The notes under the pieces are model-generated. The model was not told the origin of the DNA. It saw only the letters and a list, made by a program, of their open reading frames with translations, and did not search any database. A stretch of 29,060 bases of DNA from a virus. Both the position numbers and the translations under genes were made by a program. Below, in pieces: positions 1 through 29,060 of the stretch. How positions within the stretch are numbered: position 1 is the first letter of the stretch; each line of letters starts with the position of its first letter. The stretch lies in IMG/VR virus record IMGVR_UViG_3300032516_000134, positions 1-29,060 of that record; one strand, 5' to 3'.

Positions 1-1055
1 GCTCATCAGTTGCTATAGGACACTTAGCTTCAACAGGAGCAGGAATCTCATCAGTTGCTATAGGACACTTAGCAACAGCACCAGTAAGCCTATCAGTTGC
101 TATAGGACAGTCAGCAACAGCAGGAAACTTATCAGTTGCTATAGGAGGCTCAGCATCAACAGGAATCTCATCAGTTGCTATAGGACAGTCAGCTTCAACA
201 GCAGGAAACCTATCAGTTTCTATAGGAAACTCAGCTTCAACAGGAACAGGAACCTCATCAGTTGCTATAGGAAACTCGAGTAGGGCTACACATGCGACCA
301 CGGCTACACTAGGATTTAATACAACCTCAACAATCAATAATCAAATATTGCTAGGGAATTCGAATGCCACCCCATTCGCCCACCGTCCCTTATCCGTCAT
401 ATCAGACGCAAGGGACAAAACCGACATAACCCCTTTAACCTACAACTCACTAGACTTTATAAACTCTATAGAGCCTAAACAATACCGACTTGACTTCCGC
501 AGTGACTACACAAGATGGGAAGAAATAACGGAAGCCGAATACAACAAACTAGATAAATACGAACAACATCACCGTATAAAGGATATACCGGTATACGAGC
601 TAAATAATAAAATAAAGTTTATTGACTATCCACTATTTAATCAAGATGATAGAATGAAAAGTAAAGATAAGTTTAAAACAATAATAAAAAGCGATGTGTT
701 GCAAAGTAGAGAAGAAGCAATATCGCTATTTGAAAAAACAAGAATTAACACAGAAGAAGAAACCACAGAAGAAAAAATAGGCACTATAAAGCTTTTGCGT
801 GTTCAACTTGAAAAAGATGGCAGCCGTACTAACAAACGTCTACACAATGGTTTTTTAGCACAGCAAGTAAAAGAGGTAGCCGATGATATGGGCTTCGACT
901 TTGTAGGCTTTAAAGACCACGCAGTTAATGGTGGTGATGATTTATATTCTATAAGTTACGAGGAATTTATTGCACCAATGATAGGGGCTATACAAGAGTT
1001 AACCAAACAAAATGAAAAAATGATGCAAATATTAGAAAAGAATAATTTAATTTAG
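1..1055 (+). CDS. Tail-fibre protein, 3' part (YadA-head-like repeats + S74 chaperone domain)
   Basis: The reading frame is open from base 3 and the true start lies upstream, so about 350 C-terminal residues are visible. Residues 1-90 are repeats of 13-15 residues built on SVAIGxxAxxxG, the pattern of the YadA/Hia head (Hep_Hag) left-handed beta-roll. After a short linker comes an intramolecular chaperone domain of the endosialidase type (Peptidase_S74). The self-cleavage motif SDARDK has Ser at about residue 134 (bases 402-404) with Lys five residues on. The second conserved motif, RLHNGFLAQ, has its His near residue 281. In this family the chaperone trimerises the fibre and then cuts itself off. 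About 90 residues of charged sequence separate the two motifs, more than in the minimal domain. A coiled coil ends the protein. The role is host recognition; the receptor is unknown. A TTG at 348 is inside the gene and is not its start. Confidence 0.9.
   Translation, partial: SSVAIGHLASTGAGISSVAIGHLATAPVSLSVAIGQSATAGNLSVAIGGSASTGISSVAIGQSASTAGNLSVSIGNSASTGTGTSSVAIGNSSRATHATTATLGFNTTSTINNQILLGNSNATPFAHRPLSVISDARDKTDITPLTYNSLDFINSIEPKQYRLDFRSDYTRWEEITEAEYNKLDKYEQHHRIKDIPVYELNNKIKFIDYPLFNQDDRMKSKDKFKTIIKSDVLQSREEAISLFEKTRINTEEETTEEKIGTIKLLRVQLEKDGSRTNKRLHNGFLAQQVKEVADDMGFDFVGFKDHAVNGGDDLYSISYEEFIAPMIGAIQELTKQNEKMMQILEKNNLI
6..272 (+). repeat. Seven imperfect tandem repeats encoding SVAIG units of the tail fibre
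   Basis: The 15-mer TCAGTTGCTATAGGA recurs at 6, 51, 93, 132, 171 and 258, with a one-base variant at 213. Spacing is 39-45 bp and always a multiple of 3, so the protein frame is kept. Near-identity at DNA level, including synonymous sites, suggests recent expansion or recombination between copies. The repeats encode the beta-roll head of the fibre. Confidence 0.9.
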
Positions 1056-1067
1056 GAGGTCAATTTT

Positions 1068-1157
1068 ATGCTACATCATGACTACAGGTTAATCTTTTCG
1101 GCAGATGTTACTGTTTTTGGGGAAAAAAGATGCAAATATAAAGGAGGGTTAAAATGA
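1068..1157 (+). CDS. 29-aa microprotein before the holin gene
   Basis: A short ORF begins MLHHDYRLIF and ends KYKGGLK. An AGGAGGT ribosome-binding site lies about 7 nt before the ATG. Its TGA overlaps the holin ATG (ATGA), the usual arrangement for translational coupling. The family is not recognised; there is no signal peptide and no membrane segment. The RBS and the coupling are the only support. Confidence 0.5.
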   Translation: MLHHDYRLIFSADVTVFGEKRCKYKGGLK

Positions 1158-1474
1158 ATATTTTTAAAAATATAAATTGGTCGTTGCGTTTTAAAAATCC
1201 TGTTTTTTATGGGTCTTTTGTTTTTTTAATTTTATCAACTTTAAGTTTGACACCAGAGCATTTTACGAGCTGGGAGATATTAATACAAGAGTTGTTTAAT
1301 TTTGTCAGCAATCCATTTAGGCTTTTTACATTTTTAGGGGCTTTTATGGCTTTAGTAGTTGATATAACCACAAAAGGCATTACAGATTCGCCTTTAGTCA
1401 ATTCATATGAAAAACCATACGACCCCAAAAAAGATGATATACGTGCATTAGTTAAAAATATTGAAAAAAAGTAG
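1154..1474 (+). CDS. Phage holin, phi-LC3 family
   Basis: A 106-aa membrane protein. The N-terminal INWxxRxKNP stretch, two hydrophobic segments (about residues 17-33 and 57-70) and the motif DITTKGITDS at residues 70-79, followed by YEKPYD, match the phi-LC3-type holin family (Phage_holin_1). Holins of this family form membrane lesions that let the endolysin reach the cell wall. RBS is AAAGGAGGG, 6 nt before the ATG. The endolysin gene follows within 400 bp, a standard lysis cassette. The charged C-terminal tail is typical of the holin cytoplasmic end. Confidence 0.9.
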   Translation: MNIFKNINWSLRFKNPVFYGSFVFLILSTLSLTPEHFTSWEILIQELFNFVSNPFRLFTFLGAFMALVVDITTKGITDSPLVNSYEKPYDPKKDDIRALVKNIEKK

Positions 1475-1557
1475 GAGGCTATTAGACTTTGGCATATTCT
1501 ATATAATCGTCTTAATACTAATAAAAGCAGTTTAAAGTAAAAAAAAGAGGTTTGAAA

Positions 1558-1815
1558 ATGACAAAAAGAAATTTGATAAAAATGATTAAAGTTTTGCCAA
1601 AAAATAAAGATGGATATAAATCTTTTACTGTTTTTTATTATAAGCCAAAACAAATAGAGGTCTACGGTCATTCAGCTAACAGTTTTTATAGGTATCGCTG
1701 GGGGATAAAACTTTTTTTAGAAAATACTGGAGAAAATTTGATACCAGAAAAAAGATTTAATAGGAAAGATATAAGGTTTATTATAATGAAATCAAAATTA
1801 AATGTTATATATTAA
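1558..1815 (+). CDS. Hypothetical basic protein between holin and endolysin
   Basis: An 85-aa Lys/Arg- and Tyr-rich protein with no membrane segment and no recognised domain. ATG 1558 is chosen over the in-frame TTG at 1552 because the AGAGG ribosome-binding site ends only one base before the TTG but seven before the ATG. It sits inside the lysis cassette, 12 bp before the endolysin, so a role in lysis timing is possible but unsupported by sequence. Confidence 0.6.
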   Translation: MTKRNLIKMIKVLPKNKDGYKSFTVFYYKPKQIEVYGHSANSFYRYRWGIKLFLENTGENLIPEKRFNRKDIRFIIMKSKLNVIY

Positions 1816-1827
1816 AGGAGCTAAATA

Positions 1828-2481
1828 ATGATAAATAGTAGAGATATAAATGATTTGCACCCAACCTTAAAAAGAGGTGCAGTAGAATTACAAAGAAGGA
1901 TTAAAGCTGAGAGTGGTTGGGATATGGGTATTAACTCAACATTTAGAGACCATGCAAAGCAAGACCATTTATTTGCTCAAGGACGTACAAGACCAGGTAG
2001 TATTGTAACAAATGCAAGAGGTGGAGAAAGTTTACACCAATATAGATTAACTTTTGATATACACCAAAATAATAACCCAGCTGGCGCATTTGCAAATGCC
2101 AATTTTTTTGCAACAGCAGGCAGAATATGGCGTGACATGGGCGGTTCTTGGGGAGGAGATTGGGCAAGTTTCCCAGATAGACCACATATGGAATTTACAA
2201 ATGGCTTGACTTTGAGACAGTTACAGAATGGTACAGTTATGTCGAATGATATTAGAATGAAATGGGAAAATGAAATACAAGGAAATCCAGTAGAAGAAGA
2301 AGTCGAGGAGGAAGAAGAAATGAGATTTAATAGTTTAGAAGAAATACCAACATGGGGAAGAAAAACAATAGAAAGATTAATAAATAGAGGGTTTTTAAAT
2401 GGCGATGGTAATAACCTAAATTTATCAGAAGACATGGTGAGAATATTTGTAATTAATGATAGAGCTGGGTTGTATAATTAA
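1828..2481 (+). CDS. Endolysin: M15 L-alanyl-D-glutamate-type peptidase with C-terminal wall-binding domain
   Basis: A 217-aa protein. Residues 1-135 match the M15C/CwlK-Ply500 peptidase fold: SRDINDLHP at the N-terminus, STFRDHAKQ, AQGRTRPGSIVTNARGG, then zinc ligands His70 and Asp77 (SLHQYRLTFD) and His120 (DRPHMEFT). Relatives usually have HNYGLAFD, so Arg at the Gly position and Thr at the Ala position are unusual. A Glu-rich linker (residues 156-164) leads to about 53 residues (SLEEIPTWGRKTIERLINRG ... GDG ... LSEDMVR) like a C-terminal domain common in clostridial phage endolysins, presumed to bind the wall. The enzyme cuts stem-peptide bonds in peptidoglycan. RBS is AAAGGAG. An internal start at 2320 is listed separately. 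Confidence 0.92.
   Translation: MINSRDINDLHPTLKRGAVELQRRIKAESGWDMGINSTFRDHAKQDHLFAQGRTRPGSIVTNARGGESLHQYRLTFDIHQNNNPAGAFANANFFATAGRIWRDMGGSWGGDWASFPDRPHMEFTNGLTLRQLQNGTVMSNDIRMKWENEIQGNPVEEEVEEEEEMRFNSLEEIPTWGRKTIERLINRGFLNGDGNNLNLSEDMVRIFVINDRAGLYN
2320..2481 (+). CDS. Probable internal translation product: free wall-binding domain of the endolysin
   Basis: ATG 2320 is in frame with the endolysin (its Met165). It is preceded by a perfect AGGAGG at 2306-2311 with an 8-nt gap. The product would be a 54-aa protein that is exactly the C-terminal domain without the peptidase. Endolysins such as Lys170 (enterococcal) and CD27L/CTP1L (clostridial) are known to make such fragments, which assemble with full-length enzyme. 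The caution is that a Glu-rich linker naturally yields GAG/GAA-rich DNA resembling an RBS. Confidence 0.55.
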   Translation: MRFNSLEEIPTWGRKTIERLINRGFLNGDGNNLNLSEDMVRIFVINDRAGLYN

Positions 2482-2492
2482 TATAGCAGCTA

Positions 2493-2540
2493 AGGTTTGT
2501 CATATTGGTATTTTTGTAATAACAGACAAACCTGTCTTTA
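2493..2540 (+). terminator. Possible terminator or hairpin after the lysis genes
   Basis: AGGTTTGTC (2493-2501) is complementary to GACAAACCT (2525-2533). The 23-nt intervening sequence can form a small inner ATATT/AATA stem. A pyrimidine-rich but interrupted tail follows. It is weaker than the other terminators in this window. Confidence 0.35.
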
Positions 2541-2609
2541 CTTTTTCTTAATCAAATGATTAACTAGAAGGTTTTTAAGTAGATCATGTATGCACAATGG
2601 AGGTGATTG

Positions 2610-2972
2610 ATGGATTACTTTTTAAACTATTTAACCGTCCAAGGATTGATAACTATAGTCGGTGCTTTGATAACTATTGTAGGCTTACTTTTGGGCTTCG
2701 TGGTCAGTTATTTAATAAAAAAAATAAAAGTTATGAATAAAACAACCGCAGAATATTGTGATTATGTTAAAGCTCACGCAAAAAAAATAGAAGAATTAGA
2801 AGAAAAAAATAAAGAGCTTAATAAAGAAATAAAAAAGCTAAAAGAAGAACAAAAAAGATTTAATAGAATAATAAAATTAAGTCTTGACGCATTATTTTTA
2901 TTTGTCAACACAGATAAGAAAAATGGGAAATGGGAAAAAGCTCAAAACGAACTTATGGACTATTTCCCTTGA
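2610..2972 (+). CDS. Membrane-anchored coiled-coil protein, unknown
   Basis: A 120-aa protein with one hydrophobic segment (about residues 10-33, LITIVGALITIVGLLLGFVV), then Lys-rich sequence and a charged coiled coil (about residues 45-85, repeated EELEEKNKEL-like heptads). This single-span plus coiled-coil design resembles accessory lysis proteins, but no family is recognised. ATG 2610 is used because GGAGGTGAT ends just before it; the TTG at 2607 is too close to the RBS. Confidence 0.65.
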   Translation: MDYFLNYLTVQGLITIVGALITIVGLLLGFVVSYLIKKIKVMNKTTAEYCDYVKAHAKKIEELEEKNKELNKEIKKLKEEQKRFNRIIKLSLDALFLFVNTDKKNGKWEKAQNELMDYFP

Positions 2973-3010
2973 TAAAAACAACATTAAATTAATTATAAGG
3001 GGCTTTATAT

Positions 3011-3283
3011 ATGGAAGAAAATCAAAAAGATATAGACCCAACTTTGCAATATTTTGCAGATGTTAGACAAGATTTTAAGGTTACCAGTAAGTTTTTAAGT
3101 ATAACTTTAGTTATATCTCTATTTATCAATTTAGTTGTTGTTGGGTTATTTTTAAATGTTATTACAGCGCAAAATAGGGACTTTATGGAGTTTTTAAATA
3201 CGACTGATTTTGAACTTATAATTGAACAGCATAATTTTATTGAAAATATTCCTGGTTCGCAAAACAACATAATCGGAAACTAA
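3011..3283 (+). CDS. Single-span membrane protein, unknown
   Basis: A 90-aa protein with a soluble N-terminus and one membrane helix at about residues 29-51 (ITLVISLFINLVVVGLFL). A polar C-terminal tail rich in Asn and Ile follows. An AAGGGG ribosome-binding site lies 7-8 nt upstream. No family recognised. Together with the preceding gene it gives two consecutive small membrane proteins after the endolysin. Confidence 0.55.
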   Translation: MEENQKDIDPTLQYFADVRQDFKVTSKFLSITLVISLFINLVVVGLFLNVITAQNRDFMEFLNTTDFELIIEQHNFIENIPGSQNNIIGN

Positions 3284-3297
3284 AAACAGGTGATTAA

Positions 3298-3489
3298 ATG
3301 CAACAATCTAAAACCAAAGTAACGATTAGACGTACAAATAGGCATAAACAAGCTACAAGAGTTGAAAAGTATAGGTTTCAACAAAACAATCACATTAGCA
3401 ACGTTACAGGCTATCAAAGTAATGTAATTAATCATACCAACGGCAACGGCTCAAGCGGGCGTAGACGGCTTGTTATAAGAAACTCTTGA
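3298..3489 (+). CDS. Small basic protein, unknown
   Basis: A 63-aa protein rich in Arg, Lys, Gln and Asn, with no hydrophobic segment. Basic patches at both ends (TIRRTNRHKQ and GRRRLVIR) suggest nucleic-acid binding, but no domain is recognised. RBS CAGGTGAT with ATG 5 nt after GGTG. The next gene starts 17 bp after its stop. Confidence 0.55.
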   Translation: MQQSKTKVTIRRTNRHKQATRVEKYRFQQNNHISNVTGYQSNVINHTNGNGSSGRRRLVIRNS

Positions 3490-3505
3490 TAAAAATAAGG
3501 TGATT

Positions 3506-3745
3506 ATGTTAAAGACTTCCACAGTTAAATTTATAAACAAAATATTAAAGTACAGCACAAAACAAGAGGTCGAACATATTTCACTTAATGCAAATTTTAC
3601 AGAAAGACAACAAACAATATTTGAAATGAGATATATCAAAGGTTATGATATTGGCTTTATAGCAGATAGTTTAGGTTTTTCTGACCGAACTATAAAGCAT
3701 GATTTAAAAATAATAAGAAAAAAGATTGAGAAATTGATAAATTGA
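3506..3745 (+). CDS. Sigma-70 region-4-like HTH protein
   Basis: A 79-aa protein. Residues 30-72 (FTERQQTIFEMRYIKGYDIG, then IADSLGFSDRTIKHDLKIIR) have the pattern of sigma-factor region 4: a 'ROQ-xIF-xMRY' helix followed by a helix-turn-helix. Small proteins like this act as late-gene regulators in many Firmicute phages, though the target here is unknown. ATG 3506 fits the AAGGTGAT RBS; the GTG at 3500 lies inside it. A consensus promoter begins at its stop codon. Confidence 0.65.
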   Translation: MLKTSTVKFINKILKYSTKQEVEHISLNANFTERQQTIFEMRYIKGYDIGFIADSLGFSDRTIKHDLKIIRKKIEKLIN

Positions 3746-3771
3746 CAAAATGTAAAGTTTAATGATATTAT
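3742..3771 (+). promoter_or_regulatory. Sigma-A-type promoter
   Basis: TTGACA (3742-3747) and TATTAT (3766-3771) are separated by 18 nt. The -35 box overlaps the stop codon of the sigma-like gene. It would drive the 3778-3964 unit. Confidence 0.6.
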
Positions 3772-3777
3772 TAGCTT

Positions 3778-3964
3778 ATTAATTATTATATTACGAATCC
3801 AGATTTGCTTTCTGCCGTCTGCGGAAATTCCCGCAGACCTATTAGTTCAAAAAATAATGACTGGAAGTAACGAATTAACATGTACTTGTGCACACCCACA
3901 AACTGCAAATAATTATAATGTTAATAAAAAACGGCTAGACCTTAGGGTTTAAGCCGTTTTTTTT
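3778..3964 (+). ncRNA. Candidate small RNA (promoter-to-terminator unit)
   Basis: This 338-bp gap between genes contains a promoter (3742-3771), a strong hairpin (GTCTGCGG 3817-3824 with CCGCAGAC 3831-3838, 6-nt loop), a smaller TTGTG/CACAA hairpin near 3884-3900, and a strong terminator at 3926-3964. The predicted transcript is about 185 nt. A 31-codon ORF (ATG 3857 to TAA, beginning MTGSNELTCT) lies inside but has no ribosome-binding site. I match it to no known RNA family. Confidence 0.5.
3926..3964 (+). terminator. Strong intrinsic terminator
   Basis: AAAAAACGGCT (3926-3936) pairs with AGCCGTTTTTT (from 3952), and the T-run extends to 3964. The A-run on the 5' side makes it potentially bidirectional. 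It separates the lysis/late end from the accessory cassette. Confidence 0.9.
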
Positions 3965-3971
3965 GTGTTGA

Positions 3972-4101
3972 AAAATAAATTAATTTAATTTAACAAAAAG
4001 TGTTGACATAGTTATAACTATGATATATAATAAGGTATAAAGTTAAGCAAAGGGCTTAGCAAAACAAAAAGGGGATAATTATTATGAAAAAATATGAAGA
4101 C
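3972..4101 (+). repeat. ~130-bp direct repeat, left copy
   Basis: This copy matches 8397-8525 with only a few differences: ATA versus TCA before the -10 box and a small change in the leader. It covers the promoter, the operator, the untranslated leader, the RBS and the first six codons (MKKYED) of the downstream gene. The two copies flank a 4.4-kb gene block. Confidence 0.95.
4003..4031 (+). promoter_or_regulatory. Consensus promoter with palindromic operator
   Basis: TTGACA (4003-4008), a 17-nt spacer and TATAAT (4026-4031) are a perfect sigma-A promoter. A perfect 16-bp palindrome, CATAGTTATAACTATG (4007-4022), fills the spacer and overlaps the -35, so a bound dimeric repressor would block RNA polymerase. 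The right-hand copy at 8429-8450 extends to a perfect 22-bp palindrome. Confidence 0.9.
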
Positions 4102-4635
4102 TTAATTAATAAATACAGCATTAAAGTTATAAATAAAGGTGAAGCTTTAGGATTTTATAACGGTAAGCCAACCCAATCAGACATATTATTTTTAAAAGCA
4201 AATAAAAAAGAAATTACTGCATTTATACAATACACTGAAAGAAAAATAAAACAAGAACAAGAAGAAAAAGAAGCAAACGAAATTAAAGTAATAACAAGCG
4301 GTTGGGAAAACCATGAAATTTATATAGATACAAGAAAAAATATAAATATACAGTTAAAAAAATATGCAGAAATCTACAGTAATGATTGCAGTATTACAAG
4401 CCTTAAAGCAGATTTTAAAAAAGCGGTTGATAAAAAAGAAAAAATACAAAAAGAGGAACAAGACAAAGAAGAAAAAATACAAGCAATATTTATAAAAGCA
4501 AAAGAAACAAACAAAGAACAAGTGTTATCAGTTACAAAGCAAGCTATAGAAACAGATACAGATTACATTATTAAAACCACAACAGTATACGCACAGCCAG
4601 ACGGCACAACAACAACAAGCATTATTTCTTATTAA
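4084..4635 (+). CDS. Hypothetical protein, first gene of the accessory cassette
   Basis: A 183-aa, Lys/Glu-rich soluble protein with probable coiled coil around residues 55-75 and 115-140. No recognised domain. RBS is AAGGGG, with a long leader shared with the gene at 8508. Its first residues (MKKYED) are identical to those of the 8508 product because both lie in the direct repeat; beyond that the two proteins do not resemble each other. Confidence 0.7.
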   Translation: MKKYEDLINKYSIKVINKGEALGFYNGKPTQSDILFLKANKKEITAFIQYTERKIKQEQEEKEANEIKVITSGWENHEIYIDTRKNINIQLKKYAEIYSNDCSITSLKADFKKAVDKKEKIQKEEQDKEEKIQAIFIKAKETNKEQVLSVTKQAIETDTDYIIKTTTVYAQPDGTTTTSIISY

Positions 4636-4646
4636 ATAATACACAG

Positions 4647-4661
4647 GGGGCGGTACGCCCC
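4647..4661 (+). other. GC-rich hairpin in intergenic leader
   Basis: GGGGCG (4647-4652) and CGCCCC (4656-4661) pair around a 3-nt GTA loop. An AGGAGG ribosome-binding site follows at once. There is no T-run, so it is more likely an mRNA stabiliser or translation control element than a terminator. Confidence 0.5.
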
Positions 4662-4677
4662 TTATAGGAGGTTTATT

Positions 4678-4805
4678 ATGACAAAATTTAAAGCACCGAC
4701 ATTAAAATAAGTCATGGAAAGTCAGACGAAACATATTTAATAGTAAAAGAGCCAATAAAAATTAGCATTAATTCTGTAAAAGTTGACAAAACATTGAAAA
4801 ATTAG
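4678..4805 (+). pseudogene. Frameshifted small gene
   Basis: ATG 4678 has an excellent RBS (AGGAGG 4666-4671) but reads only MTKFKAPTLK before TAA at 4708. Moving back one base at the AAAA run gives an open continuation (ISHGKSDETYLIVKEPIKIS ...) to TAG 4803-4805, for a 42-aa protein. A missing A in the homopolymer, natural or a sequencing error, explains it best. The function of the intact form is unknown. Confidence 0.6.
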
Positions 4806-4816
4806 GAGGACATAAA

Positions 4817-5209
4817 ATGGATAGAGCTAAAATAAGAATAGTAGGTGCATATGTAATGTACAAATCAATGATAGACGAAACAAGACTTACAAACATAACT
4901 TTTTACTACAATCACTCAAACGGTCATATCAGAACAAACTATATAAAAAAGACTAAAACAGACGAAGAGTATAACAAAATAGCAAATAATTTAACTTTAT
5001 TGCATGACGAAATCGAAGGATGGTTTAAAAAGGACGCAGTTAAAGACCAGATAGTCAATGCACAAAATATGTACGCTTATAGTGGTGGATACGCTAACAC
5101 TATTACAATTGATAAAAATGAGACATATGTAAAAACTACAACTCCAGAAAAAATAATGTTTAATAATATGGATTCGTTTCAAGTTCCAGAAGAATTAAAA
5201 AATGAATAA
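4817..5209 (+). CDS. Hypothetical protein upstream of the helicase
   Basis: A 130-aa soluble protein with a Tyr/Asn-rich middle part and no recognised domain. The RBS is TAGGAGGA, 7 nt from the ATG. Its end overlaps the helicase start by 8 bp, so it is translated together with the helicase-IbrA-IbrB block. Confidence 0.7.
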   Translation: MDRAKIRIVGAYVMYKSMIDETRLTNITFYYNHSNGHIRTNYIKKTKTDEEYNKIANNLTLLHDEIEGWFKKDAVKDQIVNAQNMYAYSGGYANTITIDKNETYVKTTTPEKIMFNNMDSFQVPEELKNE

Positions 5210-6443
5210 TCAAGAACAAGCGTTTATGAAGTTTCAGAGGTTAAAAGTTGGAGCTTTATTTATGCAAATGGGAACTGGCAAAACAAAGGTAGCGGTCGAC
5301 TTAATAAATTATAATAATGCCAGTATTGATTTAGCATTATTTGTTTGCCCTAATTCAGTTAAAAATAATTTGGACATTGAAATAAAAAAATGGGGTATTT
5401 TAGCGGAATATATAATAATATGTTATGAAAATATTTCAATGTCCGATAAAGGCTATTTGCAGCTATTAAAAAAATTAGAGGACAAGAAGATATTTATTGT
5501 AGCTGATGAAAGCATTTTTATTAAAAATGAAAAAACTAAAAGGTACAAAAGATTATTAGAATTAAGACATAAAAGTAATTATGCTTTAATTCTAAATGGG
5601 ACACCTATCGTTAAAAATGAATGGGACTTATATAATCAAATGCACTTTTTAAGTCCTAAAATTTTAAACATGGGAAGAGAAGAATTTCTTAATACTTTTT
5701 TCAAGCACGTTATATATAAAAAAGAGGGGCAAAAAGAAAGAGATTTTTATGTGTTTAGTAAAGTAAATGCTGATTATTTAAATAAGTTAATTCAACCTTA
5801 CGTTTTTGAGTCTAAATTAGATATAGACATAAAAGAAAAAACTTATTTTAAAAAAATATTATGTAGCGATGAAACTAATGCTACTTATGTAGATAAAAAA
5901 GAAGAACTTTTAAAAGCGTTAGCAAATTTTAATAAAGATGCATTTATTAAAAAATTAATAAAATTATGCTATATATCAGCTACAGATAAAAACAAGAATA
6001 TGGAAATTCAAAATTTTATAAAAAATAGAAAGGTTATTTGTTTTTGCAACTATATAAAAGAAATTAATCAGATTGCTAAAGATTTAGATTGCTATATTAT
6101 AAGCGGAAAAGTGAAAACAGAACAAAGAAATTCTATAATAGAAAGTTTTAGAAATAATAACAAACCTCTTTTAATAACTTTAGGAACTGGGTCTTATGGA
6201 TTAAATTTACAATTTTGTAACGAAATAATATTTTCCAGTCTATCTTTTGATTTTGGCAAAATAGAACAAGCAAAATATAGGATAAAAAGAATAGGTCAAC
6301 AAGAAGACATAAAATACACCTATTTTTTCAATGAATTAAAAATAAATGAATTGATGTACGACAATTTAAATAAAAAATCCAATTTAAGTAAATTGGTAGA
6401 GGAAAAACTACAGGCGGGTGAAAAATGGGAAAAAATTATTTAG
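5202..6443 (+). CDS. SNF2-like superfamily 2 helicase
   Basis: A 413-aa protein carrying SF2 motifs: Q-motif and Walker A region (residues 20-31, MQMGTGKTKVAV), a DExx box (VADESIFIKN, about residue 100), motif III-like LNGTPIVKNEWDLYNQ (about 132-147), motif V (TLGTGSYGLNLQ) and motif VI (QAKYRIKRIGQ) in the second RecA domain. The motif order and the QxxxRxxRIGQ form fit the SNF2 branch: ATP-driven translocation on duplex DNA. It is short for SNF2, with no extra domains. The stop overlaps the next gene's start by 19 bp, and the neighbours are IbrA- and IbrB-like, so the three probably act together. Confidence 0.88.
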   Translation: MNNQEQAFMKFQRLKVGALFMQMGTGKTKVAVDLINYNNASIDLALFVCPNSVKNNLDIEIKKWGILAEYIIICYENISMSDKGYLQLLKKLEDKKIFIVADESIFIKNEKTKRYKRLLELRHKSNYALILNGTPIVKNEWDLYNQMHFLSPKILNMGREEFLNTFFKHVIYKKEGQKERDFYVFSKVNADYLNKLIQPYVFESKLDIDIKEKTYFKKILCSDETNATYVDKKEELLKALANFNKDAFIKKLIKLCYISATDKNKNMEIQNFIKNRKVICFCNYIKEINQIAKDLDCYIISGKVKTEQRNSIIESFRNNNKPLLITLGTGSYGLNLQFCNEIIFSSLSFDFGKIEQAKYRIKRIGQQEDIKYTYFFNELKINELMYDNLNKKSNLSKLVEEKLQAGEKWEKII

Positions 6444-7711
6444 ATTTAAATGTATACGACATGGCTAAAAAGCGTATACAGTATGTCTTTGATGAGTTTG
6501 AAGCAGAAGAAATATGGTTAAGTTTTAGCGGTGGAAAAGATAGTGCAGTTATATATTATCTTGCTAAACAAGAAGCTTTAACAAGAGGTATTAAATATAT
6601 CAACTTGCTAATAATTGATTTAGAGGGTCACTACAAATTACATGCAGATTTTTTAGATGAAATTATAAATGATGAAGATATAGAAGTTAGAGGTTATCAT
6701 ATTTGCTTACCCTTTAATTTAAGCAACGCATCTTCTGTTTATATGCCTAAATGGTTATGTTGGGATTTAAACGAAAAAGGAAAATGGATTAGAGAAATGC
6801 CTAATAATAAAATAGTTATAAATGAAGAAAATAACCCTTTTGGAGATTACTTTAGGCAAGGTATGGAGTTTGAAGAGTTTATAATACAGTTCCCTAAATT
6901 TTTAATAGAGCAAAAAGGATTAAAAAAAGTAGCACAATTTATAGGTATACGAACGCAAGAGAGCTACAACAGATACTTAAAGATGAAAGTTAAACAAAAC
7001 AGGGAATTTTATAAAGATAACCAATATATTTTAAAGCAAAAAACAACTGGTTATGAAACGTTTAGCGCACACCCTATTTACGATTGGCTGACAGAAGATG
7101 TCTGGAAATATTTACACAACAAGCCGTACAATAAAGTTTATGATTTAATGTATTTATCAGGCATGCCATTAAAACATATGAGGATATGCCAACCTTTTGG
7201 GGAAGAACAAAGGGATAATATAGATTTGTTTGCAAAAATAGAACCAGAAACTTGGGATAAAATGAACGCTAGAGTTTATGGGGCTAATTTTGCAAAAATA
7301 TACGGCGGTAAAAATGTATTAAAAGGCAGGATAACAACGCCAGACGGTGTAACATGGGAACAGTGGACTAGATTAATATTAAATACTATGCCACCTTTTT
7401 TAAGGGAGCATTATATAAGACGTATCAATGTATTTCTAAGGTGGTGGAGAAAGGAGATATATAAAGATATTGAGCACGTATATGCAAATAAATATGCAGA
7501 AAATGAGATGTTTGATAAGGACGGCTTATACATCGTAGATATTTACGATGAGCATATAGACGACGTTAATAAAATGCAACCTTCATGGCGTCGCATATGC
7601 AAAGTGTTATTAAAGGGCGACTTTCTATGTAAAAATCTAACCTTTTCAGCCAATAAAAAAGAATACGAAAAATTAGAGGAGCTAAAAACAAAATGGGAAA
7701 ACATAATATAA
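6425..7711 (+). CDS. IbrA-like PAPS-reductase-family protein (DUF3440 type)
   Basis: A 428-aa protein of the PP-loop ATPase superfamily. The adenylation loop SGGKDS is at residues 35-40, followed by a Rossmann-like region (LLIIDLEGHY). Further motifs are IGIRTQESYNRYL and HPIYDWLTEDVWKYL, typical of phosphoadenosine-phosphosulfate reductase relatives. The C-terminal half fits the DUF3440 extension found in E. coli IbrA. The substrate is unknown; the fold activates by adenylation. In E. coli, IbrA and the ParB-like IbrB are co-activators of prophage (eib) gene expression. The gene overlaps both neighbours (19 bp each), strong evidence of a coupled complex or pathway. Confidence 0.88.
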   Translation: MGKNYLDLNVYDMAKKRIQYVFDEFEAEEIWLSFSGGKDSAVIYYLAKQEALTRGIKYINLLIIDLEGHYKLHADFLDEIINDEDIEVRGYHICLPFNLSNASSVYMPKWLCWDLNEKGKWIREMPNNKIVINEENNPFGDYFRQGMEFEEFIIQFPKFLIEQKGLKKVAQFIGIRTQESYNRYLKMKVKQNREFYKDNQYILKQKTTGYETFSAHPIYDWLTEDVWKYLHNKPYNKVYDLMYLSGMPLKHMRICQPFGEEQRDNIDLFAKIEPETWDKMNARVYGANFAKIYGGKNVLKGRITTPDGVTWEQWTRLILNTMPPFLREHYIRRINVFLRWWRKEIYKDIEHVYANKYAENEMFDKDGLYIVDIYDEHIDDVNKMQPSWRRICKVLLKGDFLCKNLTFSANKKEYEKLEELKTKWENII

Positions 7712-8193
7712 AAATGCCAGTTTTAGACGTTAAATTAATACCATTAGATAAAATAAAAGCTAACGATTACAACCCTAATAAGGTTGCAACACCAGAAATG
7801 AAGCTACTAGCACACAGCATAAGAGAAGACGGCTACACTATGCCGATTGTAGTTGTCTATGACACAGAAAATGATATGTATGTTATAGTAGATGGCTTTC
7901 ATCGTTATAGATGTGCAAAAGAAATATTTAAATTACAGGCTATACCATGCACTATTTTAGATAAACCTATAAAAGATAGGATGGCTTCTACAATAAGACA
8001 TAACAGAGCAAGAGGGGAGCATCAAGTGGTAAATATGAGCGGTATAGTAGCAGAGCTATTTGTGCTTGGTTGGGAAGATGAAGAGATAGGCAAACATTTA
8101 GGTATGGGGGCGGATGAGGTTTTAAGATTAAAGCAAAACACCGGAATAAGTGAAATATTTAAAAATCATGCTTATTCTAAAAGTTGGGAATAG
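7693..8193 (+). CDS. IbrB-like ParB/Srx-domain protein
   Basis: A 166-aa protein. Residues 8-95 are a ParB N-terminal-type domain: IPLDKIKANDYNPN, then IREDGYTMPIVVVYD, IVDGFHRYRCAKE (the GxxRxxA-like nucleotide-binding box) and AIPCTILD. RHNRARGEH (about residue 98) is characteristic of the IbrB/ParB-like subgroup. A C-terminal HTH-like stretch (DEEIGKHLGMGADEVLRLKQ) follows. It starts inside the IbrA-like gene. ParB-type domains bind CTP in partition proteins, but whether this one does is unknown. Confidence 0.87.
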   Translation: MGKHNIKMPVLDVKLIPLDKIKANDYNPNKVATPEMKLLAHSIREDGYTMPIVVVYDTENDMYVIVDGFHRYRCAKEIFKLQAIPCTILDKPIKDRMASTIRHNRARGEHQVVNMSGIVAELFVLGWEDEEIGKHLGMGADEVLRLKQNTGISEIFKNHAYSKSWE

Positions 8194-8220
8194 TAAAATA
8201 CAAAAGAAAGGAGGTTAGCG

Positions 8221-8403
8221 ATGAAAGAGTTTAATCAGTTAAAATATATATCAGACTATCAAAAAGAGTTTACAAAAAGATACACATTTACACTAAACAC
8301 AAAGCACGACCAAGATTTAATTAACGACCTTGCCAACACTACAGAGCCAATGGCTACTAGAGTTAAAAGGCTTTTAAGGGAAGATAAAATAAAAATAAAA
8401 TAA
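8221..8403 (+). CDS. Small ribbon-helix-helix-like protein, candidate repressor of the flanking promoters
   Basis: A 60-aa protein. A conserved YQKEFTKRY start precedes a strand-like TFTLNTKHD segment and two predicted helices (DLINDLANT, ATRVKRLLRED), which fits a ribbon-helix-helix fold. The gene at 14892 has the same plan (NSEFIKVY ... NEYVRGLIRSD). Each lies directly upstream of a consensus promoter with a palindromic operator, so autoregulation is a reasonable inference. RBS is the strong GAAAGGAGG. Confidence 0.6.
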   Translation: MKEFNQLKYISDYQKEFTKRYTFTLNTKHDQDLINDLANTTEPMATRVKRLLREDKIKIK

Positions 8404-8525
8404 ATTAATTTAATTTAACAAAAAGTGTTGACATAGTTATAACTATGTCATATAATAAGGTATAAAGTTAATTAAGGGCTTAGCAAAACAAAAAGGGGAT
8501 AATTATTATGAAAAAATATGAAGAC
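8397..8525 (+). repeat. ~130-bp direct repeat, right copy
   Basis: Second copy of 3972-4101. It starts at the end of the RHH-like gene and runs through promoter, operator, leader and the first six codons of the 8508 gene. Recombination between the copies would delete the whole helicase-IbrA-IbrB block and leave one promoter intact. Confidence 0.95.
8428..8456 (+). promoter_or_regulatory. Consensus promoter with 22-bp perfect palindromic operator
   Basis: TTGACA (8428-8433) and TATAAT (8451-8456) are separated by 17 nt. Bases 8429-8450 form a perfect 22-bp palindrome (half-site TGACATAGTTA) reaching from within the -35 box to the -10 box. This is the more complete of two related operators and probably the stronger repressor site. 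Confidence 0.9.
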
Positions 8526-8789
8526 AAAACAGAATTTAAAAAGATGTTAAGAGAGGGCGGTTATGAAACATGGGTTGTAGTTTATAAAAACGGAACTTGG
8601 GAAGCAACAGAATATTTTGAACACATTTTCACTTTAGAAGATTGCAATAGAGATAGAGTTTACGAAAACAAACTCAAAGAAAACCCAGAAGTTATAGAAG
8701 TTTATAATATGTGGGAAACTGGAGAAAGTTTTACGAGAACTAACAATATAGTTAAAGCGCTAGAGTTAAAAATTAACAAGGTGGCTTAA
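8508..8789 (+). CDS. Hypothetical protein under the right-hand operator promoter
   Basis: A 93-aa acidic soluble protein (KNGTWEATEYFEHIFTLEDC in the middle part), with no membrane segment and no recognised domain. The RBS AAGGGG and the leader are shared with the 4084 gene. It is the first gene of the operon that carries the structured leaders and the Spo0E-like gene. Confidence 0.7.
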   Translation: MKKYEDKTEFKKMLREGGYETWVVVYKNGTWEATEYFEHIFTLEDCNRDRVYENKLKENPEVIEVYNMWETGESFTRTNNIVKALELKINKVA

Positions 8790-8801
8790 AACAAAGTTGA
8801 A

Positions 8802-8866
8802 ACGGCTTTTTAGCCGTATTAGGGCAATAGGCAACCCTAACTTATGATACAGCCTACAGAAGGGTG
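8802..8866 (+). promoter_or_regulatory. Structured leader with predicted pseudoknot
   Basis: Hairpin 1 is ACGGCT (8802-8807) with AGCCGT (8812-8817). Hairpin 2 is TTAGGG (8819-8824) with CCCTAA (8835-8840). The hairpin-2 loop holds UAGGC (8828-8832), complementary to GCCUA (8852-8856), which would form an H-type pseudoknot. ACCCU (8834-8838) can instead pair with AGGGU (8861-8865) in the ribosome-binding site of the next gene. The alternatives look like a translational switch, but I do not recognise a known riboswitch class. Confidence 0.5.
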
Positions 8867-8874
8867 AGAGATAG

Positions 8875-9072
8875 ATGGGTGAAAGCGATATAATAGGCAC
8901 AGTTGGAGCGACAGGCTACAATCATAAATATATGAACCTAAGCCCACAAAGTGCATTAATGAAAAAGATTAAAAAGTTGGGCTATACTAAAGAAGATATA
9001 AATATAAAGATAAAAATAGATTGTATAGAGGGTAGTAACTACAGACATATATATACTATATACAAAATATAA
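8875..9072 (+). CDS. Hypothetical protein between two structured RNAs
   Basis: A 65-aa basic protein (MGESDIIGTVGATGYNHKYM ... YTKEDINIKIKID). No recognised domain. AGGGTGAGAG serves as RBS. Its stop codon directly abuts the 5' strand of hammerhead stem I, so ribozyme cleavage would leave this message with a structured 3' end. Confidence 0.6.
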   Translation: MGESDIIGTVGATGYNHKYMNLSPQSALMKKIKKLGYTKEDINIKIKIDCIEGSNYRHIYTIYKI

Positions 9073-9126
9073 ATAGCCTGACGAGTCCAAAAAGGACGAA
9101 ACAAGGGGGTCGCCCCTTGTCGCTAT
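9073..9126 (+). ncRNA. Hammerhead ribozyme (type I)
   Basis: All core nucleotides are present in order. Stem I 5' strand is ATAGC (9073-9077). CTGACGA (9078-9084) is the CUGANGA core. Stem II is GTCC/GGAC (9085-9088, 9094-9097) with an A5 loop. GAA (9098-9100) follows. Stem III is ACAAGGGG/CCCCTTGT (9101-9108, 9113-9120) with loop GTCG, giving the A15.1-U16.1 pair. C at 9121 is position 17, and cleavage is predicted after it. Stem I closes with GCTAT (9122-9126). Hammerheads are known in bacterial and phage genomes. Stem I is only 5 bp, and no loop-loop contact is obvious, so the in-cell rate is uncertain. Confidence 0.9.
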
Positions 9127-9144
9127 CGAAAGGAGGTGAATAGC
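9122..9144 (+). promoter_or_regulatory. Alternative hairpin around the RBS of the Spo0E-like gene
   Basis: GCTAT (9122-9126), the 3' strand of hammerhead stem I, is also complementary to a second ATAGC at 9140-9144, just before the ATG at 9145. The 13-nt loop between them contains the ribosome-binding site AAAGGAGGTGA. Pairing is exclusive with ribozyme stem I, so cleavage and release of the 5' fragment would favour this hairpin. Confidence 0.5.
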
Positions 9145-9297
9145 ATGGATTTAGAAGAAAAAAGAGAAGAATTAAATAAAATAGCGGAAATAAGCCTTAT
9201 CTTAAAAGATTTAACAGTTAAAATCGAGAAATTACAATTAAATAAATCACAAGAACTTGACATTTTAATTGTAGAACAACAAAAAAAGGGGAACTAA
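9145..9297 (+). CDS. Spo0E-like aspartyl-phosphate phosphatase
   Basis: A 50-aa two-helix protein. The first helix reads EEKREELNKIAE. The second carries KSQELDILIVEQQ at residues 34-46, including the family signature SQELD and the following LIV(E)xQ. Spo0E-family proteins are of this size and dephosphorylate Spo0A~P, delaying entry into sporulation. The loop between the helices differs from typical members (KDLTVKIEKLQ), so exact specificity is uncertain. RBS AAAGGAGGTGA is near perfect, and the gene lies 23 nt downstream of the predicted hammerhead cut site. It implies a spore-forming host, with the phage adjusting the sporulation decision. Confidence 0.72.
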   Translation: MDLEEKREELNKIAEISLILKDLTVKIEKLQLNKSQELDILIVEQQKKGN

Positions 9298-9302
9298 AAA
9301 AG

Positions 9303-9701
9303 ATGAAAAATGAATTTGAACAAATCGTAACAAATTGTCCCAAATGTGGGTCAGATAACATTGAATACCAACTAACAGCAGATAACTTAACTGGTAGTGA
9401 CTTAAGTAAAAAAGCTTTAGGGTTCGCAATCTTTGGTTGGTTGTCATTTGCAAAACCACCAAGTAATGATGATAAAAGCACGACTTATTTATTTTGCAAG
9501 AAGTGTGGTTACAAGCAAAACAAAACACTGCAAAAGAAAAAAGCTGCTGACCAACGAATGGTTAAAAGATGGGTTATAGGAATGGCTATTTTTGCCCTCA
9601 CAATGATTGTCGTAGCTAACTATCCACTACACCCATCTGAAATTTTTTTTATAGCAATTATAATAATTTCTATAATTACAGTAAAAATTAGAAAAAAATA
9701 A
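9303..9701 (+). CDS. Zinc-ribbon membrane protein
   Basis: A 132-aa protein. CPKCGSDN (residues 12-19) and FCKKCGYKQ (residues 63-71) form a four-cysteine zinc ribbon split by about 45 residues. Two hydrophobic helices follow (about residues 91-105 and 112-127). The lysines after the last helix are encoded by the start of the AAAAAAAT repeat. Function unknown; it is co-transcribed with the Spo0E-like gene and ends the operon before a terminator. Confidence 0.75.
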   Translation: MKNEFEQIVTNCPKCGSDNIEYQLTADNLTGSDLSKKALGFAIFGWLSFAKPPSNDDKSTTYLFCKKCGYKQNKTLQKKKAADQRMVKRWVIGMAIFALTMIVVANYPLHPSEIFFIAIIIISIITVKIRKK

Positions 9702-9747
9702 AAAAATAAAAAAATAAAAAAATAAAAAAATAAAAAAATAAAAAAAT
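9692..9747 (+). repeat. 8-bp tandem repeat AAAAAAAT x7
   Basis: Seven perfect copies of AAAAAAAT, followed by AAAAAAG. The array overlaps the last codons of the zinc-ribbon membrane protein; every unit contains a TAA. Copy number is expected to vary by slippage, changing the 3' end of the gene and the distance to the terminator. Confidence 0.95.
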
Positions 9748-9763
9748 AAAAAAGTAATATTTT

Positions 9764-9793
9764 TAACCCCTATTAATTTAGGGGTTATTTTTT
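9764..9793 (+). terminator. Intrinsic terminator
   Basis: TAACCCC (9764-9770) pairs with GGGGTTA (9781-9787) around a 10-nt loop, and a T-run (TTTTTT) follows. It ends the ribozyme/Spo0E operon. Confidence 0.85.
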
Positions 9794-9808
9794 ATGCCAA
9801 AATACTTT

Positions 9809-9848
9809 AAGCCCTTTTTAAGCCCTTTTTAAGCCCTTTGTATAAAAT
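9809..9848 (+). promoter_or_regulatory. Three 11-bp-spaced direct repeats ahead of a -10 box
   Basis: AAGCCCTTT occurs at 9809, 9820 and 9831 with exact 11-bp spacing, about one helical turn. TATAAA(AT) at 9841 is a good -10 box, and there is no TTGACA-like -35. The arrangement resembles activator-dependent promoters where direct repeats replace the -35. The activator is unknown; the sigma-like protein at 3506 is one candidate. Confidence 0.55.
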
Positions 9849-9891
9849 CCAAAATGATATTATTAATTTAACTGAAAAGGGGGATTTTAAA

Positions 9892-10059
9892 ATGACACAT
9901 AGCTTAAAAGATTTAGATGAAATGTTTGATCAGCTCTTTAATGCAACACAAAAAGAGCTTGACTTATCAATCGCCAAGAATATGTATACAAAAGAATTGG
10001 TCGAGTGTGTAGCTTTAACTTTGCATTTAGGTTATGAAAGGCTTAAAAATGATAAATAA
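9892..10059 (+). CDS. Hypothetical small protein, start of unknown module
   Basis: A 55-aa acidic, probably helical protein (SLKDLDEMFDQLFNATQKEL ...). ATG 9892 follows AAGGGGG by 9 nt; the frame is open further upstream without an RBS. It overlaps the next gene by 11 bp. No domain recognised. Confidence 0.6.
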   Translation: MTHSLKDLDEMFDQLFNATQKELDLSIAKNMYTKELVECVALTLHLGYERLKNDK

Positions 10060-10306
10060 ATTAATAAATCCAATAGATATATATAAACCAAATGAAGCTA
10101 AAACTTTAAAAATGGTAACGAAAAATAATCAAGATGTTAATTCTTGCGCTACTTCTTTTTTAAAAGACATCAAAGAATTAGATAGAAATAAACTTAAGAA
10201 CATGATTAACAAAGGATATTTTAGCGGAGAAAATATAGCTATAGCTTATGGCGTAGATCCAAAAAGTTTTTTAGAAAGTTTGAGAAATTTATTATTAATT
10301 AATTAA
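10049..10306 (+). CDS. Hypothetical helical protein
   Basis: An 85-aa soluble protein. ATG 10049 has a GAAAGG RBS 7 nt upstream and overlaps the previous gene, so it is preferred over ATG 10034. The second half (LKNMINKGYFSGENIAIAYG, then VDPKSFLESL) alternates short helices. No family recognised. Confidence 0.6.
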   Translation: MINKLINPIDIYKPNEAKTLKMVTKNNQDVNSCATSFLKDIKELDRNKLKNMINKGYFSGENIAIAYGVDPKSFLESLRNLLLIN

Positions 10307-10321
10307 CTGGGGGGTTAATTT

Positions 10322-10765
10322 ATGCAAGGGAATGTATTTATGGGTTCTCTGGATAAAGATGGTAATATTTTACAGATGGATAGAGCCACAAATAATAACA
10401 TTATTATAGGTGTAGACCTTGAAACTGTTGCAGATTTAAAAAACGAATTAGAGAGCCAACAAGAAATAATAGATAATTATTACAACAAACTTGTTGAATT
10501 AGGCGTTATAGAAGTGCCTAAAACAGCCGAACAAATAGCATCTGAAACGGCAGAAAAACAACTTAAATTAGCTGAAGAAACGGCTTTAAATCAGCAAAAA
10601 ATGATAAATAATCAGAATAGCCTATTGGAAAAAATGATGCAAAAAATGGAACTATTGGAAGAAAAAATAAATAAAAATGGGGGTGAAAAGCATGAACTTC
10701 TTAATGAAAATGGCGACGGAATCCATAATACCGATAGTGTCAAAAGCAACAAAAAAGGACGCTAA
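10322..10765 (+). CDS. Coiled-coil protein, unknown
   Basis: A 147-aa protein. The N-terminal 40 residues are globular; residues 30-115 are long charged coiled coil (ADLKNELESQQEIIDNYYNK, later LLEKMMQKMELLEEKINK). The RBS is GGGGGG, 7 nt from the ATG. The 3' end overlaps the next gene by 74 bp in another frame, a long overlap for this genome. Confidence 0.65.
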   Translation: MQGNVFMGSLDKDGNILQMDRATNNNIIIGVDLETVADLKNELESQQEIIDNYYNKLVELGVIEVPKTAEQIASETAEKQLKLAEETALNQQKMINNQNSLLEKMMQKMELLEEKINKNGGEKHELLNENGDGIHNTDSVKSNKKGR

Positions 10766-11069
10766 TACAATAAGAAAAGCTATCGACCAAGGCGACAAAA
10801 TCGTTGGAGCTGGTGTAAATAATTTTTCAGACGCTAAAAAAATAATGGAAAGACAAGGCATTCCACCAGAATTTTTAGATAAAATAATTAATAATAGTCA
10901 TATAGCTACGCCTTATTTGACAAAATTTGGCATAAATGAAAAAACTTTTAAAGACGGACTAAACTCATTAAAAACCACGCAACCAACTGGTAGTGGGAGA
11001 GCCGACCCCAGCTTTAAACAAAAAAACAGCTCTCTCGCTTTTAATAAATCAAAATATCATAAAGTATAA
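10692..11069 (+). CDS. Hypothetical protein of the 10-13 kb module
   Basis: A 125-aa protein. Start ATG 10692 has GGGGGTG as RBS and is preferred over ATG 10677, which lies before it. The N-terminus (MNFLMKMATESIIPIVSKAT) is amphipathic, then SDAKKIMERQGIPPEFLDKI. A Ser/Gly/Lys-rich basic tail ends it. No domain recognised. Confidence 0.6.
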   Translation: MNFLMKMATESIIPIVSKATKKDANTIRKAIDQGDKIVGAGVNNFSDAKKIMERQGIPPEFLDKIINNSHIATPYLTKFGINEKTFKDGLNSLKTTQPTGSGRADPSFKQKNSSLAFNKSKYHKV

Positions 11070-11083
11070 AAGGAGGATTTAAT

Positions 11084-11662
11084 ATGCAAAGTGCTATGCA
11101 AGAGAAAGAAATGATTAACTTTGGTGGCGGACATGACAGCGGTTTTGGCGGAGCTATCGGTATGATACTACTAGTAGTAATAGTATTATGGTTATTATTT
11201 AAAGATGGTCATGGAAATGGCGGAAACCATGTTGGCGGTAACTATCCACCACATTGCGGAGGTGACTATGTACCTGATATGCCAGATTATATGGTAGATA
11301 GAGACGTGATAAACCAAGGTTGCTTAACTAGAGCCAACGAATCTGCAGAAGGTGAAAAAACACGTGCTTTAATTGTGCATGAAAACGAAAGAGCATCAGA
11401 CAAAGAATATTACACATCTTTAATAACAAATCAAGGTTTATTACAAGCAAAAGATAACGAAAACGCACAACTTAAAGCGATGATTTATGGAAATGACAAG
11501 TATAATTGTTTAGAAAAAGAACTATGGACAATAGGTTGTGAAGTATCTAAATTGCCTCATGCACAACCAGAATATGCTGCATCAGTAACGCCAATAACAA
11601 GACCGGTTGGAAATTATGGTTACCATGGTCACCATGACAACTGCTGCAATCAATACGCTTAA
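11084..11662 (+). CDS. Single-span Gly/His-rich membrane protein, possibly structural
   Basis: A 192-aa protein. A Gly-rich N-terminus leads to one membrane helix (about residues 26-40, AIGMILLVVIVLWLLFK). A Gly/His/Asn-rich linker and a helical domain (residues 70-155, RANESAEGEKTRALIVHENE ...) follow, then a Tyr/His/Cys-rich tail (GYHGHHDNCC). Its abundance-type RBS (AAAGGAGG) and repetitive low-complexity ends would suit a surface-exposed or virion-associated protein, but this is inference. The family is not recognised. Confidence 0.7.
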   Translation: MQSAMQEKEMINFGGGHDSGFGGAIGMILLVVIVLWLLFKDGHGNGGNHVGGNYPPHCGGDYVPDMPDYMVDRDVINQGCLTRANESAEGEKTRALIVHENERASDKEYYTSLITNQGLLQAKDNENAQLKAMIYGNDKYNCLEKELWTIGCEVSKLPHAQPEYAASVTPITRPVGNYGYHGHHDNCCNQYA

Positions 11663-11695
11663 TTAAATAAAATCGTAAAACCGACGTCAAAGGTT

Positions 11696-11728
11696 AAACT
11701 AGATGACTTAGGTTATCTAGTTTTTTTT
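11696..11728 (+). terminator. Intrinsic terminator within the unknown module
   Basis: AAACTAGAT (11696-11704) pairs with ATCTAGTTT (11715-11723), with a 10-nt loop and an eight-T tail. It probably gives the upstream gene higher transcript abundance than the genes that follow. Confidence 0.85.
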
Positions 11729-11745
11729 ATAAAGGAGGTAAAAAA

Positions 11746-11979
11746 ATGTTAAAAATTATAGGGGCAGTTTCTTTAGGTTTTATCTTAGGCAACCAAAAAG
11801 CCCAAGAATATATAAATACAAATTTAGCCAAAACTGGTAGTACAGCTATAGATTTTTTAGCCAATTTAAACGTAAGTCAATTTGACCCAACAGAAACAAA
11901 TGTTGATAATGTTGATAAGTCTGTTGATAACGTAGATAAAGGTGATAGCCATGCGACCGATACAGATACCACGCTATAA
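11746..11979 (+). CDS. Small membrane-anchored protein with acidic tail
   Basis: A 77-aa protein. The N-terminal hydrophobic segment (IIGAVSLGFILGN, residues 4-16) is like a membrane anchor. An Asp/Thr/Val-rich repetitive tail contains NVDNVDKSVDNVDKGD. RBS is AAAGGAGGT. The function is not recognised. Confidence 0.6.
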   Translation: MLKIIGAVSLGFILGNQKAQEYINTNLAKTGSTAIDFLANLNVSQFDPTETNVDNVDKSVDNVDKGDSHATDTDTTL

Positions 11980-12187
11980 TCGTGGGAATACAAAAAGCGG
12001 TTTTGATAAGCTTTTAGCACTAGTTAGTTTGGGCATTATATCTTATAGTGCCTATATTAATACTAAAAATTTAAAGTTTAACAGGCAACAAGCTATATCA
12101 ACAAACAATATAGCCAATCAATTAGACAGAATTAATCATAGTAATTTTATGTACAAACTAAACAGTAAACTTGATGAGGAGCAATAA
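11951..12187 (+). CDS. Hypothetical protein overlapping its neighbour
   Basis: A 78-aa basic protein. ATG 11951 follows AAAGGTGAT and overlaps the previous gene by 29 bp. A weakly hydrophobic stretch (LLALVSLGIISYSAYI, about residues 19-34) could span the membrane once. The gene is followed three bases later by the next start. No family recognised. Confidence 0.6.
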   Translation: MRPIQIPRYNRGNTKSGFDKLLALVSLGIISYSAYINTKNLKFNRQQAISTNNIANQLDRINHSNFMYKLNSKLDEEQ

Positions 12188-12189
12188 TT

Positions 12190-12624
12190 ATGAACGTAAA
12201 ACCGATTAAATTAGTAGTAAACCCTAGCAAAGATGTTATCATAACAGTGCCAAAAATGTGCTTAAAAAATGGGTGTCACCTAAATTTATGTTTCATTTTA
12301 TATTGTGAAAATTTAGAAGAATATAACAAAATAACAGGGATAGAAGTTGTTAAAATTCAGAATGGCGAAAATGGCAAAATTTATATATTAGAAGATAATA
12401 AAGCTAATGTATTTTATGCAGATTTGCTACTTTTAAGATATGATTATAGACTTAGATTTGGAAATAACGGAGCTACAGACATAAATGGCATAGGTGGTTT
12501 AGGACACTTCCTAAACTTAAACACACCTTGTTGTGCTAGACCGTATGACCCAGCTAATAGGCAAAATTTTAACGAAGATGAAGACGATAAAATAGTAGTT
12601 CCACCAGTAGTTCCTGTAGTATAA
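12190..12624 (+). CDS. Hypothetical beta-rich protein
   Basis: A 144-aa protein that looks beta-rich (KLVVNPSKDVIITVP, GKIYILEDNKANVFYADLLL). Gly-rich loop GNNGATDINGIGGLGH and a CCARP motif follow; it ends in a Pro/Val tail (VVPPVVPVV). Structure-like composition suggests a capsid- or fibre-associated protein, but no homology is recognised. Confidence 0.65.
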   Translation: MNVKPIKLVVNPSKDVIITVPKMCLKNGCHLNLCFILYCENLEEYNKITGIEVVKIQNGENGKIYILEDNKANVFYADLLLLRYDYRLRFGNNGATDINGIGGLGHFLNLNTPCCARPYDPANRQNFNEDEDDKIVVPPVVPVV

Positions 12625-12638
12625 AGGAGGTAATCTAA

Positions 12639-13229
12639 ATGCATAACAAACAAGATTTTTTAACTCAAATGCAAAAAGTACAAAAAATAGTTTTAGAAAA
12701 TTTAATGATACATGATGAAATGGCTAACTTCTTTAACTTTTTAAACCTACAAGGTTACAAAAGATGGCATGAAAACGAGCACTTGGAAAATATAGTTAAA
12801 AATAGATTAATAAATAGGTTTATAATTAGTAGAGGTTACTTGCCTTTAAGTGTTCAAAATACCGAACAATTTAGCGTAATACCCGCTGAATGGCACACGT
12901 CAAACATGACAGAAATTAGCGGAAATTATACTTTAGAAATGGTTAAACAATCTTTTAAAGATTATTTGGAACGTATGATTTTCACTAAAAATCTTACAGA
13001 AGAAATAGCAGTACACTTTAGTAAACACGGAGATTTAGCTACTTACAGATTTTTATGTGATATGGTAGAACATTTTGACAAAGATATTAAATATCTAACA
13101 AGATATCTTTCTTGCTTAAACAAAGCCGAAAGCGTAGACTATGTAATGGAAAAACAAGACAAGATGCATGATAAATTTAGAGACGATTTGAAGGATATTC
13201 TTGAACCTTTGATCGGTGTAAAATATTAA
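12639..13229 (+). CDS. Helical protein, possibly ferritin-like
   Basis: A 196-aa all-helical protein. Acidic/histidine clusters fall where ferritin-like bundles place metal ligands: LENLMIHDEMANFF (helix 1), HENEHLEN (helix 2), TEEIAVHF (helix 3) and DMVEHFDKDIKYL (helix 4). This is a pattern match only, without recognised family motifs. RBS is AAAGGAGGT. It is the last gene of the module; a promoter starts one base after its stop. Confidence 0.65.
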   Translation: MHNKQDFLTQMQKVQKIVLENLMIHDEMANFFNFLNLQGYKRWHENEHLENIVKNRLINRFIISRGYLPLSVQNTEQFSVIPAEWHTSNMTEISGNYTLEMVKQSFKDYLERMIFTKNLTEEIAVHFSKHGDLATYRFLCDMVEHFDKDIKYLTRYLSCLNKAESVDYVMEKQDKMHDKFRDDLKDILEPLIGVKY

Positions 13230-13230
13230 T

Positions 13231-13259
13231 TTGACATTATTTAAAATCTAGTATATGAT
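13231..13259 (+). promoter_or_regulatory. Sigma-A-type promoter
   Basis: TTGACA (13231-13236), 17-nt spacer, TATGAT (13254-13259). AATCTAG upstream of the -10 box and CTAGATT downstream form an inverted repeat around it, a possible operator. Confidence 0.8.
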
Positions 13260-13265
13260 GTATCT

Positions 13266-13399
13266 AGATTAAGTATCTTTATATAAATCTTAATCTATGT
13301 TATATTAAACTGCCCGTCACACCACGGGATTACATTTAGTTTTCGTTTTTCATCTTTAGAAACCTTTCCTCCTCATTTTTTGGGGGGGGTTTTGTTTTT
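13266..13399 (+). ncRNA. Candidate small RNA 1 with 16S-like hairpin
   Basis: A promoter at 13231 and a terminator at 13365-13399 define a transcript of about 135 nt with no convincing ORF. It contains a hairpin, CCCGT/ACGGG with loop CACACC (13313-13328). The surrounding 18 nt (13312-13329, GCCCGTCACACCACGGGA) read like the 5' side of 16S rRNA helix 44. The terminator stem's left arm, TTTCCTCC, resembles an anti-Shine-Dalgarno sequence. No RNA family recognised. Confidence 0.55.
13365..13399 (+). terminator. Terminator built from CCTCCTC and a G8 run
   Basis: CCTCCTC (13368-13374) pairs with GGGGGGG (13382-13388), including two G-U pairs, around an ATTTTTT loop. TTTTGTTTTT follows. The G8 run is slippage-prone. 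Confidence 0.7.
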
Positions 13400-13402
13400 A
13401 TG

Positions 13403-13431
13403 TTGACTATGTTTTCTATTTATGATATATT
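13403..13431 (+). promoter_or_regulatory. Sigma-A-type promoter
   Basis: TTGACT (13403-13408), 17-nt spacer, TATATT (13426-13431). It lies directly after the previous terminator and drives a second non-coding unit. Confidence 0.65.
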
Positions 13432-13437
13432 AACTTT

Positions 13438-13564
13438 GTCCTGTTAACATGATTATCAAAATCGTAAAACAATAGGACTTTTGACGCCTCTTCGCAATGC
13501 GTACCAGCAAAAGACATATTAAAAAAAAGTGGTTGTTTCCGTTTTGGAAACAACCACTTTTTTT
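13438..13564 (+). ncRNA. Candidate small RNA 2
   Basis: A transcript of about 125 nt is bounded by the 13403 promoter and the 13522-13564 terminator. GTCCTGTT (13438-13445) can pair with AATAGGAC (13471-13478), and ACGC (13484-13487) with GCGT (13499-13502). No ORF with an RBS is present. AAAATCGTAAAAC (near 13460) also occurs near 11670. Family unknown. Confidence 0.5.
13522..13564 (+). terminator. Very strong intrinsic terminator, likely bidirectional
   Basis: GTGGTTGTTTCC (13529-13540) pairs perfectly with GGAAACAACCAC (13546-13557) around a 5-nt loop. A-run and T-run extensions give 19 base pairs in all. It isolates the early operon from the upstream modules. Confidence 0.92.
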
Positions 13565-13592
13565 ATTTTAAAAGACTATTTACGCAAAAAGG

Positions 13593-13621
13593 TTTACAAA
13601 TGTTAATTATTGTTATACAAT
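13593..13621 (+). promoter_or_regulatory. Probable early promoter
   Basis: TTTACA (13593-13598), 17-nt spacer and TACAAT (13616-13621), ending about 20 bp before the excisionase-like gene. Confidence 0.65.
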
Positions 13622-13640
13622 TAATTTAGGAGGTGTTAAA

Positions 13641-13805
13641 TTGGAAAAATTGTTAACGATAAAAGAAGTGTCTGAAATATTTAGAAAGACGCCAAAGACC
13701 ATATATTTATGGATAAAAGAGGACAAAATAAAAGCTGTAAGGATAGGTAGTCAATCTTATTTAATAAAAGAAAGTGAAGTTAACAGGATATTGAAAGGAG
13801 AGTAG
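13641..13805 (+). CDS. Excisionase-like HTH protein (MerR/AlpA type)
   Basis: A 54-aa protein starting at TTG 13641 behind a perfect AGGAGGTG. The sequence LLTIKEVSEIFRKTPKTIYL, then WIKEDKIKAVRIGSQSYLIK and ESEVNRIL, is the classic winged-helix excisionase domain (HTH_17): HTH at about residues 6-25 and a wing at 30-42. Such proteins act as directionality factors or as regulators. No integrase gene is in the window, so the regulator role is as likely. Too short for a 60-aa ORF cut-off. Confidence 0.8.
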   Translation: MEKLLTIKEVSEIFRKTPKTIYLWIKEDKIKAVRIGSQSYLIKESEVNRILKGE

Positions 13806-13806
13806 T

Positions 13807-14027
13807 ATGGGCATAGTTAGGGTTAATAAAATAACTGGTTTCACAATTCTTGAAGAAAAAAAGAATTAGAAAGAAAGCTAGAGAAATTTAAAAGGTATTC
13901 GCTGGTTGATGAGAAATTTTCATCTTCAACATTTGAAAATTGGAAAATAATAGAGGTTTACTGTTACATGGCAAGTGGTTTGGAATGGATTTTAGGGGGG
14001 GGTAAATATGAAATGGCTAAAAGATGA
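13807..14027 (+). pseudogene. Frameshifted, truncated DnaC-like helicase-loader remnant
   Basis: ATG 13807 opens MGIVRVNKITGFTILEEKKN and stops at 13869. The -1 frame continues as KELERKLEKFKRYSLVDEKF, then SSSTFENW, which resembles the N-terminus of phage DnaC-like AAA+ loaders. It then runs into unrelated sequence and stops at 14027, without any P-loop. The frames meet at A AAA AAG (13857-13863), the strongest bacterial -1 slippery heptamer. Because the ATPase part is missing, a decayed gene is more likely than functional frameshifting. GAAAGGAGAGT is the RBS. Confidence 0.6.
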
Positions 14028-14217
14028 AAAAGAAAGAGAAGGGTTTATAAAAAATAAAGATAAAGTTATAAAAGAAAGAATTTGTGAAAAATACTTTTTC
14101 TGTTCAAAAAATGGGAAGGTTTGCGACATAAACGGCAATTTGCAGGATGAAAATAATGATTATGATGGGTGTGACACAAGACCTATTTATGATTATAATG
14201 CAAAGCGGATAAAATGA
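14008..14217 (+). CDS. Hypothetical Cys-containing protein
   Basis: A 69-aa charged protein with Cys at about residues 26, 32, 39 and 55 (ICEKYFFC ... GKVCD ... GCDTRP), which could bind a metal. The RBS is a G8 run 5 nt before the ATG, so the copy number of G may tune initiation. Overlaps the DnaC remnant. Not recognised. Confidence 0.55.
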   Translation: MKWLKDEKEREGFIKNKDKVIKERICEKYFFCSKNGKVCDINGNLQDENNDYDGCDTRPIYDYNAKRIK

Positions 14218-14529
14218 ATAAAAATCTATATTTGCATCTTATTTGAGAATATATAAGAGCTAAAAAAGCAAATATAAAGAAAAGAGATGGAAGAATTTAT
14301 AAGGAAAGCCATAAAAGAGGAAATTAAAAAGGAGAAATTAATACAAGTGAACTTTTTCAGGACTTAAATTTATATCAAAATTAACTCTAAGCATAAAATT
14401 AACGTGTTTAAGATGCGTCACAGTACTTAGGCTTATAAATGTTAGCTTAAGTATTTAAAGTGAGTTTTAAGTATTAAATTTGAAAGATAAAAATAAAATG
14501 ATGATAACTAAAATGGGAGCTGTTTGAAA
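14218..14529 (+). other. Intergenic region without a convincing gene
   Basis: These 312 bases hold one doubtful 26-codon ORF (14287-14367, MEEFIRKAIKEEIKKEK...) with only a weak GAG next to its ATG. The rest contains AAGTATT-type short repeats around 14450-14480 and several stops in all frames. It looks like decayed coding sequence. Confidence 0.5.
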
Positions 14530-14751
14530 ATGGCAGAAATAACACACAACATAATACATGCATGCGGGACTATAGCGGAAAGTATGAACGGATGGACAAA
14601 AGAATTAAACTTAATTAGCTGGAACAGCAAAGAGCCAAAATATGATATACGTATATGGTCACCTGATCACGCTAAGATGGGAAAAGGTATTGCACTCTCA
14701 AAAGATGAGATTTTAAAATTAGCGGAGCTAATAAAAGACATCGAAATTTAA
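14530..14751 (+). CDS. ydbC: YdbC-like PC4/p15 ssDNA-binding protein
   Basis: A 73-aa protein. WTKELNLISWNSKEPKYDIR, then IWSPDHAKMGKGIALSKDEI is the hallmark of the bacterial PC4-like (transcriptional coactivator p15, YdbC) family. Members form dimers that bind single-stranded DNA with a curved beta-sheet; the C-terminal helix (EILKLAELIKDI) makes the dimer. In phages they may aid replication or transcription. The ATG at 14530 has GGAG 10 nt upstream; an in-frame TTG at 14524 is closer to it and would add two residues. Confidence 0.85.
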   Translation: MAEITHNIIHACGTIAESMNGWTKELNLISWNSKEPKYDIRIWSPDHAKMGKGIALSKDEILKLAELIKDIEI

Positions 14752-14814
14752 AAATACCAAGTATTAATATTTGTAGTCCTTTTTTAATTAAAAAAAAGCT
14801 GTTGATAAAAAGTA

Positions 14815-14843
14815 TTGACACTTGCTAGTAAGTGTTTTATGCT
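14815..14843 (+). promoter_or_regulatory. Promoter with near-palindromic operator
   Basis: TTGACA (14815-14820), 17-nt spacer, TATGCT (14838-14843). ACACTTGCTAGTAAGTGT (14818-14835) is a palindrome with a single mismatched pair and spans the spacer. A closely related site lies at 15136-15153. The upstream GTTGATAAAAAGTAT is also shared by both promoters. Confidence 0.85.
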
Positions 14844-14891
14844 ATGTATATAGTTAAAAAATAAATTGTATTAAAAAATAAGGAGAATTAA

Positions 14892-15092
14892 ATGGCAGAA
14901 AAAGAAAAATTTGATAAAGCGAAATATAACTCGGAATTTATCAAGGTTTATAGGCAAAACTCAATACAAAAGGTTATGTATTTTAAAAATGATGACCCCT
15001 TAATGGAATATGTCAAAAGTTTGCCCAAGCGAAGTTTTAACGAATATGTAAGAGGCTTAATACGAAGCGATATGGAGCTTAAAAATAAATAA
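14892..15092 (+). CDS. Probable ribbon-helix-helix regulator
   Basis: A 66-aa basic protein beginning MAEKEKFDKAKYNSEFIKVY, as in small phage Arc-like proteins. A strand segment (NSIQKVMYF) and two helices (PLMEYVKSL, SFNEYVRGLIRSDME) follow, consistent with RHH. It is placed between two promoters with the same operator (14818-14835, 15136-15153), so it probably represses both. The gene at 8221 has a similar plan and similar operator-adjacent position. Confidence 0.62.
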   Translation: MAEKEKFDKAKYNSEFIKVYRQNSIQKVMYFKNDDPLMEYVKSLPKRSFNEYVRGLIRSDMELKNK

Positions 15093-15132
15093 ATCTGTTG
15101 ATAACTTGTGAAGAATTGTTGATAAAAAAGTA

Positions 15133-15161
15133 TTGACATTTACAAGTAAGCGTAGTATAAT
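15133..15161 (+). promoter_or_regulatory. Consensus promoter with related operator
   Basis: TTGACA (15133-15138), 17-nt spacer and TATAAT (15156-15161). Bases 15136-15153 match the 14818-14835 operator at 14 of 18 positions, including AGTAAG. It drives the RecU operon. Confidence 0.88.
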
Positions 15162-15193
15162 ATATATATGTTAAAGTAAGAGAGGTGATTAAA

Positions 15194-15358
15194 ATAATTA
15201 AAAATTAATATTTTAATGCTATAAAGTTTCTACCTTTGCTAATTATAATTGTGCTGTTATACGGACAATACACGGTTTTAGCAACAGGATTTGCTTTAGG
15301 CTTAATGCTTAATGCTTAATGCTTAATGCTGGGAAACCTTAATCAAAAAAGGAGTTAA
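15194..15358 (+). pseudogene. Disrupted small membrane-protein gene
   Basis: After a good RBS (AGAGGTGAT) the expected start is ATA, followed three codons later by TAA (15206). The frame then continues as YFNAIKFLPLLIIIVLLYGQ YTVLATGFALGLML, a single membrane helix. It stops again inside a 7-bp repeat array (15301-15328). Removing three of the four repeat units (21 bp) restores GLMLGNLNQKRS up to TAA 15358. The two lesions make it a pseudogene now. Confidence 0.6.
15301..15328 (+). repeat. 7-bp tandem repeat CTTAATG x4
   Basis: Four perfect copies of CTTAATG followed by CTGGGAAACC. With one copy the membrane-protein frame stays open; with four it stops. This is a slippage-prone array. Confidence 0.95.
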
Positions 15359-15360
15359 AT

Positions 15361-15891
15361 ATGAGTTATTGTAGTTCTAGGGGGTTGCATGGTAGTACTT
15401 TTGAAGAAATGATAAATATAACAAATGAAAAATATAATAATAAAAATCTAGCAATTATACAAAAAGTACCAACGCCAATAAAACCTATCAAACTAGATAA
15501 TACAACAAGTACTATAACACTTGCATATTTTGAACAAAAAAGTACTGTAGACTACATAGGAGTAGTACAAGGGGTAGCTATTTGTTTTGATGCAAAAGAA
15601 ACTTCGCAAAAAAGTTTTCCACTTAAAAATGTACATCAACATCAAATAGATTTTATGGAAAAACATGAATACCAAAAAGGCATTGCATTTTTGTTAGTTA
15701 GATTTTCGTTGAGGGATGAAATTTATTGTTTACCTTTTAAAAAACTTAAAGAATATTGGGAAAATGTGAGTGAGGGAGGAAGAAAATCTATACCCTACGA
15801 GGAGTTTAGGAAAGAATTATTAATTAAAAATAAAGATGGGTTTATAGTTCACTATTTAGAAGCTATAAATATTATGTTGGAAGAAATGTAA
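15361..15891 (+). CDS. recU: RecU-like Holliday-junction resolvase
   Basis: A 176-aa protein. The RecU pattern is clear: SSRGLHGSTFEEMINITN, IIQKVPTPI, FEQKSTVDYIGVVQG, then ICFDAKETSQKSFPLKNVHQ and GIAFLLVRF. By alignment to B. subtilis RecU, the metal ligands correspond to Asp64, Asp77 and Lys79. Asp77 replaces the usual Glu of FEAKET, a conservative change. RecU cuts Holliday junctions with Mg2+, here probably to resolve replication and recombination intermediates before packaging. AGGAGT is the RBS. It sits with ERF annealase in the recombination module. Confidence 0.9.
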   Translation: MSYCSSRGLHGSTFEEMINITNEKYNNKNLAIIQKVPTPIKPIKLDNTTSTITLAYFEQKSTVDYIGVVQGVAICFDAKETSQKSFPLKNVHQHQIDFMEKHEYQKGIAFLLVRFSLRDEIYCLPFKKLKEYWENVSEGGRKSIPYEEFRKELLIKNKDGFIVHYLEAINIMLEEM

Positions 15892-15912
15892 TAGTTTATT
15901 AATCTTTTTTAA

Positions 15913-16035
15913 AAAAGTCGCAAAGTTATAAAAAATTATTATCAAGATAAAGATAGTGGTGATTGGAGGTTGGGGTTTTTTCCATTAGACAATCAAATAT
16001 TAAATGAGATTTTAGATGATTTAGATGTAAACTAA
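15913..16035 (+). pseudogene. Gene fragment lacking a start
   Basis: An open frame of 40 codons (ends KDSGDWRLGFFPLDNQILNE, then ILDDLDVN) has no start codon or RBS and follows a stop. The protein-like sequence suggests the 3' end of a deleted gene. The following bases to 16161 hold only short A-rich frames. Confidence 0.4.
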
Positions 16036-16161
16036 TAACAGAAATAACAGAAGATAAAATTTATAAAATAACAAACGAAATAACCAAATAATGTATCTAT
16101 TAAGTTTTGCAAAAAAATAATATATGAAATAGAAAAAATAATAGAAGATAGGAGCAAAGTG

Positions 16162-16302
16162 ATGATTAATAGGTTAAATGAGTTAAATGACATAGATTTT
16201 TTAAAAAGTCTAACTGTAGAAAACTGTTTTAATTTGCACAATCAACAATATATTATCTTTTTTAAAAATGGCAAAGCTTATAAAATAGAAAGCGGGATAT
16301 AA
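16162..16302 (+). CDS. 46-aa hypothetical protein
   Basis: MINRLNELNDIDFLKSLTVE ... IIFFKNGKAYKIESGI, with AGGAG 7 nt before the ATG. It looks like a small alpha/beta protein and is not recognised. In-frame sequence before the ATG is open but without an RBS. Confidence 0.55.
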   Translation: MINRLNELNDIDFLKSLTVENCFNLHNQQYIIFFKNGKAYKIESGI

Positions 16303-16398
16303 TTTTTCCAAAATATAACTTGTGCAACAGATTATACTTTTAGCAAACAAAATAAAATTGAGACATTGAAAGGTTAATAAAATTTATCAGGAATGTAA

Positions 16399-16527
16399 AT
16401 TAAATGTTGCTACTGCAATCAAAAAAACAATATATTATTAAAAACAAAAGATAAGTTTATTTGTACAAAATGCAATAAAATAAATTATATTGAAAAAGAA
16501 TTTATTTATACAGCAACACCATTTTAA
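16399..16527 (+). CDS. Zinc-ribbon microprotein with apparent ATT start
   Basis: A 42-aa protein, IKCCYCNQKNNI ... FICTKCNKINYIEKE, with two CxxC knuckles 17 residues apart, as in Com-like zinc fingers. AGGA precedes ATT 16399 by 6 nt. The only ATG nearby (16393) is followed at once by TAA, and no ATG, GTG or TTG lies upstream of the first knuckle. So either ATT is the start or a start codon has been lost. Confidence 0.5.
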   Translation: MKCCYCNQKNNILLKTKDKFICTKCNKINYIEKEFIYTATPF

Positions 16528-16552
16528 AAAACGAAAGTGTATAGGCACAAAA

Positions 16553-16585
16553 AAACTACATATTACAACTAGTAATATGTAGTTT
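16553..16585 (-). terminator. Hairpin oriented as a minus-strand terminator
   Basis: AAACTACATATTAC (16553-16566) pairs perfectly with GTAATATGTAGTTT (16572-16585), loop AACTA. A-run on its left side gives a TTTTTTT tail only on the minus strand. No minus-strand gene is evident, so it may block antisense transcription or work in both directions. Confidence 0.65.
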
Positions 16586-16623
16586 AAAACATAAAAATAT
16601 ATAAGGAATATAAGGGGGAGCGT

Positions 16624-16800
16624 ATGTTTAGTAAAGATTACGAGAAACAAATCATAGATACACAATTGAAGCTATTATCTAATTGGAATAATGAAAATAT
16701 TGATAAACATCCTGAACAAGTTAGGCTAAATACTGAAACAATTTGTATGTTAATTAATCAAATACACGTTATATATGATTATTATAAAAGTTCAAATTAA
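16624..16800 (+). CDS. 58-aa helical hypothetical protein
   Basis: MFSKDYEKQIIDTQLKLLSN ... TICMLINQIHVIYDYYKSS. Strong RBS AAGGGGGAG. Probably two helices, no domain recognised. Similar small proteins are common between phage recombination genes. Confidence 0.6.
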   Translation: MFSKDYEKQIIDTQLKLLSNWNNENIDKHPEQVRLNTETICMLINQIHVIYDYYKSSN

Positions 16801-16853
16801 AGTTTAACCATATAAATTTTGATAGTTAGGATTAGAAAGATGAGGTTTCTTTT

Positions 16854-16919
16854 ATGATAAAAATTAAAAAGATGTACTGTAAAAAATGTGGTCAGCTTAT
16901 AGTAAGTGATACCAAATAA
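16854..16919 (+). CDS. 21-aa zinc-knuckle microprotein or remnant
   Basis: MIKIKKMYCKKCGQLIVSDT K, with a single CxxCG knuckle. GAGG lies 8 nt before the ATG. It looks like the N-terminal half of a zinc ribbon and could be truncated by the TAA at 16917. Confidence 0.4.
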   Translation: MIKIKKMYCKKCGQLIVSDTK

Positions 16920-16933
16920 TAGGGGTGTATATT

Positions 16934-17137
16934 ATGTGTGAAGAGTGTTATCAATCAACATGCCCAAGCATGTGTCCAAATGCAGAAGACGATAAACCAA
17001 TACTTGAGTGTAAGCTGTGCATGCATGGAATTTTTGCAAATGAAGATTATTATAATGACGGAGATAGTGACTACTGCGAAGATTGTTGGAACGAGTACGT
17101 AGGTGTAGAGTTTAAAAGAACAGCTAATGTAGGTTAG
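16934..17137 (+). CDS. Cys-rich double zinc-ribbon protein
   Basis: A 67-aa acidic protein with four cysteine pairs: CEEC, CPSMC, CKLC and CEDC. The arrangement (CxxC...CPSxCPN...CxxC...YCEDCW) is of the LIM/double-ribbon kind seen in small phage proteins. ATG 16934 follows AGGGG by 8 nt and is preferred over GTG 16925. Likely binds two zinc ions; role unknown. Confidence 0.7.
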   Translation: MCEECYQSTCPSMCPNAEDDKPILECKLCMHGIFANEDYYNDGDSDYCEDCWNEYVGVEFKRTANVG

Positions 17138-17149
17138 GGGGGTAGAAAT

Positions 17150-17248
17150 ATGAACATATTGCATTGTGGAAAAAGTCAGAAAGTACCAAAAAATATAGAC
17201 AAAGATATTGTTTGTAAAGTTTGTAATCAAGTGTTGATAAAAGTTTAA
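17150..17248 (+). CDS. 32-aa zinc-ribbon-like microprotein
   Basis: MNILHCGKSQKVPKNIDKDI VCKVCNQVLIKV. One CxxC pair and a degenerate first knuckle (HCGK, where relatives would have two Cys). RBS AGGGGGG. Third zinc-ribbon ORF in a row. Confidence 0.5.
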   Translation: MNILHCGKSQKVPKNIDKDIVCKVCNQVLIKV

Positions 17249-17266
17249 TATTATAGAGGTGAAGAC

Positions 17267-17860
17267 ATGAGTATATACAATAAGCTTAATAAAATACAAA
17301 CGGGACTAAAGTGCAATAAATCACAGTTCAACTCATTTGGTAAGTATAGTTATAGAAACTGTGAAGACATATTAGAGGCGTTAAAACCACTTTTGAGTAC
17401 ACATAAGTGTGTAGTTAAAATAAGTGATGAATTGGAGCTTGTAGGAGAAAGATACTATATTAAGGCTACAGCTACAATTATAGACGTGGAAACATCGGAA
17501 AAAGAAGAGAGTACTGCCTTTGCAAGAGAAGAAGAAAATAAAAAAGGTATGGACAGCTCACAACTTACAGGTAGCACAAGTTCTTACGCTAGAAAATATG
17601 CTTTAAATGGTTTGTTTATGATTGATGACAATAAAGATGCAGATAGTCGAAATAATGATATTAAGGAAAAAGTAAATAACAATAAACAAGTTATATCAGA
17701 GGCACAAATTAAAAGGTTGTACGCTATAGGTAAAAGTAAAAATAAAACACCAGATGATATAAAAAAGGTAATTGAAAAAGATTTTAAAAAGCAAGAGACA
17801 ATAGATTTAACTAAAGAAGAGTACGACGCAATTTGTAGCAGATTAGAAGCATTAGCTTAA
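17267..17860 (+). CDS. erf: ERF-family single-strand annealing protein
   Basis: A 197-aa protein. MSIYNKLNKIQTGLKCNKSQ FNSFGKYSYRNCEDILEALK is the ERF start, and GSTSSYARKYALNGLFMIDD, then NKDAD is its signature (about residues 104-128). ERF proteins bind ssDNA as rings and anneal homologous strands during phage recombination. The C-terminal 70 residues (ISEAQIKRLYAIGKSKNKTP) form a helical domain common in phage annealases. RBS is GAGGTG. Works with RecU in this module; no exonuclease partner is seen in the window. Confidence 0.9.
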   Translation: MSIYNKLNKIQTGLKCNKSQFNSFGKYSYRNCEDILEALKPLLSTHKCVVKISDELELVGERYYIKATATIIDVETSEKEESTAFAREEENKKGMDSSQLTGSTSSYARKYALNGLFMIDDNKDADSRNNDIKEKVNNNKQVISEAQIKRLYAIGKSKNKTPDDIKKVIEKDFKKQETIDLTKEEYDAICSRLEALA

Positions 17861-17895
17861 AACTGATATTTTTAAAGAATAAGGGGGTGTTTAAA

Positions 17896-18741
17896 ATAGA
17901 TAATCCAAATTATTACGCAGTAATACCTGCAAACGTAAGATACTCTAAGGCAATTTCTCCACAAGAAAAATTGCTATATGCTGAAATAAGTTCCTTATCT
18001 AATGCAAAGGGGTACTGTTGGGCTACAAATGAATATTTTTCAGAGCTTTACGATTTAAGTAAAAGAACGGTCTCTAGACAAATATCTAACTTAGAAAAAA
18101 AAGGGTTTTTAGTTATTAAGATGATATATAAGGCTAACTCTAAACAAGTTGAATCAAGGAAAATTTATATAGTTCAAAATACAGAACAAGTGCACCAAAA
18201 TAGCGTTAAAAACCTAGTAGAAGAAAATAAAAATATAGAAGAAAACACCCATACCCCTATAGACAAAAATGTCTATACCCCTATAGACAAAAATGTCTAT
18301 ACCTATAGACAAAAATGTCTATACCCTATGGACAAAAATGTCTATGATAATAATAAAGATTTAATATTAAATAATAATAAAGATAAAAAGATATATAGCT
18401 CGGCAGAGCCAAACCTTGTGTATCAAATAGTCGGACACTTAAATTTAATGGCTGGAACAAATTACAAACCAAGTAGCAAGTCTACTCAAAACAAAATCAA
18501 TGCACGATTGAACGAGGGACACAGTCTCGACGACTTTATAGTTGTTATTGATAAAAAATGTCATGACTGGCTTGATAGTGACAAAGAAATGTATTTGAGA
18601 CCAGAGACCCTATTTGGCAATAAATTTGAGGGATACGTAAACCAAAAAATTATTAAACCCTTAACAAAAAATGAAGAAGCTATTAAACGTATAGCGGAGG
18701 TTAGTATAGAGCAGGGAAGGGGTTTGTTAGATGGTTTTTAG
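17896..18741 (+). CDS. Replication initiator (HTH + phage-2220-type C-terminal domain), apparent ATA start
   Basis: A 281-aa protein. An N-terminal winged HTH (residues 20-85: PQEKLLYAEISSLSNAKGYC, LYDLSKRTVSRQISNLEKKG) and a C-terminal domain (YKPSSKSTQNKINARLNEGH, WLDSDKEMYLRPETLFG, KFEGYVN) match phage replication organisers. The start is unusual. AAGGGGG (17881-17887) sits 8 nt before ATA, and DNPNYYAVIPANVRYSK follows as in family N-termini that begin MDNPNYY. The in-frame GTG at 17887 lies inside the RBS. Residues 121-150 are encoded by the iteron cluster. The stop overlaps the next gene. Confidence 0.85.
   Translation: MDNPNYYAVIPANVRYSKAISPQEKLLYAEISSLSNAKGYCWATNEYFSELYDLSKRTVSRQISNLEKKGFLVIKMIYKANSKQVESRKIYIVQNTEQVHQNSVKNLVEENKNIEENTHTPIDKNVYTPIDKNVYTYRQKCLYPMDKNVYDNNKDLILNNNKDKKIYSSAEPNLVYQIVGHLNLMAGTNYKPSSKSTQNKINARLNEGHSLDDFIVVIDKKCHDWLDSDKEMYLRPETLFGNKFEGYVNQKIIKPLTKNEEAIKRIAEVSIEQGRGLLDGF
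18259..18345 (+). repeat. Four iterons (18-bp inverted repeats): probable replication origin
   Basis: ATAGACAAAAATGTCTAT occurs at 18259, 18283 and 18305 and, with one change (ATGGAC), at 18328. Spacings are 24, 22 and 23 bp. Each copy is an inverted repeat with an AAAAAT centre. Copies 1, 2 and 4 encode IDKNVY or MDKNVY, but copy 3 is read in another frame (YRQKCLY), so the DNA, not the protein, is conserved. Placement inside the initiator gene is typical of phage origins. Confidence 0.85.
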
Positions 18742-19285
18742 GGATTTACAAGAAATAGCAATGTTTTTAACAGAAACTTACGGAACGTCGCAAACAGGCT
18801 TTACAGAATCCAAGTTAAAGGTTTGGTTTCTGTTGTTGCAAGACCTAGATGGTGCAGAAACTAAAAAGGTTGTTACAACTTTATGCTCAACAGAGGTTTT
18901 TTGTCCTAACCCAGCCAAGATAAGGCAAGAAATGGGAGACGTAAATACATTAAGTTCTCAAAAAGCTTTTGAAATAGCATTTAGTTATGCTACTAAATTT
19001 GGATTTTATCGGTCAGTTGAAGCTATGGAGGATATGGAAGTTAACTATCCTTTAGTTCACAAGGCAGTTAGAAATATGGGTGGATTTAGCGTTATAATCC
19101 AAAATGAACATGGTTTAAGGTCAAGGTTTGTTAACTCTTACGAGCTTGTAAAAGATAAACAAATAGCTTTTATTGACAATAAAAAGTCAACGATGGAAAT
19201 AGAAATAGAATCAAGTGCATTAACCCAAGAGGAAAAAATAGTGAATTTACAAAAGTATAAACAATTATTAAAAAATGCTTTGTAA
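18731..19285 (+). CDS. G39P-like replicative helicase loader/inhibitor
   Basis: A 184-aa protein. The N-terminal 70 residues (ESKLKVWFLLLQDLDGAETK, CPNPAKIRQEMGD) match the pattern of SPP1 G39P-type loaders, which bind the DnaB-like helicase and guide it to the initiator. The C-terminal half (AFEIAFSYATKFGFYRSVEA, NYPLVHKAVRNMGGF) is typical of larger phage versions. ATG 18731 overlaps the initiator's end and uses GGAAGGGG as RBS. This gene replaces the missing DnaC-type loader. Confidence 0.7.
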   Translation: MVFRDLQEIAMFLTETYGTSQTGFTESKLKVWFLLLQDLDGAETKKVVTTLCSTEVFCPNPAKIRQEMGDVNTLSSQKAFEIAFSYATKFGFYRSVEAMEDMEVNYPLVHKAVRNMGGFSVIIQNEHGLRSRFVNSYELVKDKQIAFIDNKKSTMEIEIESSALTQEEKIVNLQKYKQLLKNAL

Positions 19286-19327
19286 ATTAAAATAAAATGG
19301 CACGTCAAAAATTAAAGGAGATTTAAA

Positions 19328-19453
19328 ATGGATGTGATAAAACTAAGTATTTGCCCTGAGTGTAAAACTAAATTTGTACTAAAAGTTGATTGGGTTTATA
19401 AAATAAAAGGCAGAGCTTATTGTAGATATGGTTGTTTTCGTAAAAATAAATAG
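19328..19453 (+). CDS. 41-aa zinc-ribbon microprotein
   Basis: MDVIKLSICPECKTKFVLKV ... AYCRYGCFRKNK. CPEC and CRYGC give a four-Cys site. RBS AAAGGAG is 6 nt upstream. Function unknown; it fits the set of zinc-ribbon microproteins in this operon. Confidence 0.65.
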   Translation: MDVIKLSICPECKTKFVLKVDWVYKIKGRAYCRYGCFRKNK

Positions 19454-19477
19454 GTTTAAATAAAAGGAGGTTTAAAT

Positions 19478-19663
19478 ATGTTTGAATGGATAGCAATTTT
19501 ATCTTTGTCATTAATTATAGTATTTTTGCTCTTTAGTATCACCGATACTAAAAAATTAGAATTAGATAACAAAAAGACGAAAAAAGAATTAGATAGGCTA
19601 AGGTTCAAGGTTGATAACCTACAAGGAGACAGTAAAGTTGAGTTAACACATGAAGAGATTTAG
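19478..19663 (+). CDS. Single-span membrane protein with coiled coil
   Basis: A 61-aa protein. Residues 4-22 (WIAILSLSLIIVFLLFSI) form a membrane helix, followed by a charged coiled coil (LDNKKTKKELDRLRFKVDNL). RBS is AAAGGAGGT. Not recognised. Confidence 0.6.
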   Translation: MFEWIAILSLSLIIVFLLFSITDTKKLELDNKKTKKELDRLRFKVDNLQGDSKVELTHEEI

Positions 19664-19799
19664 TAAGTTTAAAACAAAAAACTATAGTAAAATACTGGAG
19701 AAGCCAGAATGATTATTTCCAAATGAAAAAACATAAATATTGACTTTATGGTTCTTTTTTGATTTAATTTTAAATATAGCAAAAAAAGAGGTGGTTTAA

Positions 19800-19946
19800 A
19801 TTAAAAATCTGTTTAGTTTTACATTAAATAAAAATTTAGTGGCATTATATATTATAAGCTTTTGTGTTGGATTAGTTTTTAGCAAATTCCTTTTAATCTA
19901 TTTTGATTTAATTGAAATGAGCTTTAAATATGTCGATAGGTGGTAA
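19800..19946 (+). CDS. 48-aa membrane protein with apparent ATT start
   Basis: AAAGAGGTGG (19785-19794) is an excellent RBS, and five bases later ATT opens a frame: KNLFSFTLNKNLVALYIISF, then CVGLVFSKFLLIYFDLIEMS and FKYVDRW. It has one clear membrane helix. No ATG, GTG or TTG lies near the RBS; the first GTG is codon 14. The last codons contain the AGGTGG RBS of the ParB-like gene, whose ATG is one base after this stop. That tight spacing supports translation of the frame. Confidence 0.6.
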   Translation: MKNLFSFTLNKNLVALYIISFCVGLVFSKFLLIYFDLIEMSFKYVDRW

Positions 19947-19947
19947 A

Positions 19948-20400
19948 ATGGAGATAGAAAAAATCAAACTTAAACAATTAAAACGATATGAAAACAATGC
20001 AAAAATACACACCGAGGAGCAGATAGAACATATAATAAACTCTATAAATAAGTTTGGATTTAACGACCCTATAGCGGTTTGGGGCGAAGATAATTTAATA
20101 ATAGAGGGAGATGGAAGGTATTTAGCCCTAAATAAAATGGGAATAGAAGAAGTTGAAATAATTAGGCTAGACCACTTGACTTTAGGTGAAAGAAAAGCAT
20201 ACACATTGGCACATAATCAATTAAATTTAGAAACAGGGCTTGATTTTGAAATTTTAGATAGTGAACTGGCAGAACTCAAAGATATGAACATGGATATGTC
20301 GGCATTTGGGTTTGAATTAGAGGATTTAGAAGAGTTAGACAGGGCTAAAGTTAGCAGAAATGAACCTACAGACTACCACCAAAGAATCCCACGGCTTTAG
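19948..20400 (+). CDS. ParB-like N-terminal domain protein, probably truncated methyltransferase fusion
   Basis: A 150-aa protein. IEKIKLKQLKRYENNAKIHT, then HIINSINKFGFNDPIAVWGE, IIEGDGRYLALNKMG and LTLGERKAYTLAHNQL form the ParB/Srx domain that precedes a DNA methyltransferase domain in many phage proteins. The protein ends after FELEDLEELDRAKV with RIPRL, encoded by an IS200/IS605-type right end. So the methyltransferase half has probably been lost. ATG 19948 follows AGGTGG, chosen over ATG 19930. Confidence 0.8.
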   Translation: MEIEKIKLKQLKRYENNAKIHTEEQIEHIINSINKFGFNDPIAVWGEDNLIIEGDGRYLALNKMGIEEVEIIRLDHLTLGERKAYTLAHNQLNLETGLDFEILDSELAELKDMNMDMSAFGFELEDLEELDRAKVSRNEPTDYHQRIPRL

Positions 20401-20416
20401 TCGTGTGGAGTGTCAA
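20380..20416 (+). mobile_element. IS200/IS605-type right-end remnant
   Basis: AAAGAATCCCACGGCTTTAG, then TCGTGTGGAGTGTCAAG forms an imperfect hairpin: CCACGGCT against AGTCGTGTGG with a bulged T and a G-T pair. GAATCCCACGxCTTTAGxCGTGGGAGTGTCAA is the usual right-end shape of IS200/IS605-family (TnpB-associated) elements. No tnpA or tnpB is present. The remnant supplies the last codons of the ParB-like gene and lies just before the small-terminase RBS. Confidence 0.7.
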
Positions 20417-20448
20417 GAAGATGCTTTAAAATAAAAGTAGGTGATATT

Positions 20449-20964
20449 ATAGGTAGCAAAGGGAAATATCGAGAATGGCTAGAACCAGATAAACTTTTTT
20501 TAGTACAAAATTGGAAAAAGAGCGGATTAACAGATAAACAGATTTGCGAAAAAATAGGGATAACCACCTCCACTTTTCATGATTGGATTAAAAAGTTTAC
20601 GCAATTTTCGGAAGCCCTAAAAAAGGGGAAAGAGTTTTCTGACTTTGAGGTCGAAAATGCTTTATTTAAAAATGCGACTGGTTACTTTCAAAAAGTAACG
20701 AAAGTGCATAAACTGAAAACTGTTAAAGTTATAGAAAACAAAAGAATAGAAGTGGAAGAGCTTATAGAAAAAGAGGAAGATGTATTTGTCCAACCTCAAA
20801 CCGCAGCACAAATATTTTGGCTCAAAAACCGTAAATCTAATACATGGAAAAATAACCCAGTATCAAGTGAAGATGAGGTTGTCATTAATCCATTTGCAGG
20901 CTTATCAAATGAAGATTTAATTAAATTAACTAATTTAAATTTAAAAGGTGATAAGCATGACTAA
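20449..20964 (+). CDS. terS: Terminase small subunit, apparent ATA start
   Basis: A 171-aa protein. GSKGKYREWLEPDKL at the N-terminus, then an HTH (LTDKQICEKIGITTSTFHDW IKKF, residues 25-48), then SEALKKGKEFSDFEVENALF and a C-terminal part with AAQIFWLKNRKSNTW. This matches small terminases, which recognise the packaging site. AGTAGGTGAT lies before ATT ATA; ATA 20449 (or ATT 20446) is at the right distance and fits where relatives begin. The only canonical in-frame start (GTG 20410) lies in the IS end, without an RBS at suitable distance. It overlaps TerL. Confidence 0.85.
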   Translation: MGSKGKYREWLEPDKLFLVQNWKKSGLTDKQICEKIGITTSTFHDWIKKFTQFSEALKKGKEFSDFEVENALFKNATGYFQKVTKVHKLKTVKVIENKRIEVEELIEKEEDVFVQPQTAAQIFWLKNRKSNTWKNNPVSSEDEVVINPFAGLSNEDLIKLTNLNLKGDKHD

Positions 20965-22333
20965 TCACGACTTACTCCTAATCCAAAACCAAGCTAAACA
21001 AGAATTAGCCAAAAGAAGCTATGAACATTATGTCGAATATGCACACAGCGGTATATATACCCACGCAAGACATACTAAATTTTTATGTAATAAAATTGAT
21101 GAACTTTTAAAGCAAGGCAATAAAAGAATAATGGTTTTCATGCCCCCAAGACACTCTAAAAGCATGACCATTACTGAAACCTTGCCCAGTTATTTTTTAC
21201 TAAATAACCCAGATAAGAGAGTTATTATAACTTCATACAGCGATGATTTGGCACAAACGTTTGGGAGAAAGAACCGACATAAAGTTCAAGAATTCGGAAA
21301 GCAGATGTATAATCTAACAGTTGCTAAGGATAAGGCTAACGTCAAAAATTGGGATATACAAGGCTATAGAGGTGGTTTAACCTCTAGTGGTGTTGGTGGT
21401 GCGTTAACAGGTAAAGGTGCAGACCTTATGATAATAGATGACCCAGTTAAAAACTCCCAAGAAGCCAATAGCATAACCTATAGAAATAGGGTTTATGACG
21501 AATATACCTCAAGTCTAATAACAAGACTTGAACCTAATGGAAGTGTTGTTTTGATAATGACAAGATGGCACGAAGATGATTTAGCCGGTAGATTATTAAC
21601 TAACGAACGTGAAAAATGGGATATAGTCAGTTTTCCCGCTATTTGTGAAGATGAAAATGACACATTAGGAAGAAAAATAGGCGAACCGCTATGGTCTAAG
21701 AGAGGATTTGACCTTAAATGGTCGGAGGCTACTAAGAAAAGTGTAGGAAGTAGAGTTTGGGCTTCTTTGTACCAACAAAGACCGAGTCCAGACACTGGCA
21801 ATATATTTGATAGAAACTGGTGGAGGTTTTACACTAATTTACCGACTAAATTAGACAGGGTTGTCCAGAGTTGGGATTTTGCTTTTAAAGACAGTAAAAC
21901 AAGCGATTATGTCGTAGGTCAAGTTTGGGGTAAAATTGGAGCAGATATATACCTAATAGACCAGTTTAGAGCTAAAGCGGACTTTGTTAAGTCGCTACAA
22001 GCGGTGCGTCAGATGAGCGATAAGTACCCTAATGCAAGGCAAAAGTACATGGAAGATAAAGCTAACGGTAGTGCTATTATAGCTAGTTTAAAAAAAGAGA
22101 TTAATGGCATATTGCCGATAGACCCAAAGTCAAGTAAAACCGCTAGAGCTTACGCAGTTACACCAGAAATTGAAAGCGGAAATGTATTTTTACCTTCTCC
22201 AGAAAAATTTAAGTGGGTTGAGGATTTTGTAGAGGAATGTACAGTATTTCCCAATGGAAAGAATGACGATAGTGTAGATGCGATGACACAGGCTTTAAGT
22301 CAATTACAAAAAAGAGGTTGGTCGTCTTTATAA
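20957..22333 (+). CDS. terL: Terminase large subunit
   Basis: A 458-aa protein. ATPase: Walker A FMPPRHSKS (about residues 60-68), Walker B LMIIDDP (about 160), coupling motif IMTRWHEDD. Nuclease (RNase-H fold): SWDFAFKDSKTSDYVVGQVW, MEDKANGSAII and NDDSVDAMTQAL supply the acidic metal ligands. It translocates DNA into the procapsid and cuts the concatemer. ATG 20957 with AAAAGGTGAT, overlapping TerS by 8 bp. The PPRHSKS form is shared by many Firmicute and proteobacterial phages. All catalytic residues seem present. Confidence 0.95.
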   Translation: MTNHDLLLIQNQAKQELAKRSYEHYVEYAHSGIYTHARHTKFLCNKIDELLKQGNKRIMVFMPPRHSKSMTITETLPSYFLLNNPDKRVIITSYSDDLAQTFGRKNRHKVQEFGKQMYNLTVAKDKANVKNWDIQGYRGGLTSSGVGGALTGKGADLMIIDDPVKNSQEANSITYRNRVYDEYTSSLITRLEPNGSVVLIMTRWHEDDLAGRLLTNEREKWDIVSFPAICEDENDTLGRKIGEPLWSKRGFDLKWSEATKKSVGSRVWASLYQQRPSPDTGNIFDRNWWRFYTNLPTKLDRVVQSWDFAFKDSKTSDYVVGQVWGKIGADIYLIDQFRAKADFVKSLQAVRQMSDKYPNARQKYMEDKANGSAIIASLKKEINGILPIDPKSSKTARAYAVTPEIESGNVFLPSPEKFKWVEDFVEECTVFPNGKNDDSVDAMTQALSQLQKRGWSSL

Positions 22334-22349
22334 AAAAGGTGGTGAAAAT

Positions 22350-23825
22350 ATTTTTAATATTAGAGATAAAATGGAAAATATTAATAAAATAATAAAAAAA
22401 GGTGCAGGGCTATCACAAATGGAAATAACTCAAATAATTGAAATCGAATTAAGCGAATGGTTAAGAAGCGACAAAAGAAAACAAATGCTACAGGGCGAAC
22501 AGTATTACAGAAACATAACGGACATACAAGACAAGACTGTAAAGTCCGCAACTAAAAGCAATATAAAGTTGGAGCATGGATTTTTAAAGAAATTAGTAGA
22601 CCAAAAAATAGGTTATTTGTTAAGTAAAACGCCGACAATAACCCCTAAAGGCGATGATAATGACGACTATGAAGAAAAGCTACAAGAGGTTTTTAACGAT
22701 TATTTTTTAAGAACATTAAAAAACACAGGTAAAGATGCTATAAACAAAGGTATTGGTTGGATACAAATTTATATTAACGAAAGTGGAGAATTGTGTTTTA
22801 AACAGATACCAAGTGAAGAAACAATACCTCTTTGGACTGATAGTACACATAGTGAATTAAATGCAATAATAAGAGTTTATGAAACTTTTATTTATACCAA
22901 AACAGGCAAAGAAAAAGTTAAAAAGATTGAATTTTGGGACAATAAAGGTGTAAAATACTATGTACAAAATCCCGTAACGGCTAATTCAGTAGGGTTCAGC
23001 AACGGATTAGTACCAGATGTCACAAACGGAATTGAAGCCAGTCATTTTAGTATGATAAGTGGCGAAAATGAACAGGGTTACAACTGGAACAGACCGCCTT
23101 TTATAGCCATAAAATATAATACGGAAGAGTTACCGCTATTGTCTTCAATCAAGAGTTTAATTGATAATTACAACAAACAAGCGTCTGTAAATGCTGATAC
23201 TTTGGCTGATTTACCGCTATTGACATACATTTTGAAAAACTATGGTGGTGAAGACGCAGAAGAATTTATAAAAAAAATAAGAGATAATGGCGTGGTGCTT
23301 ATAGGTGATGGCGGCGAATTAAAAACCCTTGCAGGTACGGTAAATACCCAAGCTTTAGAGGAGTTATTATCAAGAGATAGACACGCTATTATAGAATTTG
23401 GCAGAGGCGTAGACACACAAAGTGAAAATCTAGGCAGTGCTTCAGGTGTAGCTTTAAAGTTTAGATTTGCTGATTTAGATATGGATATGAATGTATTTGA
23501 AAGTGAATTAAACGCAAGCTTTAAAGATATATTGTACTTTGTAAATTCGTATTTATCTATAATAGATAATATGGATTATTCAGACTTAGATGTTCACATT
23601 GTTTTCAACAGGGATATAATTATTTCCAAAGCAGATGCAATAAGGGCTTGCAAGGATTCAATCGGCGTAACAAGTGAAAAAACGGTACTAGAAAACCACC
23701 CATTTGTCGATGACGCAAAAGCGGAAATTGAGCAGAAAAGACTAGAAAGAGAAGACGAGCTAAAAGAACAGATGGAGAAATTGAAACAGTTGGGAAATTT
23801 TGACCATGAAGAAATTGAAGAATAA
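22350..23825 (+). CDS. Portal protein (SPP1 gp6 type), possible ATT start
   Basis: A 491-aa protein. Motifs of SPP1-type portals: SEWLRSDKRKQMLQGEQYYR N, KNTGKDAINKGIGWIQIYIN, FKQIPSEETIPLWTD, NTEELPLLSSIKSLIDNYN and GVALKFRFADLDMDMNVFES. The dodecameric portal is the DNA gate of the head. AAGGTGGTGA (22336-22345) precedes ATT 22350 (reading FNIRDKMENINK). The first ATG is 22371 with only a weak GAGA upstream. So ATT may be the start, but ATG 22371 (484 aa) remains possible. A Glu/Lys-rich tail ends it. Confidence 0.88.
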   Translation: MFNIRDKMENINKIIKKGAGLSQMEITQIIEIELSEWLRSDKRKQMLQGEQYYRNITDIQDKTVKSATKSNIKLEHGFLKKLVDQKIGYLLSKTPTITPKGDDNDDYEEKLQEVFNDYFLRTLKNTGKDAINKGIGWIQIYINESGELCFKQIPSEETIPLWTDSTHSELNAIIRVYETFIYTKTGKEKVKKIEFWDNKGVKYYVQNPVTANSVGFSNGLVPDVTNGIEASHFSMISGENEQGYNWNRPPFIAIKYNTEELPLLSSIKSLIDNYNKQASVNADTLADLPLLTYILKNYGGEDAEEFIKKIRDNGVVLIGDGGELKTLAGTVNTQALEELLSRDRHAIIEFGRGVDTQSENLGSASGVALKFRFADLDMDMNVFESELNASFKDILYFVNSYLSIIDNMDYSDLDVHIVFNRDIIISKADAIRACKDSIGVTSEKTVLENHPFVDDAKAEIEQKRLEREDELKEQMEKLKQLGNFDHEEIEE

Positions 23826-23936
23826 CAATTGTCGTTTTTAGGTTTTTAAGACGTAAAACGAAAAAATCAAAACAATTCGAGTGATGCGACCACGTATAAA
23901 AGCATAGAATATTTTAAATAGGAAAAGGGGTATTTA

Positions 23937-24518
23937 ATGACTAGAGATTTTTTAAAAGGTTTAGGGCTAGAAACGGAAATGATAGACAGTGTTATAAAAG
24001 AACATGGTAAAGGCATAGAGGACTTTAAGGGCAAATTAGCTACTAGTGAAACTACTATAACCACACAAAAGGAGCAATTAACTCAAAGAGATAAAGACTT
24101 AGAAGTATTACAAAAATCCGCTAAAGGCAATGAAGAATTGCAAGGTCAAATTAAAGAATTGCAAGAATCTAACGGAAAGCAAGCGGAAGAATATGCTAAA
24201 CAGCTAAAGTTAACTAATGTAAAAAACGCATTAAAGTTAGAGTTAAACGGTCGAACAGAAAACATTGACAAACTAACAAGCTTAATACAGCTTGAAGCGA
24301 TAGAACTTGACGAAAAGGGTAATTTAAAAGATGATTTTAAAGCAGTTTTAAGCGAAATGTATCCAGCTACTGAAAAACAAACAGAGGAAGTCAAAACTAC
24401 TTTAAAAGGCGTAAGCCCTAACTTATCCACAGACAAAGAGACGAAATCCACAACTGACATTAACAAATATTTACCAAAAACTCAAAATAATGATGCAATA
24501 CAAAAATACAAATTATAA
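23937..24518 (+). CDS. Scaffolding protein (phage GP20 family)
   Basis: A 193-aa acidic protein. FLKGLGLETEMIDSVIKEHG KGIEDFKGKL is the usual N-terminal helix pair; a long coiled coil follows (TQKEQLTQRDKDLEVLQKSA). C-terminal part ends KYLPKTQNN. GP20-type scaffolds direct procapsid assembly and leave before packaging. AAAAGGGG RBS. The 111 bp before the gene hold no ORF with an RBS. The MuF-type gene often found between portal and scaffold lies later here, at 26648. Confidence 0.88.
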   Translation: MTRDFLKGLGLETEMIDSVIKEHGKGIEDFKGKLATSETTITTQKEQLTQRDKDLEVLQKSAKGNEELQGQIKELQESNGKQAEEYAKQLKLTNVKNALKLELNGRTENIDKLTSLIQLEAIELDEKGNLKDDFKAVLSEMYPATEKQTEEVKTTLKGVSPNLSTDKETKSTTDINKYLPKTQNNDAIQKYKL

Positions 24519-24536
24519 AAATAGGAGGAAATTTAT

Positions 24537-24917
24537 ATGGTTAAAAGAAGAACATATGGTACGACAGATACGATATTAAAAGTTTTATCACCGATAGCTA
24601 GTGTGGCGGTAGTAATAAACAGTAACCCTACGCCGCCCGCTCCTGAGCCGCCGCGCAGTGAAAACAGAACCGAGAATGAAAATGACAGGATAATAATGAA
24701 AGCAGGAACTATAATAGGTAATAGTGGGAGTGGTATAAGAACGCCGAACAACAACGAATTTGCAGAAGGTTTATTGTTACATGATGTAGATATTACAGAC
24801 GGTGATACACCTGCTACCATGTTAGTGCAAGGTATTGTTGACTTAGATAAAATACCAGAAGTACCAACTGAAGAGGCTTTATCTTCAGCCGACATGACTT
24901 TATTAGTATTTAAATAG
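24537..24917 (+). CDS. Head decoration/stabilisation-like protein with Pro-rich insert
   Basis: A 126-aa protein between scaffold and capsid, the usual position of a head-decoration protein; the C-terminal half (DVDITDGDTPATMLVQGIVD LDKIP) fits such beta-rich proteins. Residues 31-40 (PTPPAPEPPR) and the polar stretch after them interrupt it. They are encoded by GC-rich DNA (24626-24660) with CCG, CCC and CGC codons unlike the rest of the genome. The insert may be a surface loop acquired by recombination. Confidence 0.7.
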   Translation: MVKRRTYGTTDTILKVLSPIASVAVVINSNPTPPAPEPPRSENRTENENDRIIMKAGTIIGNSGSGIRTPNNNEFAEGLLLHDVDITDGDTPATMLVQGIVDLDKIPEVPTEEALSSADMTLLVFK

Positions 24918-24927
24918 GAGGTATTAT

Positions 24928-25983
24928 ATGAGCAATATTAAAGATTTAGTAACAGCAGAACATATAGGTAGCTACTGGACTGAGGCTTACTCTAAAAGCG
25001 ACCCATTTTTAGGCAATAGCTTATTTACACCTATTAAGATATCGGGAAATAGAGTAGAATGGTTTAAAGGCAAAGAAGATTTAGACATGGAATTAGACTT
25101 TTCAACATTTGACGCTAATCCAGAATTAAGAGATAGAGAAGACATTGAGATGCTTAGCACTAAACTGCTATTTTTTAGAGAAGCTATGAAGGTAAAAGAA
25201 GAGGACTTAATGACCCTAAACAGCCTTCTAGCAAACAATCCCATGTACAACGAAATAGTTTCAAGAATATATAGAGATAGAGCGGCACTAGTTGAGGCCG
25301 CTAGAGTAAGAGTCGAAAGAATGAGAATGCAAATGTTACAAGGTGGAAAAATAACCATATATAAAGGTGGCATTTTAGCAGGAGAAACAGACTTTGGAGA
25401 TGACGATTATAGGGAAAATAACACAGTTACGCTAACAGGTAGTAGCATGTGGTCAAATACCGATACAAGCACACCGTTTGAAGATATAAGAAATGCTATA
25501 AATAGCTTAACAGATAGAGGGGAAAGTCCAGCATATATGATTTTAAATGACGCAACGTGGAGGCAGATATTAGCTAGTGATAGCGTATTAGCTACACTTT
25601 ATCCTATGGGAGCTCCTAACGTCGCACTAGATAGTCAAATCGTTAAAAATTATATAGCTTCTGTTTTAGGTATAGATATAATAGTGTACAACAAGACTTA
25701 TAAAGATAAAGGTAAAATAGTGCGTAAATTCGTAGAAGATGGCAACGTGGTAATAATACCAGCAGGCACTTTAGGCAGAACGGTATTTAGTCAAACACCG
25801 CACGAAACCGAAGCTACAGAATTAGCGTCAAACGGAACTGCAGTTACCACAGTTGACACAGGGATTACTATAGCAACATTTATAACAGGCGATGGTATAG
25901 TCAACGTAAATACAGTAGTAGAGCAACAAGTATTGCCAATATTTGAACGTATTAACAGTACATTTTTCATCAAAGCATATTAA
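24928..25983 (+). CDS. Major capsid protein (GpE-like, HK97 fold)
   Basis: A 351-aa protein. The N-terminus (YWTEAYSKSDPFLGNSLFTP), FREAMKVKEEDLMTLNSLL and the long helix RDRAALVEAARVRVERMRMQ are typical of GpE/P22-coat-like capsid proteins. IYNKTYKDKGK-type and GTLGRTVFSQTPHETE motifs lie in the second half. Strong RBS TAGGAGG fits high expression. Encapsidates the genome with the scaffold encoded upstream. Confidence 0.9.
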   Translation: MSNIKDLVTAEHIGSYWTEAYSKSDPFLGNSLFTPIKISGNRVEWFKGKEDLDMELDFSTFDANPELRDREDIEMLSTKLLFFREAMKVKEEDLMTLNSLLANNPMYNEIVSRIYRDRAALVEAARVRVERMRMQMLQGGKITIYKGGILAGETDFGDDDYRENNTVTLTGSSMWSNTDTSTPFEDIRNAINSLTDRGESPAYMILNDATWRQILASDSVLATLYPMGAPNVALDSQIVKNYIASVLGIDIIVYNKTYKDKGKIVRKFVEDGNVVIIPAGTLGRTVFSQTPHETEATELASNGTAVTTVDTGITIATFITGDGIVNVNTVVEQQVLPIFERINSTFFIKAY

Positions 25984-25999
25984 TTTAGGGGGGTAACAT

Positions 26000-26281
26000 A
26001 TGAAGCTATATACTACTATACCTATAAAATATAATGGGCAATATGTAAAAGCAAATTCAGAATTTACCGCAGATGCAAAAGATGTTGAAAGTTTATTAGC
26101 TATAGGTATTACTATTTTAGATAATCAAAAAGAACATGAGCCAGAACATGTAGAAGAAAATGAAGAAGAATATGTAGAAGAACACCAAGAACTAGAAGTT
26201 AAATCGAAAACCAAGGCAAAAGGCAAGAAAAAAGATGGAATAGATATCCATGACGAACAAGAGAAGGAAAAAATTTATTAA
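26000..26281 (+). CDS. Small acidic/basic protein downstream of capsid
   Basis: A 93-aa protein. The first 45 residues (KLYTTIPIKYNGQYVKANSE FTADAKDVESLLAIGITILD) look like a small SH3-like domain found after capsid genes in other phages. The rest is a Glu run, then Lys-rich (KSKTKAKGKKKDG), probably disordered. RBS is AGGGGGG. Function unknown. Confidence 0.7.
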   Translation: MKLYTTIPIKYNGQYVKANSEFTADAKDVESLLAIGITILDNQKEHEPEHVEENEEEYVEEHQELEVKSKTKAKGKKKDGIDIHDEQEKEKIY

Positions 26282-26300
26282 ACGAAAATGAGGTGCAAAA

Positions 26301-26645
26301 GTGACTCATGACGAAATATTGTCAATAATAAAATCTTTAAATGCAGTTGAAATGGAAGATGCTATTATATTGTTTAAAATATCTAAAGCCGAAACTAAAA
26401 TCTTAAATATAACTAATTTAAAAAAAGCTCCAATCGGCTTAAAATACGTTTGGGTCGAAATGGTTCTATCAGAAATAAACAAAGAATATAGGCAAAATAA
26501 AGCGGAAGATACGATTAAATCCGTGTCCGAAGCTGGTCGTTCGGTCTCTTTTGGCGAGATAGTTCCGTCCGCTAAAATCGTAAAAGAATACGAGGAAGAA
26601 CAAAAGTTTATTTTAAAGCAGTTGTACGCTTTTAGGGTGACGTAG
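26301..26645 (+). CDS. Head-tail connector-like protein (adaptor position)
   Basis: A 114-aa helical protein. GTG 26301 follows GAGGTG by 5 nt; no earlier ATG exists. THDEILSIIKSLNAVEMEDA and VWVEMVLSEINKEYRQNKAE, with VSEAGRSVSFGEI near the C-terminus, resemble gp15/gp6-type connectors. The position after the capsid gene agrees. Family assignment is by pattern only. Confidence 0.65.
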   Translation: MTHDEILSIIKSLNAVEMEDAIILFKISKAETKILNITNLKKAPIGLKYVWVEMVLSEINKEYRQNKAEDTIKSVSEAGRSVSFGEIVPSAKIVKEYEEEQKFILKQLYAFRVT

Positions 26646-26647
26646 CC

Positions 26648-27712
26648 ATGACTCAAGCCGAATTAATCAAAAAAGCCGAACAGGTACTAATTGCTACAGA
26701 AAAAGAAGCTAAAAAGATAGAGCCTAATATAGCGACCTCATTTAGAAGAGCAAGAAGAAATCTAAATAGGGAAATTAGGTCGTTATACTCAAATTTTAAT
26801 GATATAGATATTGCGGACTTAAATAGCTATATCCCACAAAATCAATTAAAGTTTTATAAAGCCGATATTTTAGATAACATAGAGACCGCTATGGAAAATA
26901 ACTATAGTAGGATATATGTTAATCAATCAAGGGCTTTATACACGCAAAGAAGAGTGACTTATGGTAATGCACTAGATAGCAACATTGATTTTCATACTGA
27001 AGCTTTATACAGTGAAATTCAGCAAGAAATGACTGATAATTTCAAAAAAATATATGAACAGTCATTTTATCGCACTACTTACAATACTATAATGCAAGTA
27101 GGTTTAATGTTACCCTTTGTAAAACCAACACCTAAAACCGTTAATGAAGCACTAAAAACAGAATGGTATAGGGCGACCTACACAGATAGGGCTAGACAAC
27201 ATAAGCTGAAACTAGCTGATGACCTGAAACGTAGCGTTAGACAGTCCTTTTCGGCACAAAATAAGCCACCACAAGCTATAAAAGAGGTGACGGCTTTAAC
27301 TCAAACCGCTGAAAATAGTCTAGTTCGGTTAAATGATAGCCATACTAGTTTTGTTAATGATAAAGCGGTTTTAGATAGCTACGAAAGCACTTCTAATTTA
27401 GAAAAGTATCAGTTTATAGCAACACTTGATGACGTCACAACCGACATTTGCCAGTCTTTGGACAACAAAATATTTGAACTAGAAGAAGCTGAAGTGGGTG
27501 TAAATTATCCACCAATGCACAATAGATGTAGAAGTGTTACAATAGCTAGATTTGAGCAAAAAGAACTAAATGAGCTATATAAAGAAAGTCAGAGGGCAGC
27601 AAGAAAAGGTGTAGGTCAAAAAGTAAGTGGAACAGGTAAAGCTACAGGTAAAACTTATACAGTAAATGCGAATTTGACTTACGCAGAGTGGCGAAAACAA
27701 ATAGAAGAGTAG
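26648..27712 (+). CDS. MuF-like minor head protein
   Basis: A 354-aa protein, mostly helical. The C-terminal domain EKYQFIATLDDVTTDICQSL, then VNYPPMHNRCRSVTIA is the phage Mu gpF / SPP1 gp7-type head-morphogenesis motif, with its conserved Cys and the PPxHxxCR box. These proteins bind the portal inside the head and can be injected with DNA. It starts three bases after the previous stop. In most relatives the gene follows portal directly; here it follows capsid and connector. Confidence 0.85.
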   Translation: MTQAELIKKAEQVLIATEKEAKKIEPNIATSFRRARRNLNREIRSLYSNFNDIDIADLNSYIPQNQLKFYKADILDNIETAMENNYSRIYVNQSRALYTQRRVTYGNALDSNIDFHTEALYSEIQQEMTDNFKKIYEQSFYRTTYNTIMQVGLMLPFVKPTPKTVNEALKTEWYRATYTDRARQHKLKLADDLKRSVRQSFSAQNKPPQAIKEVTALTQTAENSLVRLNDSHTSFVNDKAVLDSYESTSNLEKYQFIATLDDVTTDICQSLDNKIFELEEAEVGVNYPPMHNRCRSVTIARFEQKELNELYKESQRAARKGVGQKVSGTGKATGKTYTVNANLTYAEWRKQIEE

Positions 27713-27729
27713 ATAAAAGGGGTTAAATT

Positions 27730-27834
27730 ATGATAACTGCTTTGCGTAAATTTGACACTGGAAAACTTGACATATTAGGAACTATTTATACAATTTCCTT
27801 TGCAGAGGTAATTAATAAGCTGGACTTAAGTTAG
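27730..27834 (+). CDS. 34-aa hypothetical protein
   Basis: MITALRKFDTGKLDILGTIY TISFAEVINKLDLS. RBS is AAAGGGG, 8 nt before the ATG. Not recognised; perhaps a truncated form of a longer gene, since some phages carry a larger protein here. Confidence 0.45.
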   Translation: MITALRKFDTGKLDILGTIYTISFAEVINKLDLS

Positions 27835-27849
27835 AAAGGGTGATAAACC

Positions 27850-28239
27850 TTGCCAAAAATAGATTTTAGTAAAGCTGGTAAAAAAGCTGGTAAATATTTT
27901 GATACCGATACTATAAGTATAGGTAGGAGCGTTACCATAATACGGCCAGATGGAAGAGAGCAAGTGACAGACCCAGAGCCACCTTTATATGTTGATATAC
28001 CTTGCCATATAAACATAACAAGTTCCGACAATCCCAACCCAACGGTTACTACCAGCCCAATAATAAAGGTTTTGACTGTAAATTGTGACGTGGAAGTTGA
28101 CATAAAAAATGGTGACTTAATAACCGCTTATAAACGTAATTTTGAGGGTGAAGTTCTCCATATTTATCAAGGTATATGTGGAGAACCGTCATTTTCAATG
28201 GGTCGACAAGACGTATCAATGGAGGTTAATACCTTATGA
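27850..28239 (+). CDS. Head-completion-like protein
   Basis: A 129-aa beta-rich protein starting at TTG 27850 behind AAGGGTGAT. PKIDFSKAGKKAGKYFDTD and the later VTIIRPDGREQVTDPEPPLY, VDVEVDIKNGDLITAYKRN (with GDLIT as in SH3-like turns) suggest a head-tail joining protein. The gene overlaps the gp10-like gene by 4 bp. Exact family uncertain. Confidence 0.6.
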   Translation: MPKIDFSKAGKKAGKYFDTDTISIGRSVTIIRPDGREQVTDPEPPLYVDIPCHINITSSDNPNPTVTTSPIIKVLTVNCDVEVDIKNGDLITAYKRNFEGEVLHIYQGICGEPSFSMGRQDVSMEVNTL

Positions 28240-28598
28240 GTTTGGAAAATTTAACAGATTGGGCTATTAATATGAAATCCGCTTTTAATCAAGAAAGTTT
28301 TGATGAATTTTTGGCTAACTTTATAGTCAAATATGGGAAAATAGTGTTAGGCGAAACGGCAAAAAGAACTCCAGTAGATACAGGTGATTTACGTAAATCG
28401 TGGGAGCTAGGGCTTATAACACCTAAAAGTGTTGAAATTAAAAATGATGAAATATACGCAAGTTTTGTTGAATACGGTACTATTAACATGGACGGTTTTT
28501 TTATGATGACAGTATCTATAGACGAGGTGTCTAAAGTTTTACCTGGTGTATTCCATGCTGATTTTGAACAGTTTCTAATTAAGCAAGGGGTGGTATAA
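28236..28598 (+). CDS. HK97 gp10-like head-tail joining protein
   Basis: A 120-aa protein. AKRTPVDTGDLRKSWELG and YASFVEYGT are the signature of HK97-gp10-type proteins, involved in tail attachment. ATG 28236 overlaps the upstream stop (ATGA), and GGAGG is in place. Its own stop TAA overlaps the next start ATC (TAATC). Confidence 0.85.
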   Translation: MSLENLTDWAINMKSAFNQESFDEFLANFIVKYGKIVLGETAKRTPVDTGDLRKSWELGLITPKSVEIKNDEIYASFVEYGTINMDGFFMMTVSIDEVSKVLPGVFHADFEQFLIKQGVV

Positions 28599-29053
28599 TC
28601 GCAAACGTCATATTAATAGATGATATAGTAGGTGCTATTTCAACACAATTATTTAAAGAGTTTACTGGTTCACAGATAACAAGCGAGCGAAACCCCAACC
28701 CCAGATTTCCAAGATTTTTTATAGCTGTTTTAAGTAGTAGTGTGGATAAAGGTATAAACGTTAATCGCACTATTAGACTATTTTTTAGAGTAAGTTATAC
28801 GCACGATGCAACCCCAACTTTAAATAATAGTATTAATAGGATTTTAGACGATATAGATTTAAGACTACAGACAGTGTTAGAAGAAATACCGCTACACGAT
28901 ATAATTTACTACTCAAAAGATGTCCGAACCGAAAAAATAGAAGGTATTTTACATTGCTTTTTTAATTTAGATGTCAACACTATACTGGAAAGCGAGATTT
29001 ATGCACTACAAAACAGTTTAGAATCAAATAGAAAGATAGGTGAGAATATATGA
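28598..29053 (+). CDS. Tail terminator-like protein (DUF6838 type), apparent ATC start
   Basis: A 151-aa protein: ANVILIDDIVGAISTQLFKE F, RNPNPRFPRFFIAVLSSSVD, then RTIRLFFRVSY and the C-terminal half typical of phage tail-terminator-like proteins. AAGGGGTGG is followed by TATAATCGCA. ATC 28598 takes the place of ATG in a TAATG-type overlap. No ATG, TTG or GTG lies in frame until GTG 28742, which would delete 48 residues including a conserved N-terminal region. An ATC start is therefore the most likely reading. Confidence 0.75.
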   Translation: MANVILIDDIVGAISTQLFKEFTGSQITSERNPNPRFPRFFIAVLSSSVDKGINVNRTIRLFFRVSYTHDATPTLNNSINRILDDIDLRLQTVLEEIPLHDIIYYSKDVRTEKIEGILHCFFNLDVNTILESEIYALQNSLESNRKIGENI

Positions 29054-29060
29054 CAGAAGA
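29050..29060 (+). CDS. Start of next tail gene (partial)
   Basis: ATG 29050 overlaps the previous stop (ATGA) and has GGTGAGA just upstream. Only MTE can be read before the window ends. By position a tail sheath or tube protein would be expected. Confidence 0.5.

Follow-up and report, generated by a model that had tools for sequence, protein, structure and literature searches.

A duplicated promoter-operator module around a helicase-IbrA-IbrB operon points to probable acr-aca-like self-repression in an uncultured bacterial virus

Why would a bacterial virus carry the same promoter, together with the first codons of the gene behind it, on both sides of a helicase-IbrA-IbrB block? The original prediction for this locus took the bracketing repeat for the ends of a module that can be gained or lost, with both promoters under one repressor. 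In the window (the whole stretch of DNA analysed, a 29,060-bp record of an uncultured virus), we find an operon that looks self-limiting, early-expressed and directed against host defence, with the following features:

3926..3962, plus strand: terminator-like hairpin with a T run, upstream of copy 1 (-19.3 kcal/mol, z -5.9)
3972..4101, plus strand: copy 1 of the promoter-operator-leader-start repeat (P1), with -35 at 4003, -10 at 4026, a 16-bp palindromic core at 4007-4022, RBS AGGGG at about 4070 and ATG at 4084
4084..4635, plus strand: first operon gene, 183 aa, in the position of the Acr gene of relatives
4817..5209, plus strand: second operon gene, 130 aa
5202..6443, plus strand: SNF2-type helicase, 413 aa, up to 52% identical to S. 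thermophilus phage proteins
6425..7711, plus strand: IbrA, PAPS-reductase/DUF3440 family, 428 aa, 73% identical to that of locus L159
7693..8193, plus strand: IbrB, ParB-like, 166 aa
8221..8403, plus strand: last gene of the operon, small (60 aa), the proposed autorepressor, resembling RHH proteins in pattern only
8397..8525, plus strand: copy 2 of the repeat (P2), with -35 at 8428, -10 at 8451, a perfect 22-bp palindrome at 8429-8450 and ATG at 8508
8508..8789, plus strand: putatively P2-driven gene, 93 aa, without relatives found
14807..15194, plus strand: independent pair of related promoters (14815 and 15133) with the spacer motif ACNNTTNCNAGTAAGNGT

The direct repeat around the helicase-IbrA-IbrB block is real. 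Local alignment of the two copies gave 125 identical columns out of 130 (96%) with one gap and a score of 233, against a top score of 140 and a runner-up of 57 among 3000 random pairs of windows. The copies agree without a mismatch over stretches of about 51 and 54 bp, and only these two exist in the whole record. Each consists of a perfect sigma-70 promoter (TTGACA-17-TATAAT, 12/12, at 4003-4031 and 8428-8456), a palindrome in the spacer, a leader and six identical codons; the consensus promoter and the common start of two different genes were both correctly foreseen. Identity extends past the ATG of ORFs 4084 and 8508 through exactly these six codons (MKKYED); beyond them the ORFs diverge, and a join between the copies would be exact and in frame. 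Copy 2 overlaps the final codons of the 8221 ORF, whose stop is at 8403, and thereby takes up the entire space between that ORF and 8508.

The expectation of a palindromic operator held in part: a palindrome is present in both spacers, but the 22-bp form (TGACATAGTTATAACTATGTCA) is perfect in copy 2 only, and copy 1 has a 16-bp core (CATAGTTATAACTATG) with two mismatched outer pairs. The leader is predicted to form a hairpin of -8.0 kcal/mol in copy 1 and hardly any in copy 2 (-1.6 kcal/mol), and the few differences between the copies thus sit in the operator arm and the leader hairpin. The predicted terminator upstream of copy 1 may insulate it from the preceding lysis region; a plus-strand scan revealed no terminator-like hairpin between 8221 and copy 2. 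Elsewhere in the window, the 14815 and 15133 promoters flank a small ORF (14892-15092), with the RecU gene (15361) coming next.

Among the operon genes, the IbrA-IbrB pair consists of a PAPS-reductase/DUF3440 protein beside a ParB-like protein; IbrB accompanies IbrA in 149 of 155 IbrA loci. The 4817 gene corresponds to PHROG 27058 proteins of relatives in place and size, without a demonstrated sequence match. We also considered the SNF2 helicase as a member of DISARM, BREX, Zorya or Dpd, and IbrA as DndC, a defence-system member; these were rejected as the matches were partial or far below the model cut-offs. The two genes that share the repeated start had no relatives in IMG/VR and no meaningful match in the family libraries, and 4084 had none among solved structures. 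Neither shows homology to a demonstrated anti-CRISPR, although relatives of the operon do carry AcrIIA5 or AcrIIA6; their reading as candidate anti-defence genes therefore depends on position, namely where relatives carry those genes.

The same operon design is found in relatives. Downstream of the lysis genes, the order promoter/operator, small genes, SNF2 helicase, IbrA, IbrB and small last gene recurs in Streptococcus phages and one Clostridia prophage (Pika, CHPC1062, D4276, CHPC877, CHPC1148 and the prophage, L145), and versions in S. thermophilus phages carry the proven anti-CRISPR genes AcrIIA5 or AcrIIA6, recognised by comparison with 6lkf and 6eyy, respectively. In L145, 108-bp repeats comprising promoter, RBS and start lie at 6018 and 10009, a small ORF lies at 9791, and a third copy of the promoter occurs about 11 kb from the IbrAB block. 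Copies of a promoter-leader flank AcrIIA6 in CHPC663 and IbrAB in L145 and L190; flanking repeats in L106 and L198 were left uncounted, being without a recognised promoter of the P1/P2 type. Many carriers have a single operator-promoter, and in D4276, CHPC877 and CHPC1062 the operator is confined to the operon promoter. Within the order and phylum to which the L145 genome belongs, eight genome stretches matching IbrA lacked the helicase-regulator-operator design, and the IbrAB matches had no comparable promoter pair or regulator. The exact operator patterns had no match in IMG/VR or GTDB, and no near relative of the window's phage was found in the collections searched.

Spacer palindromes are concentrated upstream of IbrAB operons. 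Of the promoters matching the consensus at 11/12 or better, those upstream of IbrAB operons had a palindrome of at least 7 pairs in 10 of 25 cases, compared with 1 of 34 for those inside the operons or farther off (Fisher p = 4e-4; 8 of 22 upstream and p = 0.0015 without the window and one duplicate). The operator changes together with the operon's DNA-binding gene in S. thermophilus phages. TGTTGAC-N4-GTCAACA occurs only in six loci with the HTH last gene (p = 0.005), TACACGC-N4-GCGTGTA only in the three phages with the MxKVSESK last gene (p = 0.003) and TATCAT-N2-ATGATA only in AcrIIA6 carriers (p = 0.011), p-values that overstate independence because the Streptococcus loci have common ancestry. 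CHPC663 breaks the HTH fit, its HTH-like last gene being divergent and without the HTH-type operator.

In the window, 8221 stands in the place expected of an acr-aca regulator and is not HTH by sequence. Its protein had no significant family or structure match, and neither it nor the 14892 product matched phages by tblastn. Faint matches were to PHROG 17782 (E = 0.019), which the L145 counterpart also matches (E = 5e-4), to RHH_1 in an aligned relative (E = 0.044, below the cut-off) and to CopG by profile (E = 0.61). An RHH fold is a plausible candidate for 8221. The idea of one repressor, likely the small last gene, fares well, as the two promoters share an operator and, in relatives, the kind of operator goes with the kind of regulator; the repressor common to P1 and P2 is probably the 8221 protein.

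We favour, with a probability of about 0.64, an acr-aca-like self-repressed operon in which a copy of the promoter-operator-leader module places 8508 under the common repressor, because there are two 12/12 promoters with spacer palindromes, the gene order is that of the relatives, and operator and regulator agree. In this model P1, a strong host-type promoter, would drive 4084, 4817, helicase, IbrA, IbrB and 8221, and the last product would bind the palindrome inside the promoter and block RNA polymerase, such that the operon fires and then shuts itself off. The whole module, start codons included, would have been either duplicated into the following transcription unit or kept there, and P2 would thereby put gene 8508 under the same control. 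We infer here binding, repression, early timing and the anti-defence function of the operon.

The alternative closest to the original prediction is a cassette that can be excised or exchanged: its promoter repeats would be joints at which homologous recombination gains or loses the block, a role of the kind proposed for the promoter-stem-loop elements of T4-type phages. The length and identity of the repeat, its perfect runs and the exact in-frame join favour this reading, promoter repeats surround blocks in CHPC663, L145 and L190, and flanking direct repeats were seen in 0 of 73 terminase control loci. That the block is gained or lost as a unit is supported: it is present in D4276 and absent from the same site in Sfi21. 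It is not a lone mobile cassette, its operon order recurring in relatives. This occupied/empty pair, found only in distant Streptococcus phages, differs inside the operon, without long flanking repeats or promoter repeats at the block ends. Together with the many single operator-promoters and the third L145 copy, which is placed as in a dispersed regulon, this leaves the repeats without support as the means of gain and loss. Excision between the copies in the window is possible, but would remove the proposed repressor and so leave 8508 unrepressed. No deleted form of this phage was seen, nor any near relative, in the collections searched. We consider the cassette reading unlikely.

The operator might instead be bound by IbrB or a host repressor. 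ParB-family proteins bind palindromes, and the ParB-like IbrB is encoded in the same operon; yet CHPC640, Sfi21 and CHPC663 have spacer palindromes without an annotated IbrAB block, and CHPC1062 and CHPC1148 both have IbrB but differ in their operators; it is the last gene that varies along with the operator. We accordingly rank IbrB below 8221 and regard binding by it or by a host protein as distinctly doubtful. A recent chance duplication or gene conversion of the promoter module, with an incidental palindrome and no shared regulation, would account for the high identity and the identical codons, both signs of recent copying. It is very improbable in our judgement, given that palindromes in near-perfect promoters recur with different sequences in unrelated phages and that the palindrome of copy 2 is extended, not eroded.

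If the self-repressed operon is real, a strong promoter with a spacer palindrome, repeated before unrelated small post-lysis genes, would flag uncharacterised anti-defence genes in phages that have no other homology, just as common regulatory sequences have done in archaeal viruses. The widespread, unexplained helicase-IbrA-IbrB set of phages would join a self-repressed operon of proven anti-CRISPRs and thereby gain a testable role, and Aca-type control in phages would extend to a non-HTH repressor. Since the same design carries proven anti-CRISPR genes in phages of milk bacteria, the uncharacterised genes of the window are good candidates for new ones. A broader proposal is tentative, and the odds are somewhat against it: that phages run self-limiting counter-defence regulons through RHH-like, non-HTH Aca-type repressors, with helicase-IbrA-IbrB as conserved cargo, 4084 and 8508 marked by the repeat as new anti-defence proteins, and the repeat acting both as shared switch and as cargo-exchange joint.

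Several known systems resemble this arrangement. Aca proteins bind inverted repeats located within core promoters, and the ten Aca families covered in the same paper are HTH (PMC9410906); the window operon likewise has small variable genes, a small putative regulator gene, an inverted repeat within the core promoter and relatives carrying AcrIIA5/AcrIIA6, but its putative regulator is not HTH by sequence, its anti-CRISPR is a candidate only, and it adds helicase-IbrA-IbrB and a second promoter copy. RHH repressors of conjugative plasmids were set against HTH repressors of phages in 2021 (PMC8708921). In the clade II establishment regulon of the pLS20 family described there (Reg, EGeRS2 promoters), as proposed here, the promoters of several transcription units have operators in common for a single predicted RHH repressor, which also controls its own gene, with anti-restriction cargo and promoter regions of about 140 bp; that regulon belongs to a conjugative plasmid and has dual heptamers flanking the promoter, in contrast to the spacer palindrome of the window. 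Early regulatory sequences shared ahead of the anti-defence genes of archaeal viruses (PMC11065993) also set a near-identical promoter region in front of small genes that are unrelated to one another, and an Aca-like repressor accompanies them, but in many copies and with TATA/BRE promoters instead of two sigma-70 copies. PeSL elements of T4-type phages, as described in PMC4503421 (citing Arbiol 2010 and Comeau 2014), are repeats that carry a promoter, lie at the borders of gene blocks and are proposed to aid shuffling; by that description they join an early promoter to a terminator stem-loop, whereas the window repeat combines an operator with a coding start, and the terminator (3926-3962) is found outside it, ahead of copy 1 only. 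The D4276/CHPC operon of S. thermophilus phages (AcrIIA5, helicase, IbrA, IbrB) has another operator and regulator, no second operator-promoter, and a helicase and IbrA about 31-52% identical to those of the window, but shares with it the order after the lysis genes and the promoter design.

The window contains a pair of nearly identical segments, 3972–4101 (copy 1) and 8397–8525 (copy 2), which share 125 identities over 130 columns with one gap in a local alignment whose score far exceeds that of random pairs from the window, and no further copy exists elsewhere in the 29,060-bp record. Both copies carry a sigma-70 promoter (12/12; P1 and P2, respectively) with a palindrome in its 17-bp spacer, a common leader and RBS, and six identical codons (MKKYED) that run into two unrelated proteins, 4084 and 8508 (ORFs are named by start position). 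The original prediction of a direct repeat with a promoter and six codons held, as did its 22-bp palindrome in copy 2, where it is perfect, but not in copy 1, which has a 16-bp palindrome, two outer pairs being mismatched. A strong terminator-like hairpin precedes copy 1, and the end of ORF 8221 overlaps the start of copy 2. Separately, owing to the few differences between the copies, the leader hairpin is predicted at -8.0 kcal/mol in copy 1 (4032–4086) and is nearly absent in copy 2 (8457–8510; -1.6 kcal/mol). The copies enclose the following genes:

4084, + strand: 183-aa protein
4817, + strand: 130-aa protein
5202, + strand: SNF2-type helicase
6425, + strand: IbrA, PAPS reductase/DUF3440
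7693, + strand: IbrB, ParB-like
8221, + strand: 60-aa protein

Family searches gave no meaningful match for 4084 or 4817, and IMG/VR held no relatives of 4084 or 8508. PHROG 17782 was matched weakly by 8221 (E 0.019) and by the last gene of the corresponding operon in a Clostridia prophage (L145; E 5e-4); profile searches with the 8221 family returned only non-significant matches. The phage terminase is at most 56% identical to any in IMG/VR, leaving no near relative in which a single-copy form could be seen; the host may belong to the Bacillota, judging from RecU, the strong Shine-Dalgarno sites and the relatives.

The same operon occurs in Streptococcus phages Pika, CHPC1062, D4276, CHPC877 and CHPC1148 (lysin gene, then promoter, small genes, helicase, IbrA, IbrB and a small last gene), with a similar arrangement in Lactobacillus phages CR28 and phiAQ113. 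IbrB accompanies IbrA at 149 of 155 loci, indicating that the two travel together, and a recognizable helicase is present at 31. In L145, a 108-bp unit made up of promoter, RBS and start codons is repeated (6018–6125 and 10009–10116; 79% identical). Between the repeats lie one gene, another of 129 aa, helicase, IbrA, IbrB and a last gene of 65 aa. A third copy of this promoter, approximately 11 kb away, drives a 131-aa ORF adjoining an endolysin-like gene (L255, about 4793–5290, G002:C15), making that ORF a further anti-defence candidate. Another locus (L190) has IbrAB between 90-bp promoter repeats with the spacer motif ACACAC-N4-GTGTGT. Elsewhere (L207), the gene 3' of IbrB (8046–8222) matches MazE-like (AbrB-type) proteins, and TACCGT-AG-ACGGTA forms a palindrome in the spacer of the upstream promoter at 2926; this may be a further regulator class.

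In a set of 158 IbrAB loci, counting promoters that score at least 11/12, palindromes of at least seven pairs were found in 10 of 25 promoters upstream of the operon vs. 1 of 34 inside it or farther away (Fisher p 4e-4; p 0.0015 after removing the window and one near-duplicate). Operator type follows regulator type across 14 Streptococcus and Lactobacillus loci, with p-values that are indicative only, given the common ancestry of these phages and the post hoc definition of the classes. TGTTGAC-N4-GTCAACA occurs only with the HTH protein as last gene (CHPC1230, CHPC1062, D4276, CHPC877, CHPC873, CHPC640; shorter in Sfi21), TACACGC-N4-GCGTGTA only with the MxKVSESK protein in that place (Pika, CHPC1148, phage 94), and AcrIIA6 carriers alone have TATCAT-N2-ATGATA (CHPC640, CHPC642, CHPC663 twice; degenerate in CHPC873). 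Two S. thermophilus phages have two operator-promoters within one anti-CRISPR locus, the AcrIIA6-linked operator 5' of the AcrIIA6 block and the HTH operator 5' of the unit with the HTH gene:

L249, 3085–3200 and 4437–4555, and L250: operator-promoters of differing type in CHPC873 and CHPC640

Anti-CRISPR proteins also sit in operons of the window type, namely a D4276 protein annotated AcrIIA5 (matching 6lkf) and a 183-aa CHPC873 protein matching AcrIIA6 (6eyy). In CHPC663, AcrIIA6 is bracketed by a promoter-leader repeat (3549–3662 vs. 4566–4675; 83% identity). In published acr-aca operons, an inverted repeat lies within the core promoter for every Aca family, and Aca represses that promoter (PMC9410906). 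The AcrIIA6 discovery paper reported no recognizable HTH motif in AcrIIA6 and flanking proteins, and the words promoter and palindrome are absent from it (PMC6060171); thus, within the limited literature covered, the operators of these loci may be undescribed.

The repeats would allow the helicase-IbrA-IbrB block to be excised by recombination, as originally predicted. Sfi21 has orf110, orf74a, orf140a (AcrIIA5-like) and then a regulator, and D4276 has an orf110-like gene, AcrIIA5, 3.4 kb (123-aa gene, helicase, IbrA, IbrB) and then the regulator; since the two phages become homologous again within a few bases of each end of the block, the block is a unit gained or lost, as originally predicted. 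However, it lies there inside the operon and comes and goes without promoter repeats at its ends, and excision in the window would also remove the proposed repressor, 8221, leaving 8508 unrepressed. Flanking direct repeats of at least 30 bp occur at 15 of 137 IbrA loci vs. 0 of 73 control terminase loci, a handful of the 15 being promoter repeats. Shared regulation of P1 and P2 explains more of the facts than excision does.

The window has a second promoter pair:

14807–15194, + strand ORF: promoters at 14815 and 15133, motif unlike P1/P2; small 8221-like ORF 14892–15092, then RecU gene

These promoters are 71% alike over 70 nt, and the spacers of both contain the motif ACNNTTNCNAGTAAGNGT, which the window has nowhere else; the product of the ORF between them aligns with 8221 at 28%. 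Two pairs with differing motifs, each adjoining its own small gene, fit self-regulation. Other features include four direct repeats of ~24 bp at 18256–18349 (CCTATAGACAAAAATGTCTATACC), each itself an inverted repeat, within ORF 17887, possibly a replication protein, which may be origin iterons; the 8-nt unit AAAAAAAT repeated in tandem (9683–9760) across the end of ORF 9303 and just beyond; and YadA-head-like repeats (SVAIG...) at 2–298, running into a tail-fibre-like protein.

In the putative scheme that we infer, host polymerase would fire P1 and P2 upon phage entry, P1 yielding 4084, 4817, helicase, IbrA, IbrB and finally the repressor, and P2 yielding 8508. Accumulating repressor would then occupy the palindrome in the -35/-10 spacer of each promoter and shut both down, perhaps repressing copy 2, with its longer palindrome, harder. 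Our guess is that helicase-IbrA-IbrB serves DNA modification or another counter-defence. The observation behind the original prediction is confirmed and its interpretation is partly supported; we read the locus as probably an accessory operon of acr-aca-like, self-repressed design, whose logic comes close to that of the RHH (ribbon-helix-helix)-controlled establishment regulons of plasmids (PMC8708921).

Follow-up and report, generated by a model that had tools for sequence, protein, structure and literature searches.

A complete type I hammerhead ribozyme lies between two genes of IMG/VR virus record IMGVR_UViG_3300032516_000134 (positions 1 to 29,060, all 29,060 nt of which constitute the window analyzed here), filling the space between the stop codon of one open reading frame and the ribosome-binding site (RBS) of a gene for a Spo0E-like protein. 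By its sequence, it is a further member of the known class of intercistronic phage hammerheads, and it probably cuts a polycistronic phage mRNA and thereby uncouples the two halves of an operon.

The window codes for a terminase small subunit, a portal protein, a major head protein, and an SPP1 gp7-like protein. Phages of Staphylococcus, Faecalibacterium, and Listeria have terminase large subunits with ∼50% identity to its own. These structural genes and terminase relatives make a tailed phage infecting Bacillota the most likely source. The ribozyme is located in the middle of what is plausibly a four-gene transcription unit running from promoter to terminator (8428 to 9787; Table 1). Its placement in the leader of a Spo0E-like gene, as the initial annotation had it, agrees with a PF09388 profile score for the 50-aa protein of 21.7 bits (cutoff 23; E of 2e-4). 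Stem III was also considered as an intrinsic terminator and was rejected, there being no T run after it on the plus strand; a minus-strand terminator-like score is present at stem III, but without a likely minus-strand gene.

Table 1. Coordinates of the features in and around the hammerhead locus of the window
Feature	Position	Strand	Remarks
Likely promoter/operator	8428-8456	+	Sigma-70-type consensus 12/12, 17-nt spacer; overlaps perfect 22-bp palindrome TGACATAGTTATAACTATGTCA
First ORF of unit, 93 aa	8508-8789	+	No family
Upstream ORF, 65 aa	8875-9072	+	TAA 9070-9072 directly abuts stem I
Type I hammerhead ribozyme	9073-9126	+	Rfam RF00163; core and stem pairs checked
Stem I	9073-9077 (ATAGC) / 9122-9126 (GCTAT)	+	5 Watson-Crick pairs, open-ended
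Hammerhead core	CTGACGA 9078-9084; GAA 9098-9100	+	All conserved nucleotides intact
Stem II	GTCC 9085-9088 / GGAC 9094-9097	+	4 pairs, loop AAAAA
Stem III	9101-9108 / 9113-9120	+	8 pairs including A15.1-U16.1, loop-closed
Cleavage triplet GUC	Ends C9121; predicted cut 9121/9122	+	
Possible post-cleavage hairpin	9122-9144	+	GCTAT 9122-9126 with ATAGC 9140-9144, SD in loop; putative function
Shine-Dalgarno AAAGGAGGTGA	9129-9139	+	Presumably a perfect 11-nt match to the 16S anti-SD
Spo0E-like protein, 50 aa, SQELD motif	9145-9297 (ATG 9145)	+	PF09388 near threshold
Last ORF of unit, candidate zinc-ribbon-like membrane protein	9303-9701	+	Weak Zn-ribbon matches only
Terminator-like hairpin and T run, likely unit end	9764-9787	+	

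Several other features of the window are worth recording. A second perfect TTGACA-17-TATAAT promoter is present at 4003 to 4031 and has the 22-bp palindrome in common with the promoter at 8428 to 8456 (perfect at 8429 to 8450), and the two copies are likely operators of one repressor. The first genes after the two promoters (starting at 4084 and 8508) both have the leader ACAAAAAGGGGATAATTATT and both code for proteins beginning MKKYED. AAAAAAT repeats at 9690 to 9755 on the plus strand span the point where the zinc-ribbon ORF ends, ahead of the terminator. Far downstream, at 23841 to 23906 on the plus strand, in the gap that separates the portal gene from the ORF after it, is a GP20-b RNA (RF03003; 42.1 bits, over the cutoff), a candidate RNA that is already known.

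The initial annotation described a complete type I core with cleavage predicted after C9121, and both statements hold: every element is where it was placed, the pairs were verified, and a GUC triplet ends at that nucleotide. The core has the order CUGANGA, GAA, and UH at the cleavage site, with stem I open and a loop capping each of stems II and III, all three stems being formed from standard pairs. Such a motif is absent from both strands of 400 Markov-simulated windows of the same dinucleotide make-up. The Rfam Hammerhead_1 model (RF00163) scores the element at 26.0 bits (E of 2.9e-4), short of the gathering score of 34, which is a database cutoff and no biological criterion; because hammerheads in nine other phage contigs that satisfy a structural descriptor also all miss it, the cutoff is uninformative for phage hammerheads and gives no verdict on membership.

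That hammerheads occur in phages was correctly noted at the outset, and they are found across viral contigs. For comparison, five pattern scans of IMG/VR were passed through a three-stem descriptor filter and relatives were clustered, giving 588 hammerheads in 308 clusters. Sufficient upstream sequence was available for 297 clusters. In 219 of these (74%), an upstream open frame of at least 60 codons has a stop codon that either overlaps the core or stem I or is no more than 5 nt away from stem I; for random positions the figure is 8%. In 57 clusters the upstream frame terminates at the UGA within the catalytic CUGA core itself. An SD sequence and start codon follow within 80 nt in 67 of 122 clusters in the least biased set, and the median distance from cleavage site to start codon where both are present is 28 nt, compared with 23 nt in the window. 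Stop codon, hammerhead, SD, and start codon is thus the common plan of phage hammerheads, and the window's element, with a gap of 0 nt to its upstream TAA and a position between that stop and the RBS, conforms to it.

These class statistics suggest that the usual role is cleavage between cistrons, and with the placement common to the class, a role for the window's element as a cutter of polycistronic phage mRNA is most likely, in agreement with Perreault et al. 2011 (PMC3088659). Those authors describe prophage genes with hammerheads beside them, propose that long phage RNAs are thereby processed into single-gene mRNAs, show that tandem sets cleave in vitro and in Escherichia coli, and point out that the 5′ end of one halovirus transcript falls no more than 3 nt from a hammerhead site. 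In the locus described here, a transcript from the promoter at 8428 would be cut once, leaving an upstream RNA that ends in the ribozyme with a 2′,3′-cyclic phosphate and a downstream RNA, coding for the Spo0E-like and zinc-ribbon proteins, that begins with 5′-OH GCUAU and carries a very strong SD. Chiefly, the operon halves would be uncoupled and the Spo0E-like mRNA would gain a defined, short 5′ end.

The consequences for the stability of the cut leader could be of either kind. In the engineered RiboJ element, derived from sTRSV and fitted with an added hairpin, mRNA and protein are both raised, possibly by the terminal hairpin (PMC6206723), whereas in Bacillus subtilis the 5′-OH end of cleaved glmS mRNA exposes it to RNase J1 (PMC3328962), so that cleavage here could also destabilize the mRNA. 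A 5′-terminal hairpin and a strong SD would favor stabilization over RNase J1 exposure.

Some features of the window's ribozyme are atypical. Of the 148 clusters whose stem II has this length, 1 has its AAAAA loop II and 96% have a loop beginning with T, and stem I is followed by CG at a place where 72% of clusters have A. Because of this loop and flank, tertiary contacts between stem I and loop II may be poor and cleavage may be slow. The full hammerhead fold makes up 0.2 to 2.4% of the modeled ensemble in short transcripts and less in a longer one, near the 5th percentile of the class, a low rank that does not imply inactivity since nearest-neighbor models ignore the tertiary stability of hammerheads. 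In the main competing fold, CCUGACGA of the core base-pairs with UCGAAAGG, the latter including part of the SD. The atypical loop and flank, the low folding probability, and this competing fold are what would be seen if the ribozyme were degraded or inactive and the locus a decaying copy. We regard this as rather improbable, as a decaying element would not be expected to retain every core nucleotide and all 17 stem pairs, as this one does.

The initial annotation went further and proposed a strand-exchange switch, in which GCUAU, freed from stem I by cleavage, pairs with the second AUAGC, closes a small loop around the SD, and so could change translation of the Spo0E-like gene. The structural part of this proposal is sound: the two segments can pair directly before the ATG, the whole of the SD AAAGGAGGTGA sits between them, and the downstream hairpin and stem I are mutually exclusive because both use 9122 to 9126. 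An exact 5-bp complement in this position also speaks for the switch, as does the folding model, in which the hairpin (−4.4 kcal/mol) dominates the isolated 3′ product with pair probabilities of about 0.97 to 0.99 for four of the five pairs. However, the hairpin is weak beside a perfect 11-nt SD, and the cost of opening the SD is low both before cleavage (2.9 kcal/mol in the hammerhead fold, with the stem III constraint one base off) and after it (2.0 kcal/mol in the 3′ product), as estimated by imposing constraints on the native sequence. The ribozyme, its cut position, its place in the leader, and the exclusivity of the two pairings therefore stand, whereas a functional translational switch is so far not supported, given the weak hairpin, the small change in SD opening, and a marginal enrichment across the class. 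A switch at the RBS is plausible from the modeled folds but unproven, and we think it unlikely.

A simpler reading is that the second ATAGC is a coincidence without a role and that only the ribozyme matters. The window contains 43 copies of ATAGC (0.0015 per position), which gives a chance of about 1 to 2% that any one leader has such a partner, and the initial annotation had many features to choose from. This reading, to which we give a little less than an even chance, is compatible with intercistronic processing, but sits less easily with a modest class-wide excess of segments between stem I and the SD that are complementary to the released strand. Under the processing explanation, the GCUAU/AUAGC hairpin, if it forms, would mainly aid product release and tidy or protect the new 5′ end, and any translational effect would be secondary.

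The frequency of such pairings across phages was compared with a null model in which stem I strands were swapped between phages of similar G+C content, in four sampled sets. Partners of at least 5 bp that enclose the RBS occur in 9 of 240 clusters, compared with 4.2 expected (about 1.75%), with a p value of about 0.015 that is only suggestive, as are others near 0.01, given random cluster representatives and several tests. Before thorough removal of related sequences the same comparison gave 22 versus 6.3. The excess favors a switch as far as it goes, but it comes mostly from one set and is missing from two of the four (0 versus 0.4 and 1 versus 2.0), and permutation within phages gives no signal, a comparison with little power since the stems I of one phage are alike. 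By these counts, RBS-enclosing exchange hairpins are only weakly enriched across phages. The excess of complementary segments wholly upstream of the SD is also modest but more consistent, with 60 clusters versus 40.5 for at least 4 bp and 16 versus 8.6 for at least 5 bp. Pairing of the released strand into the coding region shows no excess (47 versus 47.6), and an anti-SD sequence upstream of stem I was rejected as a general feature (2 versus 1.9 expected). Loci with a released-strand complement upstream of the SD include L026, L068, L074, L102, and L106, among others, in each of which the cleaved mRNA would carry a 5′-terminal hairpin.

The strongest case for an exchange hairpin is in an unrelated phage family of 13 loci (L160, L165, L185, L186, L195, L197, L198, L205, L226, L227, L246, L257, and L265) with eight distinct leaders. 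The layout in this L195/L186 family is CTCC AAA GCTATA, hammerhead, TATAGC, GGGAG or AGGAG, GCTAT, and ATG, in which the upstream CTCC faces the SD and the exchange hairpin encloses it. The exchange pairs are kept in all eight leaders, and three have a compensatory change from A-U to G-C (TATAGC:GCTAT to TATGGC:GCCAT) that alters stem I only to G-U, a covariation that concerns one column pair and may reflect one or two events. This conservation argues for a switch, but two other families do not conserve the pairing, with 7 of 30 in cluster 22 and 8 of 34 in cluster 476. A different arrangement is present in L301 (minus strand, three hammerheads) and in L037 (1520 to 1590, plus strand), in which the 3′ strand of stem I is the SD itself (gggagg or aggagg, paired with cctctc, ccttcc, or cctcct), and cleavage would, by the sequence, leave the SD at the extreme 5′ end of the mRNA.

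Other phages whose stem I contains a G-U pair bear on the idea that the two ATAGC copies arose as direct repeats when a mobile ribozyme cassette inserted, as might be read from the identical copies flanking the ribozyme and RBS. In these phages the downstream segment tracks the complement of the 3′ strand rather than the 5′ strand (about 16 clusters versus 0.3 for 4-nt matches; the corresponding values after tail swaps are 12.9 and 6.3), and an insertion origin thus seems very improbable.

The locus itself has no relatives in phage records, and neither the Spo0E-like protein nor a hammerhead with the ATAGC stem was found elsewhere in viral contigs; conservation of the two ATAGC copies was likewise sought, and no ortholog turned up in either source. 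The nearest contigs with the neighboring DUF3440 gene (69% identity) have no hammerhead and no match to this stretch. A scan of GTDB for hammerheads with a GCTAT stem gave 23 matches, none of which passes the hammerhead descriptor, and these are taken as chance.

Compared with the bacterial and phage type I hammerheads (RF00163; PMC3088659), the window's element has in common the core, the three stems with stem I open, the GUC triplet, the phage or prophage gene context, and the position between genes, whereas its loop II and stem I flanks are atypical, it adjoins a Spo0E-like gene, and a 5-nt complement of its released strand lies between SD and ATG. The HHphage elements of haloviruses HF1 and HF2 are similarly located directly before a phage gene start (13 nt there), with a transcript 5′ end near the cleavage site as would be the case here, but they have a variant core where the window's is canonical, and the passages on them in the same source (PMC3088659) mention no exchange hairpin. 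RiboJ (PMC6206723) is likewise a self-cleaving ribozyme followed by a hairpin and RBS, yielding a hairpin-headed mRNA, but it is artificial, and a separate element of 23 nt, located ahead of the RBS, supplies the hairpin. The glmS and c-di-GMP group I ribozymes (reviewed in PMC3328962) are, like the window's, natural ribozymes in 5′ leaders, controlling expression by cutting or splicing, but they are ligand dependent, whereas no ligand or aptamer domain is seen in the window. Engineered hammerhead and twister switches (PMC5052635) also couple ribozyme folding or cleavage to SD accessibility; they are artificial and cleavage frees the SD, whereas in the window cleavage would let the hairpin enclose it. 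The SD within stem I in L301 and L037 is a natural counterpart of those engineered switches that mask the SD in a ribozyme stem (PMC5052635). No description of this arrangement, or of a covarying exchange hairpin, was found in the literature searched, chiefly open-access articles other than preprints.

A 2017 review (PMC6155905) counts the role of hammerheads in phages and prophages among the open questions. That some of them, including the window's, are natural translational controls, with the released strand re-pairing across or beside the RBS or with the SD within stem I, is a doubtful proposition at present; if it is true, the downstream gene has its translational state set by self-cleavage, and in the window that gene codes for a phage Spo0E-like regulator possibly affecting host sporulation. 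Whether cleavage sets translation as well can be addressed directly in the families that have the SD within stem I or a covarying exchange hairpin. In the window, the phage mRNA whose 5′ end the ribozyme would define codes for a possible sporulation modulator.

Follow-up and report, generated by a model that had tools for sequence, protein, structure and literature searches.

A 50-aa gene of a virus was found to encode a putative divergent Spo0E-like protein and to lie directly behind a well-formed hammerhead ribozyme, which should cut its message. Spo0E is a protein that restrains bacteria from spore formation, and its family consists of aspartyl-phosphate phosphatases. The stretch of DNA analysed, hereafter the window, is a 29,060-base IMG/VR virus record, and the features of the locus are summarized in Table 1. 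What the letters themselves show is the open reading frame with its Spo0E-type motifs, the ribozyme with intact core and three stems, a promoter-like palindrome and a terminator. The whole locus is interpreted, with the chances standing about even, as a phage unit (8428-9787) that is split by a ribozyme and makes a divergent Spo0E-like protein, which would lower the activity of a receiver domain.

Table 1. Positions of the predicted features of the unit in the window
Feature	Positions	Strand	Basis or remark
Sigma-A-type promoter, TTGACA-17-TATAAT, 12/12	8428-8456	+	Overlaps the perfect palindrome 8429-8450
Palindrome TGACATAGTTA/TAACTATGTCA	8429-8450	+	Likely repressor operator
93-aa ORF, no family	8508-8789	+	First gene of the unit
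65-aa ORF, no family	8875-9072	+	Stop codon 9070-9072 adjoins the ribozyme
Type I hammerhead ribozyme	9073-9126	+	Rfam RF00163, exact-core pattern, whole-motif descriptor
Leader remaining post-cleavage	9122-9144	+	Sequence, folding; contains Shine-Dalgarno 9130-9138
50-aa Spo0E-like protein	9145-9297	+	Pfam, own profiles, alignment, AlphaFold2
132-aa protein	9303-9701	+	5 bases downstream of the Spo0E-like gene
Intrinsic terminator	9764-9787	+	Closes the unit

The open reading frame starts with ATG at 9145 behind a strong Shine-Dalgarno sequence (AAGGAGGTG) and translates as MDLEEKREELNKIAEISLILKDLTVKIEKLQLNKSQELDILIVEQQKKGN. The sequence-only reading had described a Spo0E-like phosphatase here, and its coordinates, strand, length of 50 aa and SQELD motif were all exact when compared with the sequence and the translation. 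The motif occupies residues 35-39 and supplies the SxxxD / SQELD signature of the family as defined in PMC11115286; the length falls inside the range of 40-100 aa used for the family, of which the C. difficile Spo0E has 53 aa (PMC11115286). The HMM search that the same reading had proposed matched Pfam PF09388 (SpoOE-like) with a score of 21.7 bits (E 2e-4), a little under the gathering score (curated cut-off) of 23 bits. PHROGs and NCBIfam searches with the protein gave no match, and in Pfam a coiled-coil family, ERM_C, was matched weakly (E 0.036).

Since composition can give a score to short, charged, helical proteins, our own Spo0E profiles and controls were built. The profiles were drawn from Bacillales genomes and clostridial-class genomes, the combined one holding 55 Spo0E sequences from both; the controls were 20,000 residue shuffles of the 50-aa protein, and about 9,300 small ORFs from viral contigs served as decoys. 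The protein scored 22.4 bits with the combined profile (shuffle maximum 16.4, decoy maximum 12.2) and 21.9 bits with the Bacillales profile (16.0 and 7.2), which gives a clear separation from the shuffles with two of the three profiles. The score with the clostridial profile was 17.9 bits, the margin over the shuffle maximum of 17.6 being nil or narrow (decoy maximum 9.4). None of the remaining ORFs of the window exceeded 1.4 bits against the Bacillales profile. The two conserved segments, helix-1 KREELNKI and helix-2 SQELDILIVE, were matched in their proper order, and an alignment of 15 sequences showed no variation at the R, S, L and D positions. KREELNKI also occurs in one clostridial sequence (L354), and two others (L331, L332) have the SQELDxLIV(E) segment, while the N and Y usual after SQELD are replaced in the 50-aa protein. 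By sequence, its likeness to Spo0E exceeds chance and it is a divergent Spo0E-like protein with a putative phosphatase function. The family likeness that had been claimed is thus upheld by two of the three profiles, in which the protein clearly beats shuffles and decoys, but not at the curated level of Pfam.

The fold of the protein was predicted with AlphaFold2 from the single sequence, without alignment. The model showed one continuous helix over residues 3-49 (pLDDT 96.7), and Foldseek found no PDB fold match for it. The canonical Spo0E from a Peribacillus prophage region (L242) was folded identically as a control and gave two helices, 3-28 and 33-55 (pLDDT 89), its first Foldseek match being 2c0s, the aspartyl-phosphate phosphatase of B. 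anthracis (weak E-value, 56 residues only). The two antiparallel helices and loop of the Spo0E family are absent from the model of the 50-aa protein. The spacing from the helix-1 Arg to the signature Ser is 28 residues, compared to 20-23 in 47 of the 53 relatives, 26 and 27 in one each, and four in which it was not measurable. The relatives have a linker shorter by about 6 residues, and 43/53 of them have a Gly or Pro within the 16 residues before the Ser, where the 50-aa protein has none. The helix pair ascribed to the protein by the sequence-only reading is therefore not supported, since a single helix is predicted while the control Spo0E gives two helices and 2c0s. The Ser and Asp of SxxxD are present, but the hairpin that would present them is not predicted by the model. 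The extra 6-7 residues could add one turn to each arm of a hairpin, and for this reason the AlphaFold2 model does not settle the choice between hairpin and single helix.

These structural data bear on a possible, though doubtful, explanation, namely that this is a short phage protein of the coiled-coil type, unrelated to Spo0A, with an SQELD that arose by chance or convergence, and that the ribozyme is generic phage mRNA processing. The single 47-residue helix with its high pLDDT, a heptad run (I13 I16 L20 L23 I27 L30), the ERM_C match, the Spo0E cut-off that is not reached and the failure of the clostridial-only profile to separate the protein from its shuffles are in accordance with it. It is opposed by the two other profiles, which clearly separate the protein from 20,000 shuffles of the same composition, and by the helix-1 and helix-2 motifs, which both match in the right order.

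The relatives of the 50-aa ORF were searched in IMG/VR and in GTDB genome contigs, and those of the neighbour proteins (65, 93 and 132 aa) in IMG/VR; only low-complexity matches were obtained, and phage and plasmid records held no DNA relatives of the locus. The terminase, portal and capsid were nearest to Bacillota phages or prophages (Shouchella, Aneurinibacillus, Brevibacillus, Psychrobacillus) at 35-56% identity. By these structural genes, the host is probably a member of the Bacillota. Between the portal gene and the next ORF, at 23841-23906 (+), an Rfam GP20-b RNA, a known cis-regulatory candidate, was also observed (42.1 bits, over gathering). In the favoured interpretation the protein would bind the receiver domain of a response regulator, most likely Spo0A or a relative, via its SQELD helix and lower its activity. 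It is rather unlikely that it is instead a Spo0E-like adaptor on another receiver domain, or a block of Spo0A without dephosphorylation, that controls a competence, motility or stress switch in a possibly non-sporulating host. Spo0E-like proteins do occur in non-sporulating species also, and several regulators are predicted contacts of the C. difficile protein (PMC11115286), but no direct evidence points to any particular target.

The promoter and terminator bound a four-gene unit, which the ribozyme splits into the 93-aa and 65-aa genes on one side and the Spo0E-like and zinc-ribbon-like genes on the other. The 132-aa protein has a zinc-ribbon-like N-terminal part (CxxC ... CxxC; zinc-ribbon matches sub-threshold) and hydrophobic stretches near its C-terminus. 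Between its ORF and the terminator, at 9699-9760, about seven head-to-tail copies of TAAAAAAA were seen, an array whose length may vary; repeats of about 40 bases (CTCATCAGTTGCTATAGGA...) also occupy the left end of the window (2-333), probably encoding a repetitive tail or spike protein. Promoter, palindrome, leader and first codons form a block of about 130 bases at 8397-8525, of which a near-identical copy lies at 3972-4101, with the palindrome/operator copy at 4003; the duplicated blocks carry the first codons of ORFs 4084 and 8508. The copy precedes an operon with SNF2-type helicase, DUF3440/PAPS-reductase-like and ParB-like genes, and because the promoter/operator block is near-identical, both operons should share one regulator. 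The DUF3440/PAPS-reductase-like gene followed by a ParB-N gene (6425-7711) showed 69% identity to genes in two phage contigs (L122 and L123), which also retain the ParB-like neighbour. Further along the window, a replication-initiator-like gene (17887-18741) contains four copies of CCTATAGACAAAAATGTCTATACC, 22-24 bases apart (18256-18349), which are a possible in-gene replication origin.

The hammerhead adjoining the Spo0E-like gene had been missed by the sequence-only reading. Its layout is ATAGC-CTGACGA-GTCC-AAAAA-GGAC-GAAA-CAAGGGG-GTCG-CCCCTTG-TC-GCTAT, with 5 pairs in stem I (ATAGC/GCTAT), which is open, 4 pairs in stem II (GTCC-AAAAA-GGAC), 8 pairs in stem III and zero mispairs beside the core. 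The core CUGANGA ... GAAA ... UH is intact and all the positions demanded by the published filter are present. Upstream the ribozyme adjoins the stop codon of the 65-aa ORF and downstream it is followed by the Shine-Dalgarno; self-cleavage is predicted between 9121 and 9122, a little ahead of the Shine-Dalgarno and 23 bases before the ATG. Rfam RF00163 (Hammerhead_1) gave 26.0 bits (E 2.3e-4; 4,227 families, 301 bases searched, relaxed threshold). A default Rfam scan is silent on the site because this score is below the gathering score of 34 bits, and the ribozyme was detected only with the relaxed threshold plus the pattern. The exact-core pattern occurred once in the window and gave 0 matches in 100 shuffles. 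The whole-motif descriptor had the site as its sole match in the window; with stem limits looser than the site shows, it gave any match in 4/300 random windows (one strand each). No tertiary contact between stem I and stem II was identified in the hammerhead.

A scan of the collection with the core pattern gave at least 120 viral stretches; among the matches listed, 91 dereplicated sites, including that of the window, close a type I fold. The distance from cut to start had a median of 31 bases over 45 phage sites among the matches listed (those with a Shine-Dalgarno and start within 150 bases), and the 23 bases of the window are near this median, so the position of the ribozyme is typical of phage hammerheads. 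Perreault et al. 2011 (PMC3088659) described this placement, with phage hammerheads that flank genes and cut in vitro. It is very unlikely that the ribozyme at 9073-9126 is a relic or inactive and irrelevant to the gene behind it, as might be argued from the score under Rfam gathering, the lack of an evident tertiary contact and energy models that disfavour stem I in long transcripts, though unable to represent the core, for all the filter-required core positions are intact, the three stems pair without mismatch beside the core and the site has the usual place between stop codon and Shine-Dalgarno.

In the favoured mechanism, 8428-9787 would be transcribed as one phage unit from a strong promoter that is controlled by the palindromic operator. 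The hammerhead would cut the RNA in the cell and so divide it into a part with the first two genes and a bicistronic message, which would start 23 bases before the start codon and encode the divergent Spo0E-like protein and a zinc-ribbon/membrane-like protein. How much of the Spo0E-like protein is made, or when, may be set by the cut through either of two routes: the ribosome-binding site would be freed, or the 5'-hydroxyl end would be open to RNase J1 as for glmS. The folding calculations placed the Shine-Dalgarno about half paired before the cut and about 90% unpaired after it; this result on its access is weak because the energy models leave out the hammerhead core. The 5'-OH product of glmS is degraded by RNase J1 in Bacillota (PMC3328962, PMC11780869), and degradation of the 5'-OH message is for this reason as possible as the freeing of the ribosome-binding site. 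The leader could also form a 5-pair hairpin, GCTAT/ATAGC (9122-9126/9140-9144), with the Shine-Dalgarno in its loop. As a general switch the post-cleavage hairpin was rejected, at least 5 pairs being observed in 4 cases compared to 5.9 expected from shuffles over the 91 phage sites among the matches listed. Other phage hammerheads show no enrichment of such hairpins, and that of the window may therefore be a coincidence.

The spo0E genes of phages are known from Brevibacillus phages and beside phage quorum-sensing genes (PMC4909266, PMC10075063), and a Geobacillus phage has one by annotation. In 30 related phage records, found via terminase or DUF3440, PF09388 gave no match over the cut-off. 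Two Bacillales prophage regions, L242 (5548-5718, -) and L257, carry canonical Spo0E genes less than 10 kb from related terminases, on the other strand. A single-protein scan of viral records revealed four phage Spo0E genes, none with a hammerhead, and no Spo0E was found in 48 of the hammerhead-bearing viral records. A hammerhead-like core was found within 400 bases upstream in 0/8 other phage or prophage Spo0E genes (from two Geobacillus phages, the two prophage regions and four IMG/VR contigs), and within 500 bases upstream in none of 30 host-genome Spo0E copies. No paper that names both hammerhead and Spo0E turned up in a full-text literature search. Spo0E genes are known from phages, and hammerheads are common in them; the combination of the two appears new as far as searched, at one locus without relatives.

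If the ribozyme acts on the message, control of a host-takeover gene would be a natural role for phage hammerheads, the purpose of which is still unclear. If true, the arrangement joins self-cleaving RNA with phage interference in sporulation, topics unlinked in the searchable papers, and the short RNA and the 50-aa protein are both easily testable. It is improbable that the phage puts an inhibitor of the sporulation switch under a self-cleaving ribozyme that sets its timing or amount, in an operon co-regulated with the second promoter copy, and that this inhibitor is a Spo0E variant working as a continuous helix and not as a hairpin.

The 50-aa protein shares its size, the helix-1 R and SQELD with its Asp with the Spo0E family (PF09388; B. 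subtilis Spo0E, B. anthracis 2c0s, C. difficile Spo0E), and its LI-V-E segment after SQELD is as in clostridial members. It differs from the family in the longer linker without Gly/Pro, the lost N/Y after SQELD, the predicted single helix and the score under the curated cut-off. Like the phage-borne spo0E genes (Brevibacillus SecTim467 gp70, Geobacillus PK2.1 gp47, TP-84 and the Peribacillus asahii prophage L242), it is a small Spo0E-like gene of a Bacillota phage; unlike at this locus, none of the eight checked genes is preceded by a hammerhead within 400 bases. The ribozyme shares core, topology and position just before the ribosome-binding site with the phage type I hammerheads presented in excerpts of PMC3088659, whereas the downstream genes named in those excerpts differ, none being Spo0E-like, and Rfam's model has a shorter stem III. 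It is of another class than the glmS ribozyme of Bacillota and no ligand control is suggested for it, but both are self-cleaving RNAs in a 5' leader that leave a 5'-OH mRNA.
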